64,000 nt of DNA, from contig SVLY01000004.1 of the NCBI GenBank assembly GCA_015067715.1, positions 1-64,000 on the forward strand, written 5' to 3'. Shown in pieces: positions 1-64,000 of this stretch; within the stretch, counting starts at the first letter, position 1; every line of letters begins with the position of its first letter. The notes beneath the pieces are model-generated. The model searched no databases, was not told where the DNA came from, and saw only the letters and a list, made by a program, of their open reading frames with translations. The DNA is from Oscillospiraceae bacterium (GTDB lineage: Bacteria > Bacillota > Clostridia > Oscillospirales > QAMX01). A program made the position numbers and the translations under genes.

Positions 1-1877
1 AGCTCGACCTTGCCGCTGCCCTGGAGAATATTGACCTCTGCCTCTAAAAGCTCACCGCCAACGCTTGTCCATGCAAGGCCGTTAACAGAGCCGACTCTGT
101 TTTCGCGGACGTGAGCGTCACGCTTAAACTTTCTCGGCCCGAGCCATGCGCCAAGCTTTGCCTCAGTGACGGCAACGGATTTCAGCTCGGGATTTTCCGC
201 AAACTCACGGGCGGCCTTGCGGCAGCAGGAGGCAATGGTGCGTTCAAGGGTACGAACACCGGACTCACGGGTGTAGCCGTCGATAAGGAAGCGGATCGCA
301 TCGTCTCCCATGCGGAACATACGGCGGTTAAGGCCGTGGCGCTTAAGCTGTTTGGGGATAAGGTGCTCCCGGGCGATGTTCAGCTTTTCCTCGTCGGTGT
401 AGCTTGCAAGCTCGATAAGCTCCATTCTGTCAAGCAGTGCGGGAGGAATGGCGTGGGCATCGTTGGCAGTCATGATGAACATGACGTCCGAAAGGTCAAA
501 GGGGATCTCAAGATAGTGATCCCGGAAGGAATGGTTCTGTTCGGAGTCCAGAACCTCAAGAAGCGCGCTTGAGGGGTCGCCCTTGTAGTCTGCGCCAAGC
601 TTGTCTATCTCGTCCAGCAGAAGAACGGGGTTGGAGGAACCGGCCTGACGGATGCCGTTGATGATACGGCCGGGCATTGCGCCGATATAGGTCTTTCTGT
701 GGCCGCGAATCTCAGCCTCGTCACGCACGCCGCCAAGGGAGACACGGGCGAGTTTTCTGTCCATGGCACGGGCGACGGACATGGCAACGGAGGTCTTGCC
801 CACACCCGGAGGGCCCACAAGACAGATTATCTGGTTTTTAAGCTCCGGAGAAAGGGCGCGGACGGCGATATACTCAAGTATTCTGTCCTTGACCTTTTCA
901 AGTCCGTAATGATCGGCATCCAGAATTTTAGATGCACGGGCAACGTCAAGGCGTTCCCTGGTTTTTTTGTTCCAGGGAAGCTCCAGAACGGTGTCCAGAT
1001 AGGTGCGCATAAGCGCAGCTTCGGAGATGTTCTGACCGTATTTTTTCAGGTTAGAGACGTCTTTCAGCAGCTTTTTCTTTGAGTCGGGGTCGGTGATGAG
1101 CTTTTCGATCTTTGCCTCGTAGCTCTCGCCGTCGGGGGCTTCGTCACCCTCTCCAAGCTCGTTTTTGATGGCCTTGAGCTGTTCCCGGAGAACGTAGTCC
1201 TTCTGGTTGCGGTCAAGCTGTTCCTTGACCTTTTCCTGTATCTTGTTCTCGGCGCGGAGTATTTCCATCTCTTCGCTGAGCAGAGTGCAGACACGGTTAA
1301 GCCGTCTTACAGGGTCAAGCTCTTCAAGCACCTGCTGTTTAACGGCATATTCCATCTGGGAGTTCTGGGCGATATAGTCTGCAAGATAACCGGGGCGGTC
1401 GGAAGAGATCACCTCAAGCACAGTCTCCATGCCCATATAGGGGTTGAGCTCGGCATACTCCTCGTAGAGCCTGCGGGCAAAGCGGATAAGCGCCTCGTAG
1501 CCGGGCTCTTCCTCGGGAGCGTCCTGCTGGGAGATGTAAGCTTCGATATATGGATCGTAAGAGGTAAAGCGGGAGGCAATGCCCCGGGCGATACCCTCAA
1601 CAAGCACGCGAACACCTCCGCCGGGAAGCTTGAGCATCTGCTTTACCCGGGATACGGTACCGATGCGGTAAAGATCGTTTTCTCTGGGATCGTCAACGCG
1701 CATATCCTTTTGTGTGAGAAGGAAAATGGTCTGGTCGCGGTTCATTGCGGCCTCAAGAGCGCGTTTTGATTTATCTCTGCCCACGTCGAAGTGGAGCATC
1801 ATCGAGGGGAATACCGTTACGCCTCTCAGCGCAAGCAGAGGCATTGCAACGGAATCCCGGAATTTCATATCATCCAT
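1..1877 (-). CDS. lon: ATP-dependent Lon protease (C-terminus cut by window edge)
   Basis: Minus-strand frame read from ATG at 1877: MDDMKFRDSVAMPLLALRGVTVFP..., with Walker A GPPGVGKTSVA and LLDEIDK; open to the window start. Next to clpX/clpP/tig. Confidence 0.95.
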   Translation of the reverse strand, partial: MDDMKFRDSVAMPLLALRGVTVFPSMMLHFDVGRDKSKRALEAAMNRDQTIFLLTQKDMRVDDPRENDLYRIGTVSRVKQMLKLPGGGVRVLVEGIARGIASRFTSYDPYIEAYISQQDAPEEEPGYEALIRFARRLYEEYAELNPYMGMETVLEVISSDRPGYLADYIAQNSQMEYAVKQQVLEELDPVRRLNRVCTLLSEEMEILRAENKIQEKVKEQLDRNQKDYVLREQLKAIKNELGEGDEAPDGESYEAKIEKLITDPDSKKKLLKDVSNLKKYGQNISEAALMRTYLDTVLELPWNKKTRERLDVARASKILDADHYGLEKVKDRILEYIAVRALSPELKNQIICLVGPPGVGKTSVAMSVARAMDRKLARVSLGGVRDEAEIRGHRKTYIGAMPGRIINGIRQAGSSNPVLLLDEIDKLGADYKGDPSSALLEVLDSEQNHSFRDHYLEIPFDLSDVMFIMTANDAHAIPPALLDRMELIELASYTDEEKLNIAREHLIPKQLKRHGLNRRMFRMGDDAIRFLIDGYTRESGVRTLERTIASCCRKAAREFAENPELKSVAVTEAKLGAWLGPRKFKRDAHVRENRVGSVNGLAWTSVGGELLEAEVNILQGSGKVE

Positions 1878-2032
1878 TTTGTGTGTTCTAACCTTTCTGA
1901 AAAGGGGTGATAAGGATATTATATCCCGTCGGAAGAAAAATAGCAAGGCTTTTTTGTGAACGGCGAAATATAAAAACCAACTCCCCCGGAAGAATTACCC
2001 TCCGGAGGAGCAAGGATAGGAAATTGCGTTTT

Positions 2033-3328
2033 TTACGCCCTTGTGGCTTTCTTTGCCTTTGCCTGTGAAAGCTGGGGCAGAGCCCGTTTGCCGGGAATTC
2101 TGGTGAGCTCCGGCTCCCCTTCTCCGGTTATGCATTCTTTGGTGATGCGAACGGAGATAATGGACTCGTCGGAGGGCACCTGGTACATAAGGTCGACCAT
2201 GGCCTTTTCAACGACGCTTCTAAGTCCTCGCGCGCCGATGTTGCGCTTCATTGCAACTGCGGCGATCTCGCGGATGGCCTCGTCGTCGAAGATGAGGTCA
2301 ACGCCTTCCATGGCGAAAATGGCCTTGTACTGGCGAACAAGGGAGTTCTTGGGTTTGGTGAGAATTGAGACCATCTCGTCCTCACCGAGGGGTTTAAGAC
2401 CGACGATAAGAGGCATACGACCAACAAGCTCGGGGATGATGCCGTACTTGATGATATCGTGGCTTTCGATCTGCTTGAGAAGGAAGGAATCGTCCCTCTC
2501 CTTTTTGGACATGATCGTGGAGTTGAAGCCGATGACTTTATCGGAGATGCGCTTTTCAATGAGCTTATCAATGCCGTCGAACGCGCCGCCGCAGATAAAG
2601 AGAATGTTTCTCGTGTCGATCTGAATGAATTCCTGCTGGGGGTGCTTGCGTCCGCCTCCGGGCGGAACGTTTGCAACCGTGCCTTCAAGGATCTTGAGCA
2701 GAGCCTGCTGAACGCCTTCGCCGCTGACGTCGCGGGTTATGGACTGGTTTTCGCTCTTACGGGAGATCTTATCTATCTCGTCGATATAGATTATGCCGCG
2801 CTGAGCCTTTTCAACGTCCATATCTGCCGCCTGGATAAGGCGGAGCAGAATGTTTTCAACGTCCTCACCAACGTAACCGGCCTCGGTGAGGGTGGTTGCA
2901 TCGGCAATGGCAAAGGGAACCTGCATGAGCCGCGCCAAAGTCTGGGCAAGATAGGTCTTGCCGCAGCCGGTGGGGCCAAGCAGAAGAATATTGCTCTTCT
3001 GGATCTCAACGTCGCTGTTCTGACCGTAGAAGACCCGCAGGTAGTGGTTGTAGGTTGCAACGGAGAGGGCAATTTTTGCCTCGTCCTGTCCGATAACGTA
3101 TTCGTCGAGAGCGGCCTTGATCTCCATGGGCTTGGGAAGAGCCTCAATGGGGGGCACGGCGGAATTCTTGCGTTTTCCGCTGGAATACTCCTCTAAGATA
3201 ACGTCGTTACAGACGCGGACACACTCGTCGCATATGAACGCGCCGTTTCCGCTGATAAGTCTTTTAACGTGGCTTCTGGGCTTACCGCAAAACGAGCATC
3301 TGATGGAGTCCTGAGTATCGTTTGGCAT
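2033..3328 (-). CDS. clpX: ATP-dependent Clp protease ATP-binding subunit ClpX
   Basis: N-terminal zinc-binding CSFCGK...CDECV, Walker [23 protein letters not shown]. Confidence 0.98.
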
Positions 3329-3384
3329 TTACTTATGTGACCGTACCTTTCTGCCTGATGCGGCGAAATCGGGGATAAGGCCCT

Positions 3385-3966
3385 TTATCTGTGGGAAATG
3401 ACCTTGTCGATAATTCCGTATTCGGCGGCAGCCTGGGCTGTCATGAAATTGTCGCGCTCGGTATCAAGGCGGATCTGCTCAATGGGCTTGCCGGTTCTTT
3501 CGGCAAGAATGGAGTTGAGATTCTCCTTGATCTGAAGGATGCGGTCTGCGTGGATCTTGATATCCGTAGCCTGACCCTGGAAACCGCCAAGAGGCTGATG
3601 GATCATGATCTCGCTGTTGGGAAGAGCCATACGCTTGCCCTTTGCGCCGGCGGCCAGCAGGAATGCGCCCATGCTGGCGGCCATGCCGATGCAAATGGTT
3701 GAAACGTCGGGCTTGATGTAGTTCATGGTGTCGTAGATCGCCATGCCGGAGGTGATGGAACCGCCGGGGCTGTTGATGTACAGACAAATGTCCTTGTCGC
3801 TGTCCTCTGCTTCAAGGTAGAGAAGCTGGGCAACAACGAGGCTTGCGGTGATGTCGTTAACTTCATCGTTGAGGAAGATAATTCTGTCTTTTAAAAGTCT
3901 TGAAAAGATATCGTAGCTGCGTTCGCCGCGGCTGGTCTGTTCAAGAACGTAGGGAACCAAACTCAT
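3385..3966 (-). CDS. clpP: ATP-dependent Clp protease proteolytic subunit ClpP
   Basis: [46 protein letters not shown] and MIHQPLGG active-site motifs. Confidence 0.98.
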
Positions 3967-4020
3967 TGATATGTTCCTCCTTAAAATTCTGGGTAAGTCC
4001 GGAGGGAACCGGGAGCAAAA

Positions 4021-5349
4021 TTACTCAGCGTCGGCTTCGGGGGCGGCGTCAGCGGGCTCCTCGTCCTTGACGGGCTCGGTCTTGACGGCGTTCTCCTTGA
4101 TAACGTTGATGGCCTTTTCCTTGGCGATGTCTTCCTTGACGGCTTCGGCGGGCATGTAGGCTCTGACCTGTTCGGCGTCAACACCGGCAGAAGCGGTGAT
4201 CTTAGTGTACTCGGCTTCGATCTCCTCTTCGGTGACTTCAATGTTCTCAGCCTTGACAACTGCTTCAAGAGCAAGAGTGGTCTTGACCTGACGCATAGCT
4301 CTGTCGGCAAAGTTGGCGCGGAACTCTTCCATGGAGGAACCGGTCATCTTGAGGTAAGTGTCGATAGTGGCGCCCTGAGCGCGGAAGCGGTAGTCAAAGT
4401 CCTCAACGAGGCGGTCGATCTGCTGCTCCACCATGCACTGGGGAACCTCGACCTCGGTGATGTCGATAAGAGCGTCGATAAGGCGGTTCTCGAACTCGGC
4501 GTTGGCATTGTTTTCCTTTGCCTTTTCAAGTTTGCCCTTAATATCGTTCTTTAATTCATCAAGAGTGTCAAATTCGGAAACGTCCTTGGCGAACTCGTCG
4601 TCAAGCTCGGGAACAACACTCTCCTTGACCTCGTGGACAAGGCACTTGAAGGTTGCTTCCTTGCCGGCGAGATCGGCGGCGCCGTAGTTCTCGGGGAAGG
4701 TGACGACAACGTCCTTGGCTTCGCCAGCGGAAAGGCCAACGAGCTGATCCTCAAAGCCGGGGATGAACTGGCCGGAGCCAAGCTTAAGCTCGTGCTTCTC
4801 GCCCTTGCCGCCTTCGAAGGCGACGCCGTCAACAAAGCCTTCAAAGTCGAGAACAACAGTATCGCCGTTTTCGGCGGCACGCTCAACGGTCTCGACCTGG
4901 GTCTGACGGTTCTGACGGACCTTCAGCTCGCGCTCGATATCCTCTTCGGTGACGGGAAGAAGCTCGTACTCAGCGGAAAGACCCTTGTATTCGCCAACCT
5001 TGGCTTCGGGCTTGGTGGTGACTTTTGCGGTGAAGGTGAAGCCGTCTTCGCTGATGTCGACGAGCTCGACCTCGGCCTGATCAACAGGGGTGATGCCGGC
5101 TTCTTCGACAGCGGCCTTGTAAGCATCGGGGAAAGCCATGTTAACGGCATCCTCGTAGAAGGCGGCGGGGCCGTACATACGCTCGATGATCTTTCTGGGG
5201 GCCTTGCCGGGACGGAAGCCCTGGATTCTGAACTTACCGGCGTTCTTGCGGTAGCTCTTCTCGATGGCGGCTTCGAACTCGGCCTTTTCCACGTTTATGG
5301 TCAGCGTGGTCTGGTTGACTGCGGTGTTTTCGGAACTCTTCAGGATCAT
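4021..5349 (-). CDS. tig: trigger factor
   Basis: Ribosome-binding motif GFRPGKAPRKIIE, central PPIase domain, acidic C-terminus, upstream of clpP-clpX. Confidence 0.97.
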   Translation of the reverse strand: MILKSSENTAVNQTTLTINVEKAEFEAAIEKSYRKNAGKFRIQGFRPGKAPRKIIERMYGPAAFYEDAVNMAFPDAYKAAVEEAGITPVDQAEVELVDISEDGFTFTAKVTTKPEAKVGEYKGLSAEYELLPVTEEDIERELKVRQNRQTQVETVERAAENGDTVVLDFEGFVDGVAFEGGKGEKHELKLGSGQFIPGFEDQLVGLSAGEAKDVVVTFPENYGAADLAGKEATFKCLVHEVKESVVPELDDEFAKDVSEFDTLDELKNDIKGKLEKAKENNANAEFENRLIDALIDITEVEVPQCMVEQQIDRLVEDFDYRFRAQGATIDTYLKMTGSSMEEFRANFADRAMRQVKTTLALEAVVKAENIEVTEEEIEAEYTKITASAGVDAEQVRAYMPAEAVKEDIAKEKAINVIKENAVKTEPVKDEEPADAAPEADAE

Positions 5350-5505
5350 TTGTGTTTTCCTCCGGTATCTGATAATGTAACAACAATACTTAGGTAAATT
5401 GCAACTAATGTATTATATCATATCCAAAAACAAAATACCATACCTTTATGCCAACATTCTGACGATATTTTTTCTTTTGTTTATCCGTCTCTTTGCCTTT
5501 TGCAC

Positions 5506-5527
5506 AAAAAACTGCCGGATGCGGCAG
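5506..5527 (-). terminator. Rho-independent terminator downstream of the candidate spoVM ORF
   Basis: Minus strand CTGCCG-CATC-CGGCAG followed by TTTTTT. Confidence 0.7.
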
Positions 5528-5567
5528 AGGAAACTCCCCTGTTCGCACCCGGCTGAGGTTATGCGAT

Positions 5568-5645
5568 TTATTTTTTGCCTATGCCGAAAATCAGCTTCAA
5601 AACTCCGCTTACAAACTTTCCGGGTTTTATGGTGATTATCTCCAT
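5568..5645 (-). CDS. spoVM: Stage V sporulation protein M (SpoVM)-like, 25 aa
   Basis: Minus-strand ATG at 5645 gives MEIITIKPGKFVSGVLKLIFGIGKK*, with GGGGGA about 9 nt upstream. Resembles B. subtilis SpoVM (MKFYTIKLPKFLGGIVRAMLGSFRKD, recalled from memory). Not in the supplied ORF track. Confidence 0.8.
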   Translation of the reverse strand: MEIITIKPGKFVSGVLKLIFGIGKK

Positions 5646-5704
5646 TGCCGCATTCCCCCATGAACATTACTTTGACTTATACTATGCGCCGTCGAAAGCA
5701 AGTG

Positions 5705-6430
5705 TCACAGGCACACCGGAACGATACCTCCGATGTCCAGCATTTTATCATCACTCAGGCAGATAAACGAAATGCCAAGCTCTTCCAGCAATGCGGTGTC
5801 CACGATTCCCTCCGGCGAACCTGAGATGCAGAGCTTTCCCGGAGCGATCAGTCCTGCAGCTCCACCGATAAAGCCGTTTGAATAACCGGGAAGCACTATA
5901 CCTTGGTTGTCTGCACGGACTACGGTGACTCCCCTGTTTTCAAGAGCATTTCCGATCCCGTTATCACCGGTTATCACCGTGTTTTCCCCGGCAACCGCCA
6001 CAGAACAGGCGCAATAGCCCTGTCTGACCCGTATCTGCTCAAGACCGGAGAATTCACGGGCAAGGGTCTTGCTAACGGATGTCGGATTGTTTACAAAGTA
6101 CTTTCCAAAAGGCAGAGCGTTCAGCGCCGCATCATGGGGATATTCCGGAGCTTTGGGCGGATCGACGAAAATAAGCTCAGCGCCAAGCCCGGTCAGGTCC
6201 TCAAGCCCAAGAGCATCGGCGTACACCGCAAACCGATTTCCCCCGAGATGGCGGCAGTTCATGTCCGGATGAAATCTCACCGGGCGGGGAAGAGACGGGC
6301 TGTAAGGCGATGGAACTGCCTTTATTCCCAGTCTGTCAAGCTTCGGCATAAAAATATCAAAATATTCCGCCGAGAGCAAAACGCATTTCACGTCACTCTC
6401 GGGCAAAAAGGGAAGGTTCAAAAACCTCAC
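5705..6430 (-). CDS. conserved hypothetical protein, possibly DUF6873/GME-fold family
   Basis: 241 aa: NCRHLGGNRFAVYAD..., QGYCACSVAVAGENTVITGDNGIGNAL..., GFIGGAAGLIAPGKLCISG. The family name is a recollection, not a search result. Confidence 0.6.
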   Translation of the reverse strand: MRFLNLPFLPESDVKCVLLSAEYFDIFMPKLDRLGIKAVPSPYSPSLPRPVRFHPDMNCRHLGGNRFAVYADALGLEDLTGLGAELIFVDPPKAPEYPHDAALNALPFGKYFVNNPTSVSKTLAREFSGLEQIRVRQGYCACSVAVAGENTVITGDNGIGNALENRGVTVVRADNQGIVLPGYSNGFIGGAAGLIAPGKLCISGSPEGIVDTALLEELGISFICLSDDKMLDIGGIVPVCL

Positions 6431-6440
6431 AGGGTATAAC

Positions 6441-7622
6441 TCACCTGTCCTTTCTGATAGCGTTTACAGGGGAGAGTCTTGCGGCCTTTAAAGCCGGAAT
6501 AACTCCGGAAACAAGACCGGACAATACCGTCACAGCGCAGGGAGCCGCAACCGAATAGACAGTGATATCCGGAAGGGCGGAAAAAAACGAGTAGAATAAC
6601 GCGTACACAAGGCACACACCGCACAGAGTACCTGCCGCGCATCCGGCGGAGGTTATCATGACCGCCTCGGCCATGAATATTGCGCAGATATCCAGCGAAG
6701 TGGCGCCGATGGCCTTGCATATGCCGATCTCACGCTGCCGCTCGCTCACCGAGGAAAGCATGGTCCCGGTCACTCCCATTGCCGCCACAAACAGTGAAAT
6801 TGCAGCCGTTGCACCAAGAACCGAAGTTACCGAATCTATGACGGAGGAAAATTCCTCCCTGTAGGCAGACATATCCTCAACGTCGTAGTTTTTGCTTGTC
6901 TTCACAGCACTGAGATAGTCCTTTACGTCCTGTGCCGCATCTGTATCGCTGTCCGAGGTTTTGAAAACCAGCTGGCTCACTTCATCCTCCGAGCCGCAGA
7001 CCGAAGTCCAGGGAACGTAGATAAAAGGCGGAATATCCATACCCATCAGCCCTGCGGTCGCCTCCATTGCCGAGGTACACACTCCGATTATCTCGTATTC
7101 AAGCTCTCTGCCATCAACTATAAGGATGATGCTTTCACCGCCAACGTCGATATGTCCGAATTTTGATCTTGCGAGCTCGCTGTCAACGATACATACTCTT
7201 CCCGCGCTTTTGCATTCCCCCTCTGTGAAGCTCCTGCCGGCCAAAACGTCCACGTCAAGATAATCCCCCATGGTCTCGTCCGCGCCGATGATGAGCGTCG
7301 GATATTGCTGGCTGTGAGGAAGACGGTAGTATGAAAACCAGAACTCAAATGGCATTGCAGACTCAATGCCCGAAACGCTTTGTGTAATGCTCTCTCCGTC
7401 CTCAGGGGTAAGCTCGGCACCGTCACCGGCGAAAATGACTATACCGTCCATTCCAAAGCCGCCCAACTTTTCGCTCACGGTGGCTTTGGCGCTGTTTCCA
7501 ATGGCAAGCAGGGCTATCACCGCCCCAATACCCACGGCAACGGATACTGCGCTTAAGCAGGCGCCCGTCCTGCCCCTTGAGACATTTTTATATGCCAGCT
7601 TAATTATATCATAAGGCCTCAA
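6441..7622 (-). CDS. MacB/FtsX-type ABC transporter permease
   Basis: N-terminal TM SVAVGIGAVIALLAIGNSAK, periplasmic domain, C-terminal QREIGICKAIGATSLDICAIFMAEAV and ARLSPVNAIRKDR. Confidence 0.9.
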   Translation of the reverse strand: MRPYDIIKLAYKNVSRGRTGACLSAVSVAVGIGAVIALLAIGNSAKATVSEKLGGFGMDGIVIFAGDGAELTPEDGESITQSVSGIESAMPFEFWFSYYRLPHSQQYPTLIIGADETMGDYLDVDVLAGRSFTEGECKSAGRVCIVDSELARSKFGHIDVGGESIILIVDGRELEYEIIGVCTSAMEATAGLMGMDIPPFIYVPWTSVCGSEDEVSQLVFKTSDSDTDAAQDVKDYLSAVKTSKNYDVEDMSAYREEFSSVIDSVTSVLGATAAISLFVAAMGVTGTMLSSVSERQREIGICKAIGATSLDICAIFMAEAVMITSAGCAAGTLCGVCLVYALFYSFFSALPDITVYSVAAPCAVTVLSGLVSGVIPALKAARLSPVNAIRKDR

Positions 7623-8668
7623 TCTTCGATCTCCCCGGAGAGCTCCATTCCCTCATACATACCGTCCGTTGGCTCAGCGACGATCAGCTGACCGTCGTAA
7701 AACGCGGCAACGGTAACGTAGCCCCGGGAATAACTGTAGACCGGGTCGATATCCTGTCTTGAGATAACTCCGTCCTTCCAGACCCATACGTATTTTACTC
7801 CCCCTTCCCCGTTACAAACCGCAGAATAGGGGATCACAGCGGCGCCGTGCCACACGTTTACGAAAATATCCGCACGAACGGCAAGACCGGGAATAAGTCG
7901 CCCGTCCGCCCCGTCAACAGTAAGCTCCCCGTCAACAACGGTCCTTGCAGAGGAAATGAGACCCCCGACTGTTCTTGCTCTGTCCCCGACGGCAGAAACC
8001 GTGGCGGAAAACACCTCTCCGGGAAATGCCGAACAGGACAGATTTACGTGCTGTCCCGGGCTGACATTCCCCAGGTATTCCTGGGGAATGTCCACCTCAG
8101 CCAGAAGCTCGTCCCCACCCACAACGTAAACGCCGGGGACGAGACCCGTAACGGTATCCCCGGGAGAAACGGTCACGCTCTCCACGACTCCGTCCATGCC
8201 GGCCCTGACGGCAAACAGACCGTTTTGACCGGAGCGATTATCACCCGGCAGATAAAACCCGGAAAACCAGGAAGGAAGCTTTCCGTTTGCTCCGTAAAAC
8301 TCAGCGGCGGCAAGGATATCCTCCGGTTGAGTATCAAGGACTTCAAGCTCACCCGAAAGCCCGGATATCAGCGAGTAGAGCTCCTCTTTTTCCAGCGGGC
8401 GATAGCAAAACACAACGTCACCGGCACGCACCGTATCCCCCGGAGCCACTGCCACCTCAACGATCTCACCGGGCACTCCGGCAGACAGCTTTTCTTCCCG
8501 GCCGTAGCGGATATAGCCTGAGGCAGATGCGGTCTCGTTGACGGTTTTCAGCTTTATCTCGTAAAGTGAAACCGATGTAGTCGGAGCGTTTTCCGCCAGA
8601 ACCTTGACTCCCACAAGCCCGGCACAGATCAGGCAAAATGCGCCGACGCCCCATAACAGCTTTTTCAT
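7619..8668 (-). CDS. HlyD/MacA-type efflux adaptor protein
   Basis: N-terminal TM; lipoyl/barrel-sandwich motifs GEIVEVAVAPGDTVRAGDVVF and MDGVVESVTVSPGDTV. 4-nt overlap with the permease. Confidence 0.88.
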   Translation of the reverse strand: MKKLLWGVGAFCLICAGLVGVKVLAENAPTTSVSLYEIKLKTVNETASASGYIRYGREEKLSAGVPGEIVEVAVAPGDTVRAGDVVFCYRPLEKEELYSLISGLSGELEVLDTQPEDILAAAEFYGANGKLPSWFSGFYLPGDNRSGQNGLFAVRAGMDGVVESVTVSPGDTVTGLVPGVYVVGGDELLAEVDIPQEYLGNVSPGQHVNLSCSAFPGEVFSATVSAVGDRARTVGGLISSARTVVDGELTVDGADGRLIPGLAVRADIFVNVWHGAAVIPYSAVCNGEGGVKYVWVWKDGVISRQDIDPVYSYSRGYVTVAAFYDGQLIVAEPTDGMYEGMELSGEIED

Positions 8669-8770
8669 GTATAAAACTCCCCCATAAAGCCCAATGATAA
8701 GCTTATGATTTGCAGCATGGCCGGGTTTTATTTACCGGATGACGGTCAATTTTCGGGGAGAGTGATTGCC

Positions 8771-8959
8771 TTGAGTTTTATAGCCTGTGTTGAAAACTGC
8801 CTTTATCAGAAAAACGGCGAATGTACACTGACATCCGCCGTTGCTCCGGGAGACGGTAATAAGTTATCTTCCTGCGCCTATTTCACGATCCGGCAGAAGC
8901 CGGATACGGAGCTTAAAGGGGATAACGGGTGCAGAGATGTTCGATCAGCGCGGCAATAG
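8771..8959 (+). CDS. small Cys-rich, probably metal-binding protein
   Basis: TTG start in frame with ORF 8705-8959, preceded by GGGGAG. Sequence (M)SFIACVENCLYQKNGECTLTSAVAPGDGNKLSSCAYF... with CX3C-X7-C...C. Confidence 0.6.
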   Translation: MSFIACVENCLYQKNGECTLTSAVAPGDGNKLSSCAYFTIRQKPDTELKGDNGCRDVRSARQ

Positions 8960-9725
8960 TATCGCTGTCGTTATCGGGAAGGATAATATCTGCCGCGGCT
9001 TTAACGCTGTTAACCGCGTTTTCCGGCGCAAAGGCAATTTCTGCGGCACCCAGAAGGTCAAGGTCGTTTTCCTGATCTCCGGCGGTGTAGATATCCTTTT
9101 TGTCTATGCCCAGGAGCTCTGCAAGCATGAGCGTACCCCTGCCCTTGTCAGTGTCTGCGCTGAAGACCTCGAGAAAAACGTCGTTTGAAAAACGGACGTT
9201 AAGGTTTTTCTTTTCAGCCTCGATCCTGTCGCGGATGCCTTCAAGAACGGAGTGTTCATTGGTGAACAGCACCTTTGCAATATTACCCTCGACCTCCTCA
9301 AGGGAAGCCTTTTCTTCGAAGCCAAAACCAAAGCCCCGGGCGTGGCGTCGGCTGATATCATTGAGGTTGACCATTGAGCAATGCATATGCCTGTATACCT
9401 CAAGACAGGTCCCGGGGTTTTCGTTGAGCAGGGTCTGAAGATATGCTCTTTCACTGTCCGGAAGATCACACTCCCAGAGGAGCTTTTCTGTAGAATAGTC
9501 GTAGATCTGACTTCCGTTTGCAAAAACCACGGGGGCATTCCATTTCAGTTTTTTTCTCACGCCCTCAAAGCTTGCAACAAGTCTTCCCGTTGCAAAGGTA
9601 AAGCTTCCCCCCTCGGCCATGAAATAGTCCATTGCCTCGCGGGTGCGGACGTCTATGTTTTTTTGGGAGTTCAGAAGTGTTCCGTCCAGGTCGGTAACGA
9701 TAAGAACGTTTTTAAATCTGTTCAA
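8913..9725 (-). CDS. Cof-type HAD-IIB family hydrolase
   Basis: VTDLDGTLLNSQK motif I, TAGDQENDLDLLGAAEIAFAPENAV motif IV. Confidence 0.92.
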   Translation of the reverse strand: MNRFKNVLIVTDLDGTLLNSQKNIDVRTREAMDYFMAEGGSFTFATGRLVASFEGVRKKLKWNAPVVFANGSQIYDYSTEKLLWECDLPDSERAYLQTLLNENPGTCLEVYRHMHCSMVNLNDISRRHARGFGFGFEEKASLEEVEGNIAKVLFTNEHSVLEGIRDRIEAEKKNLNVRFSNDVFLEVFSADTDKGRGTLMLAELLGIDKKDIYTAGDQENDLDLLGAAEIAFAPENAVNSVKAAADIILPDNDSDTIAALIEHLCTRYPL

Positions 9726-9802
9726 GGAATAATACCCTTTCTTTTAAAACCGGCGAGCCCGCAATTCGGGCCCGCCGGTTTTTTGATATAAGCGGATAAG
9801 AC

Positions 9803-10945
9803 TTAGATCTCGGGGATGTCGATCTCGATCTCGTGGCCAAGCTCAGCAGACTTGCAGATGCCGTCGATGATGGCCTGGTTGTAGAGGATCTGGCTGGTGG
9901 GAACGGGAGCGGGCTTGCCGGTGTCGATGGTATCCAGGAAGGAGCGGATCTTCTGCCAGAAGAGACCCTTCTGATTTCTGGTATCGATGAGGGGGATCTT
10001 GGTTTCGACCTGACGGCCGCCGATATCGCTGTAGATGGTGAGGGGCTGATAGAAGGAGCCGTTCCAGCAGTCGGTGGAGGGAATACGGAGGCCGGCCTTC
10101 TTGCCGAGGATGATGGTGTCACCCGGAGTGTCGAGGTGCATTGCCCATGCAATACGGAAGTCAAGAATGATTCCGCCTTCGAGTCTGACAAAACCTGCGG
10201 CGAAGTCGTCAACGTTGAAGCGGGCGGCGTCGGCGGGGTTGTTGTACTCGGGGTTGCAGCCGAAGAAACCGGAGGTGTAGCCGGAAACGGTCAGAGGCTT
10301 GGGATAGTCGATGGCGTTGAGAACAACGTCAAGGGAATAGCAGCCGATATCGCCAAGAGCGCCGATACCGCCGGTCTTCTTTTCAATGAAGGTGCTGTTG
10401 GGAATACCGCGACGGCGGCCGCCGCCGGTCTGGATGTAGTAGACCTCGCCGAGAGCGCCGCTCTGGACGATCTTTCTGATCATCTGCATATTGGCGTCAA
10501 AACGGGGCTGGAAGCCGATGGAAAGGACCTTTCCGCTGGCCTTTTCGGCGCGGCAGATGGCGACGGCTTCTTCGGTGGTGACACACATGGGCTTCTCAAG
10601 GAGGACGTTAACGCCGGCGTTGAGAGAGTCGATAGTGCATTCTGCATGGGTCATATTGTAGGTGCAAACGCTGACTGCGTCGAGCTCCTCGGCGGCCAGC
10701 ATTTCCTTGTGGCTGGGGTAGAAACGGCAGCCTTCAATGCCGTAACGGGCGGCAAAAGCCTCTGCCTTTCCGGGGATAAGGTCAGCCATGGCGACGACGT
10801 CAACGTCTTCCATCTGCTTGTAAGTTTCGATATGGGATTCTGCGATCCAGCCGGTGCCGATGATACCAACCTTGAAACGGCGGCCGGAGGACTTGACTTC
10901 TTCTGCTACAGTCTGAGTGAACTGGTTAAGAACGCTGTCGGACAT
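9803..10945 (-). CDS. Gfo/Idh/MocA family oxidoreductase
   Basis: Rossmann VGIIGTGWIAESHIETYK, LLEKPMCVTTEEA motif. Confidence 0.95.
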   Translation of the reverse strand: MSDSVLNQFTQTVAEEVKSSGRRFKVGIIGTGWIAESHIETYKQMEDVDVVAMADLIPGKAEAFAARYGIEGCRFYPSHKEMLAAEELDAVSVCTYNMTHAECTIDSLNAGVNVLLEKPMCVTTEEAVAICRAEKASGKVLSIGFQPRFDANMQMIRKIVQSGALGEVYYIQTGGGRRRGIPNSTFIEKKTGGIGALGDIGCYSLDVVLNAIDYPKPLTVSGYTSGFFGCNPEYNNPADAARFNVDDFAAGFVRLEGGIILDFRIAWAMHLDTPGDTIILGKKAGLRIPSTDCWNGSFYQPLTIYSDIGGRQVETKIPLIDTRNQKGLFWQKIRSFLDTIDTGKPAPVPTSQILYNQAIIDGICKSAELGHEIEIDIPEI

Positions 10946-11087
10946 AGAATTATATCTCCTTTACCAAGTTTGGTTTGTAAGATTATGATAACACTTTTTT
11001 CCCTTGATTGCAATAGCAATTTTCAAATCGTTCTTTATTTTTGTTTCAGCTTATGATATAATTTTCAGTGCAAAGGAGTTGAGTGCC

Positions 11088-12116
11088 TTGACCATCGCCG
11101 AAGATACTCCGGATATTCTGAAAAAATTCCTTATCTATACCGAGACCGTCCGGGGAAAATCCGACTCCACAACGGATGAATACTACCTTGACCTGCGCAT
11201 GTTCATGCGCTTTTTAAAGCGACACCGGGGTCTTGTTTCCAAGGATACGCCCTTTGACTCAATTGATATTTCCGACGTTGATATTGAACTCATCCGCTCG
11301 GTGACCCTGTCTGACCTTTACGAGTTCAGTTTTTTCCTAAGCCGCGAGCGTGAATATATCCGCCCCGGTGAAAAACCGGGAAAAACCGTGGGACTTGGTG
11401 ACGCCGCAAGGGCAAGAAAGGTCTCGTCATTAAAGAGCTTTTTCAAATACCTCACCTCAAAGGCCATGCTTCTGGACGAAAATCCTGCGGCTGAGCTTGA
11501 ATATCCCAAGCTTGCAAAGAAGCTCCCCCGCTATCTCTCCGCAGACGAGAGCATGGATCTTCTTGAAAACGTTTCCGGCAGGTCTCCGGAAAGGGATTAT
11601 CTTATCATTACGCTTTTTTTAAACTGCGGTCTCCGTGTTTCGGAGCTTGTTGGAATTGACCTTGGGGACATAAAAGAAAATACTCTCACCGTCACCGGCA
11701 AGGGTAACAAACAGCGGGTGGTCTACTTAAACCGGGCGTGTATTGTTGCCCTTGAGGAATATCTGCCTGTGAGAGCCAAATTTGCCTCACCGGGAGAAAA
11801 GGCCCTTATCCTCTCCGAGCGAAAACAGCGAATTGCGCCCATAACCGTAAAAAAGCTCATCAAAAAACACATCGAAGCCGCAGGGCTGGACAGTAATAAA
11901 TATTCTGCCCACAAGCTTCGCCACACCGCGGCAACCCTTATGTACCAAAACGGTGTCGACGTGCTCACCCTAAAGGAGATACTCGGCCACGAGCAGCTCA
12001 ACACCACCCAGATATACACCCACCTTGCCCCAAGCGAGCTTCAGCTTGCCGCAGAGGCAAATCCGCTTTCCCGGGTAAAGCGTAAGAAGAAAACCGCTGC
12101 CCAGGAAGAAAATTAA
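11088..12116 (+). CDS. tyrosine recombinase, XerC/XerD-like
   Basis: Catalytic residues in GLRVSELVGID, HKLRHTAATLMYQ, LGHEQLNTTQIYTH. Probable TTG start after AAGGAG (ORF track starts at 11004). Confidence 0.88.
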   Translation: MTIAEDTPDILKKFLIYTETVRGKSDSTTDEYYLDLRMFMRFLKRHRGLVSKDTPFDSIDISDVDIELIRSVTLSDLYEFSFFLSREREYIRPGEKPGKTVGLGDAARARKVSSLKSFFKYLTSKAMLLDENPAAELEYPKLAKKLPRYLSADESMDLLENVSGRSPERDYLIITLFLNCGLRVSELVGIDLGDIKENTLTVTGKGNKQRVVYLNRACIVALEEYLPVRAKFASPGEKALILSERKQRIAPITVKKLIKKHIEAAGLDSNKYSAHKLRHTAATLMYQNGVDVLTLKEILGHEQLNTTQIYTHLAPSELQLAAEANPLSRVKRKKKTAAQEEN

Positions 12117-12134
12117 CAAAAGGAAGATATTAAA

Positions 12135-12662
12135 ATGAAAAGAAAAGCATTGAGTCCCGTCTTTGTAGCCGCGGTTTTGCTTGCGGTCACCGCCTGTATT
12201 CTCTGCCTTACGTTTTACCTTCAGGCGCTTAACGTAAAATCCATGTACGGAACCGACATTCGCAAGGCGATCTACGAGACAAACGAGATAACCGCAACCC
12301 TTGAAGACACTATGAACCAGGGAGATTACAAGACCCTCGTCCACACCGCCGCCCGCATTGAGGCGCTCTCCGACGCCGGAATGCTCCACCCGGAGATCGA
12401 CAAGGCAAGGCTTGCTCTTGCAAAAGCCCTTTACGAATATGCCGACGCCCTTGCCGACGGAAGCTATTCCCAAGGGGCAATGAAGCTCCTCTTCGACGAC
12501 ACAGTAAACGCAAACGCTGACCTGCGCCTGCTGGTTCAGCACGCCATAAGCTCCCTTGCAGACGTGGACGTTAAGAAGATGGACAGAGCCTTTTACAAGG
12601 CAATGAACCAGTCCTCCCGCTTTTACAAAGAGACCACGCTTCTCGCCAGACACGAGGGTTAA
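12135..12662 (+). CDS. hypothetical membrane-anchored protein
   Basis: 175 aa with N-terminal TM (FVAAVLLAVTACILCLTFYL) and helical extracytoplasmic domain; follows the recombinase gene. Confidence 0.65.
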   Translation: MKRKALSPVFVAAVLLAVTACILCLTFYLQALNVKSMYGTDIRKAIYETNEITATLEDTMNQGDYKTLVHTAARIEALSDAGMLHPEIDKARLALAKALYEYADALADGSYSQGAMKLLFDDTVNANADLRLLVQHAISSLADVDVKKMDRAFYKAMNQSSRFYKETTLLARHEG

Positions 12663-12670
12663 AAACCAAG

Positions 12671-12717
12671 CACCGCAGAGACAGCTTTCTCTCCGTTCTC
12701 TGCGGTGGATTTTTTTA
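12671..12717 (+). terminator. Rho-independent terminator
   Basis: CACCGCAGAGA...TCTCTGCGGTG stem followed by GATTTTTTT. Confidence 0.8.
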
Positions 12718-13137
12718 CTTCTTTTTTCCCAATGCGACCCTGACCTCGAAGCTTTGGCCGCACCGGGGACAGCGGACACCGTGCCTGCCCCTTGCACGGG
12801 GTAAGCGCAGAACCGCCTTGCAGTGGGGGCATTTTCTGAAGACCTTCGACCGGCAGAAACGGACTCTGTCGAAATTCAGCTTAAAAAAGCCCTTAACTGC
12901 CCTCCAGACCTTAAGAAGAACGGCGTTTTCTTTTCTGCGCCTGTAGATATTCCGGGAAAAGCAACGGAAAAGTCCCCACCCAAGCAGGAGCAGTATTATG
13001 GGATAGAGCCACCATTTCTGCACGAAGATATAAACTATCATTACGATGAGCGCCGCACCGGAGATAACGTAATACAAAGCGTCCGTGCCGTATCTTCCGC
13101 TTGCAAAGCGGATAAGCTTATCCTTGAATTTTGCCAT
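12715..13137 (-). CDS. membrane protein with C-terminal zinc ribbon
   Basis: Two TM segments, then CPHCKAVLRLPRARGRHGVRCPRCGQSFEV (two CxxC). Confidence 0.75.
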   Translation of the reverse strand: MAKFKDKLIRFASGRYGTDALYYVISGAALIVMIVYIFVQKWWLYPIILLLLGWGLFRCFSRNIYRRRKENAVLLKVWRAVKGFFKLNFDRVRFCRSKVFRKCPHCKAVLRLPRARGRHGVRCPRCGQSFEVRVALGKKK

Positions 13138-13151
13138 ATTATATCACACCT

Positions 13152-13763
13152 CTAAAAGAAGAAAAATCCAAATCTGAAAAAGCTAAGTACAAGCTGAATG
13201 ATAAAGAAGATCAGCGCGCCGCGCCAGAGTATACCAAACAGAGACATGCGACGTCTTTTGGGTTGGGTGTAACCGGAATTTCCGGCCTTAAGGTCGCGGT
13301 AATACTGAGCGTAGGCACTGTTGCCCGGCTCAAGCCTGCAGGCGTTTTCCGCAAAGGTAACGGCGGCGTTCATATTGCCCGACGCAGCGTAAACGATGGA
13401 GCTTAAATAATACCATCTTGCCGAGCGGATATTCGTTGAATTCAGAAGCTGTGCCGCCTGAGCGTAAAAGCCCATGCTGATAAACTGCTCTGCGGCATCC
13501 AGCGGATCGGCGTTGGTATATGTGCCGTAGGGGCGGTAAGTTCCGGCAGAACCGGCGCCGTAGGCTCTCTGTTGGCTCTGAGCATTGGCCGTCCCGTTTT
13601 TTATAGCGTCATAGGCGGCGTTTATCTCCCGCATTTTTCTTGCGGCGTTTTCATCCCCGGGGTTAAGGTCGGGATGATATTTCTTTGCAAGAGCCCGGTA
13701 AGCCTTTGTAACTTCTTCCTCGGTGGCATTTGGACTGACCCCCAAAACCTTGTACGGATCCAT
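13152..13763 (-). CDS. J-domain (DnaJ-like) protein with C-terminal TM segment
   Basis: [36 protein letters not shown] with HPD; C-terminal hydrophobic [19 protein letters not shown]. Confidence 0.92.
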
Positions 13764-13886
13764 AGTTTTTATCTCACCGCCCTTTCCTTAAGCTTCATGT
13801 ATCTGTCCGCACAATAATATACCACAGAATCGTTGACCACAAATAAACAAAATGTAAAAATTTTCTGTACGCGCACAATTCCTGTA

Positions 13887-13915
13887 TTGACAGGGGCGGG
13901 TCACGGGAGTATAAT
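13887..13915 (+). promoter_or_regulatory. sigma-A-type promoter of the FMN riboswitch/ribU unit
   Basis: TTGACA - 17 nt - TATAAT, exact consensus. Confidence 0.88.
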
Positions 13916-13936
13916 ATGCTCTGTAAAAATTAGATT

Positions 13937-14065
13937 TCGGGGCGGGGCGCAATTCCCCGACCGGCGGTGATGCCAATTCTCTTTGGACAAGTCCGCGAGC
14001 CTAAAATTCAGGGCATGAAACGGTGGGATCCCGTTACCGACGGTTACAGTCCGGATGAGAGAAAG
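13937..14065 (+). promoter_or_regulatory. FMN (RFN) riboswitch aptamer
   Basis: Conserved blocks TTCGGGGCGGGGCGCAATTCCCCGACCGGCGGTGATG, GTCCGCGAGC, GGTGGGATCCCGTTACCGACGGTTACAGTCCGGATGAGAGAAAG. Confidence 0.96.
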
Positions 14066-14082
14066 CTCATAGGTTTTTTCTG

Positions 14083-14122
14083 CGCTTCCCGAATATATAT
14101 ATTGGGGAAGCGTTTATTTTTT
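14083..14122 (+). terminator. Riboswitch expression-platform terminator
   Basis: CGCTTCCC...GGGGAAGCG followed by TTTATTTTTT, upstream of ribU. Confidence 0.82.
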
Positions 14123-14142
14123 CCCGGAGGAAGGATCATAAC

Positions 14143-14727
14143 ATGAAAAACACAAGAAAGCTTACCATCACCGCTATAATGTCTGCACTGGCCTTCGTTC
14201 TTATGCTTTTGGAATTCCCCGTTCCCTTTGTTATCCCGGACTTTATAAAGTTCGACTTTTCCGAGCTGCCGGCTCTGCTCTGCGCCTTTGCAGTGGGTCC
14301 CGTTTGGGGCGCGGCTGTTTGTATTGTGAAAAACCTGCTCCACCTCTTCGTCACCACCACGGCAGGCGTCGGCGAGCTTGCAAACTGTCTGCTGGGCATA
14401 TGCTTCGTTCTTCCGGCAGGCATTGTCTATAAAAAGATCAAGGGGCGCACCGGAGCGCTGCTTGGAAGCCTTATCGGAGCCGCCGTTGGCGCAACCGTTA
14501 CCCTGCCCATCAACTACTACATAACCTACCCCTTCTACATGAACTTTATGAGCGAGGAGCTCATCCTCGGAGCATATCAGCTGCTTCTCCCGGGAGTGAA
14601 ATCCATTTTCCAGTGCCTGCTGATATTCAACCTCCCCTTCACCTTCGTGAAATTCATTTGCGACGCGGCTATCGTATTTTTCATCTACAAGCCCCTGTCG
14701 CCCATTATCAAAGGGAAAAACAAGTAA
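14143..14727 (+). CDS. ribU: ECF transporter S component, riboflavin (RibU-like)
   Basis: Hydrophobic 194-aa protein (LTITAIMSALAFVLMLLEFPVPF...DFSELPALLCAFAVGPVWG) directly downstream of the FMN riboswitch. Confidence 0.93.
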   Translation: MKNTRKLTITAIMSALAFVLMLLEFPVPFVIPDFIKFDFSELPALLCAFAVGPVWGAAVCIVKNLLHLFVTTTAGVGELANCLLGICFVLPAGIVYKKIKGRTGALLGSLIGAAVGATVTLPINYYITYPFYMNFMSEELILGAYQLLLPGVKSIFQCLLIFNLPFTFVKFICDAAIVFFIYKPLSPIIKGKNK

Positions 14728-14735
14728 AGAACAAG

Positions 14736-14765
14736 ACCCGGACGGTTTTCCGTCCGGGTCAATTT
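14736..14765 (+). terminator. Rho-independent terminator
   Basis: GACCCGGACGG-TTTT-CCGTCCGGGTC followed by AATTTATT. Confidence 0.75.
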
Positions 14766-14766
14766 A

Positions 14767-15450
14767 TTATACTCTTACAAGCACAGGCATGAAGCCGACG
14801 CCGTCCGCAGATACACAGGCATAGCGAATACCGTTATGCATCCCGTTGAAGGCTCCGCTGTGGGATGCCCCGTGAAGATGCCCGTAATAACAGCTTGAAA
14901 CTCCGGCTTCTTCCATTATGCTTCTGATCTCGGGACAGTCAAATTCCCGGCACAGAGGGGGATAATGCAGAAAGCAGACTATCTTCTCTCCTGGCCTGGC
15001 GGCAGAAAGTGAGGCTTTCAACCTTCCCAGCTCACGCTGGAAAATATGCGTGTCGTCCCCGCTGTCTAAAAACCAGCCCCGTGTTCCGCAAAGGGAGAGC
15101 CCCTCAACGCTTACGGAAGAGTTATGGATAAAGTCGACGGAGATAATGCCGTTTTCTTTGAGAAACCGGCGCATTTTAGTAAGACTGCACCAGTAATAAT
15201 CGTGGTTGCCTTTTATCAAAAGCTTCCTTCCCGGAAGCTTATCCAGCCACAAAAAGTCCGGCAACGCCTCTTCAAGGCTTATTGCCCAGGAGAGGTCTCC
15301 CGGCACAACGACAGTATCCTCCGGAGAGATCAGCTTTTCCCAGTTTGCTTTGATGCGCGCGGTGTAGTTTTTCCAGCCTTCTCCGAAGATCTCCATGGAC
15401 TTTTCCCTTCCAAAGGGAAGGTGGAGATCCCCCAAAGCGTAGATAGCCAC
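14767..15450 (-). CDS. metallophosphoesterase
   Basis: YALGDLHLP, VVPGDLSW, LIKGNHDYYW, YYGHLHG motifs. Confidence 0.93.
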   Translation of the reverse strand: MAIYALGDLHLPFGREKSMEIFGEGWKNYTARIKANWEKLISPEDTVVVPGDLSWAISLEEALPDFLWLDKLPGRKLLIKGNHDYYWCSLTKMRRFLKENGIISVDFIHNSSVSVEGLSLCGTRGWFLDSGDDTHIFQRELGRLKASLSAARPGEKIVCFLHYPPLCREFDCPEIRSIMEEAGVSSCYYGHLHGASHSGAFNGMHNGIRYACVSADGVGFMPVLVRV

Positions 15451-15453
15451 GGA

Positions 15454-16944
15454 TCAGAACGCGCCTTCCATGGCGGAAAGCATATCGGCAGGCTCAACGG
15501 AGACCTTAAAGCGCTTTTCGCGGCTGTCAAGACCGGAAAGGGGTTCGGGAATGGAAACTCCGGTTTTGGCCGAGAGAGTGTCCAGGATCTCGGTTCCGCC
15601 GTCAAGGTCGGGACGGACTTCAGAACCCTCAAGGGCGGCGTTAACGTCGATGGCGAACTTAAAGGGGCTTGCTGTGGAGGCAACGACGGTGATACGATCC
15701 TCCCCTGTCCGGGCGCGGTAGTTCTCAAGAACCTTAAGGGCAACTGCCGTGTGGGTGTCGGAAAGCCAGCCGGCGGAATATGTAGCTCTGATGGCCTCGT
15801 AGGTTCCGGCATCGTCGGTATTTCCTGCAGCAAAAAGCTCCCGGATGCTCCGGAGAAGTTCTTCGCTTACGGTATAGCTTCCCTCGCTCACAAGAGCGCT
15901 CATCATACCTGCGACCTCACTTCCGTTATGGCCGCTGAGCTCAGCGAGAAGGCGTTCAACGTTGCTGGAGATAAGAATGTCCATTGAAGGGGACGAGGTC
16001 TTCCTGAAGTCTCTCAGACGGTCGTATCTGCCGGTCTGGAGGAACTCCGTGAGAACGTTGTTTTCGTTGGAGGCGCAGATGAGCCTGCCCAGGGGAACGC
16101 CCATCTTTTTGGCGTAAAACGCCGCAAGGATATTGCCGAAATTGCCCGTGGGAACGCAGATATCAACGGTATCGCCGTAGGCAACGGCGTTTTGGTTAAG
16201 CAGGTCGCAGTAGGCGGAGATATAGTAGACGATCTGGGGAACAAGTCTGCCCCAGTTGATGGAGTTGGCGCTTGAAAGCCGGATGCCTCTGGCAGCAAGT
16301 CTTTCGGCGCAGGCCCGATCAGAGAAGATACGCTTTACGCCGTTCTGGGCATCGTCGAAATTGCCCTTCACGGCAAAAACGGAAACGTTTTCACCGGACT
16401 GGGTGATCATCTGAAGCTTTTGTACCGCGCTAACGCCGTCCTCGGGATAGAAAACGGTGATGGCCGTGCCGGGAACGTCTGCAAAACCTGCCAAAGCGGC
16501 CTTACCGGTATCGCCGGAGGTGGCTACAAGGATCATAACCTTGTCCGAAATACCGTTCTTGCGCATTGCGGCGGTGAGCAGATGAGGAAGAATGGTGAGC
16601 GCCATATCCTTAAAGGCGCAGGTGGGGCCGTGGTAGAGCTCAAGAACGTAGGTGTTGTGGGTAAGTCTGACGGTGGGCGCCGCGGTATCCGGGGTTTCAA
16701 ACCGCGAATATGCTGCGTGGGCGTACTCCAGAAGCTCGGAATGGGTATAGTCCGAAAGGTAAAGGGAAAGGACCTTTGCGGCTCTTTCGGCATAAGTAAG
16801 GGGGCAGAGGGACTCTACAAAAGCCCTGTCCACCGAGGGGATATATTCGGGGACGTAAAGTCCTCCGTCGGGTGCAAGTCCGTTCAGTATCGCCTCGGAA
16901 GCGGAAACCGCCGGAGAGGAACCTCTTGTGCTGATAAACTGCAT
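15454..16944 (-). CDS. thrC: threonine synthase
   Basis: MQFISTRGSSPAVSASEAILNGLAPDGGLYVPE; FKDMALTILP PLP-lysine motif; ATSGDTGKAALAGF. Confidence 0.96.
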   Translation of the reverse strand: MQFISTRGSSPAVSASEAILNGLAPDGGLYVPEYIPSVDRAFVESLCPLTYAERAAKVLSLYLSDYTHSELLEYAHAAYSRFETPDTAAPTVRLTHNTYVLELYHGPTCAFKDMALTILPHLLTAAMRKNGISDKVMILVATSGDTGKAALAGFADVPGTAITVFYPEDGVSAVQKLQMITQSGENVSVFAVKGNFDDAQNGVKRIFSDRACAERLAARGIRLSSANSINWGRLVPQIVYYISAYCDLLNQNAVAYGDTVDICVPTGNFGNILAAFYAKKMGVPLGRLICASNENNVLTEFLQTGRYDRLRDFRKTSSPSMDILISSNVERLLAELSGHNGSEVAGMMSALVSEGSYTVSEELLRSIRELFAAGNTDDAGTYEAIRATYSAGWLSDTHTAVALKVLENYRARTGEDRITVVASTASPFKFAIDVNAALEGSEVRPDLDGGTEILDTLSAKTGVSIPEPLSGLDSREKRFKVSVEPADMLSAMEGAF

Positions 16945-16960
16945 TTATACTTCCTGCCTT

Positions 16961-17884
16961 TCAAAAGATAAAGCGAAATAAGTTGTTGTGGAATATATCT
17001 ATTATACTCTCCCTGTCAAATCCCCGGGAGAAAAGCTCTTCTGCGATGAGCGCAACGTCTCCGGAACCCGATATACCCGCAGGAAGGGAATCGCACCCGT
17101 CAAGATCACAGCCAAGGCTCACGTGCTTTTCACCGCCCGGAACAAGGGAGACAAAATGGCAGATATGGTCTGCCACACGGGAAATATCGGCGCAGTTTTC
17201 GTCCACAAAGGGAGAATACAGGTTTATGCCAACGCATCCGCCGACTGATGCGATCTTTGAAAATAACTCATCCGGAATATTTCTCCGGTGGCCGCAAACC
17301 GCCCGGGAATTTGAATGACTTGCAAACACGCTTCCCGGAAAAAGCTCGGCCATGTCGGCTATTGCACAGTCGGAAGCATGGGAGACGTCCAGCTTCATCC
17401 CGAGAGCAACCGCCTTTCTGCAGAACCCGATACCGGCTGAGGTAAGTCCCCTTCCGGTCATCTCTGAGGCCGTTCCGCAAAGACCGTTATAGATATTCCA
17501 GGTGGGCGCAATGATCTTTACCCCGATCTCCGCGGCTTTTTCAAGCAACGACAGAGAACAGTCGATCACCTCTGCCCCTTCTATCCCCAGAACACCGGCA
17601 CAAAGACCGGCTTTTTCCGCGGCGATAAACTCCTTGGCGCTCGAGCATGGCGCAACGCCGGGAAAGCTAAAGTACCGGGAAATGCAGGTACCGAAAAGCT
17701 CATCCATGGGTCGGGGCGAAACGTCGCCGCATATGGCAAAGACCTGTCCCCGGGCAGAAAAGCTTTCTGCGTCAAGCTCAAGACAAAGCCTGCCGTAGCG
17801 CCCGTCAAGGGCGGTCAGAGTGTCGCAATGGCCATCGAAATAGGGCAGATCCTCAAGCGCCGAAATCGGTGTAGACGTTTTCAT
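16961..17884 (-). CDS. membrane dipeptidase (peptidase M19 family)
   Basis: YFDGHCDTLTAL, LDVSHASDCAIADM, VFASHSNSRAVCGHRRN, LGCDLDGCD. ATG at 17884 preferred over the longer ORF start. Confidence 0.9.
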   Translation of the reverse strand: MKTSTPISALEDLPYFDGHCDTLTALDGRYGRLCLELDAESFSARGQVFAICGDVSPRPMDELFGTCISRYFSFPGVAPCSSAKEFIAAEKAGLCAGVLGIEGAEVIDCSLSLLEKAAEIGVKIIAPTWNIYNGLCGTASEMTGRGLTSAGIGFCRKAVALGMKLDVSHASDCAIADMAELFPGSVFASHSNSRAVCGHRRNIPDELFSKIASVGGCVGINLYSPFVDENCADISRVADHICHFVSLVPGGEKHVSLGCDLDGCDSLPAGISGSGDVALIAEELFSRGFDRESIIDIFHNNLFRFIF

Positions 17885-18245
17885 GATGTGTGATCTCCTT
17901 TGGGGGCTCATCCCGGTAATCCCCGGCAAGCACTTCGATAACGTCGAAACGCACCGGTCTGTCGTCCGACCGGGAAGCAAGATAAGCCAGAGCCGCGGCC
18001 TTCATGCGGTTGATCTTGTGGGGGGACACTGCGTCGATACCCCGGGCAAAATCATAGGCCGAGCGGGTCTTGACCTCAACTATTATCACAGTCCCCCGGT
18101 GCTCGCAGATGAGATCAAGCTCCCCGTGTCGGGTACGGTAACCTGCGGCAAGCAGGGTCCATCCCTTTTTGCGAAGAAATTTTGCGGCCTCCTGCTCTCC
18201 CCATCTGCCGCGCTCACCGGAATTTTTGAACAGTATCTTTCCCAT
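17853..18245 (-). CDS. YraN family (UPF0102) nuclease-like protein
   Basis: GERGRWGEQEAAKFLRKKGWTLLAAGYRTRHGELDLICEHRGTVIIVEVKTR. Confidence 0.93.
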   Translation of the reverse strand: MGKILFKNSGERGRWGEQEAAKFLRKKGWTLLAAGYRTRHGELDLICEHRGTVIIVEVKTRSAYDFARGIDAVSPHKINRMKAAALAYLASRSDDRPVRFDVIEVLAGDYRDEPPKEITHHENVYTDFGA

Positions 18246-18247
18246 AA

Positions 18248-18874
18248 TTACTTGGTGTGAAGGTTCTTTAAAAACGACGGACGGTGATACTGGGTAACAC
18301 CGAGGCGCTTGATCGCCTCGTAATGGGCCGCCGTGGGATAGCCCTTGTGGGCGGCAAAGCCGTAGCCCGGGCAGATACCGTCCAGCTCCACCATGTAACG
18401 GTCACGGGAAACCTTTGCAAGGACGGACGCCGCCGCAACTGCGGCGCTTTTGGCATCGCCCTTTACAAGGGACGCGGCGTTGTACCCTTCAAAGCCCCGG
18501 CAAACGCTGCCGTCGATGAGCACTATCCCCGGCTTTTGGGAAAGCGCGTCAACTGAGCGGCGCATGGCGGAAAGACTTGCGTTGAGAATGTTTTTTTCTT
18601 CTATCTCCGGCACCCATGCGGGCTCGACGTGCCAGCACAGGGCTGTTTCTTTTATGATATCAAAAAGCTCCTCGCGCTTTTTCTCGCTGAGCTTTTTGGA
18701 GTCGTTAAGACCCTCGATCCTTGTTCCCGGGGCAAAAATCACAGCAGCGGCGAAAACCGGACCTGCCAAAGGTCCGCGCCCGGCCTCGTCGGCGCCGCAA
18801 ACGTAGCCATGCTTCTCAAAAAGCTCCTCGTCGTGGAAAAAAAGATGGGAATTGTCCTTAGTTCTTCCGGCCAT
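18248..18874 (-). CDS. rnhB: ribonuclease HII
   Basis: VCGADEAGRGPLAGPVFAAAVIF, DSKKLSEKKRE, KGYPTAAHYEAIKRLG. Confidence 0.97.
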   Translation of the reverse strand: MAGRTKDNSHLFFHDEELFEKHGYVCGADEAGRGPLAGPVFAAAVIFAPGTRIEGLNDSKKLSEKKREELFDIIKETALCWHVEPAWVPEIEEKNILNASLSAMRRSVDALSQKPGIVLIDGSVCRGFEGYNAASLVKGDAKSAAVAAASVLAKVSRDRYMVELDGICPGYGFAAHKGYPTAAHYEAIKRLGVTQYHRPSFLKNLHTK

Positions 18875-19785
18875 TATTTCTCCTCTGCCGTGTCCAGCAT
18901 GACGGTCTCAAGACTGAATCTGCCAAGCTTTCCTGCCCGGTACTCGTCGAGAAGAATGCGCGAGCCACGCTCGGTATCCCCAACACCGCCGCGCATCAAA
19001 AAGCCCCGCTTTGCGCAGAAGGCCTCCAAAGCGTCGCCGCCACGCATAACGAGCTGACTTCTCTCGCCGTCTTTAGCTTCGAGTATCGCAACCAGCGCTT
19101 CTGCGCCGACGATCTTTCCGATGGCCTCCGGGAACTTACAGCCCAGCTCAGCCAAAAGCTCGGCGGCAAGCTCCTCGGTGTCGTAAACGTCGTCCTTAAC
19201 GGCGCCGGTCATCGCAAGGTGACGGGCGGCAATTGCGGGCTCAAGTCTCGGGGCAAGCAGACCCGGAGTGTCGAGAAGATCAAGTCCGCCCCTGAGGCGG
19301 ATCCAGGAGAGCTGACGGGTAACACCGGGACGGTCCTCGGTCTTTGCAGGCTTTCTGCCGGTGAGGCGGTTGATAAAGCTGGACTTGCCCACGTTGGGAA
19401 TGCCCACGACCATGACCTTTATGGAAAGGCCGCCGACACCCTTGCTCTCCCGTCTGGCAAGCTTTTCAGCAAGAAGTCCCTGGGCCGCAGGAACGAAGGC
19501 CTGAACTCCGTTTCCGCTTTTTGCATCGCAGGCAAGAGCGGCGTAGCCCTTTGAGCGGTAATAAGAAAGCCAGCGGTCTGTCTCGGTGCGGTCGGCAAGG
19601 TCGGAGCGGTTGAGAATGATAAGCCGGGGCTTGTTCTGGCAAAGCCTGTCAAGCTCCCGGTTTCTGCCGGAGATGGGAATTCGGGCATCGGTTATCTCGG
19701 CGACAACGTCGACCTTGCCGATCCTGTCGCCCAGTTCTCTCATAGTACGGGCCATATGCCCGGGATACCAGTTAATTCCTGCCAT
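18874..19785 (-). CDS. rbgA: ribosome biogenesis GTPase RbgA/YlqF
   Basis: MAGINWYPGHMARTMRELGDRIGKVDVVAEITDARIP; circularly permuted G motifs (NRSDL, then GIPNVGKSSFINRL). Confidence 0.97.
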   Translation of the reverse strand: MAGINWYPGHMARTMRELGDRIGKVDVVAEITDARIPISGRNRELDRLCQNKPRLIILNRSDLADRTETDRWLSYYRSKGYAALACDAKSGNGVQAFVPAAQGLLAEKLARRESKGVGGLSIKVMVVGIPNVGKSSFINRLTGRKPAKTEDRPGVTRQLSWIRLRGGLDLLDTPGLLAPRLEPAIAARHLAMTGAVKDDVYDTEELAAELLAELGCKFPEAIGKIVGAEALVAILEAKDGERSQLVMRGGDALEAFCAKRGFLMRGGVGDTERGSRILLDEYRAGKLGRFSLETVMLDTAEEK

Positions 19786-19786
19786 T

Positions 19787-20368
19787 TTATTTCACAACTC
19801 CGAAATCCTTGATGGGTAATACTCTGAGCACCACGTGCCCCAAAACCTGCCGCTCGTCGATAAGGCCGACACGGCTGTCCCGGCTGTCCGTTGAGCCGTT
19901 TCGGTTATCCCCCATGACGAAAAGCATACCCTCGGGGACTGTCAGGGGAAAAGCAACGTCTGCGGCTGTGGCTGTGGGAGAGAGAATATAGTCCTCCTGA
20001 AGTACCCGCGTCACACCGTTTACGTCGGTAACACTGACCTCATGGGTGGCAAAATTGATGTTGACAGTCTCTCCGCCGGAGGCAATAATGCGCTTGACGA
20101 TGGGCTCCTGAAAATAGAGATTGTCCATTGCGATAACGACGATATCTCCGTTTTCCGGCTCATAGCCAAGCTTTGAGATGATAAGCGTGTCCCTCTCGTG
20201 AAGGGTGTTTACCATTGAAGTGCCCACGACCGTAGTCACCTTGAAAAACAGAGTAAAAAGCAAAACGATGGCAATAAGCGCGTAAACAACGGCGTCGCAC
20301 CATTCGTAAATTGCAAGGGCAATATCGCGGTCTTTTTTGGGCGGAGCAAGCTCGGGACCGGTCTGCAT
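19787..20368 (-). CDS. lepB: signal peptidase I
   Basis: GTSMVNTLHERDTLII (catalytic Ser), VKRIIASGGETV (catalytic Lys), VMGDNRNGSTDSRDSR. Confidence 0.96.
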   Translation of the reverse strand: MQTGPELAPPKKDRDIALAIYEWCDAVVYALIAIVLLFTLFFKVTTVVGTSMVNTLHERDTLIISKLGYEPENGDIVVIAMDNLYFQEPIVKRIIASGGETVNINFATHEVSVTDVNGVTRVLQEDYILSPTATAADVAFPLTVPEGMLFVMGDNRNGSTDSRDSRVGLIDERQVLGHVVLRVLPIKDFGVVK

Positions 20369-20401
20369 ATTGTAAGCCTCCTTCGTAAGGGTCGTTTTTC
20401 A

Positions 20402-20437
20402 GAGAAAAAACGGGGCATATATACATATGCCCCGTTT
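20402..20437 (-). terminator. Terminator between rplS and lepB
   Basis: 13-bp perfect stem AAACGGGGCATAT/ATATGCCCCGTTT (20408-20437), continued by T-rich TTTCTCT on the minus strand. Confidence 0.8.
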
Positions 20438-20449
20438 GATTCGGAAATG

Positions 20450-20818
20450 TCAGATTCTTTCCTTGACTTTGGCAGCCTTGCCGACTCTGTTGCGCAGGTA
20501 GTAGAGCTTTGCTCTGCGGACCTTTGCCTTGCGGACGACTTCGACCTTCTGAACGCTCGGGCAATGAACGGGGAAAACCCTTTCAACACCAACACCGTAG
20601 GAAACACGGCGAACAGTAAAGCTCTCGTTAAGACCGCCGTGCTTCTTGGCAATGACGGTACCCTCGAAAATCTGAACTCTTTCGCGGCTGCCTTCCTTGA
20701 CCTTCACGTACACCTTAACAGTGTCACCGACTGCAAACTGAAGCTCGTCGGAGCGCTTGTACATGCTTTCAAGCTTTTCTACCAGGTTCATCTGTACCTT
20801 CTCCTTTGTATCGGCCAA
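20450..20818 (-). CDS. rplS: 50S ribosomal protein L19
   Basis: [35 protein letters not shown]...[44 protein letters not shown]. Confidence 0.98.
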
Positions 20819-20935
20819 AAATAACGCCGATTCGTAACATTCATTCCCGGTTTCTTTAAGGCTGCGTTACCGCCCCCGGCAGAGGAATGCGCTGGCAGTG
20901 AACGTAAAAACTACATTCAACCGCACAATAACTTT
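20819..20935 (-). promoter_or_regulatory. candidate structured 5' leader of rplS
   Basis: About 115-nt GC-rich leader preceding rplS, with possible CATTCC/GGAATG and internal pairings; not confirmed as a known family. Confidence 0.4.
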
Positions 20936-20991
20936 GATATTATACCACAACGCAATACAGATTGCAATAGTATTTTAAAAATATTTTTCTG

Positions 20992-22401
20992 TTACTCTAC
21001 CCATTCGTAGTTTACGAAGGTCTCGTTAAAGGCGATGTTGTTTGCCCCCACCTCGATAGCTTCCCACTGCTCTCTCGTTCCGGCATAGAATATCTCGCTA
21101 AATGACGGACAGTTCAAAAACGCGCTGTTGTCGATGACCTTAAGCTTGTCGCTGAAGTGGAGATATTCAATTCCCTCACAGCCGTCAAAAGCACCAAGGC
21201 CAATGACCTCGAGAGAATCGGAAAAATATACCTCAGTGAGGTTTGTTGCCCCGTAGAAGGCTTTTCTGCCGATCTCAACAACACTGTCCGGAATATGAAG
21301 CTCTGTGTCGGGCTTATACCGATGGTAATAGTAAAGAACGCTCATGTCCTTGTTGTAAAGGGTAAGGTCACTGGCAGAGTAAAACTGATTGTCAGCGCTT
21401 ACATTGAGCTCAGCAAGGAGGTCGCTCTCGTCTACCACCGTGGGGTCGATATACTCGGCTCCGCTGCCGATGTTAAGCACCTCAAGGTTAAGACATTTTC
21501 CGAAGGCTTTGTAACCAACGTACTGAATGTGGTCGGGAACCGTGTATTCAACGAGACCCTCGCATGAAAAGAAGGTGTAATCCTCGATCCTTGTGATGGA
21601 GGTGGGTATCTCAAGCTCGGTTATGCTCACACAGTCCGCAAAGGCCCGCTCACCTATATAGGTGACAGTCTCGGGAATCTTGATATCGGATAAATGCGTG
21701 CAGAGATTAAAGGCGCAATCGCCGATGATCTCAACGTTTTCGCCGATATTGACCTTTTCGAGGCGGCTTCGTATTCCGTCCATTCTGCCGTTAAGGGCAG
21801 TAAAGGCCGTGGAGATAAATCTGACCTCCTCGGGGATGGTGACCTCTCTCTCATGTCCGAGATAGCGGATCAAAATGCCCTGGCCAACGATAACGAAGTC
21901 TTCCTTTGCGGAATTGAGCCATTCCGTTAAAGTGAAAGCGTAAGGTCCAATGGACTCAAGACAATCGGGAACGTCAACTTTTTTGAGCTTCAGGCAGTTA
22001 TAGAAGGCCTTTGCTCCGATATAAAGGCAGTTATCGGACATGTCGACCTTGATAAGCTCCTGGTTCTGCTCAAAGGCAGACTCCCCTATGTAAATAACGC
22101 TGTCGGGAATAGTGACCTTAACAAGTCCGCAGTCGAAATAGGCTTTTTCTTCGATACGGGAAACCTGCATTCCGTCGATCTCGGAGGGGATGGTGTGACG
22201 GGTGTAGCCGCCGGTGTATTTCGTTATGCCAACAGTCCCGTCGCTGTAGACGTTATACTCAAAGCCCTCCACAGAGCCCGAACCCGTAACCTGGGCATCT
22301 AAATCGCCAATGGGTTCGATCTCTTCTCCGCCGCATGCGGCAAGGGGAAGGAAAAGTGAGAACACAAGCAAAAGTGAAATAAGGAGTTTTGTTTTCTTCA
22401 T
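20992..22401 (-). CDS. BspA-type leucine-rich repeat lipoprotein
   Basis: Lipobox LPLAACGGE; repeated units like VTIPDSVIYIGESAFEQNQELIKVDMSDNCLYIGAKAFYNC. Confidence 0.92.
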   Translation of the reverse strand: MKKTKLLISLLLVFSLFLPLAACGGEEIEPIGDLDAQVTGSGSVEGFEYNVYSDGTVGITKYTGGYTRHTIPSEIDGMQVSRIEEKAYFDCGLVKVTIPDSVIYIGESAFEQNQELIKVDMSDNCLYIGAKAFYNCLKLKKVDVPDCLESIGPYAFTLTEWLNSAKEDFVIVGQGILIRYLGHEREVTIPEEVRFISTAFTALNGRMDGIRSRLEKVNIGENVEIIGDCAFNLCTHLSDIKIPETVTYIGERAFADCVSITELEIPTSITRIEDYTFFSCEGLVEYTVPDHIQYVGYKAFGKCLNLEVLNIGSGAEYIDPTVVDESDLLAELNVSADNQFYSASDLTLYNKDMSVLYYYHRYKPDTELHIPDSVVEIGRKAFYGATNLTEVYFSDSLEVIGLGAFDGCEGIEYLHFSDKLKVIDNSAFLNCPSFSEIFYAGTREQWEAIEVGANNIAFNETFVNYEWVE

Positions 22402-22433
22402 AGATAAAAATCCTCTTTATTGCTGAAATAGGG

Positions 22434-23657
22434 TCATTTTATAAGCTCATCAAAACCGTCGCGCCCCATGCCAACGAGCGAAGAAATATTCTCGCCCACC
22501 GCAAGGTTTATCTTCCATACGTACCAGTCGCTCATGGAAGAGTAATAGATCCGGTAAAGCCCGTCGGTCTTTACAATTGAAAGCCTGTAGATCGAGCAAT
22601 TGTCGTAACCCGAAACGCTGTCGTCAGGAGAAAGGATCTGAACGGGATCCGTCCAGTGAAGCCCGTCGTAGGACATGGCGTAATAGGCATCCAGCCCCAC
22701 GAGGTTGTTTGAGCTGTTCTGAGGTCTGGCGCAGAAGACGGTCTCGTAAACACCGTTTTCAAAAATAATATCCTGATGCCAGATATTATAGCCCCATACC
22801 TCCAGATCCGTTGCCTCAAGCTCACCCCAGTTATACCCGTCCGCCGATTGGGTACGCCATATCTTTCCGTCGCGCATGGAATACCACATGGTATATCCAC
22901 CCTCGGGGTTCAGCATTACCACCGGACTTAGCACGGGATCGAAATTCCATTCGCTTCCGGCAAGCATGATCTCCTCTTCGCTCCAGTTCACACCGTCGGA
23001 CGAGGTCATGCGGAGAACAACACCCCCGTTGGAGTCGGCGTTGATCCCGTTGCCGTAATAGGGATTCCAGCGGAACCAAAGCTCCATGACGTTGCCGTTA
23101 AGGAGAATATGGGGGTCGGAATAGTGGGCTCCCCCCTCAAGAGAGGGTGGATAACCGGTGACGGGGTTGGATATCCCCTCGGGCTCAGTCCAGGCTATAC
23201 CGTCGTGTGAGACGGCAATACAGGGGTTTTCGTAGTCGTCGTCACAGTAAGGATAGGGCGTGTAGGCCATCCAGTATTCCCAGCCATTCCACCCTTCCGG
23301 TATATAGAGCACCTTTGGGTGACAGCTCTGATCGTAGCCGTCGAAGGTAGCAATATCCAGAGGCTCTGCCGCGTTGGCGTAAACGGGAGGCTCGATCTCA
23401 AGGGAAAAGATATCCACGGTAGTCGTGGTGGTGGCCTCGGTGGTGGTCTCTGCGGTGGAGGTTGTTTCGGTGGTCGTCACCGCGGTGGTTTCCGTTGTGG
23501 TCTCGGGAGGAAGAGTTTCGGGCAAGGGAGAAAAAGTCGTCACAGGGGTCGTATCCGAAGACGTCCCTGTCGTGCTTTCCGTTTGGACTGGCACAGTTCC
23601 GCAGGCAGAACAGAGGCAGAAAGCCAAAAGCAAAACTAATATGAAATATTTTTTCAT
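22434..23657 (-). CDS. lipoprotein with Thr-rich linker and five-bladed beta-propeller glycosidase-like domain
   Basis: Lipobox LCSACGT; linker TTTETTSTAETTTEATTTTTVD; repeated GWNGWEYWMAYTPYP..., GGYTMWYSMRDGKIWRTQSADGYNW, LYRIYYSS propeller-like blades. Confidence 0.7.
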   Translation of the reverse strand: MKKYFILVLLLAFCLCSACGTVPVQTESTTGTSSDTTPVTTFSPLPETLPPETTTETTAVTTTETTSTAETTTEATTTTTVDIFSLEIEPPVYANAAEPLDIATFDGYDQSCHPKVLYIPEGWNGWEYWMAYTPYPYCDDDYENPCIAVSHDGIAWTEPEGISNPVTGYPPSLEGGAHYSDPHILLNGNVMELWFRWNPYYGNGINADSNGGVVLRMTSSDGVNWSEEEIMLAGSEWNFDPVLSPVVMLNPEGGYTMWYSMRDGKIWRTQSADGYNWGELEATDLEVWGYNIWHQDIIFENGVYETVFCARPQNSSNNLVGLDAYYAMSYDGLHWTDPVQILSPDDSVSGYDNCSIYRLSIVKTDGLYRIYYSSMSDWYVWKINLAVGENISSLVGMGRDGFDELIK

Positions 23658-24904
23658 GACACGATAAAGCCGTCGGGCATAAAGCGCGCGCCGATGAGGG
23701 AACAGGGCTTGGAAACGGTCTCGCCGTTGATTATCATCTCGCTGGAAGAGCCGCCGTCAAGGTTTGCGGCGTTAACTGCGCCGAAGTCAAGAAGTATCTG
23801 GGTGGCTTCCTTCTGAGTTGCACCCAGGCTGCCGCCGGCCCCGCGTCCGTCAATGACCAGGAAGAGGAACGCACCGTCCGCTCTCTGGCCGATACAGGTT
23901 CGGGGCTGGATTCCGCTGCCGCCGGTGCCAACTATCTCAGACTGTTTTCCGTTCACAACAAGGAAGGGCGGGTCGGGGTTGTCGAAGCTGACCGCATCGC
24001 GGATGTCAAGCTCAAGGAATTCGGATTTTGTATACTGCCCGAGGACGAGAATATTGCCGTGGGTTATGCCGATAACGTTGACCTTGGTGTTGGCCCAATC
24101 GTAAACACCGTTGGCCTCGGGTCCCCAGTACATAAGCTCTCCGTTGTAACAGAGAACACCGTCGGGACAGCCGCCGTTGCCCTCGCCGTCCGGGTCGTAG
24201 AACGCACCGCCGTTGATGGCGGCAATTGCGCCGGTTGCCTCAACCATTGCAGAGAGCTGCTGTCCCCGGGAATAGTTCCACCAGCTTCCGCCGGAAGCGG
24301 CGTTGGAGAGAATACTTTCGGAAACGCAGAGAGAGACCCGCGAGGGGTCGGAGATGACAAGCATATAGCCCGAATAGGTAGGACCGCTTACTCCCACAAG
24401 CTGAATACCCTCAAGCCCGTCGGTCTGGGGCATGGCGTCCGGGTGGTCGGCAAACATCTGGTCTGCTGTGAGAGGAGGCTTTGTGACTTCGGTCACAGTA
24501 TCGGTTCCGGGAACTGTGGAGGAAACCGCATCACCGGTACCCTGGTTTTCGGGAAGAAGCTGACCGGGCATATTAACCGTGCCCTGGTTATCGCTTGCGG
24601 CAGTTGTAACGGTTATCTGAATAAGGGAGGGGTCGGTCTTGTCGTCGGAGGCGAGAGTCTGGTTTCTCTCGTAGATCTCGGCGATGGTCTTTTCGCTGAG
24701 GAAGGCCGTTGCCATAAACTTGGCCGCAGAGGTCTCAAGCATGGTAATGGCGTAAAGGTCCCGGAGCTGGGTGAAGGGGCCGTAGAGCAATATGAGAAAA
24801 GACACCACGAGGGCAGACAGAGCAGAGCCCACGGAAAACAGCACGTATCTTAAAACGCGCTTAGTTTTCAGCTTGGATTTTTTCTTCTTGAGTTCTTCAG
24901 GCAT
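23654..24904 (-). CDS. phosphodiester glycosidase (NAGPA-like) family protein
   Basis: N-terminal TM; INGGAFYDPDGEGNGGCPDGVL, PRTCIGQRADGAFLFLVIDGRG, LDFGAVNAANLDGGSSSEMIING. Confidence 0.9.
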   Translation of the reverse strand: MPEELKKKKSKLKTKRVLRYVLFSVGSALSALVVSFLILLYGPFTQLRDLYAITMLETSAAKFMATAFLSEKTIAEIYERNQTLASDDKTDPSLIQITVTTAASDNQGTVNMPGQLLPENQGTGDAVSSTVPGTDTVTEVTKPPLTADQMFADHPDAMPQTDGLEGIQLVGVSGPTYSGYMLVISDPSRVSLCVSESILSNAASGGSWWNYSRGQQLSAMVEATGAIAAINGGAFYDPDGEGNGGCPDGVLCYNGELMYWGPEANGVYDWANTKVNVIGITHGNILVLGQYTKSEFLELDIRDAVSFDNPDPPFLVVNGKQSEIVGTGGSGIQPRTCIGQRADGAFLFLVIDGRGAGGSLGATQKEATQILLDFGAVNAANLDGGSSSEMIINGETVSKPCSLIGARFMPDGFIVS

Positions 24905-24991
24905 ATGGTTAACCCCCTGTTTACAAAGGATGATAAACTCTCACCTATATATTATATCACCAAAGTTTTATAAATCAAGAGCCAAACCCAC

Positions 24992-25020
24992 TTGACGAAC
25001 GGCGCAGGTTAATCTATAAT
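24992..25020 (+). promoter_or_regulatory. sigma-A-type promoter of the HAD gene
   Basis: TTGACG - 17 nt - TATAAT, about 35 nt upstream of the CDS; AGGAGG RBS follows. Confidence 0.75.
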
Positions 25021-25054
25021 ACTAAAAAAACACCGCACAGGAGGCAAAACCCAC

Positions 25055-25795
25055 ATGAACTACGGAAGCAAACCCAAAATGGTCCTCTTCGACGTTGGAG
25101 GAACTCTTTTCGAGGACGGAAAATGTTATCCCCTCGAAGGCCTTGCCAAGCTAAGACTCCTTGCTAAAAATCCCGAAGCAACCACCGATGAAAGGCTTTT
25201 TCAGCTTTGGGAAGAATATATGGACGAGATCGACGTGCCCAGAAAATCAAAAAGCGGCGTCGGTCTTGACATTCCCCTTTGCGCTCCGCTGAAATACGCC
25301 ATTATGCACTCCGGTCTGGAGTTTGACCTCTCCACTTACGAGCTGGAAGAGCTATTCGACCGCTACAACTCCACCCGGGAATTCGTTCCCGGAATACGCG
25401 AGCTTCTTTCCACTCTGGAAAACCTCGGCATTCGCGCGGCGGTTATCTCCAACAACATGATGAGCGGCGAAAGCCTTGAGCTTGCAGTAAAGCACTGGCT
25501 GCCGGATTCAAAAATGGAATTCTGCCTTACCAGCGCAGACCTTCTCTTCACAAAGCCCTTCCCCAGGATCTTCACAGCCGCCGTGGGCAAGGCACATCTC
25601 GCCCCCGAAGACTGCTGGTACTGCGGCGACGGTAAAGTGCCGGACGTGGACGGCGGAAGCTCTGCCGGTCTTACGCCCGTGCTCATCGACGTTAAAATGG
25701 ACTCCCCCTGTGAAATGCGCTTCGACTGTGCAAAGGGAGAATACATGACCGTAAACAGCTGGAACGTCCTTGCCGATCATCTGAAAACTCTCTGA
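25055..25795 (+). CDS. HAD family hydrolase
   Basis: MVLFDVGGTLFEDGK motif I, AAVISNNMM motif II, WYCGDGKVPDVDGGSSAGLTPVLID. Confidence 0.9.
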   Translation: MNYGSKPKMVLFDVGGTLFEDGKCYPLEGLAKLRLLAKNPEATTDERLFQLWEEYMDEIDVPRKSKSGVGLDIPLCAPLKYAIMHSGLEFDLSTYELEELFDRYNSTREFVPGIRELLSTLENLGIRAAVISNNMMSGESLELAVKHWLPDSKMEFCLTSADLLFTKPFPRIFTAAVGKAHLAPEDCWYCGDGKVPDVDGGSSAGLTPVLIDVKMDSPCEMRFDCAKGEYMTVNSWNVLADHLKTL

Positions 25796-25807
25796 GAATA
25801 AAACCAA

Positions 25808-25852
25808 AGCTCCGCAGAAGATATATCCTGCGGAGCTCTTTTTTATTTTGCT
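25808..25852 (+). terminator. Rho-independent terminator
   Basis: AGCTCCGCAG...CTGCGGAGCT followed by CTTTTTTATTTT. Confidence 0.8.
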
Positions 25853-28326
25853 TCGGGCTTCATGAATTTTGCGGCGTAGGTCAGCATCATCTTTTTCGTT
25901 CCGCAGCTGTCAAAGGCGATCTCAAGAAGACTGTCGCCTGCGGTCTCCTTGCGGGACATGATAACTCCCCTGCCAAAGGCGTTGTGGACAATAACGTCCC
26001 CGACCTTGTAGTCCGTCTTCCCCGCCGAAGCCGCGGGAGCGGCTCCCCTGCTCACAGGAACAGAGGGACGGGGTATGACGGGCTTGGGTATGGCGGTGCG
26101 CCCAAACGGCTTTGAGGGGGCTGAACCGTAGGAAGAGGAAGATGCAGTTCTCTTTGCGCCTCCGGGAATGCCGGAGAAGCCCTCGGAGTCCAGATATTCC
26201 GAAACGTAGGTCTTCTTTCGCTGGTGGCGGTCGATGCACTGTTCGGGAAGCTCCTCAACAAAGCGGGACACAAGGTTTCTCTCCGTCCGGCCAAAGAGCA
26301 TTCGCTGGGAGGCGTAAGTCATGTAGAGCTTTTCCCGGGCTCTGGTTATTGCAACGTAGGCAAGACGGCGCTCTTCTTCAATGCCCTCCCGTGTGTCCAC
26401 ACTTCGGGAAGAAGGGAAAAGCGCTTCTTCACAGCCGACGATAAAGACTCTTGGGAACTCAAGCCCCTTTGAAGAGTGGACCGTCATAAGCGTGACGGCG
26501 TCCGCGCCTTCGTCGTAGCGGTCGATATCCGTAAGAAGGCTGGTCTCTTCAAGGAAGCCCTCAAGGCTGGGCTCCTCTGCAGCCTCCATATAGTAGACTA
26601 TGTTGGTCTTAAGCTCGGAGATGTTCTCGAGGCGGGTGCGGTTGTCCGGATCCTTTACCATATTGGCAATAAGACTGTCACGGTAGCCGCTGCGCTCCAT
26701 CACCTCTTCGTAGAACTCATCAAGGGGAAGGGTGCGGCGAAGGGCGGCAAGTGATGCGATAAGCTCGGTAAAGCGCTTCATTGCGCCCACAGCCTTGGGA
26801 GTGAGTCCGCCTATCTCGTCCGAACGGCGCATGGCCTCAAGCAGGCTGATTCCCGCGGCATCTGCGGCCTGGGTGACACGGGCAAGAGATGTGGCGCCGA
26901 TGCCTCTGGCAGGAGCGTTTACTATCCGGGTGAGGCGCAGAGAGTCAAAGGGGTTTGCGATGACCTGAAGATAGCTCATCATATCCTTGACCTCAGCCCG
27001 GTCGTAGAACCTTGTGCCGCCGATAATGCGGTAGGGAATGGCCCGGTAACGCAGGCTTTGCTCTATGGCGTTGGATTGGGCGTTCATGCGGTAGAGAACG
27101 GTATTGTCCGACCATGAGCCGCCTTCTTCCCTTGCCTTCATGATAACGTCGGTCACGTATGCGGCCTCGGCGCGCTCGTCCTCAGCTTCGTAAACCGTGA
27201 CGGTCTCGCCGTTGCCCTTTTCCGTCCACAGCTCCTTGCCCATGCGCTTTGAGTTGTTGCGGATAACGGCGTTGGCGGCGTTGAGGATGTTTGAGGTCGA
27301 GCGGTAGTTCCGCTCAAGGCGGTAGAGTCTCGTGCCCTTGTACTCGTTTTTGAAGTTTAATATGTTCTCCACCTTTGCGCCGCGGAAGCTGTAGATACTC
27401 TGGTCGTCGTCACCCACGACACAGACGTTTCCGTGGACGGAGGCAAGAAGCTTTACCAGCATATACTGTGCGTGGTTTGTATCCTGATACTCGTCAACCA
27501 GAATATGGGAAAAGCGGTTGCCGTATTTGAAAAGCACGTCGTCGCAGTTCTGGAAGAGATTTACGGTCTGCATTATAAGATCGTCAAAGTCCATGGCGTT
27601 TGCTTCCATGAGCTTGCGCTGATATTCGTTATATATTCTTGCGGCGAGGACAACCCTTGCATCGCCCTTGGAGGAATTCATAAGGTCGGAGGGAAGCATA
27701 AGCTTGTCCTTGGCGTTGCTGATTATCTGAGCAACGGAGCGGGGCGGCATTTCTTTTGTGTCAAGGTGCATGGACTCCATAACGTCCTTTATGACCCGCT
27801 GGGAATCGTCCGCATCGTAGATCGTAAAGCCGGACTTATACCCAAGACGCTCCCCTTCCCGGCGCAGAATGCGCACACAGCAGGAGTGGAAGGTAGAAGC
27901 CCAAATATCCGTTCCGCTCTCACCAAGGAACTTCTCAAGGCGCTCTTTAAGCTCTCCGGCGGCCTTGTTTGTGAAGGTTATGGCAAGTATGTTCCAGGGG
28001 CGTACAGGGTCCACCGAGAGCATATCCGCAAGCTCGTCTCTGTCCATGGTCTGTTTGCCGGAAACGTGGTCCCGAAGGGCAGAAAGGTCGTCATCCGTGA
28101 GATTCGGCTCAACCCAGTCGCTCTCGTAGGCACAGCCGTAGCGCACAAGACAGGCAATGCGGTTGATGAGCGCTGTGGTCTTTCCCGAGCCTGCACCGGC
28201 AAGGACGAGCACCGGCCCGTTGGCGGCAAAAATACAGGCCTGCTGTTCGGAGTTCAGGTATGAAAACTCCTTTTCCATGGCTTTTTTTCGAAGCTGTACG
28301 AATTCGTTTTGCTGTAAACTGTTCAT
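25843..28326 (-). CDS. pcrA: UvrD/PcrA-family ATP-dependent DNA helicase
   Basis: LAGAGSGKTTALINRIACLV, VDEYQDTNHAQY, VVGDDDQSIYSFRGA, LMTVHSSKGLEFPRVF, C-terminal DYKVGDVIVHNAFGRGVI. Confidence 0.97.
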   Translation of the reverse strand: MNSLQQNEFVQLRKKAMEKEFSYLNSEQQACIFAANGPVLVLAGAGSGKTTALINRIACLVRYGCAYESDWVEPNLTDDDLSALRDHVSGKQTMDRDELADMLSVDPVRPWNILAITFTNKAAGELKERLEKFLGESGTDIWASTFHSCCVRILRREGERLGYKSGFTIYDADDSQRVIKDVMESMHLDTKEMPPRSVAQIISNAKDKLMLPSDLMNSSKGDARVVLAARIYNEYQRKLMEANAMDFDDLIMQTVNLFQNCDDVLFKYGNRFSHILVDEYQDTNHAQYMLVKLLASVHGNVCVVGDDDQSIYSFRGAKVENILNFKNEYKGTRLYRLERNYRSTSNILNAANAVIRNNSKRMGKELWTEKGNGETVTVYEAEDERAEAAYVTDVIMKAREEGGSWSDNTVLYRMNAQSNAIEQSLRYRAIPYRIIGGTRFYDRAEVKDMMSYLQVIANPFDSLRLTRIVNAPARGIGATSLARVTQAADAAGISLLEAMRRSDEIGGLTPKAVGAMKRFTELIASLAALRRTLPLDEFYEEVMERSGYRDSLIANMVKDPDNRTRLENISELKTNIVYYMEAAEEPSLEGFLEETSLLTDIDRYDEGADAVTLMTVHSSKGLEFPRVFIVGCEEALFPSSRSVDTREGIEEERRLAYVAITRAREKLYMTYASQRMLFGRTERNLVSRFVEELPEQCIDRHQRKKTYVSEYLDSEGFSGIPGGAKRTASSSSYGSAPSKPFGRTAIPKPVIPRPSVPVSRGAAPAASAGKTDYKVGDVIVHNAFGRGVIMSRKETAGDSLLEIAFDSCGTKKMMLTYAAKFMKPEAK

Positions 28327-28357
28327 CTGTATTTGATCCTCATTCTGTAATTACCTG

Positions 28358-29260
28358 TCAAACACCGGTTCCGTCAAAATCCGGCACGAAGGATGAATCC
28401 GCCGAGGCGATATCCTGGAAATAGCCCTTTGTAAACCCAAGCGCAAGCATATAATCCGTAACGCGGGCATATTCACGCTCTGTGAGGCGCCTGTCAAGCC
28501 CCCGGATATCCCGGGCGCGGCCGGCGGGAAAATATTGACTCATAAGTGATATGGGCGTTTCAGGCGGCACAAGGGACGAAAGCCTGTCTAAGATCCGCTT
28601 TGACATTGCGGTTCTTCCCGGGAGCACCAGATGCCGCACCAGAAGTCCCCGGGACATCATACCGTCTGCCCCCTCTGATCCCACACCCACCTGAGAGAGC
28701 ATTTCTCCAATGGCCTTTTCGGCAATATCCTCATAATCCCCGCAGGCGCAAAGCGAAGCGCCCGAAGAGTCGAACTTGAAATCCGCAAGGTAAACGTCCA
28801 CAAGGCCGGAAAGCTTTTTCAAAGTTTCAACACGCTCGTATCCCCCGCAGTTCCAGACAACGGGAATCTTAAGGGAAAGCCGGGAAAGCACGTCTCTGAG
28901 CTGAAGGGAATAATGGGTGGGAGTGACGAGATTGATGTTATGAACGCCGGAATCTGCAAGCTTTTCGATGACCTCGCAAAGCCCGTCGGCATCAAGATCT
29001 TTTCCGCCCTTTCCGCCGGATATCTCAGAGTTCTGGCAGAAAACACATTTCACGGGACATCCGCAAAAAAACACGGCACCGCTGCCGCGTTCACCGCTGA
29101 TGCATGGCTCTTCCCAGAACATTGGAGCGGCTCTGGCAACGCTGACGTCAAGTCCGCCGCCGCAAGCGCCGATCATTCCGTTTGCGCGGTCTGCACCGCA
29201 TTTTCTGGGACAGACCTCGCAACGGGTCATGGCCGAAATCGTATCCGCTGACCAGTTCAT
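28358..29260 (-). CDS. radical SAM protein, PflA-like (COG1313-type)
   Basis: CFCGCPVKCVFCQNSEIS-type CxxxCxxC motif (CGCPVKCVFCQN), N-terminal CEVCPRKCGADR. ATG at 29260 preferred. Confidence 0.88.
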   Translation of the reverse strand: MNWSADTISAMTRCEVCPRKCGADRANGMIGACGGGLDVSVARAAPMFWEEPCISGERGSGAVFFCGCPVKCVFCQNSEISGGKGGKDLDADGLCEVIEKLADSGVHNINLVTPTHYSLQLRDVLSRLSLKIPVVWNCGGYERVETLKKLSGLVDVYLADFKFDSSGASLCACGDYEDIAEKAIGEMLSQVGVGSEGADGMMSRGLLVRHLVLPGRTAMSKRILDRLSSLVPPETPISLMSQYFPAGRARDIRGLDRRLTEREYARVTDYMLALGFTKGYFQDIASADSSFVPDFDGTGV

Positions 29261-29306
29261 CTGAAAAAAGCCTCCGAAAGTATTTCTCTTTTTTAGTTTA
29301 ACACAC

Positions 29307-29335
29307 TTGCTTTTTCTTGTCAATCGTTATACAAT
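29307..29335 (+). promoter_or_regulatory. sigma-A-like promoter of mscL
   Basis: TTGCTT - 17 nt - TACAAT upstream of the mscL RBS. Confidence 0.5.
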
Positions 29336-29384
29336 ATACGTAGCAGCGAGAAATCGCAAAACACATAAGGAGAAAGAAAAGAAT

Positions 29385-29882
29385 ATGGCAAACAAAAACG
29401 GCAAGAAGGGCTTCTTCGGTGAGTTTAAAGACTTTATCACCAGAGGCAATGTTCTGGACATGGCAGTAGGTGTTATCGTTGCCACCGCATTCGGCAAGAT
29501 CACCACCGCCCTGGTCAACAACGTTCTCATGCCCTTCATCGGCTGGATCTTCGGCGGAAGCGACATGACCGACGTTCTCAACATCACCGTTGTCCCCGAG
29601 ATCAAAGAGATCATCGACGGCGTCGAAACCGTCACCCAGGAAGCAGTTGTTATCGGCTTTGGTACCTTTGTTTCCGCTATCATCGACTTTATCATCATCG
29701 CATTCATCGTCTTCTGCATCGTAAAGGCATTTAACGCCGCCCGTGCAAAAGCCGAAGCCAAGAAGCGTGCCGAGGAAGAAGCCGCCGCCGCAAAGGCTGC
29801 CGCCGAAGCTCCCGCACCCGAACCCTCTGCCGAGGAAAAGCTCCTCACCGAGATCCGCGACCTGCTTAAAGAAAAGAAATAA
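29385..29882 (+). CDS. mscL: large-conductance mechanosensitive channel MscL
   Basis: GEFKDFITRGNVLDMAVGVIVATAFGKITTALVNNVLMPFIG. Confidence 0.98.
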   Translation: MANKNGKKGFFGEFKDFITRGNVLDMAVGVIVATAFGKITTALVNNVLMPFIGWIFGGSDMTDVLNITVVPEIKEIIDGVETVTQEAVVIGFGTFVSAIIDFIIIAFIVFCIVKAFNAARAKAEAKKRAEEEAAAAKAAAEAPAPEPSAEEKLLTEIRDLLKEKK

Positions 29883-29920
29883 AGAGCAGCAATTATTTTC
29901 TTTACTTAATTTGCCACATA

Positions 29921-29962
29921 TGCCGGAGGGACCAAAACGGGGTTCTCTCCGGCTTTTTCTTT
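29921..29962 (+). terminator. Rho-independent terminator
   Basis: GCCGGAGGGA...TCTCTCCGGC followed by TTTTTCTTTC. Confidence 0.78.
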
Positions 29963-30046
29963 CTTAATGGATTCTTAATTACTTATTGAGTTGTTTATTA
30001 AAAGATAATAAGAGATAATATTACCGTGAAAGGGGAAGAAAAACAT

Positions 30047-30748
30047 ATGAATACAATTTTGGTATGCGACGACGAAAAAGATATCGTCACAGCACTTTGC
30101 GTTTATTTAAGAGAATACCGGGTCCTCACGGCAAACAGCGGAACCGAGGCACTCAATATACTCAGCAACGAAAATGCCGACCTTGTACTGCTGGACATCA
30201 TGATGCCCGGCATGGACGGAATTGCAACTCTGCGCCGCATTCGGGAGACAAGCAATATCCCCGTCATCCTGCTCACCGCCAAGGGCGAAGATGCGGACAA
30301 GATCGTCGGTCTTGACGTTGGCGCGGACGATTACGTTACAAAACCCTTCAGCCCCACAGAGCTTCTCGCCCGTGTACGTGCCCAGCTGCGCAGATATAAA
30401 AGCCTCGGGGGAAGTCCCGCCCGGGAGGGAGTTATTTCTTTAGCCGGCATCGAACTGGACAGAGATCAGAAAACCGTTCTGCTCTACGGAGAGCAGATAT
30501 CACTCACTCCAACGGAGTTTGGCATTCTTGCCCTTTTACTGGAAAATCCCGGCAGAGTGTTCTCAAACCGGGAGATCTACGACCGCGTATGGCGCGGAGC
30601 GGGATATTCCGGCCTCGAGACCTCCGTTCCCGTACACATTCGCCACCTCCGGGAGAAGATAGAGATAAACCCTGCCGAGCCGCGTTTTATAAAGGTGGTT
30701 TGGGGTCAGGGCTATAAGCTGGATCCCGGCGCAGATAAGAAAGGATAA
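30047..30748 (+). CDS. OmpR-family response regulator
   Basis: ILVCDDEKDIV, LVLLDIMMPGMDGIATLR, DYVTKPFSPTELLARV, winged-helix C-terminus. Confidence 0.96.
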   Translation: MNTILVCDDEKDIVTALCVYLREYRVLTANSGTEALNILSNENADLVLLDIMMPGMDGIATLRRIRETSNIPVILLTAKGEDADKIVGLDVGADDYVTKPFSPTELLARVRAQLRRYKSLGGSPAREGVISLAGIELDRDQKTVLLYGEQISLTPTEFGILALLLENPGRVFSNREIYDRVWRGAGYSGLETSVPVHIRHLREKIEINPAEPRFIKVVWGQGYKLDPGADKKG

Positions 30749-30754
30749 AGGGTA

Positions 30755-32680
30755 ATGAAAAAGCAGGTACTTCGCAGAAACTTCTGGATACGCTTCGGCG
30801 CGTTTTTTCTGATGATATTTCTCTTCATCGGACTTGCCGCAAGCACAGTGAGCGTTGTCTACATGGCCGGAAACGGCTATTATTACGACAACGGCGAAAA
30901 CGACCGGGAGAGCATCCGGGCGAGATCGTCGCTGTACTACGCAATTTTAGGTGCAAGCGAGACATTTTACGCCATTGACGAAAGCGTTGTGTGGGCGGCC
31001 TCTTACTATTACGATACCTCCCGGTATCTTGAGCTTGAAAACGTGGACTACTCCGTAAAAGACATAGAGACCGGCAAGATCCTCTTTACAAGCTATTCCC
31101 CCGACACGCCTTACCTTGAGGAATACACCAACGACATCGCCATCAGATATATGACAGACGATAGCCCCGAAGAGCTTTCAAGAGAACTTTCCGTCACCGT
31201 TTACTTCCCCCATGAGCTCCCCCACCAGGACTGGTGCACGGTTCAGCTTAAGCTTTCCGGCATTCTCACGGAGTTTAAATACCCCATGATCGCCCTGGCC
31301 GTTATACTGCTCATCGCCGGGATCGCCCTTTTTATTTTCCTTATGCAGTCCGCAGGACTTTCTGCCGACGGAACGCCCACACCGGGCTTTCTGGGCAAAG
31401 TCCCAATTGAGGTATTTGCGGTCATAATCTCCCTGCTTGAAACGGGTGTTGTAGGCGTTACGGTGTTTTTAAACGAATCTGCGGACACTTTCATCGGCGC
31501 GCTGGGTTTCTTTCTGCTGTTCACGTTTATTCTCGCCCTGTGGCTTCTCATGAGCCTTGCTTCCCGTTTCCGTTCGAACACCTTTTTCAAGTACTGCCTT
31601 ACCTGGATAATCATCAAAGCTCTGGGACGGCTGTTCCGCTGGATAGGCCGCATATACCACAAGGCAGGCTTTCTCTGGCGTTCCGCCATTGCAATATGCG
31701 TTGTATCCTTTGTTTTCCTGATTCTGGTAATCGGTGTGGGCGAAAGGGTGGATATTGCCCCGTTCTTAATGTTCTGCCTTTGGTTTGGGCTGACTGCCGC
31801 CTTTTCCGTGGCCTGCGCCAATTTCTCGAAGCTGAAAAAAGCCATCCAGCGCCTTGCGGACGGCGACTATACCACAAAGGTCAGCACGGCTGGAATGTTC
31901 TTTGACTTCCGCCGCGCCGCGCAGAACATTAACCGCGCCGGCGAGGGCATGACCAAAGCCGTTGAGGAGCGCATGAAGAGCGAAAGGCTGAAGACCGAGC
32001 TTATCACAAACGTCTCCCACGACATCAAAACCCCCCTCACCTCCATCGTAAACTGCGTTGACCTTTTGAAAAACAGCGGCGAAGAGTATTCAGCCCAGAC
32101 AGCAGAATACCTCGACATTCTCGACCGTCAGTCCAAACGGCTTAAAAAACTCACCGAAGACGTTCTTGAGGCCTCAAAGGCTTCCACGGGCAATATTGCC
32201 GTTGAGCTTGGCGCCGTGGACATGGAAACGCTTCTCACCCAGGCAATGGGCGAATACAGCGACAAGCTTGAAGAGAAAAACCTTAAGCCGGTCATAAACA
32301 TTTCCCAGGAAAACATTCTCGCCTACGCAGACGGAAGGCTTCTCTGGAGGGTGTTTGACAATCTGTTCTCCAACATAATCAAATACGCTCTCCCCGGAAC
32401 AAGAGTCTATCTTGACGTGTTCAAGGCAAACGGCATTGCCTACGTCACCTTCCGCAATATTTCCGAGTTTGAGCTTCCCGGTGACCCGGCGGAGCTTACC
32501 GAGCGTTTCGTCCGGGGCGATGCATCCCGCAACACCGAGGGAAGCGGTCTTGGGCTTTCGATCTCCGAAAACCTCTGCACGCTCATGGGCGGCAAGCTTT
32601 CGCTGTCTACAGAGGCCGACCTCTTCAAGGCCACCGTCAGCCTTCCGGCCTGCAGACTCGTCCCCAAAAAGCAGAGCTGA
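30755..32680 (+). CDS. sensor histidine kinase
   Basis: Multiple TM segments, HAMP-like region, NVSHDIKTPLTSIVN H-box, GSGLGLSISENLCTLMGG G-box. Confidence 0.96.
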   Translation: MKKQVLRRNFWIRFGAFFLMIFLFIGLAASTVSVVYMAGNGYYYDNGENDRESIRARSSLYYAILGASETFYAIDESVVWAASYYYDTSRYLELENVDYSVKDIETGKILFTSYSPDTPYLEEYTNDIAIRYMTDDSPEELSRELSVTVYFPHELPHQDWCTVQLKLSGILTEFKYPMIALAVILLIAGIALFIFLMQSAGLSADGTPTPGFLGKVPIEVFAVIISLLETGVVGVTVFLNESADTFIGALGFFLLFTFILALWLLMSLASRFRSNTFFKYCLTWIIIKALGRLFRWIGRIYHKAGFLWRSAIAICVVSFVFLILVIGVGERVDIAPFLMFCLWFGLTAAFSVACANFSKLKKAIQRLADGDYTTKVSTAGMFFDFRRAAQNINRAGEGMTKAVEERMKSERLKTELITNVSHDIKTPLTSIVNCVDLLKNSGEEYSAQTAEYLDILDRQSKRLKKLTEDVLEASKASTGNIAVELGAVDMETLLTQAMGEYSDKLEEKNLKPVINISQENILAYADGRLLWRVFDNLFSNIIKYALPGTRVYLDVFKANGIAYVTFRNISEFELPGDPAELTERFVRGDASRNTEGSGLGLSISENLCTLMGGKLSLSTEADLFKATVSLPACRLVPKKQS

Positions 32681-32771
32681 AAATCCCTTCGACAAATTGC
32701 AACCAAATCCCCGCATAAGGGGTAATATACTTGAATCCAAAAGATCGATCATAAAACCTGCAGGAGCCGCA

Positions 32772-34946
32772 ATGAGAAAAGCATTTCAGAAGTTCATAGG
32801 TTTTTTAACCGCAGAACACAGCAGAAAGTTTCTCGTTGCGGTCTCTTTTTGTCTGACCTTCGGCGTGCTGATGATCGCCTTCGCCGCAAGACAGTTTGCC
32901 CCCTTCGGTAATAAAGGCCTTATCGCAATGGATGCCTACAGCCAGTATTTCCCCATGCTGAAAACAATGCGGGAGGCGCTTCATTCCGGCTCGGGCTTTG
33001 AATACAGCTTTTTTGGGGCCTGCGGCTTTGACCTTTGGGTCCAAAACGCCTATTACACCAATTCACCCCTCTGGATCCCCGTATATCTCGTTCCGGAGAG
33101 TTGGATGGTATCGGTCGTTGATCTCACCGTTGCATTCCGTATGTCCCTTGCAAGCGCTTTTTGCACCCTGTGGCTCACCCGGGAGAAAGAAAAGAACAAC
33201 CTTATGCGTGTGCTTTTCGGCCTGTGCTACGGTCTTTGCGCATGGGCGCTTGCCTTTATGAACCAGTTCATGTGGACGGATGCCTATATGCTTCTGCCCC
33301 TTGTGGCTCTGGGCATAAGGCGTATTGCAAAGGGAAAAAGCCCGGTTATGTACGCCCTTTGTCTCGGGCTGACCTTATGGTCAAACTTCTACGTTGGCTT
33401 TATGGTGTGCATCTTCTCCGCTATGTGGTTTGGGCTGTATCTTTTCGGAGAAAACCGTATCGGCAAAGGAAAGCTTTTCCTCCGTTTTCTTGTTGGCTCG
33501 CTTCTTGCGGGAGGGCTTGCCTCGGCGGTGCTCATCCCCACCTATATCGGTCTGCAACAGACTGTCGCATCTACTCTCGGCTTTGAGGGAAAGCTTGAGC
33601 TTTACAACGGCATCGGAGCGATACTTGCCAAGCTCCTCCCGGTCTCCGAAACTTCTCTTGTCTACGAGGCACCGAATGTCTACTGCGGGCTTCTGTGCCT
33701 GCCGCTGGGGGCTGTATGTCTGTTTTCAAAGAAGATACCCCTTTCAAAAAAGCTGATCTACTCATCCCTCCTGGTCTTCATGGTTTTATCCTTCGACCTT
33801 AACCTTCTGGACTATATCTGGCACGGGTTCCACTATCCAAATCAGCTCCCGGGAAGACAGAGCTTTATCTTCTGCTTTATGCTTGTCACCGCCGCAGACC
33901 TCGGTGCAAAGGAGCTTGAAAACGGGCTTTTCTTTGACAGAGTTAAGGACATTAAGCTCCCTCTGAAGAAAATAATGATCACCTCTGTGGGCATAGTCCT
34001 TGCCGCAGAGCTTGCCGTGAACACGTTCTGGACCGTCGGCACTCAGGTGTGGGGATGTGACCTTGTAAACTACGGCGCCTTCGACAGCGCAATGGAGAAA
34101 GTCCTTGACAAGTATTCACCGGGCTACAGGGACTTTTTCAGATGCGAGACCCTCACCCCCGGCAACCACAACGTGGGTCAGCGCTACAGCTTTAACGGCG
34201 TGACCTATTACTCCTCTACAATGACTCAAAACACCTACAGATTCTTCCGTTCAGTCAAAATGCCGGTGTACGCCAAAAACGTGTCCTTTGAATACGTTCC
34301 GGATCCTGTGTGCAACGCGCTTTTTGGCGTGAGATACGTTTTCGACCTGGACTCTTCCAAAGAAAAGATAGACTCCCTCAGCCTTTACGGCCTCCGGGAG
34401 GCAGAGAGTATTGGGAATATTACGGTCTACGAAAACAAATGGGCTCTGCCCCTCGGCTTCGTCTGCTGTGAAGAAGTTCTGACCTACGACCCCTCAGCCG
34501 CGGCCTCCCGAACGGATGCGCTGAACGGTCTTTTGATAAGCACCGGAGCAACGGACAAAAAACTGTATTCAAGAATGGCGGAAAGGAACGTGCTTGACAC
34601 CGTCGGGTTCGATTCTGCCTTTGAAGCGCTCTTTGAAAACAGTGTAAATATAACAAGCTTTACACCAACGAAAATCAAAGGAGAGCTTAAGTCTGACAAA
34701 AACGGCGTGCTCCTCTTTTCCATCCCCCAAAGCTCCGGCTGGAAGCTGAGCATTGACGGTAAAAGGGTGGAAACAAAAACCGCCTGGGGCTATTTTCTGG
34801 CCGCAGATATCTCCGGGGGAGACCACAGCATCTGCCTTGAATACTCCACCCCGGGGCTGAAGGCCGGCACCGTGATCAGCGTTATATCCGCCGCAATACT
34901 GATCGTGTTTGGAACAAACAAAAAGATTAAAGCACACTTCAACTGA
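32772..34946 (+). CDS. YfhO family multi-TM membrane protein
   Basis: ARQFAPFGNKGLIAMDAYSQYFPMLKTMREALHSGSGFEYSFFGACGFDLWVQNAYYTNSPLWIPVYLVP; GRQSFIFCFMLV; C-terminal globular domain. ATG 32772 after CAGGAG. Confidence 0.92.
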   Translation: MRKAFQKFIGFLTAEHSRKFLVAVSFCLTFGVLMIAFAARQFAPFGNKGLIAMDAYSQYFPMLKTMREALHSGSGFEYSFFGACGFDLWVQNAYYTNSPLWIPVYLVPESWMVSVVDLTVAFRMSLASAFCTLWLTREKEKNNLMRVLFGLCYGLCAWALAFMNQFMWTDAYMLLPLVALGIRRIAKGKSPVMYALCLGLTLWSNFYVGFMVCIFSAMWFGLYLFGENRIGKGKLFLRFLVGSLLAGGLASAVLIPTYIGLQQTVASTLGFEGKLELYNGIGAILAKLLPVSETSLVYEAPNVYCGLLCLPLGAVCLFSKKIPLSKKLIYSSLLVFMVLSFDLNLLDYIWHGFHYPNQLPGRQSFIFCFMLVTAADLGAKELENGLFFDRVKDIKLPLKKIMITSVGIVLAAELAVNTFWTVGTQVWGCDLVNYGAFDSAMEKVLDKYSPGYRDFFRCETLTPGNHNVGQRYSFNGVTYYSSTMTQNTYRFFRSVKMPVYAKNVSFEYVPDPVCNALFGVRYVFDLDSSKEKIDSLSLYGLREAESIGNITVYENKWALPLGFVCCEEVLTYDPSAAASRTDALNGLLISTGATDKKLYSRMAERNVLDTVGFDSAFEALFENSVNITSFTPTKIKGELKSDKNGVLLFSIPQSSGWKLSIDGKRVETKTAWGYFLAADISGGDHSICLEYSTPGLKAGTVISVISAAILIVFGTNKKIKAHFN

Positions 34947-34970
34947 GGGGTGTGCTTTTTTTCGTCGGCA
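34929..34970 (+). terminator. Rho-independent terminator overlapping the 3' end of the yfhO-like CDS
   Basis: AAAGCACAC...GTGTGCTTT followed by TTTT. Confidence 0.75.
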
Positions 34971-35024
34971 CCTCTGCCTGTTTTGCTGCAAGGGCATAAT
35001 AAGTATCAATTTTATAACAGTAAA

Positions 35025-35087
35025 GAGCATCCGCCCACACGCCCGGTAAAACCCATATGACGTGTAAAACGGATGCTCTTTTACATT
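35025..35087 (-). terminator. ileS downstream hairpin/probable terminator
   Basis: Inverted repeat TAAAGAGCATCCG...CGGATGCTCTTTTA with internal ACACG...CGTGT pairing. Confidence 0.55.
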
Positions 35088-35090
35088 TCA

Positions 35091-35108
35091 AACTGCCTGC
35101 AGGCAGTT
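35091..35108. repeat. 18-bp perfect palindrome
   Basis: AACTGCCTGCAGGCAGTT is its own reverse complement; lies 4 nt beyond the ileS stop codon. Confidence 0.9.
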
Positions 35109-35112
35109 ATAT

Positions 35113-38100
35113 TCAGATTTTTTCAACGCCGATAACGGCATCTTCGCCCTGAATGCTCTTGCTGTCAACGTAGCCGGAGGGCTCGCGCTCTTCAATGGCG
35201 TCTGCGAGAATGGCGGAGGCGATATCCTCGGCAAACTTCTCAAAGAGTGCCTTGACCTTGCCGGAGGCCTTGTAGCTGACACGGATGCGGTCGGTAACGT
35301 CAAAGCCGGCGGCCTTACGCATGGTCTGGAGCTTACGCTTCAGCTCGCGAACAAGACCCTCTTCCTCAAGCTCGGCTGTGATGGTGGTATCGATGGCAAC
35401 GGTGAGCTCGCGGTCGTTCTCGGAAACGAAGCCCTCGGCCTTCCTGGTCTCGATAAGAAGCTCATCCTCGGTCATGTTAATGGCTTCGCCGTTAACGGTA
35501 AGAGCAATGGAGCCCTTTTCGGTAAGTTCAGCCATGAGGGCGGAACCGTCGGAGGCCTCAAGAGTTGCTTTGATGGCGGGAACGAGCTTGCCGTACTTTC
35601 TGCCAACGGTCTTCAGCTGGGGCTTGAAGCTGTAGGAGACGAAGCTTGCGGTGTTATCCGTGGAGACAACGTTCTTCACGTTCAGCTCGCCTTCGATAAG
35701 GTCTTCAAAGCCCTCGGCGGAATCGTCGCCGGTGGTACGGATGTAAACGGCGTTAAGGGGCTGGCTGTTCTTAATGCCGGATGCGGCGCGGCAGGCGCGG
35801 CCAAGCTCAACAACACGGCGCACGAAGCCCATGCTCTTTTCAAGAGCCTTGTCGATATCGGCCTCAACGGGCACGGGGAAATCGCAGAGGTGGACGCTTT
35901 CGGGAGCGCTTTCGTCAACACTGCGGACAAGGTTCTGGTAGATCTCTTCGGAGATGAAGGGAACGAAGGGAGCAGAGAGCTTTGCAAGGGTGACGAGAAC
36001 GTTGTAGAGCACGTTATAGGCGCACTTCTTGTCCTCGGTGAGCTCGGTGCCCCAGTATCTCTCACGGTTCAGACGGACGTACCAGTTGGAGAGCTCGTCG
36101 GTGAACTCGGAGATAGCGCGGGAGGCCTCGGTGATCCGGTAGGCATCGAGATCGGCGTCTACCTCAGCGGTAAGGGCGCTGAGCTTTGAAAGCAGCCATT
36201 TATCCATAACGGTGTAGGCCGCGGGATCGCAGGCGTGCTTTTTGGGATCAAAGCCGTCGATATTGGCGTAGAGCACGAAGAAGGAATAGGTGTTCCACAG
36301 GGTGCCCATGAACTTTCTCTGGCTCTCGTTTACAGCGTCCTCGTAGAAGCGGCTGGGAAGCCAGGGAGCACTGCCGGAGCAGAAATACCAGCGCACAGCG
36401 TCGGCACCCTGCTTGTCAAGGATGCTCCAGGGGTCAACAACGTTGCCCTTGTGCTTGGACATCTTAAGACCGTCCTTGTCGCAGACGTGACCAAGAACGA
36501 TGCAGTTTCTGAAAGGCGCCTTGTCGAACAGGAGGGTGGAGATGGTCAGCAGAGTGTAGAACCAGCCACGGGTCTGGTCGATGGCTTCGCTGATAAAGTC
36601 GGCGGGGAAATGGCTCTCGAAGAGCTCTTTGTTTTCAAAGGGATAGTGGTACTGGGCAAAGGGCATTGAGCCGGAGTCAAACCAGCAGTCGATGACCTCG
36701 GGAGTGCGGCGCATCTGTCCGCCGCATTCGGGACAGGTGAGAACGACCTTGTCAACGTAGGCCTTGTGGAGCTCGATGTCCTCGGGAACCTCGCTTCCGT
36801 CCTCGTAGCGGCCAAGCTCCCGAAGCTCGGCAATGCTGCCAACGGTGTGGATATGACCGCAGGAGCAGACCCAAACGGGAAGGGGCGTGCCCCAGTAACG
36901 GGAACGGGTGAGACACCAGTCGATATTGTTCTCAAGGAAGTTGCCCATACGGCCTTCCTTGATGTTGTCGGGATACCAGTTGATGGTGCGGTTGTTGGCG
37001 ATGAGACGGTCACGGATCTTTGTGGTCTCGATGAACCAGGACTCCATGGCGTAGTAAAGAAGGGGCGTGTCGCATCTCCAGCAGAAGGGATAGCTGTGCT
37101 CAAACTTGAGAGCCTTCAGCAGCAGACCGCGGGAGGCAAGCTCGCTGATGATGGCCTTGTCGCCGTCCTTGCAGAAGGTGCCTGCCCAGGGAGTTACCTC
37201 GGGAGTGAAACAGCCGCGGGCGTCAACAAGCTGAACGAAGGGCAGACCGTTCTGACGGCCCACTCTGGCGTCGTCTTCGCCGAAGGCGGGGGCGATATGG
37301 ACGATACCGGAACCGTCGGTAAGGGTGACGAAGTCGCCGGCGATAACGTACCAGGCCTTTTCCTTGGGAGAAACGAAGTTATAGAGAGGCTCGTATTCCA
37401 TGCCCAGAAGCTCTTCGCCCCTGTAGGTGGCAACGACCTCATACTCCTCGCCCACGACGCTCTGTACAAGGGCAGAGGCCATGATCATGGTATCTTCCCC
37501 GACCTTTACCTCGGAATACTCCTCGGCCTTGTTAACGGCCAGAGCGACGTTGGAAGGAAGGGTCCAGGGGGTGGTGGTCCATGCGACGAGATAGCGGTTC
37601 TCAAAGCCCTTCACGTGGAAGCGGACGAAGATGGAGGTCTCCTTAACGTCCTTATAGCCCTGAGCGACCTCATGGCTGGAAAGGCTGGTTCCGCAACGGG
37701 GGCAATAGGGAACGATCTTGTGACCCTTGTAGATAAGACCCTTGTCTGCGATCTGCTTGATGGCCCACCATTCGCTTTCGATATAGCTGTTGTGGTAGGT
37801 GACGTAGGGGTTATCCATGTCGCACCAGTAACCAACGGCATCGCTCATGCGGCGCCATTCGTCGGTGTATTTCCAAACGCTCTCCTTGCACTTTTCGCAG
37901 AAGGGCTCAATGCCGTAGCGTTCGATATCCTGCTTGCCGTCCAGCTTGAGAAGCTTTTCGACCTCGATCTCAACGGGAAGACCCTGGGTGTCCCAACCGG
38001 CCTTACGGTCGACGACGTAGCCCTTCATGGTCTTGTAACGGGGAATAACGTCCTTCATAACGCGGGTGAGAATATGGCCGATGTGGGGCTTGCCGTTGGC

Positions 38101-38253
38101 CGTAGGAGGCCCGTCGTAGAAAGTAAAGCTGTCTCCGCCGCGGCGGCTGGAGATGCTCTTTGCGAAAATGTCGTTTTGTTTCCAGAACTCCGTAACTTCC
38201 TTTTCACGGGCAAGGAAGTTCAGGTCGCCCTGCACTTTTTTGTAAACGCTCAT
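35113..38253 (-). CDS. ileS: isoleucyl-tRNA synthetase
   Basis: YDGPPTANGKPHIGHILTRVMKDVIPRYK, DGLKMSKHKGNVVDPW (KMSKS-type), preceded by an Ile T-box. ATG 38253 preferred. Confidence 0.97.
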   Translation of the reverse strand: MSVYKKVQGDLNFLAREKEVTEFWKQNDIFAKSISSRRGGDSFTFYDGPPTANGKPHIGHILTRVMKDVIPRYKTMKGYVVDRKAGWDTQGLPVEIEVEKLLKLDGKQDIERYGIEPFCEKCKESVWKYTDEWRRMSDAVGYWCDMDNPYVTYHNSYIESEWWAIKQIADKGLIYKGHKIVPYCPRCGTSLSSHEVAQGYKDVKETSIFVRFHVKGFENRYLVAWTTTPWTLPSNVALAVNKAEEYSEVKVGEDTMIMASALVQSVVGEEYEVVATYRGEELLGMEYEPLYNFVSPKEKAWYVIAGDFVTLTDGSGIVHIAPAFGEDDARVGRQNGLPFVQLVDARGCFTPEVTPWAGTFCKDGDKAIISELASRGLLLKALKFEHSYPFCWRCDTPLLYYAMESWFIETTKIRDRLIANNRTINWYPDNIKEGRMGNFLENNIDWCLTRSRYWGTPLPVWVCSCGHIHTVGSIAELRELGRYEDGSEVPEDIELHKAYVDKVVLTCPECGGQMRRTPEVIDCWFDSGSMPFAQYHYPFENKELFESHFPADFISEAIDQTRGWFYTLLTISTLLFDKAPFRNCIVLGHVCDKDGLKMSKHKGNVVDPWSILDKQGADAVRWYFCSGSAPWLPSRFYEDAVNESQRKFMGTLWNTYSFFVLYANIDGFDPKKHACDPAAYTVMDKWLLSKLSALTAEVDADLDAYRITEASRAISEFTDELSNWYVRLNRERYWGTELTEDKKCAYNVLYNVLVTLAKLSAPFVPFISEEIYQNLVRSVDESAPESVHLCDFPVPVEADIDKALEKSMGFVRRVVELGRACRAASGIKNSQPLNAVYIRTTGDDSAEGFEDLIEGELNVKNVVSTDNTASFVSYSFKPQLKTVGRKYGKLVPAIKATLEASDGSALMAELTEKGSIALTVNGEAINMTEDELLIETRKAEGFVSENDRELTVAIDTTITAELEEEGLVRELKRKLQTMRKAAGFDVTDRIRVSYKASGKVKALFEKFAEDIASAILADAIEEREPSGYVDSKSIQGEDAVIGVEKI

Positions 38254-38284
38254 TATTATGATCCTCTCTCCGGAATAATTAATA

Positions 38285-38570
38285 AAATAAAAAGCTCCGC
38301 CCCCAAAATAAAGGGGCGAAGCTAAATTATCAGCTGCGCGGTACCACCCTTTTTCGGCGGAAAAGCCTTCCGCCATCTCAAAAAAGCTCCCATGATAACG
38401 GAGGAATTCCGTTTTTGCTTAGTCCCCGAATTTGGTTTTCCGGGTTTCGGCAAAACCGCTCAGGAGTGATAAGTGATCCGACCCCCGGCCGCCTTTCACC
38501 AAACGGCGGCTCTCTTTATCGGGTAAGCTTCGGAAGACCCTTGTCTCCATCATAGCGTTTATGATTATCT
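38285..38570 (-). promoter_or_regulatory. T-box leader (Ile) upstream of ileS
   Basis: Minus strand AGGGTGGTACCGCG (38335-38348), terminator stem AGCTTCGCCCC/GGGGGCGGAGCT + TTTTT (38287-38321), and putative specifier ATC followed by A (38468-38470). Confidence 0.93.
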
Positions 38571-38612
38571 CAAGTGATTATACCATGCAATATGATTTTT
38601 GTCAACGGGTTT

Positions 38613-40427
38613 TCAGCCTTTTTCCAACTGATCTGCCAGGTATTTTTTTGCCTGGACAGTGTACATATGGGCGTATTTGCCGTTTTGGGTCATAAGCTCG
38701 TCGTGGGTGCCGCTTTCGATGATCCTCCCCTGCTCAAACATGTAGATCCTGTCTGCCATCCGGGTGGTGGAAAGCCTGTGGGAGATGAAGATAAGGGTCT
38801 TATCTCCCGCGTTTTCGGCAATGGAACGGTTCAGCTCAAATTCCGCAACGGGGTCAAGTGCGCTTGAGGGCTCGTCCAGGATCATAAGCTCATGCTCCCC
38901 TGCAAACACCCGGGCGATGGCAACCTTCTGTGCCTCGCCGCCGGAAAGACCAATGCCCTTGTCCGAAAACTCGGTGGTGAGCTGGGTGTGGATGCCCTCG
39001 GGAAGCTCAGAGAGCTTATCTTCAAAGCTTGCGGCTCCAAGGGCGGAGAGAACCTTTTCCTCGTCCCCGGGAGTAAACTCTCTTCCAAGGACGTTTTCTG
39101 CAAGGCTTGCGGCAAAGATCCTGTAATCCTGAAACACAGCGCCGATATGCCTTCTGTAGCTTTCGGGGTCAAAGTCTTTGATATTTCTGCCGTTGTAGAG
39201 TATCTCGCCATTTTCAACGTCGTAGAGCCGCATTATAAGCTTTGTGAGCGTGGTCTTGCCCGCACCGTTGTAGCCGACGAAGGCGATCTTTTCACCCCGG
39301 CGGAGCTTCAGGGAGATATCGGACAAAACAGCTTTTTCCTCTCCGCCGAAATTGTAGCCAAAGGAGACGTTGCGAAGCTCAAAGGACTCAAAGCCGGGAA
39401 CGTCCTTTTCCTCTCCCCGTATCTTCGGCTCGGTCTCCATAAACCGCCGGACCTTTTCAATATAGAGTCCGTGCTCGTTGAATTTGTTTACGTAGTTTGA
39501 AATATCGTCCAGAGTCCAGAACAGCTTAAAGCAGGAGGAAATGCCCGCAGAAAGATCGCCAAGGGTAAACATTGGGTCAAGCACGAACCGGATTATGATA
39601 TATCCGGTTATGCCTGCCTGGGGAAAGGTGTCCATAAGAAAACGGGAGAGAAACCCCCAGGAGTACCGTTTTGCTCTGGTCTTTTTCAAAATTCCGGCGT
39701 ATTCGTCCAATGCCTTGTTGTTTTGCCCGCGCATGTGTGCGGAGATACCGCCCTGCCTCAGCTCAGCGGCATATTCCGGGAGAGTGAAGAGACGGTTGAT
39801 ATAGCTTATCTTCCGCCGGACGGGGTTCATCTCTTCGTTACAGTCATACCACACTTTTGTGATCTTCTTCTTGATAAAAAACCCAGCCGCAACCGTTGCA
39901 AACAGAACTGCGGCCACAACGGGGTCGATGACCGCAAGCACACCCAGCACCACCGCAGAGCATATGACCCGGTTCACGATCATGCCGACGTGATCCATAA
40001 TGTCGATAAAGCGCGTGTCGGATTCACGGATGGCCCAGATAAAGTCGTTGTAAAACTCCGGATCGTCGTAAGACCCAAGGTCAAGACTGCGCGCCTTTTT
40101 GTAAAGCTCGCTCTGAACGCATTTGTGAAGCTTGATTCTCGCCCGGGGAACGTAAACGTTCAGCCTCCATTTGTTAAACAGCTCGAAAACGGCGTTGTAG
40201 GCCGTATAAGCAAGCAATACAAAGAGTATCTGCCGGAAATCAACTCCGCTTTCAACAGCGTCGAAGAAATAGCGCAGAAAGAGTATCTGAACGATGTGCC
40301 AGAGAGCTCTGCCAATTCCCTCGGTGAGTGCGACGGCGATAAATCCCGGTGAGAATTTCAGAGTGTACCTGATCCCGAAAAAGATATTGCTTATGACCCT
40401 TTTGGTTCCGGTCTTGTTTCCCTTCAT
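38613..40427 (-). CDS. ABC exporter, fused TMD-NBD, subunit B
   Basis: Walker A GYNGAGKTTL, LSGGEAQKVAIARVFAG, LMILDEPSSALDP. Confidence 0.93.
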   Translation of the reverse strand: MKGNKTGTKRVISNIFFGIRYTLKFSPGFIAVALTEGIGRALWHIVQILFLRYFFDAVESGVDFRQILFVLLAYTAYNAVFELFNKWRLNVYVPRARIKLHKCVQSELYKKARSLDLGSYDDPEFYNDFIWAIRESDTRFIDIMDHVGMIVNRVICSAVVLGVLAVIDPVVAAVLFATVAAGFFIKKKITKVWYDCNEEMNPVRRKISYINRLFTLPEYAAELRQGGISAHMRGQNNKALDEYAGILKKTRAKRYSWGFLSRFLMDTFPQAGITGYIIIRFVLDPMFTLGDLSAGISSCFKLFWTLDDISNYVNKFNEHGLYIEKVRRFMETEPKIRGEEKDVPGFESFELRNVSFGYNFGGEEKAVLSDISLKLRRGEKIAFVGYNGAGKTTLTKLIMRLYDVENGEILYNGRNIKDFDPESYRRHIGAVFQDYRIFAASLAENVLGREFTPGDEEKVLSALGAASFEDKLSELPEGIHTQLTTEFSDKGIGLSGGEAQKVAIARVFAGEHELMILDEPSSALDPVAEFELNRSIAENAGDKTLIFISHRLSTTRMADRIYMFEQGRIIESGTHDELMTQNGKYAHMYTVQAKKYLADQLEKG

Positions 40428-42271
40428 CTCTCAGTCCCTCCTTCCCCGGCGGGCGCGTAGGCATCTGCCTGCTTGTGCCACATATCGGCGTATTTGCCAT
40501 CAAGCTCAAGAAGCCGGGCGTGACTGCCCTGCTCAATGATCTTCCCGTGTTCAAACATGTATACCCTGTCTGCAAAAACGGCGCTTGAGAGCCTGTGGGA
40601 GATATAGATAACGGTCTTACCCTCGCAGGCGCGGAACATATTTGAATACATCTCCTGCTCTGCAATAGGGTCAAGAGCACTTGTGGGCTCGTCCATAATA
40701 ACCACGTCAGCCGGGCTTGCAAAGACCCGGGCGACGGCGACCTTCTGAGCCTCACCGCCGGAGAATACGGCGCCATCGGAATCAAATTCACGTGTGACGG
40801 TGGTATCCGCCCCCTTGGAAAGCTCGTCGATCTTACCGGCTATGCCTGCGTTTTCCAGGGCCTTTTGGGCGGTTACTTTTTCTTCGGCTGTCAGATCACC
40901 CTTTTGCATAACGTTTTCGGCAACGGATACGGAAAAAAGCTTCGGATCCTGAAAGACCGTTGCAAATCCGGCCCGATAGGAGCCCAGGCGGAGCTCCTTT
41001 ATATCTTTGCCGTTCCAAAGAATTTCACCCTCACCCGGGTCGTAAAGCCTGAGCAGAAGCTTGACGAGTGTGGACTTTCCCGCGCCGTTATGACCAACGA
41101 TTGCTATTCTTTCACCCTTTTTGACCGTAAAGCTGACATCGGAAAGAGCGGACTTATCAGACGACGGATAAGTATAGCCGACGTTTCGAAGTGTAAGGCT
41201 TTCGAACGGTCCCGGATCGGGAGCTTCTTCGTTCTCGGCTATTTTCACTTCGGTCTCAATGAAGCGTCTGAAATCTTCGATATACATGCTGTGCTCGTCA
41301 AACTCAAGAAGTGATTCCCCGATGCCGTTGAGGCCGTAGGCAATGTTTTCCGCGGAGTTCACCGCAACAAAGCAGTCTCCCACAAGCATGTCCTTTGCTA
41401 TCAGAGTTTTGTACAGCGCAAGAAGCTTTGAGCCTGTGCTGACGATAACGTCGAAAAGCTGGTCGTAGAGATAGGCAAAGAACATCAGCCCAACGCCGTA
41501 TTTCTTCTGAATAGCAAAAAGCTCGTCCACGGCAGTGCTCATGCGGCGGAACATGACCTTCCACATGGAAGTAAGGCGCATTTCCTTTGCAAAATCCCCA
41601 AGGTAAAAGGTACGGCGCACGTAGTCACGTCGGCGTTCCACCTCACGGGTACGCATCTGATAATCGTGGCGGAAGCGGTTGCGCTTTCTGCCCACCAGGA
41701 CCGTGCACAAAAAGGGCACACCGGCCAAAAGCAGAAACACCGGCGCAATTGCGGCCATGAGCGCAATATTTGATACGCCGTTCACGATATCGTAAACGCT
41801 GTACTGCACGCTCATGATAAGCGACCGTGCCCGGCTGATGCCTTCGGAAGAGGCCTTTAGATAAGTGTCAAGAAACTCCGGCGATTCATAACAGGCAAGG
41901 TCTATCTCGGCAGCCTTTTTGTAAACCAGCCCGTTGATATACTTTTCCACCTTTATGATCGCCGATTCAAAGTACATCTCCCAGAAGAGGTTTACAAATC
42001 CGGAAAGAACAAGCACACCTAAGATAACGGCGACGGTGATAAGTATCTCTCTTACGTTGACCCCGGCCTGAATGGCGTTCAGCACGTACATTAAAATATA
42101 GGTATATCCAAGAAACGCGGAAAAAGCGCTGAATGCGCCGTAAGCTGCTGCAAATACCAGCATTCCCGGAGCGCCGCGGCGGATAAGCCGGGCAAAATAG
42201 GCAATGTTCTTCACAGTGCGGCGGATGTTCAGCTTCTTTTTGCCACCCATAAAAAGCCCTCCCTTTTTCAT
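40424..42271 (-). CDS. ABC exporter, fused TMD-NBD, subunit A
   Basis: Walker [44 protein letters not shown]. 4-nt overlap with the downstream ABC gene. Confidence 0.93.
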   Translation of the reverse strand: MKKGGLFMGGKKKLNIRRTVKNIAYFARLIRRGAPGMLVFAAAYGAFSAFSAFLGYTYILMYVLNAIQAGVNVREILITVAVILGVLVLSGFVNLFWEMYFESAIIKVEKYINGLVYKKAAEIDLACYESPEFLDTYLKASSEGISRARSLIMSVQYSVYDIVNGVSNIALMAAIAPVFLLLAGVPFLCTVLVGRKRNRFRHDYQMRTREVERRRDYVRRTFYLGDFAKEMRLTSMWKVMFRRMSTAVDELFAIQKKYGVGLMFFAYLYDQLFDVIVSTGSKLLALYKTLIAKDMLVGDCFVAVNSAENIAYGLNGIGESLLEFDEHSMYIEDFRRFIETEVKIAENEEAPDPGPFESLTLRNVGYTYPSSDKSALSDVSFTVKKGERIAIVGHNGAGKSTLVKLLLRLYDPGEGEILWNGKDIKELRLGSYRAGFATVFQDPKLFSVSVAENVMQKGDLTAEEKVTAQKALENAGIAGKIDELSKGADTTVTREFDSDGAVFSGGEAQKVAVARVFASPADVVIMDEPTSALDPIAEQEMYSNMFRACEGKTVIYISHRLSSAVFADRVYMFEHGKIIEQGSHARLLELDGKYADMWHKQADAYAPAGEGGTER

Positions 42272-42335
42272 CTGTTCATCATCTGTTACAATTATATATG
42301 TTTTGTGATTTTTGTCAATTAACCAAAGGTTGAAT

Positions 42336-42385
42336 TCAAAAAAAAAAAAAAATAGGGTATTATTTGTACAATACCGCTATTTTTA
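42336..42385 (-). terminator. probable terminator of spoIIID
   Basis: Minus strand GGTATT...AATACC hairpin then CTATTTTTTTTTTTTTT (A14 on the plus strand). Confidence 0.55.
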
Positions 42386-42403
42386 TGATATGGCCGCCCT
42401 TCT

Positions 42404-42688
42404 TTACTTTTCAAGGCGGATGCATTTGCCGTATTTCCGTGTGAGGGCGTATTTTTCCTTCGTTGCCTGGCCGCCGCGAAGATGGCGCTCGGCCTTGTTT
42501 TTTTCAAGCACGGCTTTCACCTCACCTGCCAGAGCTCTGTCTACGTCCGGAAGGATCACGGTAACGTCTTTATGTATGGTCGATTTCGAAATTCCGAAAT
42601 ACTTCGCCGCCGAGCGGACTGTCGAATCGTTTTCAACGATATATTCCCCAAGCCTCACTGCTCTGTCATCGTTATAATGCATAGCCAC
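42404..42688 (-). CDS. spoIIID: sporulation transcriptional regulator SpoIIID
   Basis: RLGEYIVENDSTVRSAAKYFGISKSTIHKDVTVILPDVDRALAGEVKAVLEKNKAERHLRGGQATKEKY, matching the recalled SpoIIID pattern. Confidence 0.95.
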   Translation of the reverse strand: MAMHYNDDRAVRLGEYIVENDSTVRSAAKYFGISKSTIHKDVTVILPDVDRALAGEVKAVLEKNKAERHLRGGQATKEKYALTRKYGKCIRLEK

Positions 42689-42844
42689 TTAATACCACCG
42701 CTTCTAAAATAATATGTTCTTTCTGATATCAGCCTATGAGCCGCGGCAGGAACGTATGCACAGTTATTTAAAATTGTACAGTTGACTTATAAACAAAAGA
42801 GGTTTAAAATAGCCCTCAGAATATAACAGGAGCATAAATCAACC

Positions 42845-44230
42845 ATGGAAAAAACAAACGCAAGTGTGGAACGGCTGGGAACAGAGCCTATCGGAAAGCT
42901 GCTTTTCAAGCTGGCAATTCCAACGGTCACCGCCCAGATCATAAACATGCTTTACAATATTGTGGACAGGATCTATATCGGCCACATTCCCCATATCGGC
43001 ACGGCGGCACTCACCGGAGTTGGAGTATGTCTGCCTCTGATCATGATAGTCTCAGCCTTTGCCTCACTGGTAAGCTCCGGCGGTGCCCCCAGATCCTCCA
43101 TCCGCCTTGGAGAAGGCAAGCCTGACGAGGCAGAACGGATACTTGGAAACAGCTTTACTCTCCAGCTAATCATCTCAGCGGTGCTGACCGTAGTAATACT
43201 CTTCTTTGCAAGACCCATTCTCCTTGCCTTTGGTGCAAGCAATGACACCATAGGCTACGCAGTGAGATACATGAATATCTACGCAATCGGCACTGTATTC
43301 GTCCAGCTCACCCTTGGCATGAACGCCTTCATATCCGCCCAGGGCTTTACTAAGGTAAGTATGTTCACCGTTCTTGTGGGTGCGGTTACAAATATAGCTT
43401 TGGACCCCCTGTTTATCTACGGGTTTAAGCTTGACGTTTCCGGAGCGGCAATTGCAACGCTGATCTCCCAGGCTATCTCATCGGCGCTGGCGTTGGCATT
43501 TCTGCTGAGTAACAAATCGAAAATCAGACTGAAGCCCCAATATATGCCCCTGAAACCCCGGGTGATATTGCCCTGTGTGGCCCTTGGTCTTTCAATGTTC
43601 ATAATGACCGCAAGCGAAAGCCTAATTTCGGTTTGCTTTAACTCCTCTCTCCAGAAATACGGCGGAGACATGGCCGTTGGAGCAATGACGATTCTCACCA
43701 GCGTAATGCAGTTTGCAATGCTCCCCCTTCAGGGTATCGGCCAGGGCGCTCAGCCCATTGCAAGCTATAATTTCGGCGCCGGAAATGCAGACCGCGTTAA
43801 AAAGACCTTCCGCCTTTTGCTGATCGTAAATCTTATCTACTCCGGGGTGTTCTGGGCGTTGGTTATGGCCTTCCCCAGGCTGTTCGCCTCGATCTTTACC
43901 CCGGACGTCGCCCTTGCAGACTACGCATCAAAGGTAATGCGGATCTATTTCGGCGCAATGTTCGTCTTCGGCATTCAGATCGCGTGTCAGATGCTGTTCA
44001 TCTCCATCGGAAACGCCCTGTGCTCGATCACCGTTGCTGTGGTAAGAAAATTCGTGCTTATTCTCCCTCTCATCTATATTCTCCCCTGTATTTTTGAAAA
44101 CAAGGTCAACGCCGTTTTCACCGCAGAGCCGGTATCCGATTTTCTTGCGGTATGCTTTACCTCGGTGCTGTTCATTCTGATGTTCACAAGGTCGATGAAA
44201 AAGCTTGAAGCAAAAAAACAAAACAGGTAA
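42845..44230 (+). CDS. MATE family efflux transporter
   Basis: GTEPIGKLLFKLAIPTVTAQIINMLYNIVDRIYIGHI; 12-TM-like hydrophobicity; GIGQGAQPIASYNFGAGN. Confidence 0.96.
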   Translation: MEKTNASVERLGTEPIGKLLFKLAIPTVTAQIINMLYNIVDRIYIGHIPHIGTAALTGVGVCLPLIMIVSAFASLVSSGGAPRSSIRLGEGKPDEAERILGNSFTLQLIISAVLTVVILFFARPILLAFGASNDTIGYAVRYMNIYAIGTVFVQLTLGMNAFISAQGFTKVSMFTVLVGAVTNIALDPLFIYGFKLDVSGAAIATLISQAISSALALAFLLSNKSKIRLKPQYMPLKPRVILPCVALGLSMFIMTASESLISVCFNSSLQKYGGDMAVGAMTILTSVMQFAMLPLQGIGQGAQPIASYNFGAGNADRVKKTFRLLLIVNLIYSGVFWALVMAFPRLFASIFTPDVALADYASKVMRIYFGAMFVFGIQIACQMLFISIGNALCSITVAVVRKFVLILPLIYILPCIFENKVNAVFTAEPVSDFLAVCFTSVLFILMFTRSMKKLEAKKQNR

Positions 44231-44239
44231 ACTAAAAAA

Positions 44240-44281
44240 AAGCAGAGTCCCCGGAAAATACCGGGGACTCTGCTTTTTTTA
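44240..44281 (+). terminator. Rho-independent terminator
   Basis: AAGCAGAGTCCCCGG-AAAATA-CCGGGGACTCTGCTTTTTTT. Confidence 0.9.
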
Positions 44282-44416
44282 AGCCCATATCAAAGCCGCT
44301 CAACATTTCTATTTTACCATATATGCACAGCTCTTGTCAAGACTGTTTTTCGCCATAATAACCAAGTTCTACCTTTTGCACAAATTTAACTTAGCAAGTT
44401 TGTACAAGTTGCCATA

Positions 44417-44445
44417 TTGCAAAACCCCTTCCCCTGTGTTATACT
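44417..44445 (+). promoter_or_regulatory. sigma-A-type promoter
   Basis: TTGCAA - 17 nt - TATACT, about 18 nt upstream of an RBS (AGAGGTG) and ATG. Confidence 0.65.
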
Positions 44446-44462
44446 ATGGGTGTCAAGAGGTG

Positions 44463-44594
44463 ATGGCAGTAACAACCGCAACCGGAAGCCTGCAACCAAA
44501 ATTAAAGCGGACTTCCACGGGACAACAGCAGAGCAAAACAAACTCATCCGATTATAATAAAGGCCACTCGCTTAGAGTATTTCAAATTTACTGA
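44463..44594 (+). CDS. 43-aa ORF of unknown function (possibly the head of a degraded gene)
   Basis: MAVTTATGSLQPKLKRTSTGQQQSKTNSSDYNKGHSLRVFQIY*, with AAGAGGTG RBS. Confidence 0.4.
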   Translation: MAVTTATGSLQPKLKRTSTGQQQSKTNSSDYNKGHSLRVFQIY

Positions 44595-44685
44595 AAACAA
44601 ACCGAAGTATGATACGGATGGACTTCAGATCGTTTTTGCAGCTGTTGGTAATTGTACACTCCGAATTAAACGAAAGAGAGGTTAA
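44501..44685 (+). pseudogene. frameshifted coding remnant
   Basis: Second frame 44506-44685 is open: ...HPIIIKATRLEYFKFTENKPKYDTDGLQIVFAAVGNCTLRIKRKRG*; third frame gives IKADFHGTTAEQNKLIRL*. Confidence 0.4.
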
Positions 44686-44710
44686 TCAATGATGTTAGAT
44701 ATCAAGAATG

Positions 44711-44775
44711 AACAGGAATGAGCCTTGGCTGTTTGTTGACAAGACAGTCAAGGCTCATTCCTGTTATATGACCTT
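44711..44775 (+). terminator. long hairpin terminator
   Basis: AACAGGAATGAGCCTTGGCTGT / ACAGTCAAGGCTCATTCCTGTT, 22-bp stem with one G-U, then ATATGACCTTTTTTT. Confidence 0.75.
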
Positions 44776-44835
44776 TTTTTCACTTAAAAAACCAACCCTC
44801 CCCCGCACGAGGCTGCGCAGGGAAGGGCTTTTTTA

Positions 44836-45180
44836 TTAGCTCTGTTTAATTTCGTATGGCTCAAGAGCCTTCCGCACGTCACCGCAAAAAGCCCTTGCGG
44901 CGCCCATGTCTCCGACTATGGGGGCGTCCTTTCTTCCGCAGGCGGCGTTCCAGCTGACCTCACAGCAGGTATCCCCGGGGTTGATAACAACGGTGAGCCC
45001 GAAAAGAGAGGCAAAGCGTTTATAAAACCTTGAAAACACCAAAAGAATGCTCTTTCCTCCGGAGGTCTCTATCTCTCTCCGGTCCGAAAGCACGGCGCCG
45101 TCTTTTCCGCAGAGCTTTTTGGTGAGCAAAAGCTCGATCTGTCCCGGATTAAGGCGCACAGTGATATTATTACCGTTCAT
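44836..45180 (-). CDS. hypothetical protein (about 114 aa)
   Basis: MNGNNITVRLNPGQIELLLTKKLCGKDGAVLSD...; follows the TIGR03960-like gene. ATG 45180 preferred. Confidence 0.6.
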   Translation of the reverse strand: MNGNNITVRLNPGQIELLLTKKLCGKDGAVLSDRREIETSGGKSILLVFSRFYKRFASLFGLTVVINPGDTCCEVSWNAACGRKDAPIVGDMGAARAFCGDVRKALEPYEIKQS

Positions 45181-45205
45181 GGGTATTTCCTCCTCTGGAT
45201 CCGGC

Positions 45206-47764
45206 TCAAAGGGAACGCGCCTCGGCTTCGGTATAGAAGGCCTCGCGGCAGTAATCCGCCCAGACGATATTCGCGCCCGGAAGCTTTTCATTCACCGCAG
45301 AGACAAGGTATCTGGGGTTCAGCGAACCGCCGGCGGCGTCCTTGAGAACAGCTCTGATAACCAGCATTCCGTTTTCTGCGGCCACGTCAAGAGAGAAGAC
45401 CTGTTCTGAGACGTCCACTGTCTTCATTCCCTTTTTGCTGCGCTTTTCAACCGTAAGCGGTCCGGAAAGCAGAGCCTTGACAGCCTCGGCCATAGCATCG
45501 TCTGCCACATCTTTGGTCTCGCAGACAACGGTGTAACCCGAGGCGAATATATCCGCCACCTTTACCTCTGCGGCATTTCCGGTAATACGGATTCCGACGG
45601 GAAGATACATGTTGGTCTTTTGAATAAGCCCTGCAACGTCACCGTCGAAATCCAGGATCGAAGTGTCCAGGATCTCACAGCGGCTCTCATAGCCAAGGGA
45701 AAGGGGTCTTGCAAGGGATATGTATGGTTTCGGGTTAAAGCCTTCGGAGTGTTTAAGGGGCACTCCGGCGCGCTTAAAGGCCATTGCAAAGGTCTTCATC
45801 AGCTCAAGATGGGAGGTGTACACGCCCTTATCGAACTTTTCAAAACGCAGACGCACGCTGACGGGCTCGCCCTTTTTGACCTCCGGCGCGGTATAGGCAG
45901 GAAGGGGCTTATCCTCGGTTTCAAGAGAGAGCTGGCACTTTCCGCCGAGAAGACGGTTTGCGCCGCATCCGGAGCATCCGCCGGGAGCGTTGCGGCAGTC
46001 AGGAGTGATAACCCCGCGGTAGGCGTCCTTTCTGCTACGTTTGAGGTATGCAACTGTAACGCCGCAGTCGATATGGCTCCAGGGAAGTATCTCGTCCTCT
46101 CCTCTTTCACGGAGGTAGAAGAAAGGATCAAGCCCGGCTTCTTTGATGCATTCGATCCAGGTATCGTATTTGAAATACTCTTCCCAGGAGTCAAAGCGAC
46201 AGCCCTTGTTCCAGGCGGCGTAAACAACGGCGCCGAGCCTTCTGTCGCCACGGGCAAAAATGCCCTCCATCATGGAAGTGTGGGGATCGTGATAGGCGTA
46301 GCTCACAGCGCGGGCCTTGAGCTTGTTTTTAAGAACGGCGATCTTAGCGTACATCTCGTCCGGGGTGCACATTCTTTCCCACTGGAAGGGAGTGAAGGGC
46401 TTTGGGATGAACAGAGAGGTGGAAAGGGCAATGGCAAGCTGTTTTGTCTGGGAGCGGTCCCGGTCACAGGTGCGCCAGAGGTGCACGACGCTGTCCGCCA
46501 TTTCGGCAATGCCTTCGATATCCTCGGGAGTTTCCGTGGGAAGACCCAGCATGAAATAGAGCTTAACTCTGCTCCATCCGCTCTCGAAGAGCACACGGCA
46601 GGCCTCCAGCAGATCCTCCTGGCTGAGGTTCTTGTTTATAACGTCTCTGAGCCTCTGAGAGCCCGCTTCAGGGGCGAAGGTGATGGAGCTCTTGCGGACT
46701 CCGGCAATGCGCTTGGTGAGCTCTGTGGAGAAATTGTCCGCACGGAGAGAGGGCACGGAGAGGTTTATCTTTTCTTTTTCAAGTCTGGGCAAAAGCAGGT
46801 CGCAAAGCTCCGGCAGGGCGGAATAGTCGCTGGTGGAGAGGGAAGAAAGGGCAAGCTCCCCGGCGCCGGAGTGGGCAAGACAGGCAAAGGCCTGATTTGC
46901 AAGGGTCTCCGGCCGCTTCTGGCGGATGGGACGGAAGGTGTGACCTGCCTGGCAGAAGCGGCATCCGCGAACGCATCCCCGGAAAAGCTCAATGCTGTCC
47001 CTGTCCTGAACCACCTCGCCGGAGGCGACGGGAGCGTCAGTCGGGAAATAGGCGCTGTCCAGATCCGCAACGATACGCTTTGTGACCGTTGCGGGAATCC
47101 CGACTTTGGGGGTAAAGGCCGAAATGCGGCCTTCGGAATCGTACTCAACGGTGTAAAGGGAGGGAACGTAAGCTCCGCCGATCTCACAGGCGGCACGGCG
47201 GAGAAACTCTGCCTTGCCCGCGCCCTTCATGTCCCGGTAGAGGGTGATAAGCTCGGGAATCATCTCCTCGCCCTCGCCGATGGAGAAGAGGTCGATAAAG
47301 TCTGCCATGGGCTCGGCGTTGTAGGCGCAGGGACCGCCGGCGATAACGATTGGGTCGTTTTCTCCTCTGTCGCAGGAGCGTACAGGAATTCCGGCAAGGT
47401 CAAGCATCTCAAGCACGTCGGTGTAGCACATCTCGTACTGAAGGGTAAAGGCGACGATGTCGAAATCGGCAAGGCTGTCTCCGCTTTCAAGAGTTCCCAG
47501 CTTTACGCCGTTTTTACGCATCTCGTCGGCCATATCCGGCCAGGGACAGAAGGCTCTCTCGCACCAGCAAAAGTCAAGGCGGTTGAGAACACCCGTGAGT
47601 ATCTTCATGCCCAGGTTGGACATACCGATTTCATATGTATCAGGAAAACAGAACGCCACGCGGACGGGAACGGAGGGGTCCTTCATAACTCCGCCGAATT
47701 CTCCGCCAACGTATCTTCCGGGCTTTTCCACACCGGACAGTATCTTTTTAAGGTCTCTGTTCAT
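45206..47764 (-). CDS. TIGR03960-like radical SAM protein fused to a TIGR03936 (DUF2344) domain
   Basis: ELFRGCVRGCRFCQAGHTFRPIRQKRPETL radical SAM motif; C-terminal VSVRLRFEKFDKGVYTSHLELMKTFAMAFKRAGVPLKHSEGFNPKPYISLARPLSLG. Confidence 0.94.
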   Translation of the reverse strand: MNRDLKKILSGVEKPGRYVGGEFGGVMKDPSVPVRVAFCFPDTYEIGMSNLGMKILTGVLNRLDFCWCERAFCPWPDMADEMRKNGVKLGTLESGDSLADFDIVAFTLQYEMCYTDVLEMLDLAGIPVRSCDRGENDPIVIAGGPCAYNAEPMADFIDLFSIGEGEEMIPELITLYRDMKGAGKAEFLRRAACEIGGAYVPSLYTVEYDSEGRISAFTPKVGIPATVTKRIVADLDSAYFPTDAPVASGEVVQDRDSIELFRGCVRGCRFCQAGHTFRPIRQKRPETLANQAFACLAHSGAGELALSSLSTSDYSALPELCDLLLPRLEKEKINLSVPSLRADNFSTELTKRIAGVRKSSITFAPEAGSQRLRDVINKNLSQEDLLEACRVLFESGWSRVKLYFMLGLPTETPEDIEGIAEMADSVVHLWRTCDRDRSQTKQLAIALSTSLFIPKPFTPFQWERMCTPDEMYAKIAVLKNKLKARAVSYAYHDPHTSMMEGIFARGDRRLGAVVYAAWNKGCRFDSWEEYFKYDTWIECIKEAGLDPFFYLRERGEDEILPWSHIDCGVTVAYLKRSRKDAYRGVITPDCRNAPGGCSGCGANRLLGGKCQLSLETEDKPLPAYTAPEVKKGEPVSVRLRFEKFDKGVYTSHLELMKTFAMAFKRAGVPLKHSEGFNPKPYISLARPLSLGYESRCEILDTSILDFDGDVAGLIQKTNMYLPVGIRITGNAAEVKVADIFASGYTVVCETKDVADDAMAEAVKALLSGPLTVEKRSKKGMKTVDVSEQVFSLDVAAENGMLVIRAVLKDAAGGSLNPRYLVSAVNEKLPGANIVWADYCREAFYTEAEARSL

Positions 47765-47813
47765 CTTTATGCTTAGTCCTTCGTAAAACAAAATGATATA
47801 CACGGATATTATA

Positions 47814-48410
47814 TCACGGTTTTACTCTCTTTTCAACAGCAAACCTTTTTTTCACACCCCCGAAAGCAAGTGCAAAAGCAAACAAAAGCAGGCTGAAATT
47901 GCCGCTTTTCGCCCCGAGCCAGACTCCGGCTATGATCAGAGAAGCCGAAACCGAGATCTCAAGAACTCTGCAGGCTTTCTCTGCAGCAGAATATCCAAGA
48001 AATGACTTGAAAACGGAATCCGCAATGACTCCCCCGTCCAGACCGGTCAGGGGCAGAAGGTTATATAGCCCCAGCAGGATGTTCGTGCCCGCGAAGGTAA
48101 ACCCAAGCTCGCTCACCGCAGAAAACGCAGTACCAAAACCGAGGAGAAGATTTACCCCAGGCCCGGCCAGAGCGCAGAACCCGTCGCAAAAATAGTCCGT
48201 TATGCCGGGATAACTCACACGCATCTCAAGACCGCGCCAGTTGAAGGTCAGTCTTTCAAGCCTACCGCCAAAGCAAAGTGAGGCAAGATAATGTCCCAGC
48301 TCATGGCAAAAGGCCGCAATAAACGCGCACAGCGCCGTGTCTGCGCCGCAAAAGAGAAGTCCCATTCCGCATAGAAACAAAAACCCCGGTCTTATCTCAA
48401 GCTTCGTCAT
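47814..48410 (-). CDS. M50 family metallopeptidase (site-2-protease type)
   Basis: FCHELGHYLASL zinc motif, LLPLTGLDGG second motif, polytopic. Confidence 0.9.
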   Translation of the reverse strand: MTKLEIRPGFLFLCGMGLLFCGADTALCAFIAAFCHELGHYLASLCFGGRLERLTFNWRGLEMRVSYPGITDYFCDGFCALAGPGVNLLLGFGTAFSAVSELGFTFAGTNILLGLYNLLPLTGLDGGVIADSVFKSFLGYSAAEKACRVLEISVSASLIIAGVWLGAKSGNFSLLLFAFALAFGGVKKRFAVEKRVKP

Positions 48411-48619
48411 TTATCGCTCTTTGACCAGACCTGGGCTATCTGACCCAGGGTACGCTGTCCATCCCGAAGCTCAACCGCGGTTTTTCCCACCTCCACAACA
48501 AAATACTGAATGTTTCGCCTGCCGGTAACCGGTCTTCCGCCGTTGATGGCAAGAATTGCAATTGCCGCGCCAAGGCATGCTCCCCCGGCGATATAGCCAA
48601 TAAGCTCTTTTCTTTTCAT
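48407..48619 (-). CDS. 70-aa single-TM protein upstream of the M50 protease
   Basis: MKRKELIGYIAGGACLGAAIAILAINGG...; 4-nt overlap with the protease gene. Confidence 0.65.
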   Translation of the reverse strand: MKRKELIGYIAGGACLGAAIAILAINGGRPVTGRRNIQYFVVEVGKTAVELRDGQRTLGQIAQVWSKSDK

Positions 48620-48656
48620 TTCCTCCGCCTCCTGTCTCGCCGACAGCGGAATATAC

Positions 48657-48685
48657 TTGATATTTCCGCCTGTTCGCGGTATAAT
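48657..48685 (+). promoter_or_regulatory. sigma-A-type promoter
   Basis: TTGATA - 17 nt - TATAAT. Confidence 0.75.
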
Positions 48686-48722
48686 ATACCTGTATAAGCT
48701 TTATGCAAAGGAGCTTTCGGGA

Positions 48723-49499
48723 ATGAAAAAGATCTCAATCTTGATTTTACTTACGGTCATACTCCTGACCTTTTCCGCATGCGGAGATGAGATGGTTTTA
48801 GACTCTGCATCTGACCTTGCCGCTTTAAGAGTCGGCGCTGTCAGCTCCACCGCAGGAGAGACCTACGCCGCCAACTGCGGCTCTGAGGCGGTAAGCGTTT
48901 TTGCCACCATCGAAGAAGCCGTTGAAGCCCTCGTTGCCGGGGAGATAGACTGCATTATAACCGACCTTAACACCGCAAAGGACGTTGCCTCGAACCGGGA
49001 TGACGTTACCAACACCAAGACCAGAATAATCCAGGACACCGACTGGTGCGCCGCAGTTCGCTCTGCGGATTTTGACTCCCTCGCCGTTGCAGAGGTGGTC
49101 TCTGCCGAAGTCCACAAGGAGACCAATTTTTCTAAGCTCTGCCGGGGCTTTATCGAAAACACCGGAGAAGATCGGGACGCTTTCATAACCGCCGACCAGG
49201 TCGGCTCCTCCGGAACCTTCACCCTTGGCACCACCGCCGACTATCCCCCCTACGCCTACCTCACCGAAGACGGCAAAGCGGCCGGAATCTCCGTTGAATA
49301 TGCAAAGCGCTACGCCCAAAAGAGAGATCAGACCCTTGAAATAAAGGTATACGAAAACGACTCGGAGCTGTCCAAAGCTCTGAAGTCCGGAGAGATAGAT
49401 ATGTATTTCGAGCAGCTCCCCGTCCCCGCAGTTCCCGGTATTACCTACTCCACCACCTGTTACACCGTCGAGCTCAGAGTTCTGATTGCGGACAATTAA
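48723..49499 (+). CDS. SBP_bac_3-like lipoprotein with apparently permuted lobe order
   Basis: Lipobox LTFSACGD. N-terminal half LAALRVGAVSSTAGETYA...EAVEALVAGEIDCIITDL (lobe II-like); C-terminal half FTLGTTADYPPYAYLTEDGKAAGISVEYAKR...ALKSGEIDMYFEQL (lobe I-like). Confidence 0.8.
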   Translation: MKKISILILLTVILLTFSACGDEMVLDSASDLAALRVGAVSSTAGETYAANCGSEAVSVFATIEEAVEALVAGEIDCIITDLNTAKDVASNRDDVTNTKTRIIQDTDWCAAVRSADFDSLAVAEVVSAEVHKETNFSKLCRGFIENTGEDRDAFITADQVGSSGTFTLGTTADYPPYAYLTEDGKAAGISVEYAKRYAQKRDQTLEIKVYENDSELSKALKSGEIDMYFEQLPVPAVPGITYSTTCYTVELRVLIADN

Positions 49500-49576
49500 T
49501 TCAGTTTTTATTATAACAAAGCCTTCTCCAACCTCAGGAGAGGGCTTTTAATTTTATTTGCAAACAATAATATCAA

Positions 49577-49605
49577 TTGACAAATAAATACCGGAGCATT
49601 ATAAT
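49577..49605 (+). promoter_or_regulatory. consensus sigma-A promoter of the beta-helix lipoprotein gene
   Basis: TTGACA - 17 nt - TATAAT; GGAGGG RBS at 49626-49631. Confidence 0.85.
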
Positions 49606-49636
49606 TGAAACAAACCAACTCATCGGAGGGATAACA

Positions 49637-51844
49637 ATGAAGCTTAAAGGATTTCTTTCCCTTGCGGCCGGCATATTAACGCTGGCAATGCTGTTTTCAG
49701 CATGTTCTGCCGAACCCATAACGACCGATTCTGCCAAAACGGATATCCCGGAGACCACCTCTGCCCCAGAAGACAAATCGGTTTCTTTGTACGTCGACTG
49801 CAACGCCGCCCCCGGCGGAGACGGCAGTGAAAACGCTCCGTTTTGCAAAATCCCCGAAGCTCAGACAAAAATACGCGAACTTAAATCCACCGAAGGTTTT
49901 TCCGCAGACGGGATCAACGTGATAATCGGAAACGGAGAATACCGCCTCAGCGAGGGGCTTAATTTCACAGCAGAAGACTCCGGCACCAAGGAATGCCCCA
50001 TTACTTATTTCGCCCCGAACGGCGGAGCGATTCTTTCCGGCGGAGTCATTCTCTCTTACACAGATTTCGAGCCCCTGTCCGAAGACGAAAAAACAAGACT
50101 TATTGATGCTTCCGCAAAAGAAAACGTAGTTAAAGTTGACCTTTCAAAATACGGAGTCGACCCCGAAGCCATTGAAACAGTGGAAAATTCCGCAATGGAG
50201 CTTTTCATCGACGGTGACCGCGCAACCCTTGCCCGATATCCCAACGATACGTTCCTGAAAACCTTCCGGGTCATTGACGTTGGCGACACTCACGAAGTCT
50301 ATTCCGATACGACCTTTGACCAGCACGGAATTGCAAGCCTTGTTCCCGATTTTGTCAGCTACGATGTCAATACCCGCGGCGGAACCTTCATGGTGACCAG
50401 CGATATCCGGGACAGAATGCTCCAATGGACTTCCATGGACGGGGTTTATCTGCACGGATATTTCAAATGGAGCTGGTCCGATTCCACCACTCTCATCGGT
50501 GACTTTGATCCCAATAAATCAACAATAACACTTTCTAAATCCATAACCTACGGCGTCTCCTCAAAAGCACCATTCTACTTCCTTAACGTTTACGAAGAGC
50601 TCGACAGTCCCGGCGAATTTTATGTTGACAAAGCCACCTCCACTCTTTATCTTTACAAAACAGCTGATTTCGAATCCTCGGAGCTCATGCTCTCCGCTCT
50701 TTCCGGGGACATTATCACCGCAACGGATCTGTCCCACGTCAGCTTTAAAAATCTCACGCTCTGTGCAACCAGAGGCAACGGTATGACCGTTTCCGGAAAC
50801 GATATTCTGATTGACAGCTGCAAAATTTACAACGTCCGCGGCGGTGCCATAACCGCGGCAGGCAACAATATCACCGTTCAAAACAGCGAGCTTACCAATC
50901 TCGGCGCCTTTGGCATAAACATCTCCGGCGGAGATTCCACAACGCTTACACCCTCCGGAAATCTTGTTTACAACAACCTTATCAACAATTTCGGAGTGAT
51001 CAAAAGAACCTATCAGTCCGCCGTTGCGGCAAGCGGATGCGGCGTGACCGTTTCCCACAACGAAATTTCCGAATCTCCCCATCAGGCCATGACCTGGAGC
51101 GGACCTAACCATGTTATAGAATACAACGAGGTTTACGACGTTTGTCTTGAAACGTCTGATTGCGGCGCATTATACGCAGGCAGAAATTTCATAAGCTACG
51201 GCTGTGTTATAAGATATAATTACATCCACGATGTTGGCTCCGGCACGGCTCTCGCAAACGGTATCTATTGGGATGACGGTCTCAGCGGTCAGACCGCATA
51301 CGGAAATATCATCGCAAACATTACAAACAATGCATTCGCCATCGGCGGCGGCAGAGATAACGTCGTGGAGAACAACCTTATCATAAACACGATAAGAGTT
51401 CCCATTAGCTTCGACGGAAGAACACGTGAAGCACTGCTTGACCCAAACGCATGGTTCACTGAAAATGCAAAAATGGCCGAAGCGATTCCCACGCTCCAAA
51501 ACGAATACTGGAACGATACCTTCCCCACCTACGGTCAGCTCATCCCCTACACCGCCGATTATTCCGGCGACCCTGACGATCCCCTGCTCTCTGCAAACCC
51601 GGCAAACAACATTATCAGAAATAACGTTACCTACCACTACTTTGCCGGTGCCAGAAAACACAGCATAAACGACTACACACTTGAGCATTGCACCGTGGAA
51701 AACAACCCCACCATCAGGATCAACCACGAAGCACTGGATGCCTGGATAACAGGTGACACTTCTATTATCAACGACCCCCGCACTCTTGAAAAATGTCCCG
51801 ACTTCAAACCTCTTCCCATTGACGAAATGGGGCGCGTTGAGTAA
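49637..51844 (+). CDS. right-handed parallel beta-helix repeat lipoprotein
   Basis: Lipobox LFSACSAE; YVDCNAAPGGDGSENAPFCKIPEAQTKIRELK start typical of secreted pectate-lyase-fold proteins; repeated N-rich beta-helix rungs. Confidence 0.88.
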   Translation: MKLKGFLSLAAGILTLAMLFSACSAEPITTDSAKTDIPETTSAPEDKSVSLYVDCNAAPGGDGSENAPFCKIPEAQTKIRELKSTEGFSADGINVIIGNGEYRLSEGLNFTAEDSGTKECPITYFAPNGGAILSGGVILSYTDFEPLSEDEKTRLIDASAKENVVKVDLSKYGVDPEAIETVENSAMELFIDGDRATLARYPNDTFLKTFRVIDVGDTHEVYSDTTFDQHGIASLVPDFVSYDVNTRGGTFMVTSDIRDRMLQWTSMDGVYLHGYFKWSWSDSTTLIGDFDPNKSTITLSKSITYGVSSKAPFYFLNVYEELDSPGEFYVDKATSTLYLYKTADFESSELMLSALSGDIITATDLSHVSFKNLTLCATRGNGMTVSGNDILIDSCKIYNVRGGAITAAGNNITVQNSELTNLGAFGINISGGDSTTLTPSGNLVYNNLINNFGVIKRTYQSAVAASGCGVTVSHNEISESPHQAMTWSGPNHVIEYNEVYDVCLETSDCGALYAGRNFISYGCVIRYNYIHDVGSGTALANGIYWDDGLSGQTAYGNIIANITNNAFAIGGGRDNVVENNLIINTIRVPISFDGRTREALLDPNAWFTENAKMAEAIPTLQNEYWNDTFPTYGQLIPYTADYSGDPDDPLLSANPANNIIRNNVTYHYFAGARKHSINDYTLEHCTVENNPTIRINHEALDAWITGDTSIINDPRTLEKCPDFKPLPIDEMGRVE

Positions 51845-51891
51845 AGCACAAAAAAAACTCCCATCCTGCCCGGATGGGAGTTTTAATTTGC

Positions 51892-52695
51892 TTAAAGGAC
51901 CTTGGAAAGGAAATCTCTGAGTCTGGGGTTTTGGGGATTGCCGAAGAATTCTTCGGGCTTACCCTCTTCGGTAATGCGGCCGTCATCCATGAAGACGATG
52001 CGCGAGCCGACCTCACGGGCAAAGCCCATCTCGTGGGTGACGACAACCATGGTCATACCCTCACGTGCAAGCTCCTTCATGAGGAAGAGGACCTCACCCA
52101 CCATTTCCGGGTCAAGGGCGCTTGTGGGCTCGTCAAAGAGCATAACGTCGGGCTCCATGCACAGGGAGCGGATTATGGCGATACGCTGTTTCTGACCGCC
52201 GGAAAGACGGCTGGGATATTCGTCCCGCTTGTCGTAAAGACCGATGCGGTTCAGAAGCTCAACAGCCTTTGCCTCTGCCTCCTGGGGTGTCTTCAGCTTA
52301 AGCTGAGTGGGGGCAAGAGTGAGGTTCTGCATAACGGTGAGATTGTTGAAAAGGTTAAAGTGCTGGAAGACCATGCCCATCTTCTGCCGGGCAAGCTCGG
52401 TCTTGATATAGTGCTTGTCCTGATATTCTCTTAAAGCGGCTTTAACGGCAGATTTCGGGCCTGCGGAAAATTCGGGATGAAGCGCCGGGTCGGGCTTTGT
52501 GAGAAGCTTGCCCTCAAGCCAGATCTCGCCGGCGTCGGGGGTCTCAAGCAGGTTCATGCAACGCAAAAAGGTGCTCTTGCCGCTTCCGGAAGGGCCGATA
52601 ACCACGACGTTCTCGCCCTTTTTAATATCGCAGGAAACTCCCTTGAGAACAGAAATATCGCCGAAGTTCTTGTAAATATTCTTAACGCTTATCAC
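51892..52695 (-). CDS. polar amino acid ABC transporter ATP-binding protein
   Basis: [53 protein letters not shown]. Confidence 0.96.
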
Positions 52696-53380
52696 TTGCT
52701 CTCAACCTCTTTTCAATTCTCTTAATGGCAAAGGTAAGGGTGTAAACAATGGCAAGATAGAACAGAGCCGCAACCAGCATGGGGGCAAAATAGGTTGCGA
52801 GATTGTTACCGCCGCCAATGACCTGAGCGGCCATATTAAGATCCTTCATGCCGATCATGCTGACGATGGAGGTCTCCTTAATAAGGGCGATAAGCTCGTT
52901 GCCGATGGCGGGAATAACGTTCTTAATGGCCTGGGGAATTACTATCTTCATCATAGTCGTACCCCGGGAAAGACCCAGAGAAAGACCGGCTTCGGTCTGA
53001 CCGATGTCAACGGAGAGAATGCCGGCACGGATGTTTTCCGCAACGTAGGCACCGGAGTTTATGCCAAAGGCAATAATTGCGGTGACTATCTGGGGGAAGC
53101 CCCTTATGGCAAAGACAACGAAGGCCATGATGAAGAGCTGCAAAGCCATGGGCGTGCCGCGGATTATGGTGACGTAGACCTTGCAGATGGCCCTGGGAAT
53201 CATCATCAGCTTGTTCTCGGACCGGGAAAGTGTGATGATGGCAACCAGAGTGCCAAGGAGAAGACCCAAAACAGCGGCACCAACAGAAATGATAAAGGTC
53301 ATTTTCAGACCGTTGAGCATTTCAAAGAGGTATTTCGTGTTGGTGAATATTTCAATTATATTGTCAAAAAACTTCGTCAT
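52682..53380 (-). CDS. polar amino acid ABC transporter permease
   Basis: [62 protein letters not shown]. Confidence 0.96.
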
Positions 53381-53487
53381 TAAAAAAGATCCCCTTACCT
53401 TTTCAGAGGAAACGGGAGCCGCAGATACGACGCGGCTCCCGTCCGTTTATAGGTGGTAATATTCTGTTACGGGTATGTATTTCCGGC

Positions 53488-54351
53488 TTATTCCATGCCG
53501 TAATGCTGCATAACGAGCTTGGTAACAGCGCTTTCGCCGTTCTCGTCCTCAACGAGCATCTCTTCGAGAACTTCGTTGATGGCGGTGAGAAGTTCATCGT
53601 TGCCCTTGGTAACGGCAATGGCGTACTGCTCTTCGGTGGGGAAGTCAGCCTCTTCGCCGCCGTCGTAGTAAAGAGCGGCGCACTGGAGACCGGCGTTCTT
53701 GGAGACGATGTAGGAGGAGGGCAGGTAGTCCAGAACAACGACGTCGAGCTGGTTGGCGTTCATAGCGTCAACTGCCAGCTGACCGTTGGAGAAGCGGACG
53801 ACCTCGGCGCCGGAGCCGTTGAGAGTGCCGGTCCAGCCGTAGTCGGGATCGCTCTCGTTAGCGGCGATCTCGTCGGAAACGTAGATATCGCCGGTGGTGT
53901 CCTGCTGGACGCCGATCTTCTTGCCGGCAAGCTGATCCCAGACAACGTATTCAACGTCACCGTCAACACCGGCGGGCTCAAGAGCGCCTTCGGCAAAGAT
54001 AACGTACTGAACGCTGGTGAAATAGGGAATGGAGAAATCGACCTTTTCAAGGCGGGCTTCGGTGATGGTGATACCGGCGGCGCCGCAGTCGCAAAGGTTG
54101 CCGGCGGCAACGTTGTCGATGATGGTCTTGAATTCGACGTTGTTGAAGACAACTTCCTTGCCCATCTTTTCGCCGACCTTAGCCATAATGTCGACGTCAA
54201 CACCGACGATCTCGCCGTCTTCGTAATACTCGAAGGGGGCAAAGAAAGCGTTGGTCTGAACAATGATCTGATCCTGAGCGCCGCAGCCGGAGAAGGAGAG
54301 AACGCCGAGGAGCATGATCACAGCCATGAGGATAGCAGAAAACTTTTTCAT
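53488..54351 (-). CDS. polar amino acid ABC transporter substrate-binding lipoprotein (canonical SBP_bac_3)
   Basis: Lipobox LSFSGCGA; canonical lobe I to lobe II order with GITITEARLEKVDFSIPYF and LAGKKIGVQQDTTGD. ATG 54351 preferred. Confidence 0.94.
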   Translation of the reverse strand: MKKFSAILMAVIMLLGVLSFSGCGAQDQIIVQTNAFFAPFEYYEDGEIVGVDVDIMAKVGEKMGKEVVFNNVEFKTIIDNVAAGNLCDCGAAGITITEARLEKVDFSIPYFTSVQYVIFAEGALEPAGVDGDVEYVVWDQLAGKKIGVQQDTTGDIYVSDEIAANESDPDYGWTGTLNGSGAEVVRFSNGQLAVDAMNANQLDVVVLDYLPSSYIVSKNAGLQCAALYYDGGEEADFPTEEQYAIAVTKGNDELLTAINEVLEEMLVEDENGESAVTKLVMQHYGME

Positions 54352-54480
54352 TTTGTGTGACTCCTGAATATAATTTTTTTTGTGTGTATATTTTATCACC
54401 GCACATTAAGGTTTTCAAGGCTCATCCCGATTATTTCTTAAGTTTGTTTTACAAATAATTTGGCTAAAACCTACAAAACC

Positions 54481-54523
54481 CAGCCGCCCGCCATATCCCC
54501 GGGGGGTAAGACGGGCGGCTGGG
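54481..54523. terminator. hairpin between convergent/tandem units
   Basis: CAGCCGCCCG...CGGGCGGCTG stem. Confidence 0.6.
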
Positions 54524-54530
54524 ACATTGA

Positions 54531-55433
54531 TTATATAATATTTGCCACGTATCTGACTGCCCCGGGCAGAACCTTTACGTTGACTTCGGCAGGAGCGCCG
54601 CCATAGTCCCCGTCAAGGGTCCACGGGGTGTCTCCGAAGGCCTGCAGTCGAACCTCGGGGCTCTTGAGAGAATAGACACCGAACTCCCGGCGGAGGTCCT
54701 TCTCAACGAAGGCCCGCATTATCAGCTGAAGCTCCGTGAAATTTTTCGGCATTTTAACAAAAACAGTTTCAAAGAGCCCGTCGGAAAGCTCAACCGAAAT
54801 TCCCCCAAGTCCCTTGAATCCGCCGATGGACTTGGAATTCGAGATCATTCCGAAAAGAAAATCCTCTTCAATGACTTCTCCGTTAACGGATATACGCATG
54901 TGCTGGGGCTTTACATCAAGCATGCTCTCAGCTCCGTTGAGAAGATATGCCGCTCTTCCGATAACACTTTTGATGTGCTGAGGAGTTATGTAGGCAACCT
55001 CGGAAAACAGACCGAATGCCGCGGTATAGGTGAAGCATTTTCCGTTGAAGGTTCCCGCATCGCAGAGCACAGGCTCCCCTTCCGCGGCAAACTCAGCGGC
55101 TTTTTTGATGTTGGAGGAAAGGCCGAGAGTGTCCGCAAAGTCGTTTGTGGTTCCGCAGGGAATATAGCCGATGGGGGTCGAAGCTCCGGAGGCAACAACT
55201 CCATTGACAACCTCGCTGAGAGTGCCGTCTCCCCCGGAGCAGATAAGCCTGTCGTACTCACCGCAGTCACGGGCAAAACGCTCGGCATCGGAAGAAGAGA
55301 GCGTAACCCTCAGGGTGATATCGTAGCCTGCGCGCTGGAAGGTCTCGCAGACCTTAAGCAGATGCATTCTGATCGCGGACTTTCCCGCAACAGGATTTAC
55401 AATGAACAGAAGTTTTTTCCCGTTCTCGCTCAT
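54531..55433 (-). CDS. diacylglycerol/lipid kinase family protein (YegS/BmrU-like)
   Basis: LLFIVNPVAGKSAIR, ICSGGDGTLSEVVNGVV, IPCGTTNDFADTLG. Confidence 0.95.
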   Translation of the reverse strand: MSENGKKLLFIVNPVAGKSAIRMHLLKVCETFQRAGYDITLRVTLSSSDAERFARDCGEYDRLICSGGDGTLSEVVNGVVASGASTPIGYIPCGTTNDFADTLGLSSNIKKAAEFAAEGEPVLCDAGTFNGKCFTYTAAFGLFSEVAYITPQHIKSVIGRAAYLLNGAESMLDVKPQHMRISVNGEVIEEDFLFGMISNSKSIGGFKGLGGISVELSDGLFETVFVKMPKNFTELQLIMRAFVEKDLRREFGVYSLKSPEVRLQAFGDTPWTLDGDYGGAPAEVNVKVLPGAVRYVANII

Positions 55434-55514
55434 GAAAAATAACGCCTCCGTGGAATCTTGGGTACTTGTATATTATACTACTTAAATCGTGTCGATTCAA
55501 GCGATAAAATCATG

Positions 55515-55543
55515 TTGAATACCGTCCCGTTTTATGGTATAAT
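55515..55543 (+). promoter_or_regulatory. sigma-A-type promoter
   Basis: TTGAAT - 17 nt - TATAAT upstream of the 55608 CDS. Confidence 0.7.
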
Positions 55544-55607
55544 GATTACAATGGTATGCCCTCTTACGGCAGAGCCAAATTTCGACTCATAAGGAACTGA
55601 TATTACA

Positions 55608-56600
55608 ATGACTGCTATGGATAAAATAGGTAAAAAACTTAAGACCTTTATAAAATTTATTCTCAACCACAAGGTCTATCTTCTCATCGCCATCCCCATA
55701 ATCGCCGCCATTATTCTGGCCTTCGTTCTTATCTCCAAACTTGACGGCGATCGCAACCCCGAGCAGACAACGGATGCCACGACCGAGATTACAACCGAGG
55801 CCACAACAGAGGCGACCACAACCGATCCCATGAATTCCGTCTCCGACACTCTGGGCTCAACGGATAGCACAACCTCCTCCGAGCCCGAGCAGACGACCGA
55901 GGCCCGCAACCCCGACATTCCCCTCATAGTTGAAAGAAAAGACCTTATCAACATCCATCTCACCACCGACGACGGAATCGTGCTTATGACCGGCGAGCTT
56001 GAGATCCCCGTTTTCTACAACAGAAACGCCAACCCGGCAATTTCCGTTATCAACGAGGATATTTACAACTACGTAAACGATATGCGCTCCGAGATCGTCA
56101 ACGACTGCCGTCCCATCGCAGAAAACGACCTTACCAGCGACAACCCCACCGTCCCCTTCAACTGCGGTGTCACCTGTGAGGTCATGCTAAGCTCCGACAC
56201 CTGTGTTTCCGTTCTCTTCTCAAGCTGGATCTACACCGGCGGAGAAAACAGCTCCATCTACCGCGAAGCCCGCACCTATTCCCTTGCGGACGTTTCCGTT
56301 CTCGACTATGCCGACCTCTTTGGCGGCTATACCGAAACCGTAACCGAAAAAATGCGGGACAAGATCACCCAGTCCATCTCCGCCGAGCCCGAGGGCTTCT
56401 ACCCCGACTACGAGGGTCTCGTTGATTTCTACGAGCTTGAGAAGCGCTGGTACCTGGATGAGGTCGAGGGACTTTGCGTTTACTACGTCCCCTATGAGCT
56501 CGCCGGTTACGACAAGGGCGTTCTCACCTACTCCATTCCCCTTGGTGAGCTTAACACCTACCTCGTCTTCAATCCCGCCTACACCTCCTTTGCAGAATGA
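55608..56600 (+). CDS. membrane-anchored protein with Thr-rich linker and DUF3298/RsiV-like domain
   Basis: N-terminal TM, TTDATTEITTEATTEATTTD linker, C-terminal EARTYSLADVSVLDYADLFGGYTETVTEKMRDKI...YYVPYELAGYDKGVLTYSIPLGEL. Confidence 0.75.
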   Translation: MTAMDKIGKKLKTFIKFILNHKVYLLIAIPIIAAIILAFVLISKLDGDRNPEQTTDATTEITTEATTEATTTDPMNSVSDTLGSTDSTTSSEPEQTTEARNPDIPLIVERKDLINIHLTTDDGIVLMTGELEIPVFYNRNANPAISVINEDIYNYVNDMRSEIVNDCRPIAENDLTSDNPTVPFNCGVTCEVMLSSDTCVSVLFSSWIYTGGENSSIYREARTYSLADVSVLDYADLFGGYTETVTEKMRDKITQSISAEPEGFYPDYEGLVDFYELEKRWYLDEVEGLCVYYVPYELAGYDKGVLTYSIPLGELNTYLVFNPAYTSFAE

Positions 56601-57973
56601 AAAAGAACGACCTTATCACCCTTGAAATAACTGCCCTCACCAACAACGGCGAGGGCATCGGGCGGCATGAGGGTATTGCCGTTTTTGTCCCCGGCGCCGC
56701 CGTAGGAGACCTTTGTGAGATCATTATCATAAAAATGCTCTCAAACCGGGCAATCGGGAAAATAAAAAGCATAATCACCCCCTCGCCGGACAGGATAGAA
56801 AACCGCTGTCCGGCTTTTCCTGCCTGCGGAGGCTGTCAGTTCCGGCATTTAAGCTACGCATCCGAGCTGAAAAGCAAGCTTGCCTCCGTATGCGACGCAA
56901 TGAAGCGTATCGGCGGACTGGATATTCCCCCGGATACGGATATTGTCGGCGCAGAAAAGACCGAAGGCTACCGCAACAAGGCCATGTACCCCGTTGTTCA
57001 GACCCCCTCCGGCGCCGCCTACGGTTTTTACCGCTCCGGCACCCACAACGTCGTCCCCTGCCGACGTGACGGTTTACCCGTTCCGTGCGCCATAGGACCT
57101 GCCGAATTCGACCGGGCCGCCTCCATTGTCACCTCCTGGATGGACCGATTTGCAATACCGGCCTACAACGAGGTCAGCGCCTCGGGCGCTGTCCGCGGAA
57201 TATATCTGCGCCGGGCAGAAACCACAAATGAGCTGATGGTCTGCCTGATCTCCGCAAAAAAGAATCTACCCAATACCGCTGAGCTGATATCCGAACTGAA
57301 AGAAGCCGACGTTGGCTTTACCACCCTGGTTATAAACCACAATCCCCAGAAGACAAATGCACTTCTCGGAAAGACGAACAAGACCCTCTTTGGCCCCGGA
57401 GCTATAACCGACACTCTCTGCGGAGTGAAGCTTTCTATCTCGCCCATGTCTTTTTATCAGGTGAACAGAGCCCAGTGTGAAAAGCTCTACGGTAAGGCGA
57501 TTGAATTTGCCCAAAGCGCCACAGACCTTAAAAACGCTTCGCTCCTGGACCTTTACTGCGGTGTCGGGAGCATCGCCCTTGCCTTTGCCCCCAAATGCCG
57601 CCGGGTCTTTGGCATTGAGATAATTCCGGACGCCATCGAAAACGCCAGACTTAACGCAAAGGCAAACGGGATTTCCAACGCAGAGTTTGAATGCGGAGAC
57701 TCCGCAACAGCACCGGAAGTCCTTGCCTCCCACGGATTTGTGCCGGATATTATCACCGTTGATCCCCCGAGAAAAGGCATCTCCCGGGACGTTGCAGACT
57801 TTCTGCTAAAAAGCGGCGCAAAGCACCTCGTATACATCTCCTGCGAACCCACTACCCTCGCACGTGATGCCGCAATTCTTTCCTCCGGATTCAGCCTTGA
57901 AAGGCTTGCCGCCGTGGATATGTTCCCCCGCACGGCAAATACCGAGGCCGTTGCACTCTTCAGCAGAAAATAA
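56597..57973 (+). CDS. rlmD: 23S rRNA (uracil-5-)-methyltransferase RumA/RlmD-like
   Basis: TRAM-like N-terminus, CPAFPACGGCQFRHLSY Fe-S motif, LDLYCGVGSIALAFA, ITVDPPRKGISRDV, YISCEPTTLARD. Confidence 0.94.
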   Translation: MKKNDLITLEITALTNNGEGIGRHEGIAVFVPGAAVGDLCEIIIIKMLSNRAIGKIKSIITPSPDRIENRCPAFPACGGCQFRHLSYASELKSKLASVCDAMKRIGGLDIPPDTDIVGAEKTEGYRNKAMYPVVQTPSGAAYGFYRSGTHNVVPCRRDGLPVPCAIGPAEFDRAASIVTSWMDRFAIPAYNEVSASGAVRGIYLRRAETTNELMVCLISAKKNLPNTAELISELKEADVGFTTLVINHNPQKTNALLGKTNKTLFGPGAITDTLCGVKLSISPMSFYQVNRAQCEKLYGKAIEFAQSATDLKNASLLDLYCGVGSIALAFAPKCRRVFGIEIIPDAIENARLNAKANGISNAEFECGDSATAPEVLASHGFVPDIITVDPPRKGISRDVADFLLKSGAKHLVYISCEPTTLARDAAILSSGFSLERLAAVDMFPRTANTEAVALFSRK

Positions 57974-57987
57974 CACAAAAAAAAACA

Positions 57988-58034
57988 ACACCGCGATCTC
58001 TGAACAAAAAGAGAAAACGGTGTTGTTGTTTTTT
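57988..58034. terminator. bidirectional terminator
   Basis: AACAACACCG...CGGTGTTGTT stem flanked by an A-run on the left and TTTTTT on the right. Confidence 0.75.
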
Positions 58035-58043
58035 AGCGGAAAC

Positions 58044-58505
58044 TCACTTTTCGTAGCGCTCGGCTTTTTTCATTCCGATAACGTGAAGGTTATCGGAAAC
58101 CGCGAACATAAGCTCGTAGAGGTTATCCTTCTGCTCCTGAGTGAGACCGGCAACAGCCTCATCAAAAGCATCCTTTGCGCTGTTGCAAACTTCTTTTGCA
58201 AGCTCACACCCTCTTTCAGAGAGCTTAAGCTTTGCGCGGTAGTGGTTTTTACGGGGGTTATCGCGCCAAATAAACTCACGTCCCACAAGCTCGGAAACGG
58301 CCCGTGAAACGGCAGCCTTATCCTGGTCACATATCTCGCAAAGCTGAGAAATCGTCAGCCCCTCGGGAGTGTGCAAAAGCGCTACAAGATATTTAACGTA
58401 TGCACCTCTCAGACCGTACTTTTCCATCTGCTTTGTCTCAACTCTGTGCATAGTGAGATAAAGCTCATGTACTCCAATTGAAAGTTGCTCAAATCCGGTA
58501 AGCAT
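58044..58505 (-). CDS. MarR family transcriptional regulator
   Basis: LTISQLCEICDQDKAAVSRAVSELVGREFIWRDNPRKNHYRAKLKLSERG winged HTH. Confidence 0.88.
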   Translation of the reverse strand: MLTGFEQLSIGVHELYLTMHRVETKQMEKYGLRGAYVKYLVALLHTPEGLTISQLCEICDQDKAAVSRAVSELVGREFIWRDNPRKNHYRAKLKLSERGCELAKEVCNSAKDAFDEAVAGLTQEQKDNLYELMFAVSDNLHVIGMKKAERYEK

Positions 58506-58649
58506 TACTGCAGTTCTCCATCCCAAATAACATTTTATTTTTACAAGCTAATTATACTATGTTATTCTATAGATGTCAAGAGTTTTTAACAAAATATTAA
58601 TATTATTTGCATTTTATTAATATTCTAACTTTATGACAGAATTCTTCCG

Positions 58650-60257
58650 TCAACGCACGTGTTCTGCAAGGGTTTCAGCAAGTTTTAACGCCTGTTTAAT
58701 CCCATCCACAGCCGCGCTCATTATGCCTCCGGCATAACCGGCGCCCTCACCGCAGGGGAAAAGCCCCCACGCCGTAACCGACATACCAAGACCGTCCCTT
58801 GTCATTCGTACAGGGGACGACGTTCTCGTTTCCGGTCCGGTGAGAACTGCGTCGCCGTTGGCAAAAAAGCGGTAATTGGACGCAAACTTTTCCAAAGACC
58901 GCCGCATCAGATCTGCGCCTCCCGGGGGCAGCAGGCCGTCAAGCGAGCAGAGCTTCACTCCCAGAGGATAAGTGGGCTTTACCCGACCTAAAGAAGCACT
59001 CGGTTTTCCGGCCAGAAAGTCTGACACAAGCTGAGCCGGGGCGGTATAGTCTCCTCCGCCAAGGACAAACGCACTCTCCTCAAGGCGCTGGGAAAGCTCA
59101 ACTCCCCCAAGAGGGCCTGAAGGGAAAAGAGACGTATCGGCGCTGACGGCAATTGCGGCGTTTCCGTTCCGTCCGCTTCGGGAGTGGTAGCTCATGCCGT
59201 TGGTAACAACGGTATTGGGTCTGCTTGCGGCGGCACAGATCTCGCCGCCGGGACACATGCAGAAGGAAAAGCAGCCGCGATCTCCCTCCCGGTTAGAAAC
59301 GAAGTATTCTGCAGCACCCAGTCCCGGAGTTCCAACGAATTTACCGTACATCGTCCTGTCGATATCCTCCTGGAGATGCTCAATGCGAAGTCCCATTGCA
59401 AAGCTCTTTGGAACAAGCTCAATACCGTCGGAGAGCATATGTGAAAAAGTGTCCCTTGCGCTGTGACCAACGGCAAACACGGCGTGGGTACAGGGTATCT
59501 CTCCGGAGGCGGTCTTAATGGCAACGAGCCTTCCGTTTGCCGTCCTTACGCCGGTAACTGCGGTGTTGTAGTAAATTTCTCCCCCAAGGGCAACGGTCTC
59601 ACGGTCAATAGCGGAGACCACGTTTTTCAGCAGATCCGTTCCGATATGGGGATGTGCTTTTGTAAGAGTCTCCTCCGGGGCGCCGTGGGCGACCAGCTCC
59701 CTTAACACCGCAGAGCAGACCGGGTCGCTTATTCTCGTGGTAAGCTTTCCGTCGGAATATGCTCCGGCGCCGCCCTCTCCAAACTGGATATTGGATTCGG
59801 GATCAAGCCTGCGGTCTCTGACAAAGGCAGAAACGTCTCCGTCGCGCTGTGGGATGGGTCTTCCCCTTTCGATAACGATGGGACACAGCCCCATACGGGC
59901 AAGTGTGAGGGCGGCAAACATTCCCGCAGGACCAAGTCCTACCACAACGGGTCTTGGGCTTCCGGCTGTTTTTACACCGCCGTAAGGGGCTATCAGCTCT
60001 GAAAGAGTTGTGTCGGAACAGGGGCGTATCTTTCCGTTTTTTTCGCAGAGAGCCTTCTCTTTCCCGGAAGAAAGACCGCTGACCTTAACCGAATAGACCT
60101 TATTCAGCCTACCCTTACGGGCATCAACCGCTTCGCGGCTGATCTCGAAAGTGACCTCACCTGCACCAAAAACGCCGCAAAGCTTTGCGGCGTTTTTTAT
60201 GGCTATCTGTTTATCCTCCTCCCAGGGGAGGCTTATTCCGGAAACAATAACAGACAT
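58650..60257 (-). CDS. NAD(P)/FAD-dependent oxidoreductase (COG2509-like)
   Basis: VVVGLGPAGMFAALTLARMGLCPIVIERG dinucleotide motif; GEGAGYAGGIMSAAVDGIKQALKLAE C-terminus. Confidence 0.92.
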   Translation of the reverse strand: MSVIVSGISLPWEEDKQIAIKNAAKLCGVFGAGEVTFEISREAVDARKGRLNKVYSVKVSGLSSGKEKALCEKNGKIRPCSDTTLSELIAPYGGVKTAGSPRPVVVGLGPAGMFAALTLARMGLCPIVIERGRPIPQRDGDVSAFVRDRRLDPESNIQFGEGGAGAYSDGKLTTRISDPVCSAVLRELVAHGAPEETLTKAHPHIGTDLLKNVVSAIDRETVALGGEIYYNTAVTGVRTANGRLVAIKTASGEIPCTHAVFAVGHSARDTFSHMLSDGIELVPKSFAMGLRIEHLQEDIDRTMYGKFVGTPGLGAAEYFVSNREGDRGCFSFCMCPGGEICAAASRPNTVVTNGMSYHSRSGRNGNAAIAVSADTSLFPSGPLGGVELSQRLEESAFVLGGGDYTAPAQLVSDFLAGKPSASLGRVKPTYPLGVKLCSLDGLLPPGGADLMRRSLEKFASNYRFFANGDAVLTGPETRTSSPVRMTRDGLGMSVTAWGLFPCGEGAGYAGGIMSAAVDGIKQALKLAETLAEHVR

Positions 60258-60266
60258 ATCGGGCTA

Positions 60267-61541
60267 TCAATTCTCCTCCGGCGGATCTACTGTGCGAACG
60301 ATGGGTTCTACAACGATGGGAACAAGCTTTACTGTAACACTGTAATCCGAATCAATTATCTCGACGTTAAGGGACGGGTCAAAGGAGACCTGCGCCGGAA
60401 CGATGTGGTTACCGGCCTGAACGGGAAGCTGTTCAAGGGGAACGGTTACAACAAAATCGTCCACGTTGACAGAGTCCAGCACCTGTCTGTTGCCTCTGAG
60501 ACGGACGTTGATGGATTTGGAGACCACAGTCGCATCAAAGCCCTCCACAGAACCTGTTGCAAGGATATTTTCGATCTTGAAGGTGCGCGTGTCCATATCT
60601 TTCACCGTGACCTCGATAGTAACGGTGGATCTGTTGGAAAGACAGGAGGTGTTGGTGGGAAGATAGAACTGCTCCTCGGTGGTGTAGCTCTCGACGATAC
60701 CGTCAAGCTCGATTATGCCAAGGGAGATGGTGGTGGTGTCCATGAGATCGTCCGGGTCGCCCACAAGGGTCACAAACGGCGGGTCGATCCTTATATCCAC
60801 CTGTTCGCGGGTAAGACCGCCACCGTGGTTAACCGAGCAGGTAAAGGGAACGTCCTTTCTGAGAAGAACCGAAACGTCAAGATCGGCGTTTTTGGTGATC
60901 TGCTGAGTGTATTTAAGAACCACAGGCTCACCGGATGCTCCAATAAGAGTAACGGGAAGGCTGAGCACCTGGGAATCCCGAAGAGCGGAAATATCTGCGG
61001 TAACAAGACCGTAGGCGATATTGGACAGCTCGGTGGCAGGCCCGCTCACTACAACCGATTCGCTGGGAAGGGTGACTTCTCCAAGGGTATAATTTGAGGG
61101 GAGCTCGCCGGTAAGCTCGTATCTGAGCTTGATCTCCTGTTCGGTCATTTCGTCGACCTCGATGACGGCAACAAGGTTCTGCTCATCCACCACGGAGATA
61201 TCGTCGTAGGGGGTCTTTACTGTGCAGGGAACGCGGTTGGTGCCGTTAACGGCAATCTTTGAAACGTCACAGGTTATCTCGACGTCCTCCCGCTTTAAGC
61301 GGAGAATGCTGTTACGGCTTCCCGTGAACTCAACGTCAAAGGAAAAATCAGTCTCAGAAAGAATTGAGAAGGATTTTTTCTGATAAAGCTCCGTCGTGCC
61401 GACGATAGAGACGTCAAGATTTGAAAAGCGAATGGTCATGGTGGGGTTGATGGAGCTCATTACCACAAGCCAGATAACAACGCTTGCAAGACAGCTGACT
61501 ATAAGAAGAGGAATGCTTTTGATCTTCAGCCATTTTGGCAT
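60267..61541 (-). CDS. cdaR: YbbR/CdaR-like regulator of CdaA
   Basis: N-terminal TM, YbbR-type repeats (VSGPATELSNIAYGLVTADISAL etc.), directly downstream of cdaA. Confidence 0.92.
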   Translation of the reverse strand: MPKWLKIKSIPLLIVSCLASVVIWLVVMSSINPTMTIRFSNLDVSIVGTTELYQKKSFSILSETDFSFDVEFTGSRNSILRLKREDVEITCDVSKIAVNGTNRVPCTVKTPYDDISVVDEQNLVAVIEVDEMTEQEIKLRYELTGELPSNYTLGEVTLPSESVVVSGPATELSNIAYGLVTADISALRDSQVLSLPVTLIGASGEPVVLKYTQQITKNADLDVSVLLRKDVPFTCSVNHGGGLTREQVDIRIDPPFVTLVGDPDDLMDTTTISLGIIELDGIVESYTTEEQFYLPTNTSCLSNRSTVTIEVTVKDMDTRTFKIENILATGSVEGFDATVVSKSINVRLRGNRQVLDSVNVDDFVVTVPLEQLPVQAGNHIVPAQVSFDPSLNVEIIDSDYSVTVKLVPIVVEPIVRTVDPPEEN

Positions 61542-61566
61542 AGGAAATCACCGGGGGCCGTTGTTT

Positions 61567-62439
61567 TCAGCGGTCTCCTTTCTCCTTTCTGTTCTTTTTC
61601 CAGGGAATAAAGCGGCTTATGCTCTGTTTTTCCGTGTTTTCCGGGACAAACTCGTGCTTCAGAAGAGAAGAGAGGGTCTGGGGAGTGAGGTTGCGCTTCA
61701 AAATACCGCCCTCAGCGACGCTGATGCCGCCGGTCTCTTCGGAAACGATGAGCACGAAAGAGTCGGTGACCTCGCTGAGGCCAAGACCCGCTCTGTGGCG
61801 CATTCCGAGATCCTTGCTGATGGTCTTGTTTTCGCTAAGCGGCAGGCGGCAGCCTGCGGCTGAAACGTGCCAATCCTTGACGATCATCGCCCCGTCGTGA
61901 AGGGGGGCTTTGTCGTAGAAGATATTGGTGAGAAGCTCAACGGAGATATCGGCGTTTATCATGGTGCCGGTCTTCATAATGTCGCTGAGCTTGTTCTCGC
62001 GTTCGATGCATATCAGCGCGCCGGTTCTGGTCTCGCTGAGTTTTTCCGCAGTTTCGGTAAGAAGGGCAACGTTGCGCAGGGCAACGGTATTGTCCGTTTC
62101 GGTCTCGTTGACGAATATTTTAAAGTGCTTCCGCCCCACCGAGTCCAGAATGCGTCTGAGCTCCGGCTGGAAGATTATGATTATGGCGATAATTCCGATC
62201 TGGATAGCCGAAGAGAACAAATAGTGAGAAACGTTCAGCTGCAGCAATCCCAGAACCTGGGTCACGATTATTATACCGATTATACCCTTGATGACCTGCG
62301 CCGCGCTGGAGTCGCGGATGAACATAAGTAATTTATACAGAAGGAACGCAATGATGAGCATATCGACGATATCCTGCCACCGCAAAAGGTCGATGGCGTT
62401 ATGGATGAAGGTCAGCACGCGTTCAAGGTACATTGCCAT
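61567..62439 (-). CDS. cdaA: diadenylate cyclase CdaA
   Basis: Three N-terminal TM helices; LHDGAMIV and GMRHRAGLGLSEVTDSFVLIVSEETGGISVAEGG. Confidence 0.97.
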   Translation of the reverse strand: MAMYLERVLTFIHNAIDLLRWQDIVDMLIIAFLLYKLLMFIRDSSAAQVIKGIIGIIIVTQVLGLLQLNVSHYLFSSAIQIGIIAIIIIFQPELRRILDSVGRKHFKIFVNETETDNTVALRNVALLTETAEKLSETRTGALICIERENKLSDIMKTGTMINADISVELLTNIFYDKAPLHDGAMIVKDWHVSAAGCRLPLSENKTISKDLGMRHRAGLGLSEVTDSFVLIVSEETGGISVAEGGILKRNLTPQTLSSLLKHEFVPENTEKQSISRFIPWKKNRKEKGDR

Positions 62440-62587
62440 GCCAAAAACTCACTCCTTCAAGATCCGTAATATACGTGCCTGAAAAAATATACAGAACAAC
62501 ATATATATGATACCACCAAAATCCGATTTTGGCAAGAGTGTTTTTGTTTACATTTTGCCCTTTGGTTTGACATTCTGCCTTGTCAGC

Positions 62588-63316
62588 TCAGTTGAATTCC
62601 GTGAGATGGGGCCGAAACCTCTGGGGTACGAACTGCGCCTGGAGCTTTTTGTTCCGCCGCCAGGGTATTGCGACCGCATCAAAGTACCCCTTCCACAGCT
62701 TTCCGAATTCCGACCGATCCCGGAGCTTCAGCTCAAGAACGGCCCTGTCCTCAGAGATATACCAACGCTCCCTGTCCCATATAAGGCTTTTTTTGAACCG
62801 AAGATCCCGGATAATGAAAAACTGGGAGGAAAACCTTGCGGAAAAATGGTTGCCAAGCATGGGCAGAATATCGTAGGCAGGCTCGATGTCCGCAACGTAG
62901 ACGGGCGGAGCTTCGCTCACCTTCATGAAACGTACGAACTGCTGGAATCTGTGCACCTCAAGCCCCACTCTGTCCGATGCTTCGCACACCCTTTTCACAC
63001 ACTGAACGCTTCTGTCCCCAAGGGGGCTTTTCCCGTCGGCAATGGCCTTGCGGATAAGGGCGAGAACGGCGTCGTCAATACTGTCCTCCCCGGTGAGCCA
63101 GGCCTTATAGGCGTGACGGGATATACCCAGCTTACAAAGCCTGTTCTGCACCCTTTCGGCGTGGGCCGCGTCGGTCTGCACCATAACGCACTCCCCAAGG
63201 GGCACTCCCCCGCTTTCCCTGTAGAGCATGGCGCTGTTTTCGATTTTACGGGCATAGGCAAGAAACACGGCGGAGAGAAAACCGTCGTAAGTACCGTCGT
63301 AAACGAGAGATATCAT
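62588..63316 (-). CDS. TIGR03915-like (DUF4130) putative DNA metabolism protein
   Basis: LVYDGTYDGFLSAVFLAYARK N-terminus; 4-nt overlap with a TIGR03916-like gene. Confidence 0.9.
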   Translation of the reverse strand: MISLVYDGTYDGFLSAVFLAYARKIENSAMLYRESGGVPLGECVMVQTDAAHAERVQNRLCKLGISRHAYKAWLTGEDSIDDAVLALIRKAIADGKSPLGDRSVQCVKRVCEASDRVGLEVHRFQQFVRFMKVSEAPPVYVADIEPAYDILPMLGNHFSARFSSQFFIIRDLRFKKSLIWDRERWYISEDRAVLELKLRDRSEFGKLWKGYFDAVAIPWRRNKKLQAQFVPQRFRPHLTEFN

Positions 63317-64000
63317 CCTCTTACCCCCTCCGGAAGAGCCCCTACGGGCATTATTATCTGAGGCATATACTGATCCAAAGTCATCTGTGCTGCCTCCATG
63401 GCGTCGTCTGAGAGCCGGGAACGGAGCATTGCAGGGTCGTGGCGCTTAAAGCCGTAGAACTTCCCGCCAAAGCAGGTAAAAAACGCCGCGCGCCTGGTCA
63501 CGGCACCAAGCCGTCTAAGGTCGTCTATGTCCAGCTTCCGCGACCGCCGGGCGGAGATTATTCGCCTTGCGCTTTTAACGCCAATGCCCGGCACTCTCAG
63601 CAGAGCTTCGTAGGGCGCGGAATTCACGTCCACGGGAAAAAGCTCCGGATGGCGCACGGCCCAGGCGCACTTGGGGTCAAGCTCAAGGTCAAGACTCTCC
63701 CCCTCCTCGGTTATCTCCGTGGCTGTAAAGCCGTAAAACCGCATGAGCCAGTCTGCCTGATAGAGCCTGTGCTCACGCTTCAGGGGCGCTTTCACCTCCG
63801 GCCCGGGCAACGCCGGGTGGATTCCCACGGGAACGTAGGCGCTGAAATAGACGCGCTTCATGCTGTAACGTCCGTAAAGAGCAGAGCTGAGAGTGAGTAT
63901 ACGCCTGTCGCTGTCGCCCGTTGCGCCCACGATCATCTGGGTGCTCTGACCCGCCGGAGCAAAGAGGGGCGCCGACCGAAAGGCAAGCCGCTCTTCCCGG
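63313..64000 (-). CDS. TIGR03916-like radical SAM putative DNA modification/repair protein (N-terminus cut by window edge)
   Basis: Frame is open past ATG 63936 to the window end (REERLAFRSAPLFAPAGQSTQMIVGATGDSDR...); YFSAYVPV; HhH motif LLRVPGIGVKSARRIISARR. Confidence 0.92.
   Translation of the reverse strand, partial: REERLAFRSAPLFAPAGQSTQMIVGATGDSDRRILTLSSALYGRYSMKRVYFSAYVPVGIHPALPGPEVKAPLKREHRLYQADWLMRFYGFTATEITEEGESLDLELDPKCAWAVRHPELFPVDVNSAPYEALLRVPGIGVKSARRIISARRSRKLDIDDLRRLGAVTRRAAFFTCFGGKFYGFKRHDPAMLRSRLSDDAMEAAQMTLDQYMPQIIMPVGALPEGVRG

Follow-up and report, generated by a model that had tools for sequence, protein, structure and literature searches.

A circularly permuted SBP_bac_3 lipoprotein without a transporter in an Oscillospiraceae bacterium, and its relatives in ABC importer operons

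The gene at 48723-49499 of contig SVLY01000004.1 from an Oscillospiraceae bacterium, of which a stretch of 64,000 nucleotides was analysed (the window), encodes a circularly permuted substrate-binding protein (SBP) of the type II SBP_bac_3 family, cut at the hinge. Judged by sequence, it belongs to a permuted branch of the SBP_bac_3 superfamily. It is very probably a lipoprotein that descends from a family of importer components and has itself lost both its transporter and the arginine that clamps the ligand; it is likely no longer part of an importer and likely has a changed ligand.

The gene and its parts

The protein, its parts and the expression signals around its gene are as follows.

48657-48685, plus strand: promoter-like site TTGATA-17-TATAAT, 11/12 (consensus match only)
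48707-48713, plus strand: ribosome-binding site AAAGGAG, 9 nt 5' of the ATG (sequence)
48723-49499, plus strand: orphan circularly permuted SBP_bac_3 lipoprotein, 258 aa (HMM, Pfam, phmmer)
48723-48779, plus strand: lipoprotein signal peptide, residues 1-19, with lipobox MKKISILILLTVILLTFSA then Cys20 (read by eye)
48798-49157, plus strand: first half, equal to canonical lobe 2 and the C-terminal helices, residues 26-145 (canonical HMM 135-254, phmmer)
49158-49193, plus strand: new linker from the canonical C-terminus to the canonical N-terminus, residues 146-157 (gap between HMM segments; family alignment)
49194-49496, plus strand: second half, equal to canonical lobe 1, residues 158-258 (HMM 32-101 for 158-229, family alignment for the rest)
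49428-49433, plus strand: two-residue gap deleting the alpha-carboxylate-binding arginine, the LAO Arg77 equivalent (family alignment)
49518-49548, plus strand: intrinsic-terminator-like hairpin of 12 pairs with a T-rich tail (sequence match)

Signal peptide, lipobox and cysteine, as read by eye, are those of a bacterial lipoprotein. The codon-use score of the gene is 0.19 in frame, compared with -0.41 and -0.23 out of frame. A perfect match to a sigma-70-type promoter (TTGACA-17-TATAAT, 49577-49605, plus strand) stands before the neighbouring beta-helix lipoprotein-like gene (49577-51844).

Permuted order of the two lobes

Three sequence comparisons reverse the canonical order of lobe 1 and lobe 2. 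Pfam SBP_bac_3 (PF00497) matches the protein in two stretches (E 8.4e-13), and this homology to both lobes, at 48.7 bits, exceeds the curated cut-off of 26.4. In a phmmer search against solved structures, residues 163-230 align with residues 9-75 of AncQR (4zv1; whole-chain E 2.5e-10), and residues 27-87 align with residues 110-173 of the same chain, which is a crossed order. An HMM of 256 positions, trained on 12 SBPs of the clade that have the canonical order, places residues 26-145 on its positions 135-254 (39 bits) and residues 158-229 on positions 32-101 (32 bits); for the last 30 residues of the protein, the HMM support comes from the family alignment. The mature protein has the length of one SBP and contains each lobe once, and each canonical position is covered a single time with one breakpoint, as in its colinear homologues.

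The predicted structure is in keeping with this. AlphaFold2, supplied with the mature protein and 47 aligned relatives, returned a model with a pLDDT of 84.3 and a pTM of 0.74, in which strands and helices succeed one another as a chain of lobe 2, C-terminal helices and lobe 1 would require; from the single sequence, the pLDDT was 37. The best Foldseek matches to the model were mostly type II SBPs with sequential TM-scores of 0.30-0.46 and an rmsd mostly of 6-10 Å, low scores that are expected of a permutant. As Foldseek aligns sequentially, its result appears consistent with a permutant and is no proof by itself. A search of a viral library returned nothing useful.

A preliminary description, made from the letters alone, had likened the N-terminal half to the second part of a canonical SBP and the C-terminal half to the first, had proposed a circular permutation at the hinge, and had named structure prediction, HMM coordinates for each half and a search for homologues of the same order as checks. 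Both halves fall where it had put them, in HMM and phmmer alike, and the protein that it used as an internal comparison (53488-54351) has the canonical order in Pfam and in the canonical HMM. The checks agree: two crossed segments cover the mature SBP once, full-length colinear homologues occur in the family, in the order and at most of the named loci described below, and the single-chain model is confident and shows the permuted order of elements. An assembly artefact was rejected, given homologues in many independent assemblies, including one complete genome.

A permuted family in importer operons

Full-length colinear homologues were found in genomes of the same family and order. Scanning the contigs of named genomes with the window protein alone gave no matches because this protein is too diverged; the family alignment retrieved 80 loci. 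By our own classification, 77 of these encode one permuted SBP, either on its own or in fusion with a permease, and the other three are a tandem (L092), a triple canonical fusion (L141) and a frameshift-split gene (L144). At most of the 80 loci, a permease of the BPD_transp_1 type and an ATPase of the GlnQ type come after the permuted SBP. The family to which the window protein belongs (class A) is predicted from sequence to serve ABC importers of the polar-amino-acid type. Its members come from Oscillospiraceae, Lachnospiraceae, other Clostridia and Treponema, and the isolates among these hosts include Ruminococcus sp. FMBCY1 (complete genome), R. bromii YE282, Roseburia hominis An869 and Treponema socranskii. 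Among 300 genomes sampled across the phylum, only two (G448 and G281) gave clear colinear class A matches, at E up to 1e-30, and the class thus has its main occurrence in this part of the tree. Among the NCBIfam and Pfam matches, no model is specific to the permuted form.

Three class A loci (L089, L109 and L121) have neither permease nor ATPase in the flanks retrieved and keep the arginine clamp. At L144 (4465-5976), a permuted SBP-permease fusion extends over two open reading frames, apparently through a frameshift or sequencing error.

Three breakpoint classes can be told apart in canonical HMM numbering. Class A proteins start at about 131-136 and end at about 130-132, the cut lying at the first exit of the chain from lobe 1. 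Class B proteins start at 200-206 and end at 201-205, inside lobe 2. Class C proteins start at 143-144 and end at 133-142, with the linker helix at the C-terminus. At least 36 of 197 sampled genomes of the order carry a permutant (16 of class A, 17 of class B and 3 of class C), a lower bound that counts only proteins read individually. Classes B and C are likewise followed by permease and ATPase. Class B (L148-L160, L035, L039, L041 and L042) is widespread in this taxonomic order and comes with a permease and an ATPase of its own, and class C (L038, L040 and L044), cut just past the linker helix, lies next to class B in the tree.

Origins and probable route of the permutation

For the tree, all sequences were first rotated to canonical order. 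A single clade of all permutants was rejected (p 1.5e-6), and the tests thus speak against one origin of all permutants. A single clade of class B was also rejected (p 8.6e-58; p 5e-4 without its most distant member). For class A, a single clade falls near the limit (p 0.03, rising to p 0.09 when L128 and the orphans are left out), and one origin of this class would be acceptable on these sequences. The lobes may, as far as their sequences tell, recombine between classes, which could inflate the number of permutation events deduced: in the class B protein of L035, lobe 1 has its nearest relative in a class A protein (79%) and lobe 2 in canonical proteins. Permuted and canonical forms can be close relatives. 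In the clearest instance, the class B protein of L126 aligns with the canonical protein of L012 in crossed order, residues 102-280 with 29-213 at 72% identity and residues 35-91 with 216-272 at 53% identity.

Tandem fusions occur naturally. Canonical SBPs form an SBP-SBP-permease fusion at L032 (1039-3330) and also at L067, and a triple SBP-permease fusion at L141 (3397-6273); chains of lobe 2-lobe 1-lobe 2-lobe 1-permease occur at L092 (3673-5898) and L175 (664-2928). Some multi-SBP-permease fusions contain near-identical repeats. The profile of the permuted family runs colinearly across the SBD1-SBD2 junction of GlnPQ (6h30); against single SBPs, it gives crossed matches where alignments were shown and two stretches in most other listed chains. 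Tandem SBP-SBP-permease fusions are plausible intermediates, and tandem duplication followed by trimming appears to be the best-supported route: an SBP would have been duplicated in tandem and the pair would then have shed its first lobe 1 and its last lobe 2, giving rise to the permuted family. The duplication and trimming suggested in the preliminary description gains indirect support from these fusions.

A wider reading holds that permutation of SBP_bac_3 proteins from tandem fusions is recurrent, perhaps ongoing, and that one permuted branch has given up transport and is now a Venus-flytrap lipoprotein whose new ligand is not an amino acid. It takes in the occurrence in Clostridia and Treponema, the tandem SBP-permease fusions and the small number of tolerated breakpoints, and we put it forward only tentatively.

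Loss of the transporter and of the ligand-clamping arginine

Within the window, no permease or ATPase gene adjoins 48723-49499. The nearest ones (51892-53380) lie on the opposite strand and are part of the operon of the canonical SBP. The ATPase of this operon (51892-52695, minus strand) carries some 27 inserted residues behind Walker A in comparison with most relatives (aligned 1-69 and 102-267); the ATPases beside class B SBPs seem longer too. Apart from the orphan, a family search of the genome (92% complete) listed only two SBP_bac_3 proteins, both canonical and each with a permease and an ATPase of its own. The window gene thus lacks the operon partners of a polar amino acid (PAAT) importer that most members of its family have.

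Three genes anchor the locus by synteny.

45206-47764, minus strand: radical SAM/DUF2344 gene, second upstream anchor
47814-48410, minus strand: M50 metalloprotease gene, upstream anchor common to the intact permuted operon of genome G010 (L049)
54531-55433, minus strand: diacylglycerol kinase-like gene, downstream anchor common to the sister orphan of genome G014 (L051)

The divergent radical SAM-M50 pair is the one found beside the complete permuted operon of G010. Downstream, diacylglycerol kinase, DUF3298-like and RNA-methyltransferase-like genes have the same order in the window and beside the G014 orphan, the beta-helix gene and the canonical ABC operon being placed between orphan and kinase block in the window. 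The other flank of the G014 orphan (isomerase, AraC, sulfatase) is that of permuted operons in G006 and G007. This sister orphan comes from another genus, is of intact length and shares about 33% identity with the window protein. The two form one branch in the tree (support 100/98). The branch of the window protein is long (2.56; very diverged), and long-branch attraction could account for the grouping. On the simplest reading of these sequences, permease and ATPase would have been lost once, in the common ancestor of both orphans. The preliminary description was right that the window has no transporter gene next to the SBP; the permutation, however, did not arise here and is inherited from relatives that normally have an adjacent transporter, the absence being a secondary loss alongside that of the ligand-clamping arginine.

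This arginine is the equivalent of Arg77 of LAO, the residue that holds the alpha-carboxylate (LAO numbering is used throughout). It is present in 96/96 other class A rows of the alignment, 19/19 of class B and 3/3 of class C; it is deleted in the window protein and replaced by His in the G014 orphan. The window protein keeps the Asp161 equivalent, which binds the alpha-amino group, as well as Thr at position 120, has Pro for the Thr72 equivalent, and has lost the Thr121 and Asn11 equivalents. The set that makes up an alpha-amino-acid site (Arg77, Ser/Thr72 and Asp161 equivalents) is therefore incomplete. Since L089, L109 and L121 keep the arginine with no transporter nearby, an orphan does not necessarily have a new ligand.

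Proposed function and alternatives

The orphan is very probably a membrane-anchored type II Venus-flytrap protein in which a short new linker joins lobe 2 and the C-terminal helices to lobe 1. Its ancestor would belong to the widespread permuted family serving polar-amino-acid-type importers, and permease, ATPase and the alpha-carboxylate-binding arginine would have been lost on the branch leading to the window and G014 proteins. From its sequence, the orphan probably does not bind ordinary alpha-amino acids but some different ligand, and has probably ceased to work for an importer. It is then most likely kept at the cell surface as a lipoprotein that binds this changed ligand and feeds no amino-acid importer. 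The ligand may be sensed, stored or passed on; the preliminary description had considered a sensory or scavenging role.

It is unlikely that the gene is instead a degenerating relic, whose transporter was lost from the operon and whose SBP drifts without function. The very long branch (2.56), the lost Arg77, Thr121 and Asn11 equivalents, the lack of adjoining partner genes and the absence of the orphan from G001, the sole other sampled member of the genus, would fit such a decay. Against it stand the full-length open frame, the lipobox, the strong promoter match, the terminator, the codon use of a coding gene and the intact-length sister in another genus; together with the ribosome-binding site, most of these argue that the gene is not dead. 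An unselected frame would close over such a time, and both orphans are open. Promoter, ribosome-binding site, terminator and frame all look good, and the gene has thus probably been retained for another role.

Quite improbable is a remaining function in transport with a non-adjacent permease, e.g. that of the canonical operon 2.4 kb downstream (51892-54351). In some importers, several SBPs share one permease, the operon is close, and both the Asp161 equivalent and Thr at position 120 are kept; but this operon has its own SBP and lies on the other strand, the one further SBP_bac_3 protein of the genome likewise has a permease and an ATPase of its own, and the arginine clamp has been lost. A chance junction of two unrelated incomplete SBP fragments that do not form one fold is scarcely credible: the halves do match Pfam and the HMMs separately, but they cover a canonical SBP exactly once with one breakpoint, dozens of colinear homologues stand in operons and conserve binding residues in each of the two lobes, and the single-chain AlphaFold2 model is confident.

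Relation to known binding proteins and significance

Canonical SBP_bac_3/PAAT proteins (PF00497; LAO, HisJ, GlnH, TmArgBP) are homologous to the window protein in both halves and have the same length and lipoprotein anchor; with the permuted relatives, they share the permease-ATPase operon and the binding residues. They differ in the order of the halves; in addition, permease, ATPase and arginine clamp are missing from the window copy. In GlnPQ (6h30), lobe 2 of SBD1 and lobe 1 of SBD2 are colinear with the permuted family and model the proposed intermediate; unlike the permuted family, GlnPQ has two complete canonical SBPs fused to the permease.

The glycine-betaine-binding proteins OpuAC and ProX have the type II fold and, unlike the window family, are quaternary-amine binders outside SBP_bac_3. 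They are related by circular permutation, with less than 24% identity between the permutants (PMC2395249). TpMglB-2 (Tp0684), a proposed 'Type Ic / Cluster Bc' SBP, is a natural circular permutation of an anchored ABC-importer SBP, and its type is reported in treponemes and Gram-positive gut bacteria (PMC4990184), a host range strikingly similar to that of the permuted SBP_bac_3 proteins. It has a type I glucose/galactose-binding fold, belongs to an unrelated family and has a different breakpoint. The window protein matches type II SBP_bac_3; it resembles this type in its working and is not a member of it. Circularly permuted SBPs are therefore already known; for SBP_bac_3, no report of circular permutation was found in the open-access papers searched.

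As a rule, natural circular permutations come to light only when distant structures are compared. In the present case, one family shows canonical forms, permuted forms with three breakpoints and tandem forms together, with at least one permuted/canonical pair 72% identical over the main block, which makes the duplication-and-trimming model directly testable. Sequential HMMs and fold searches fragment or mis-score permuted SBPs. The breakpoints, tested by nature, are available for SBP-based biosensors, and the window orphan is a case in which a permuted binding protein seems no longer to take part in transport.
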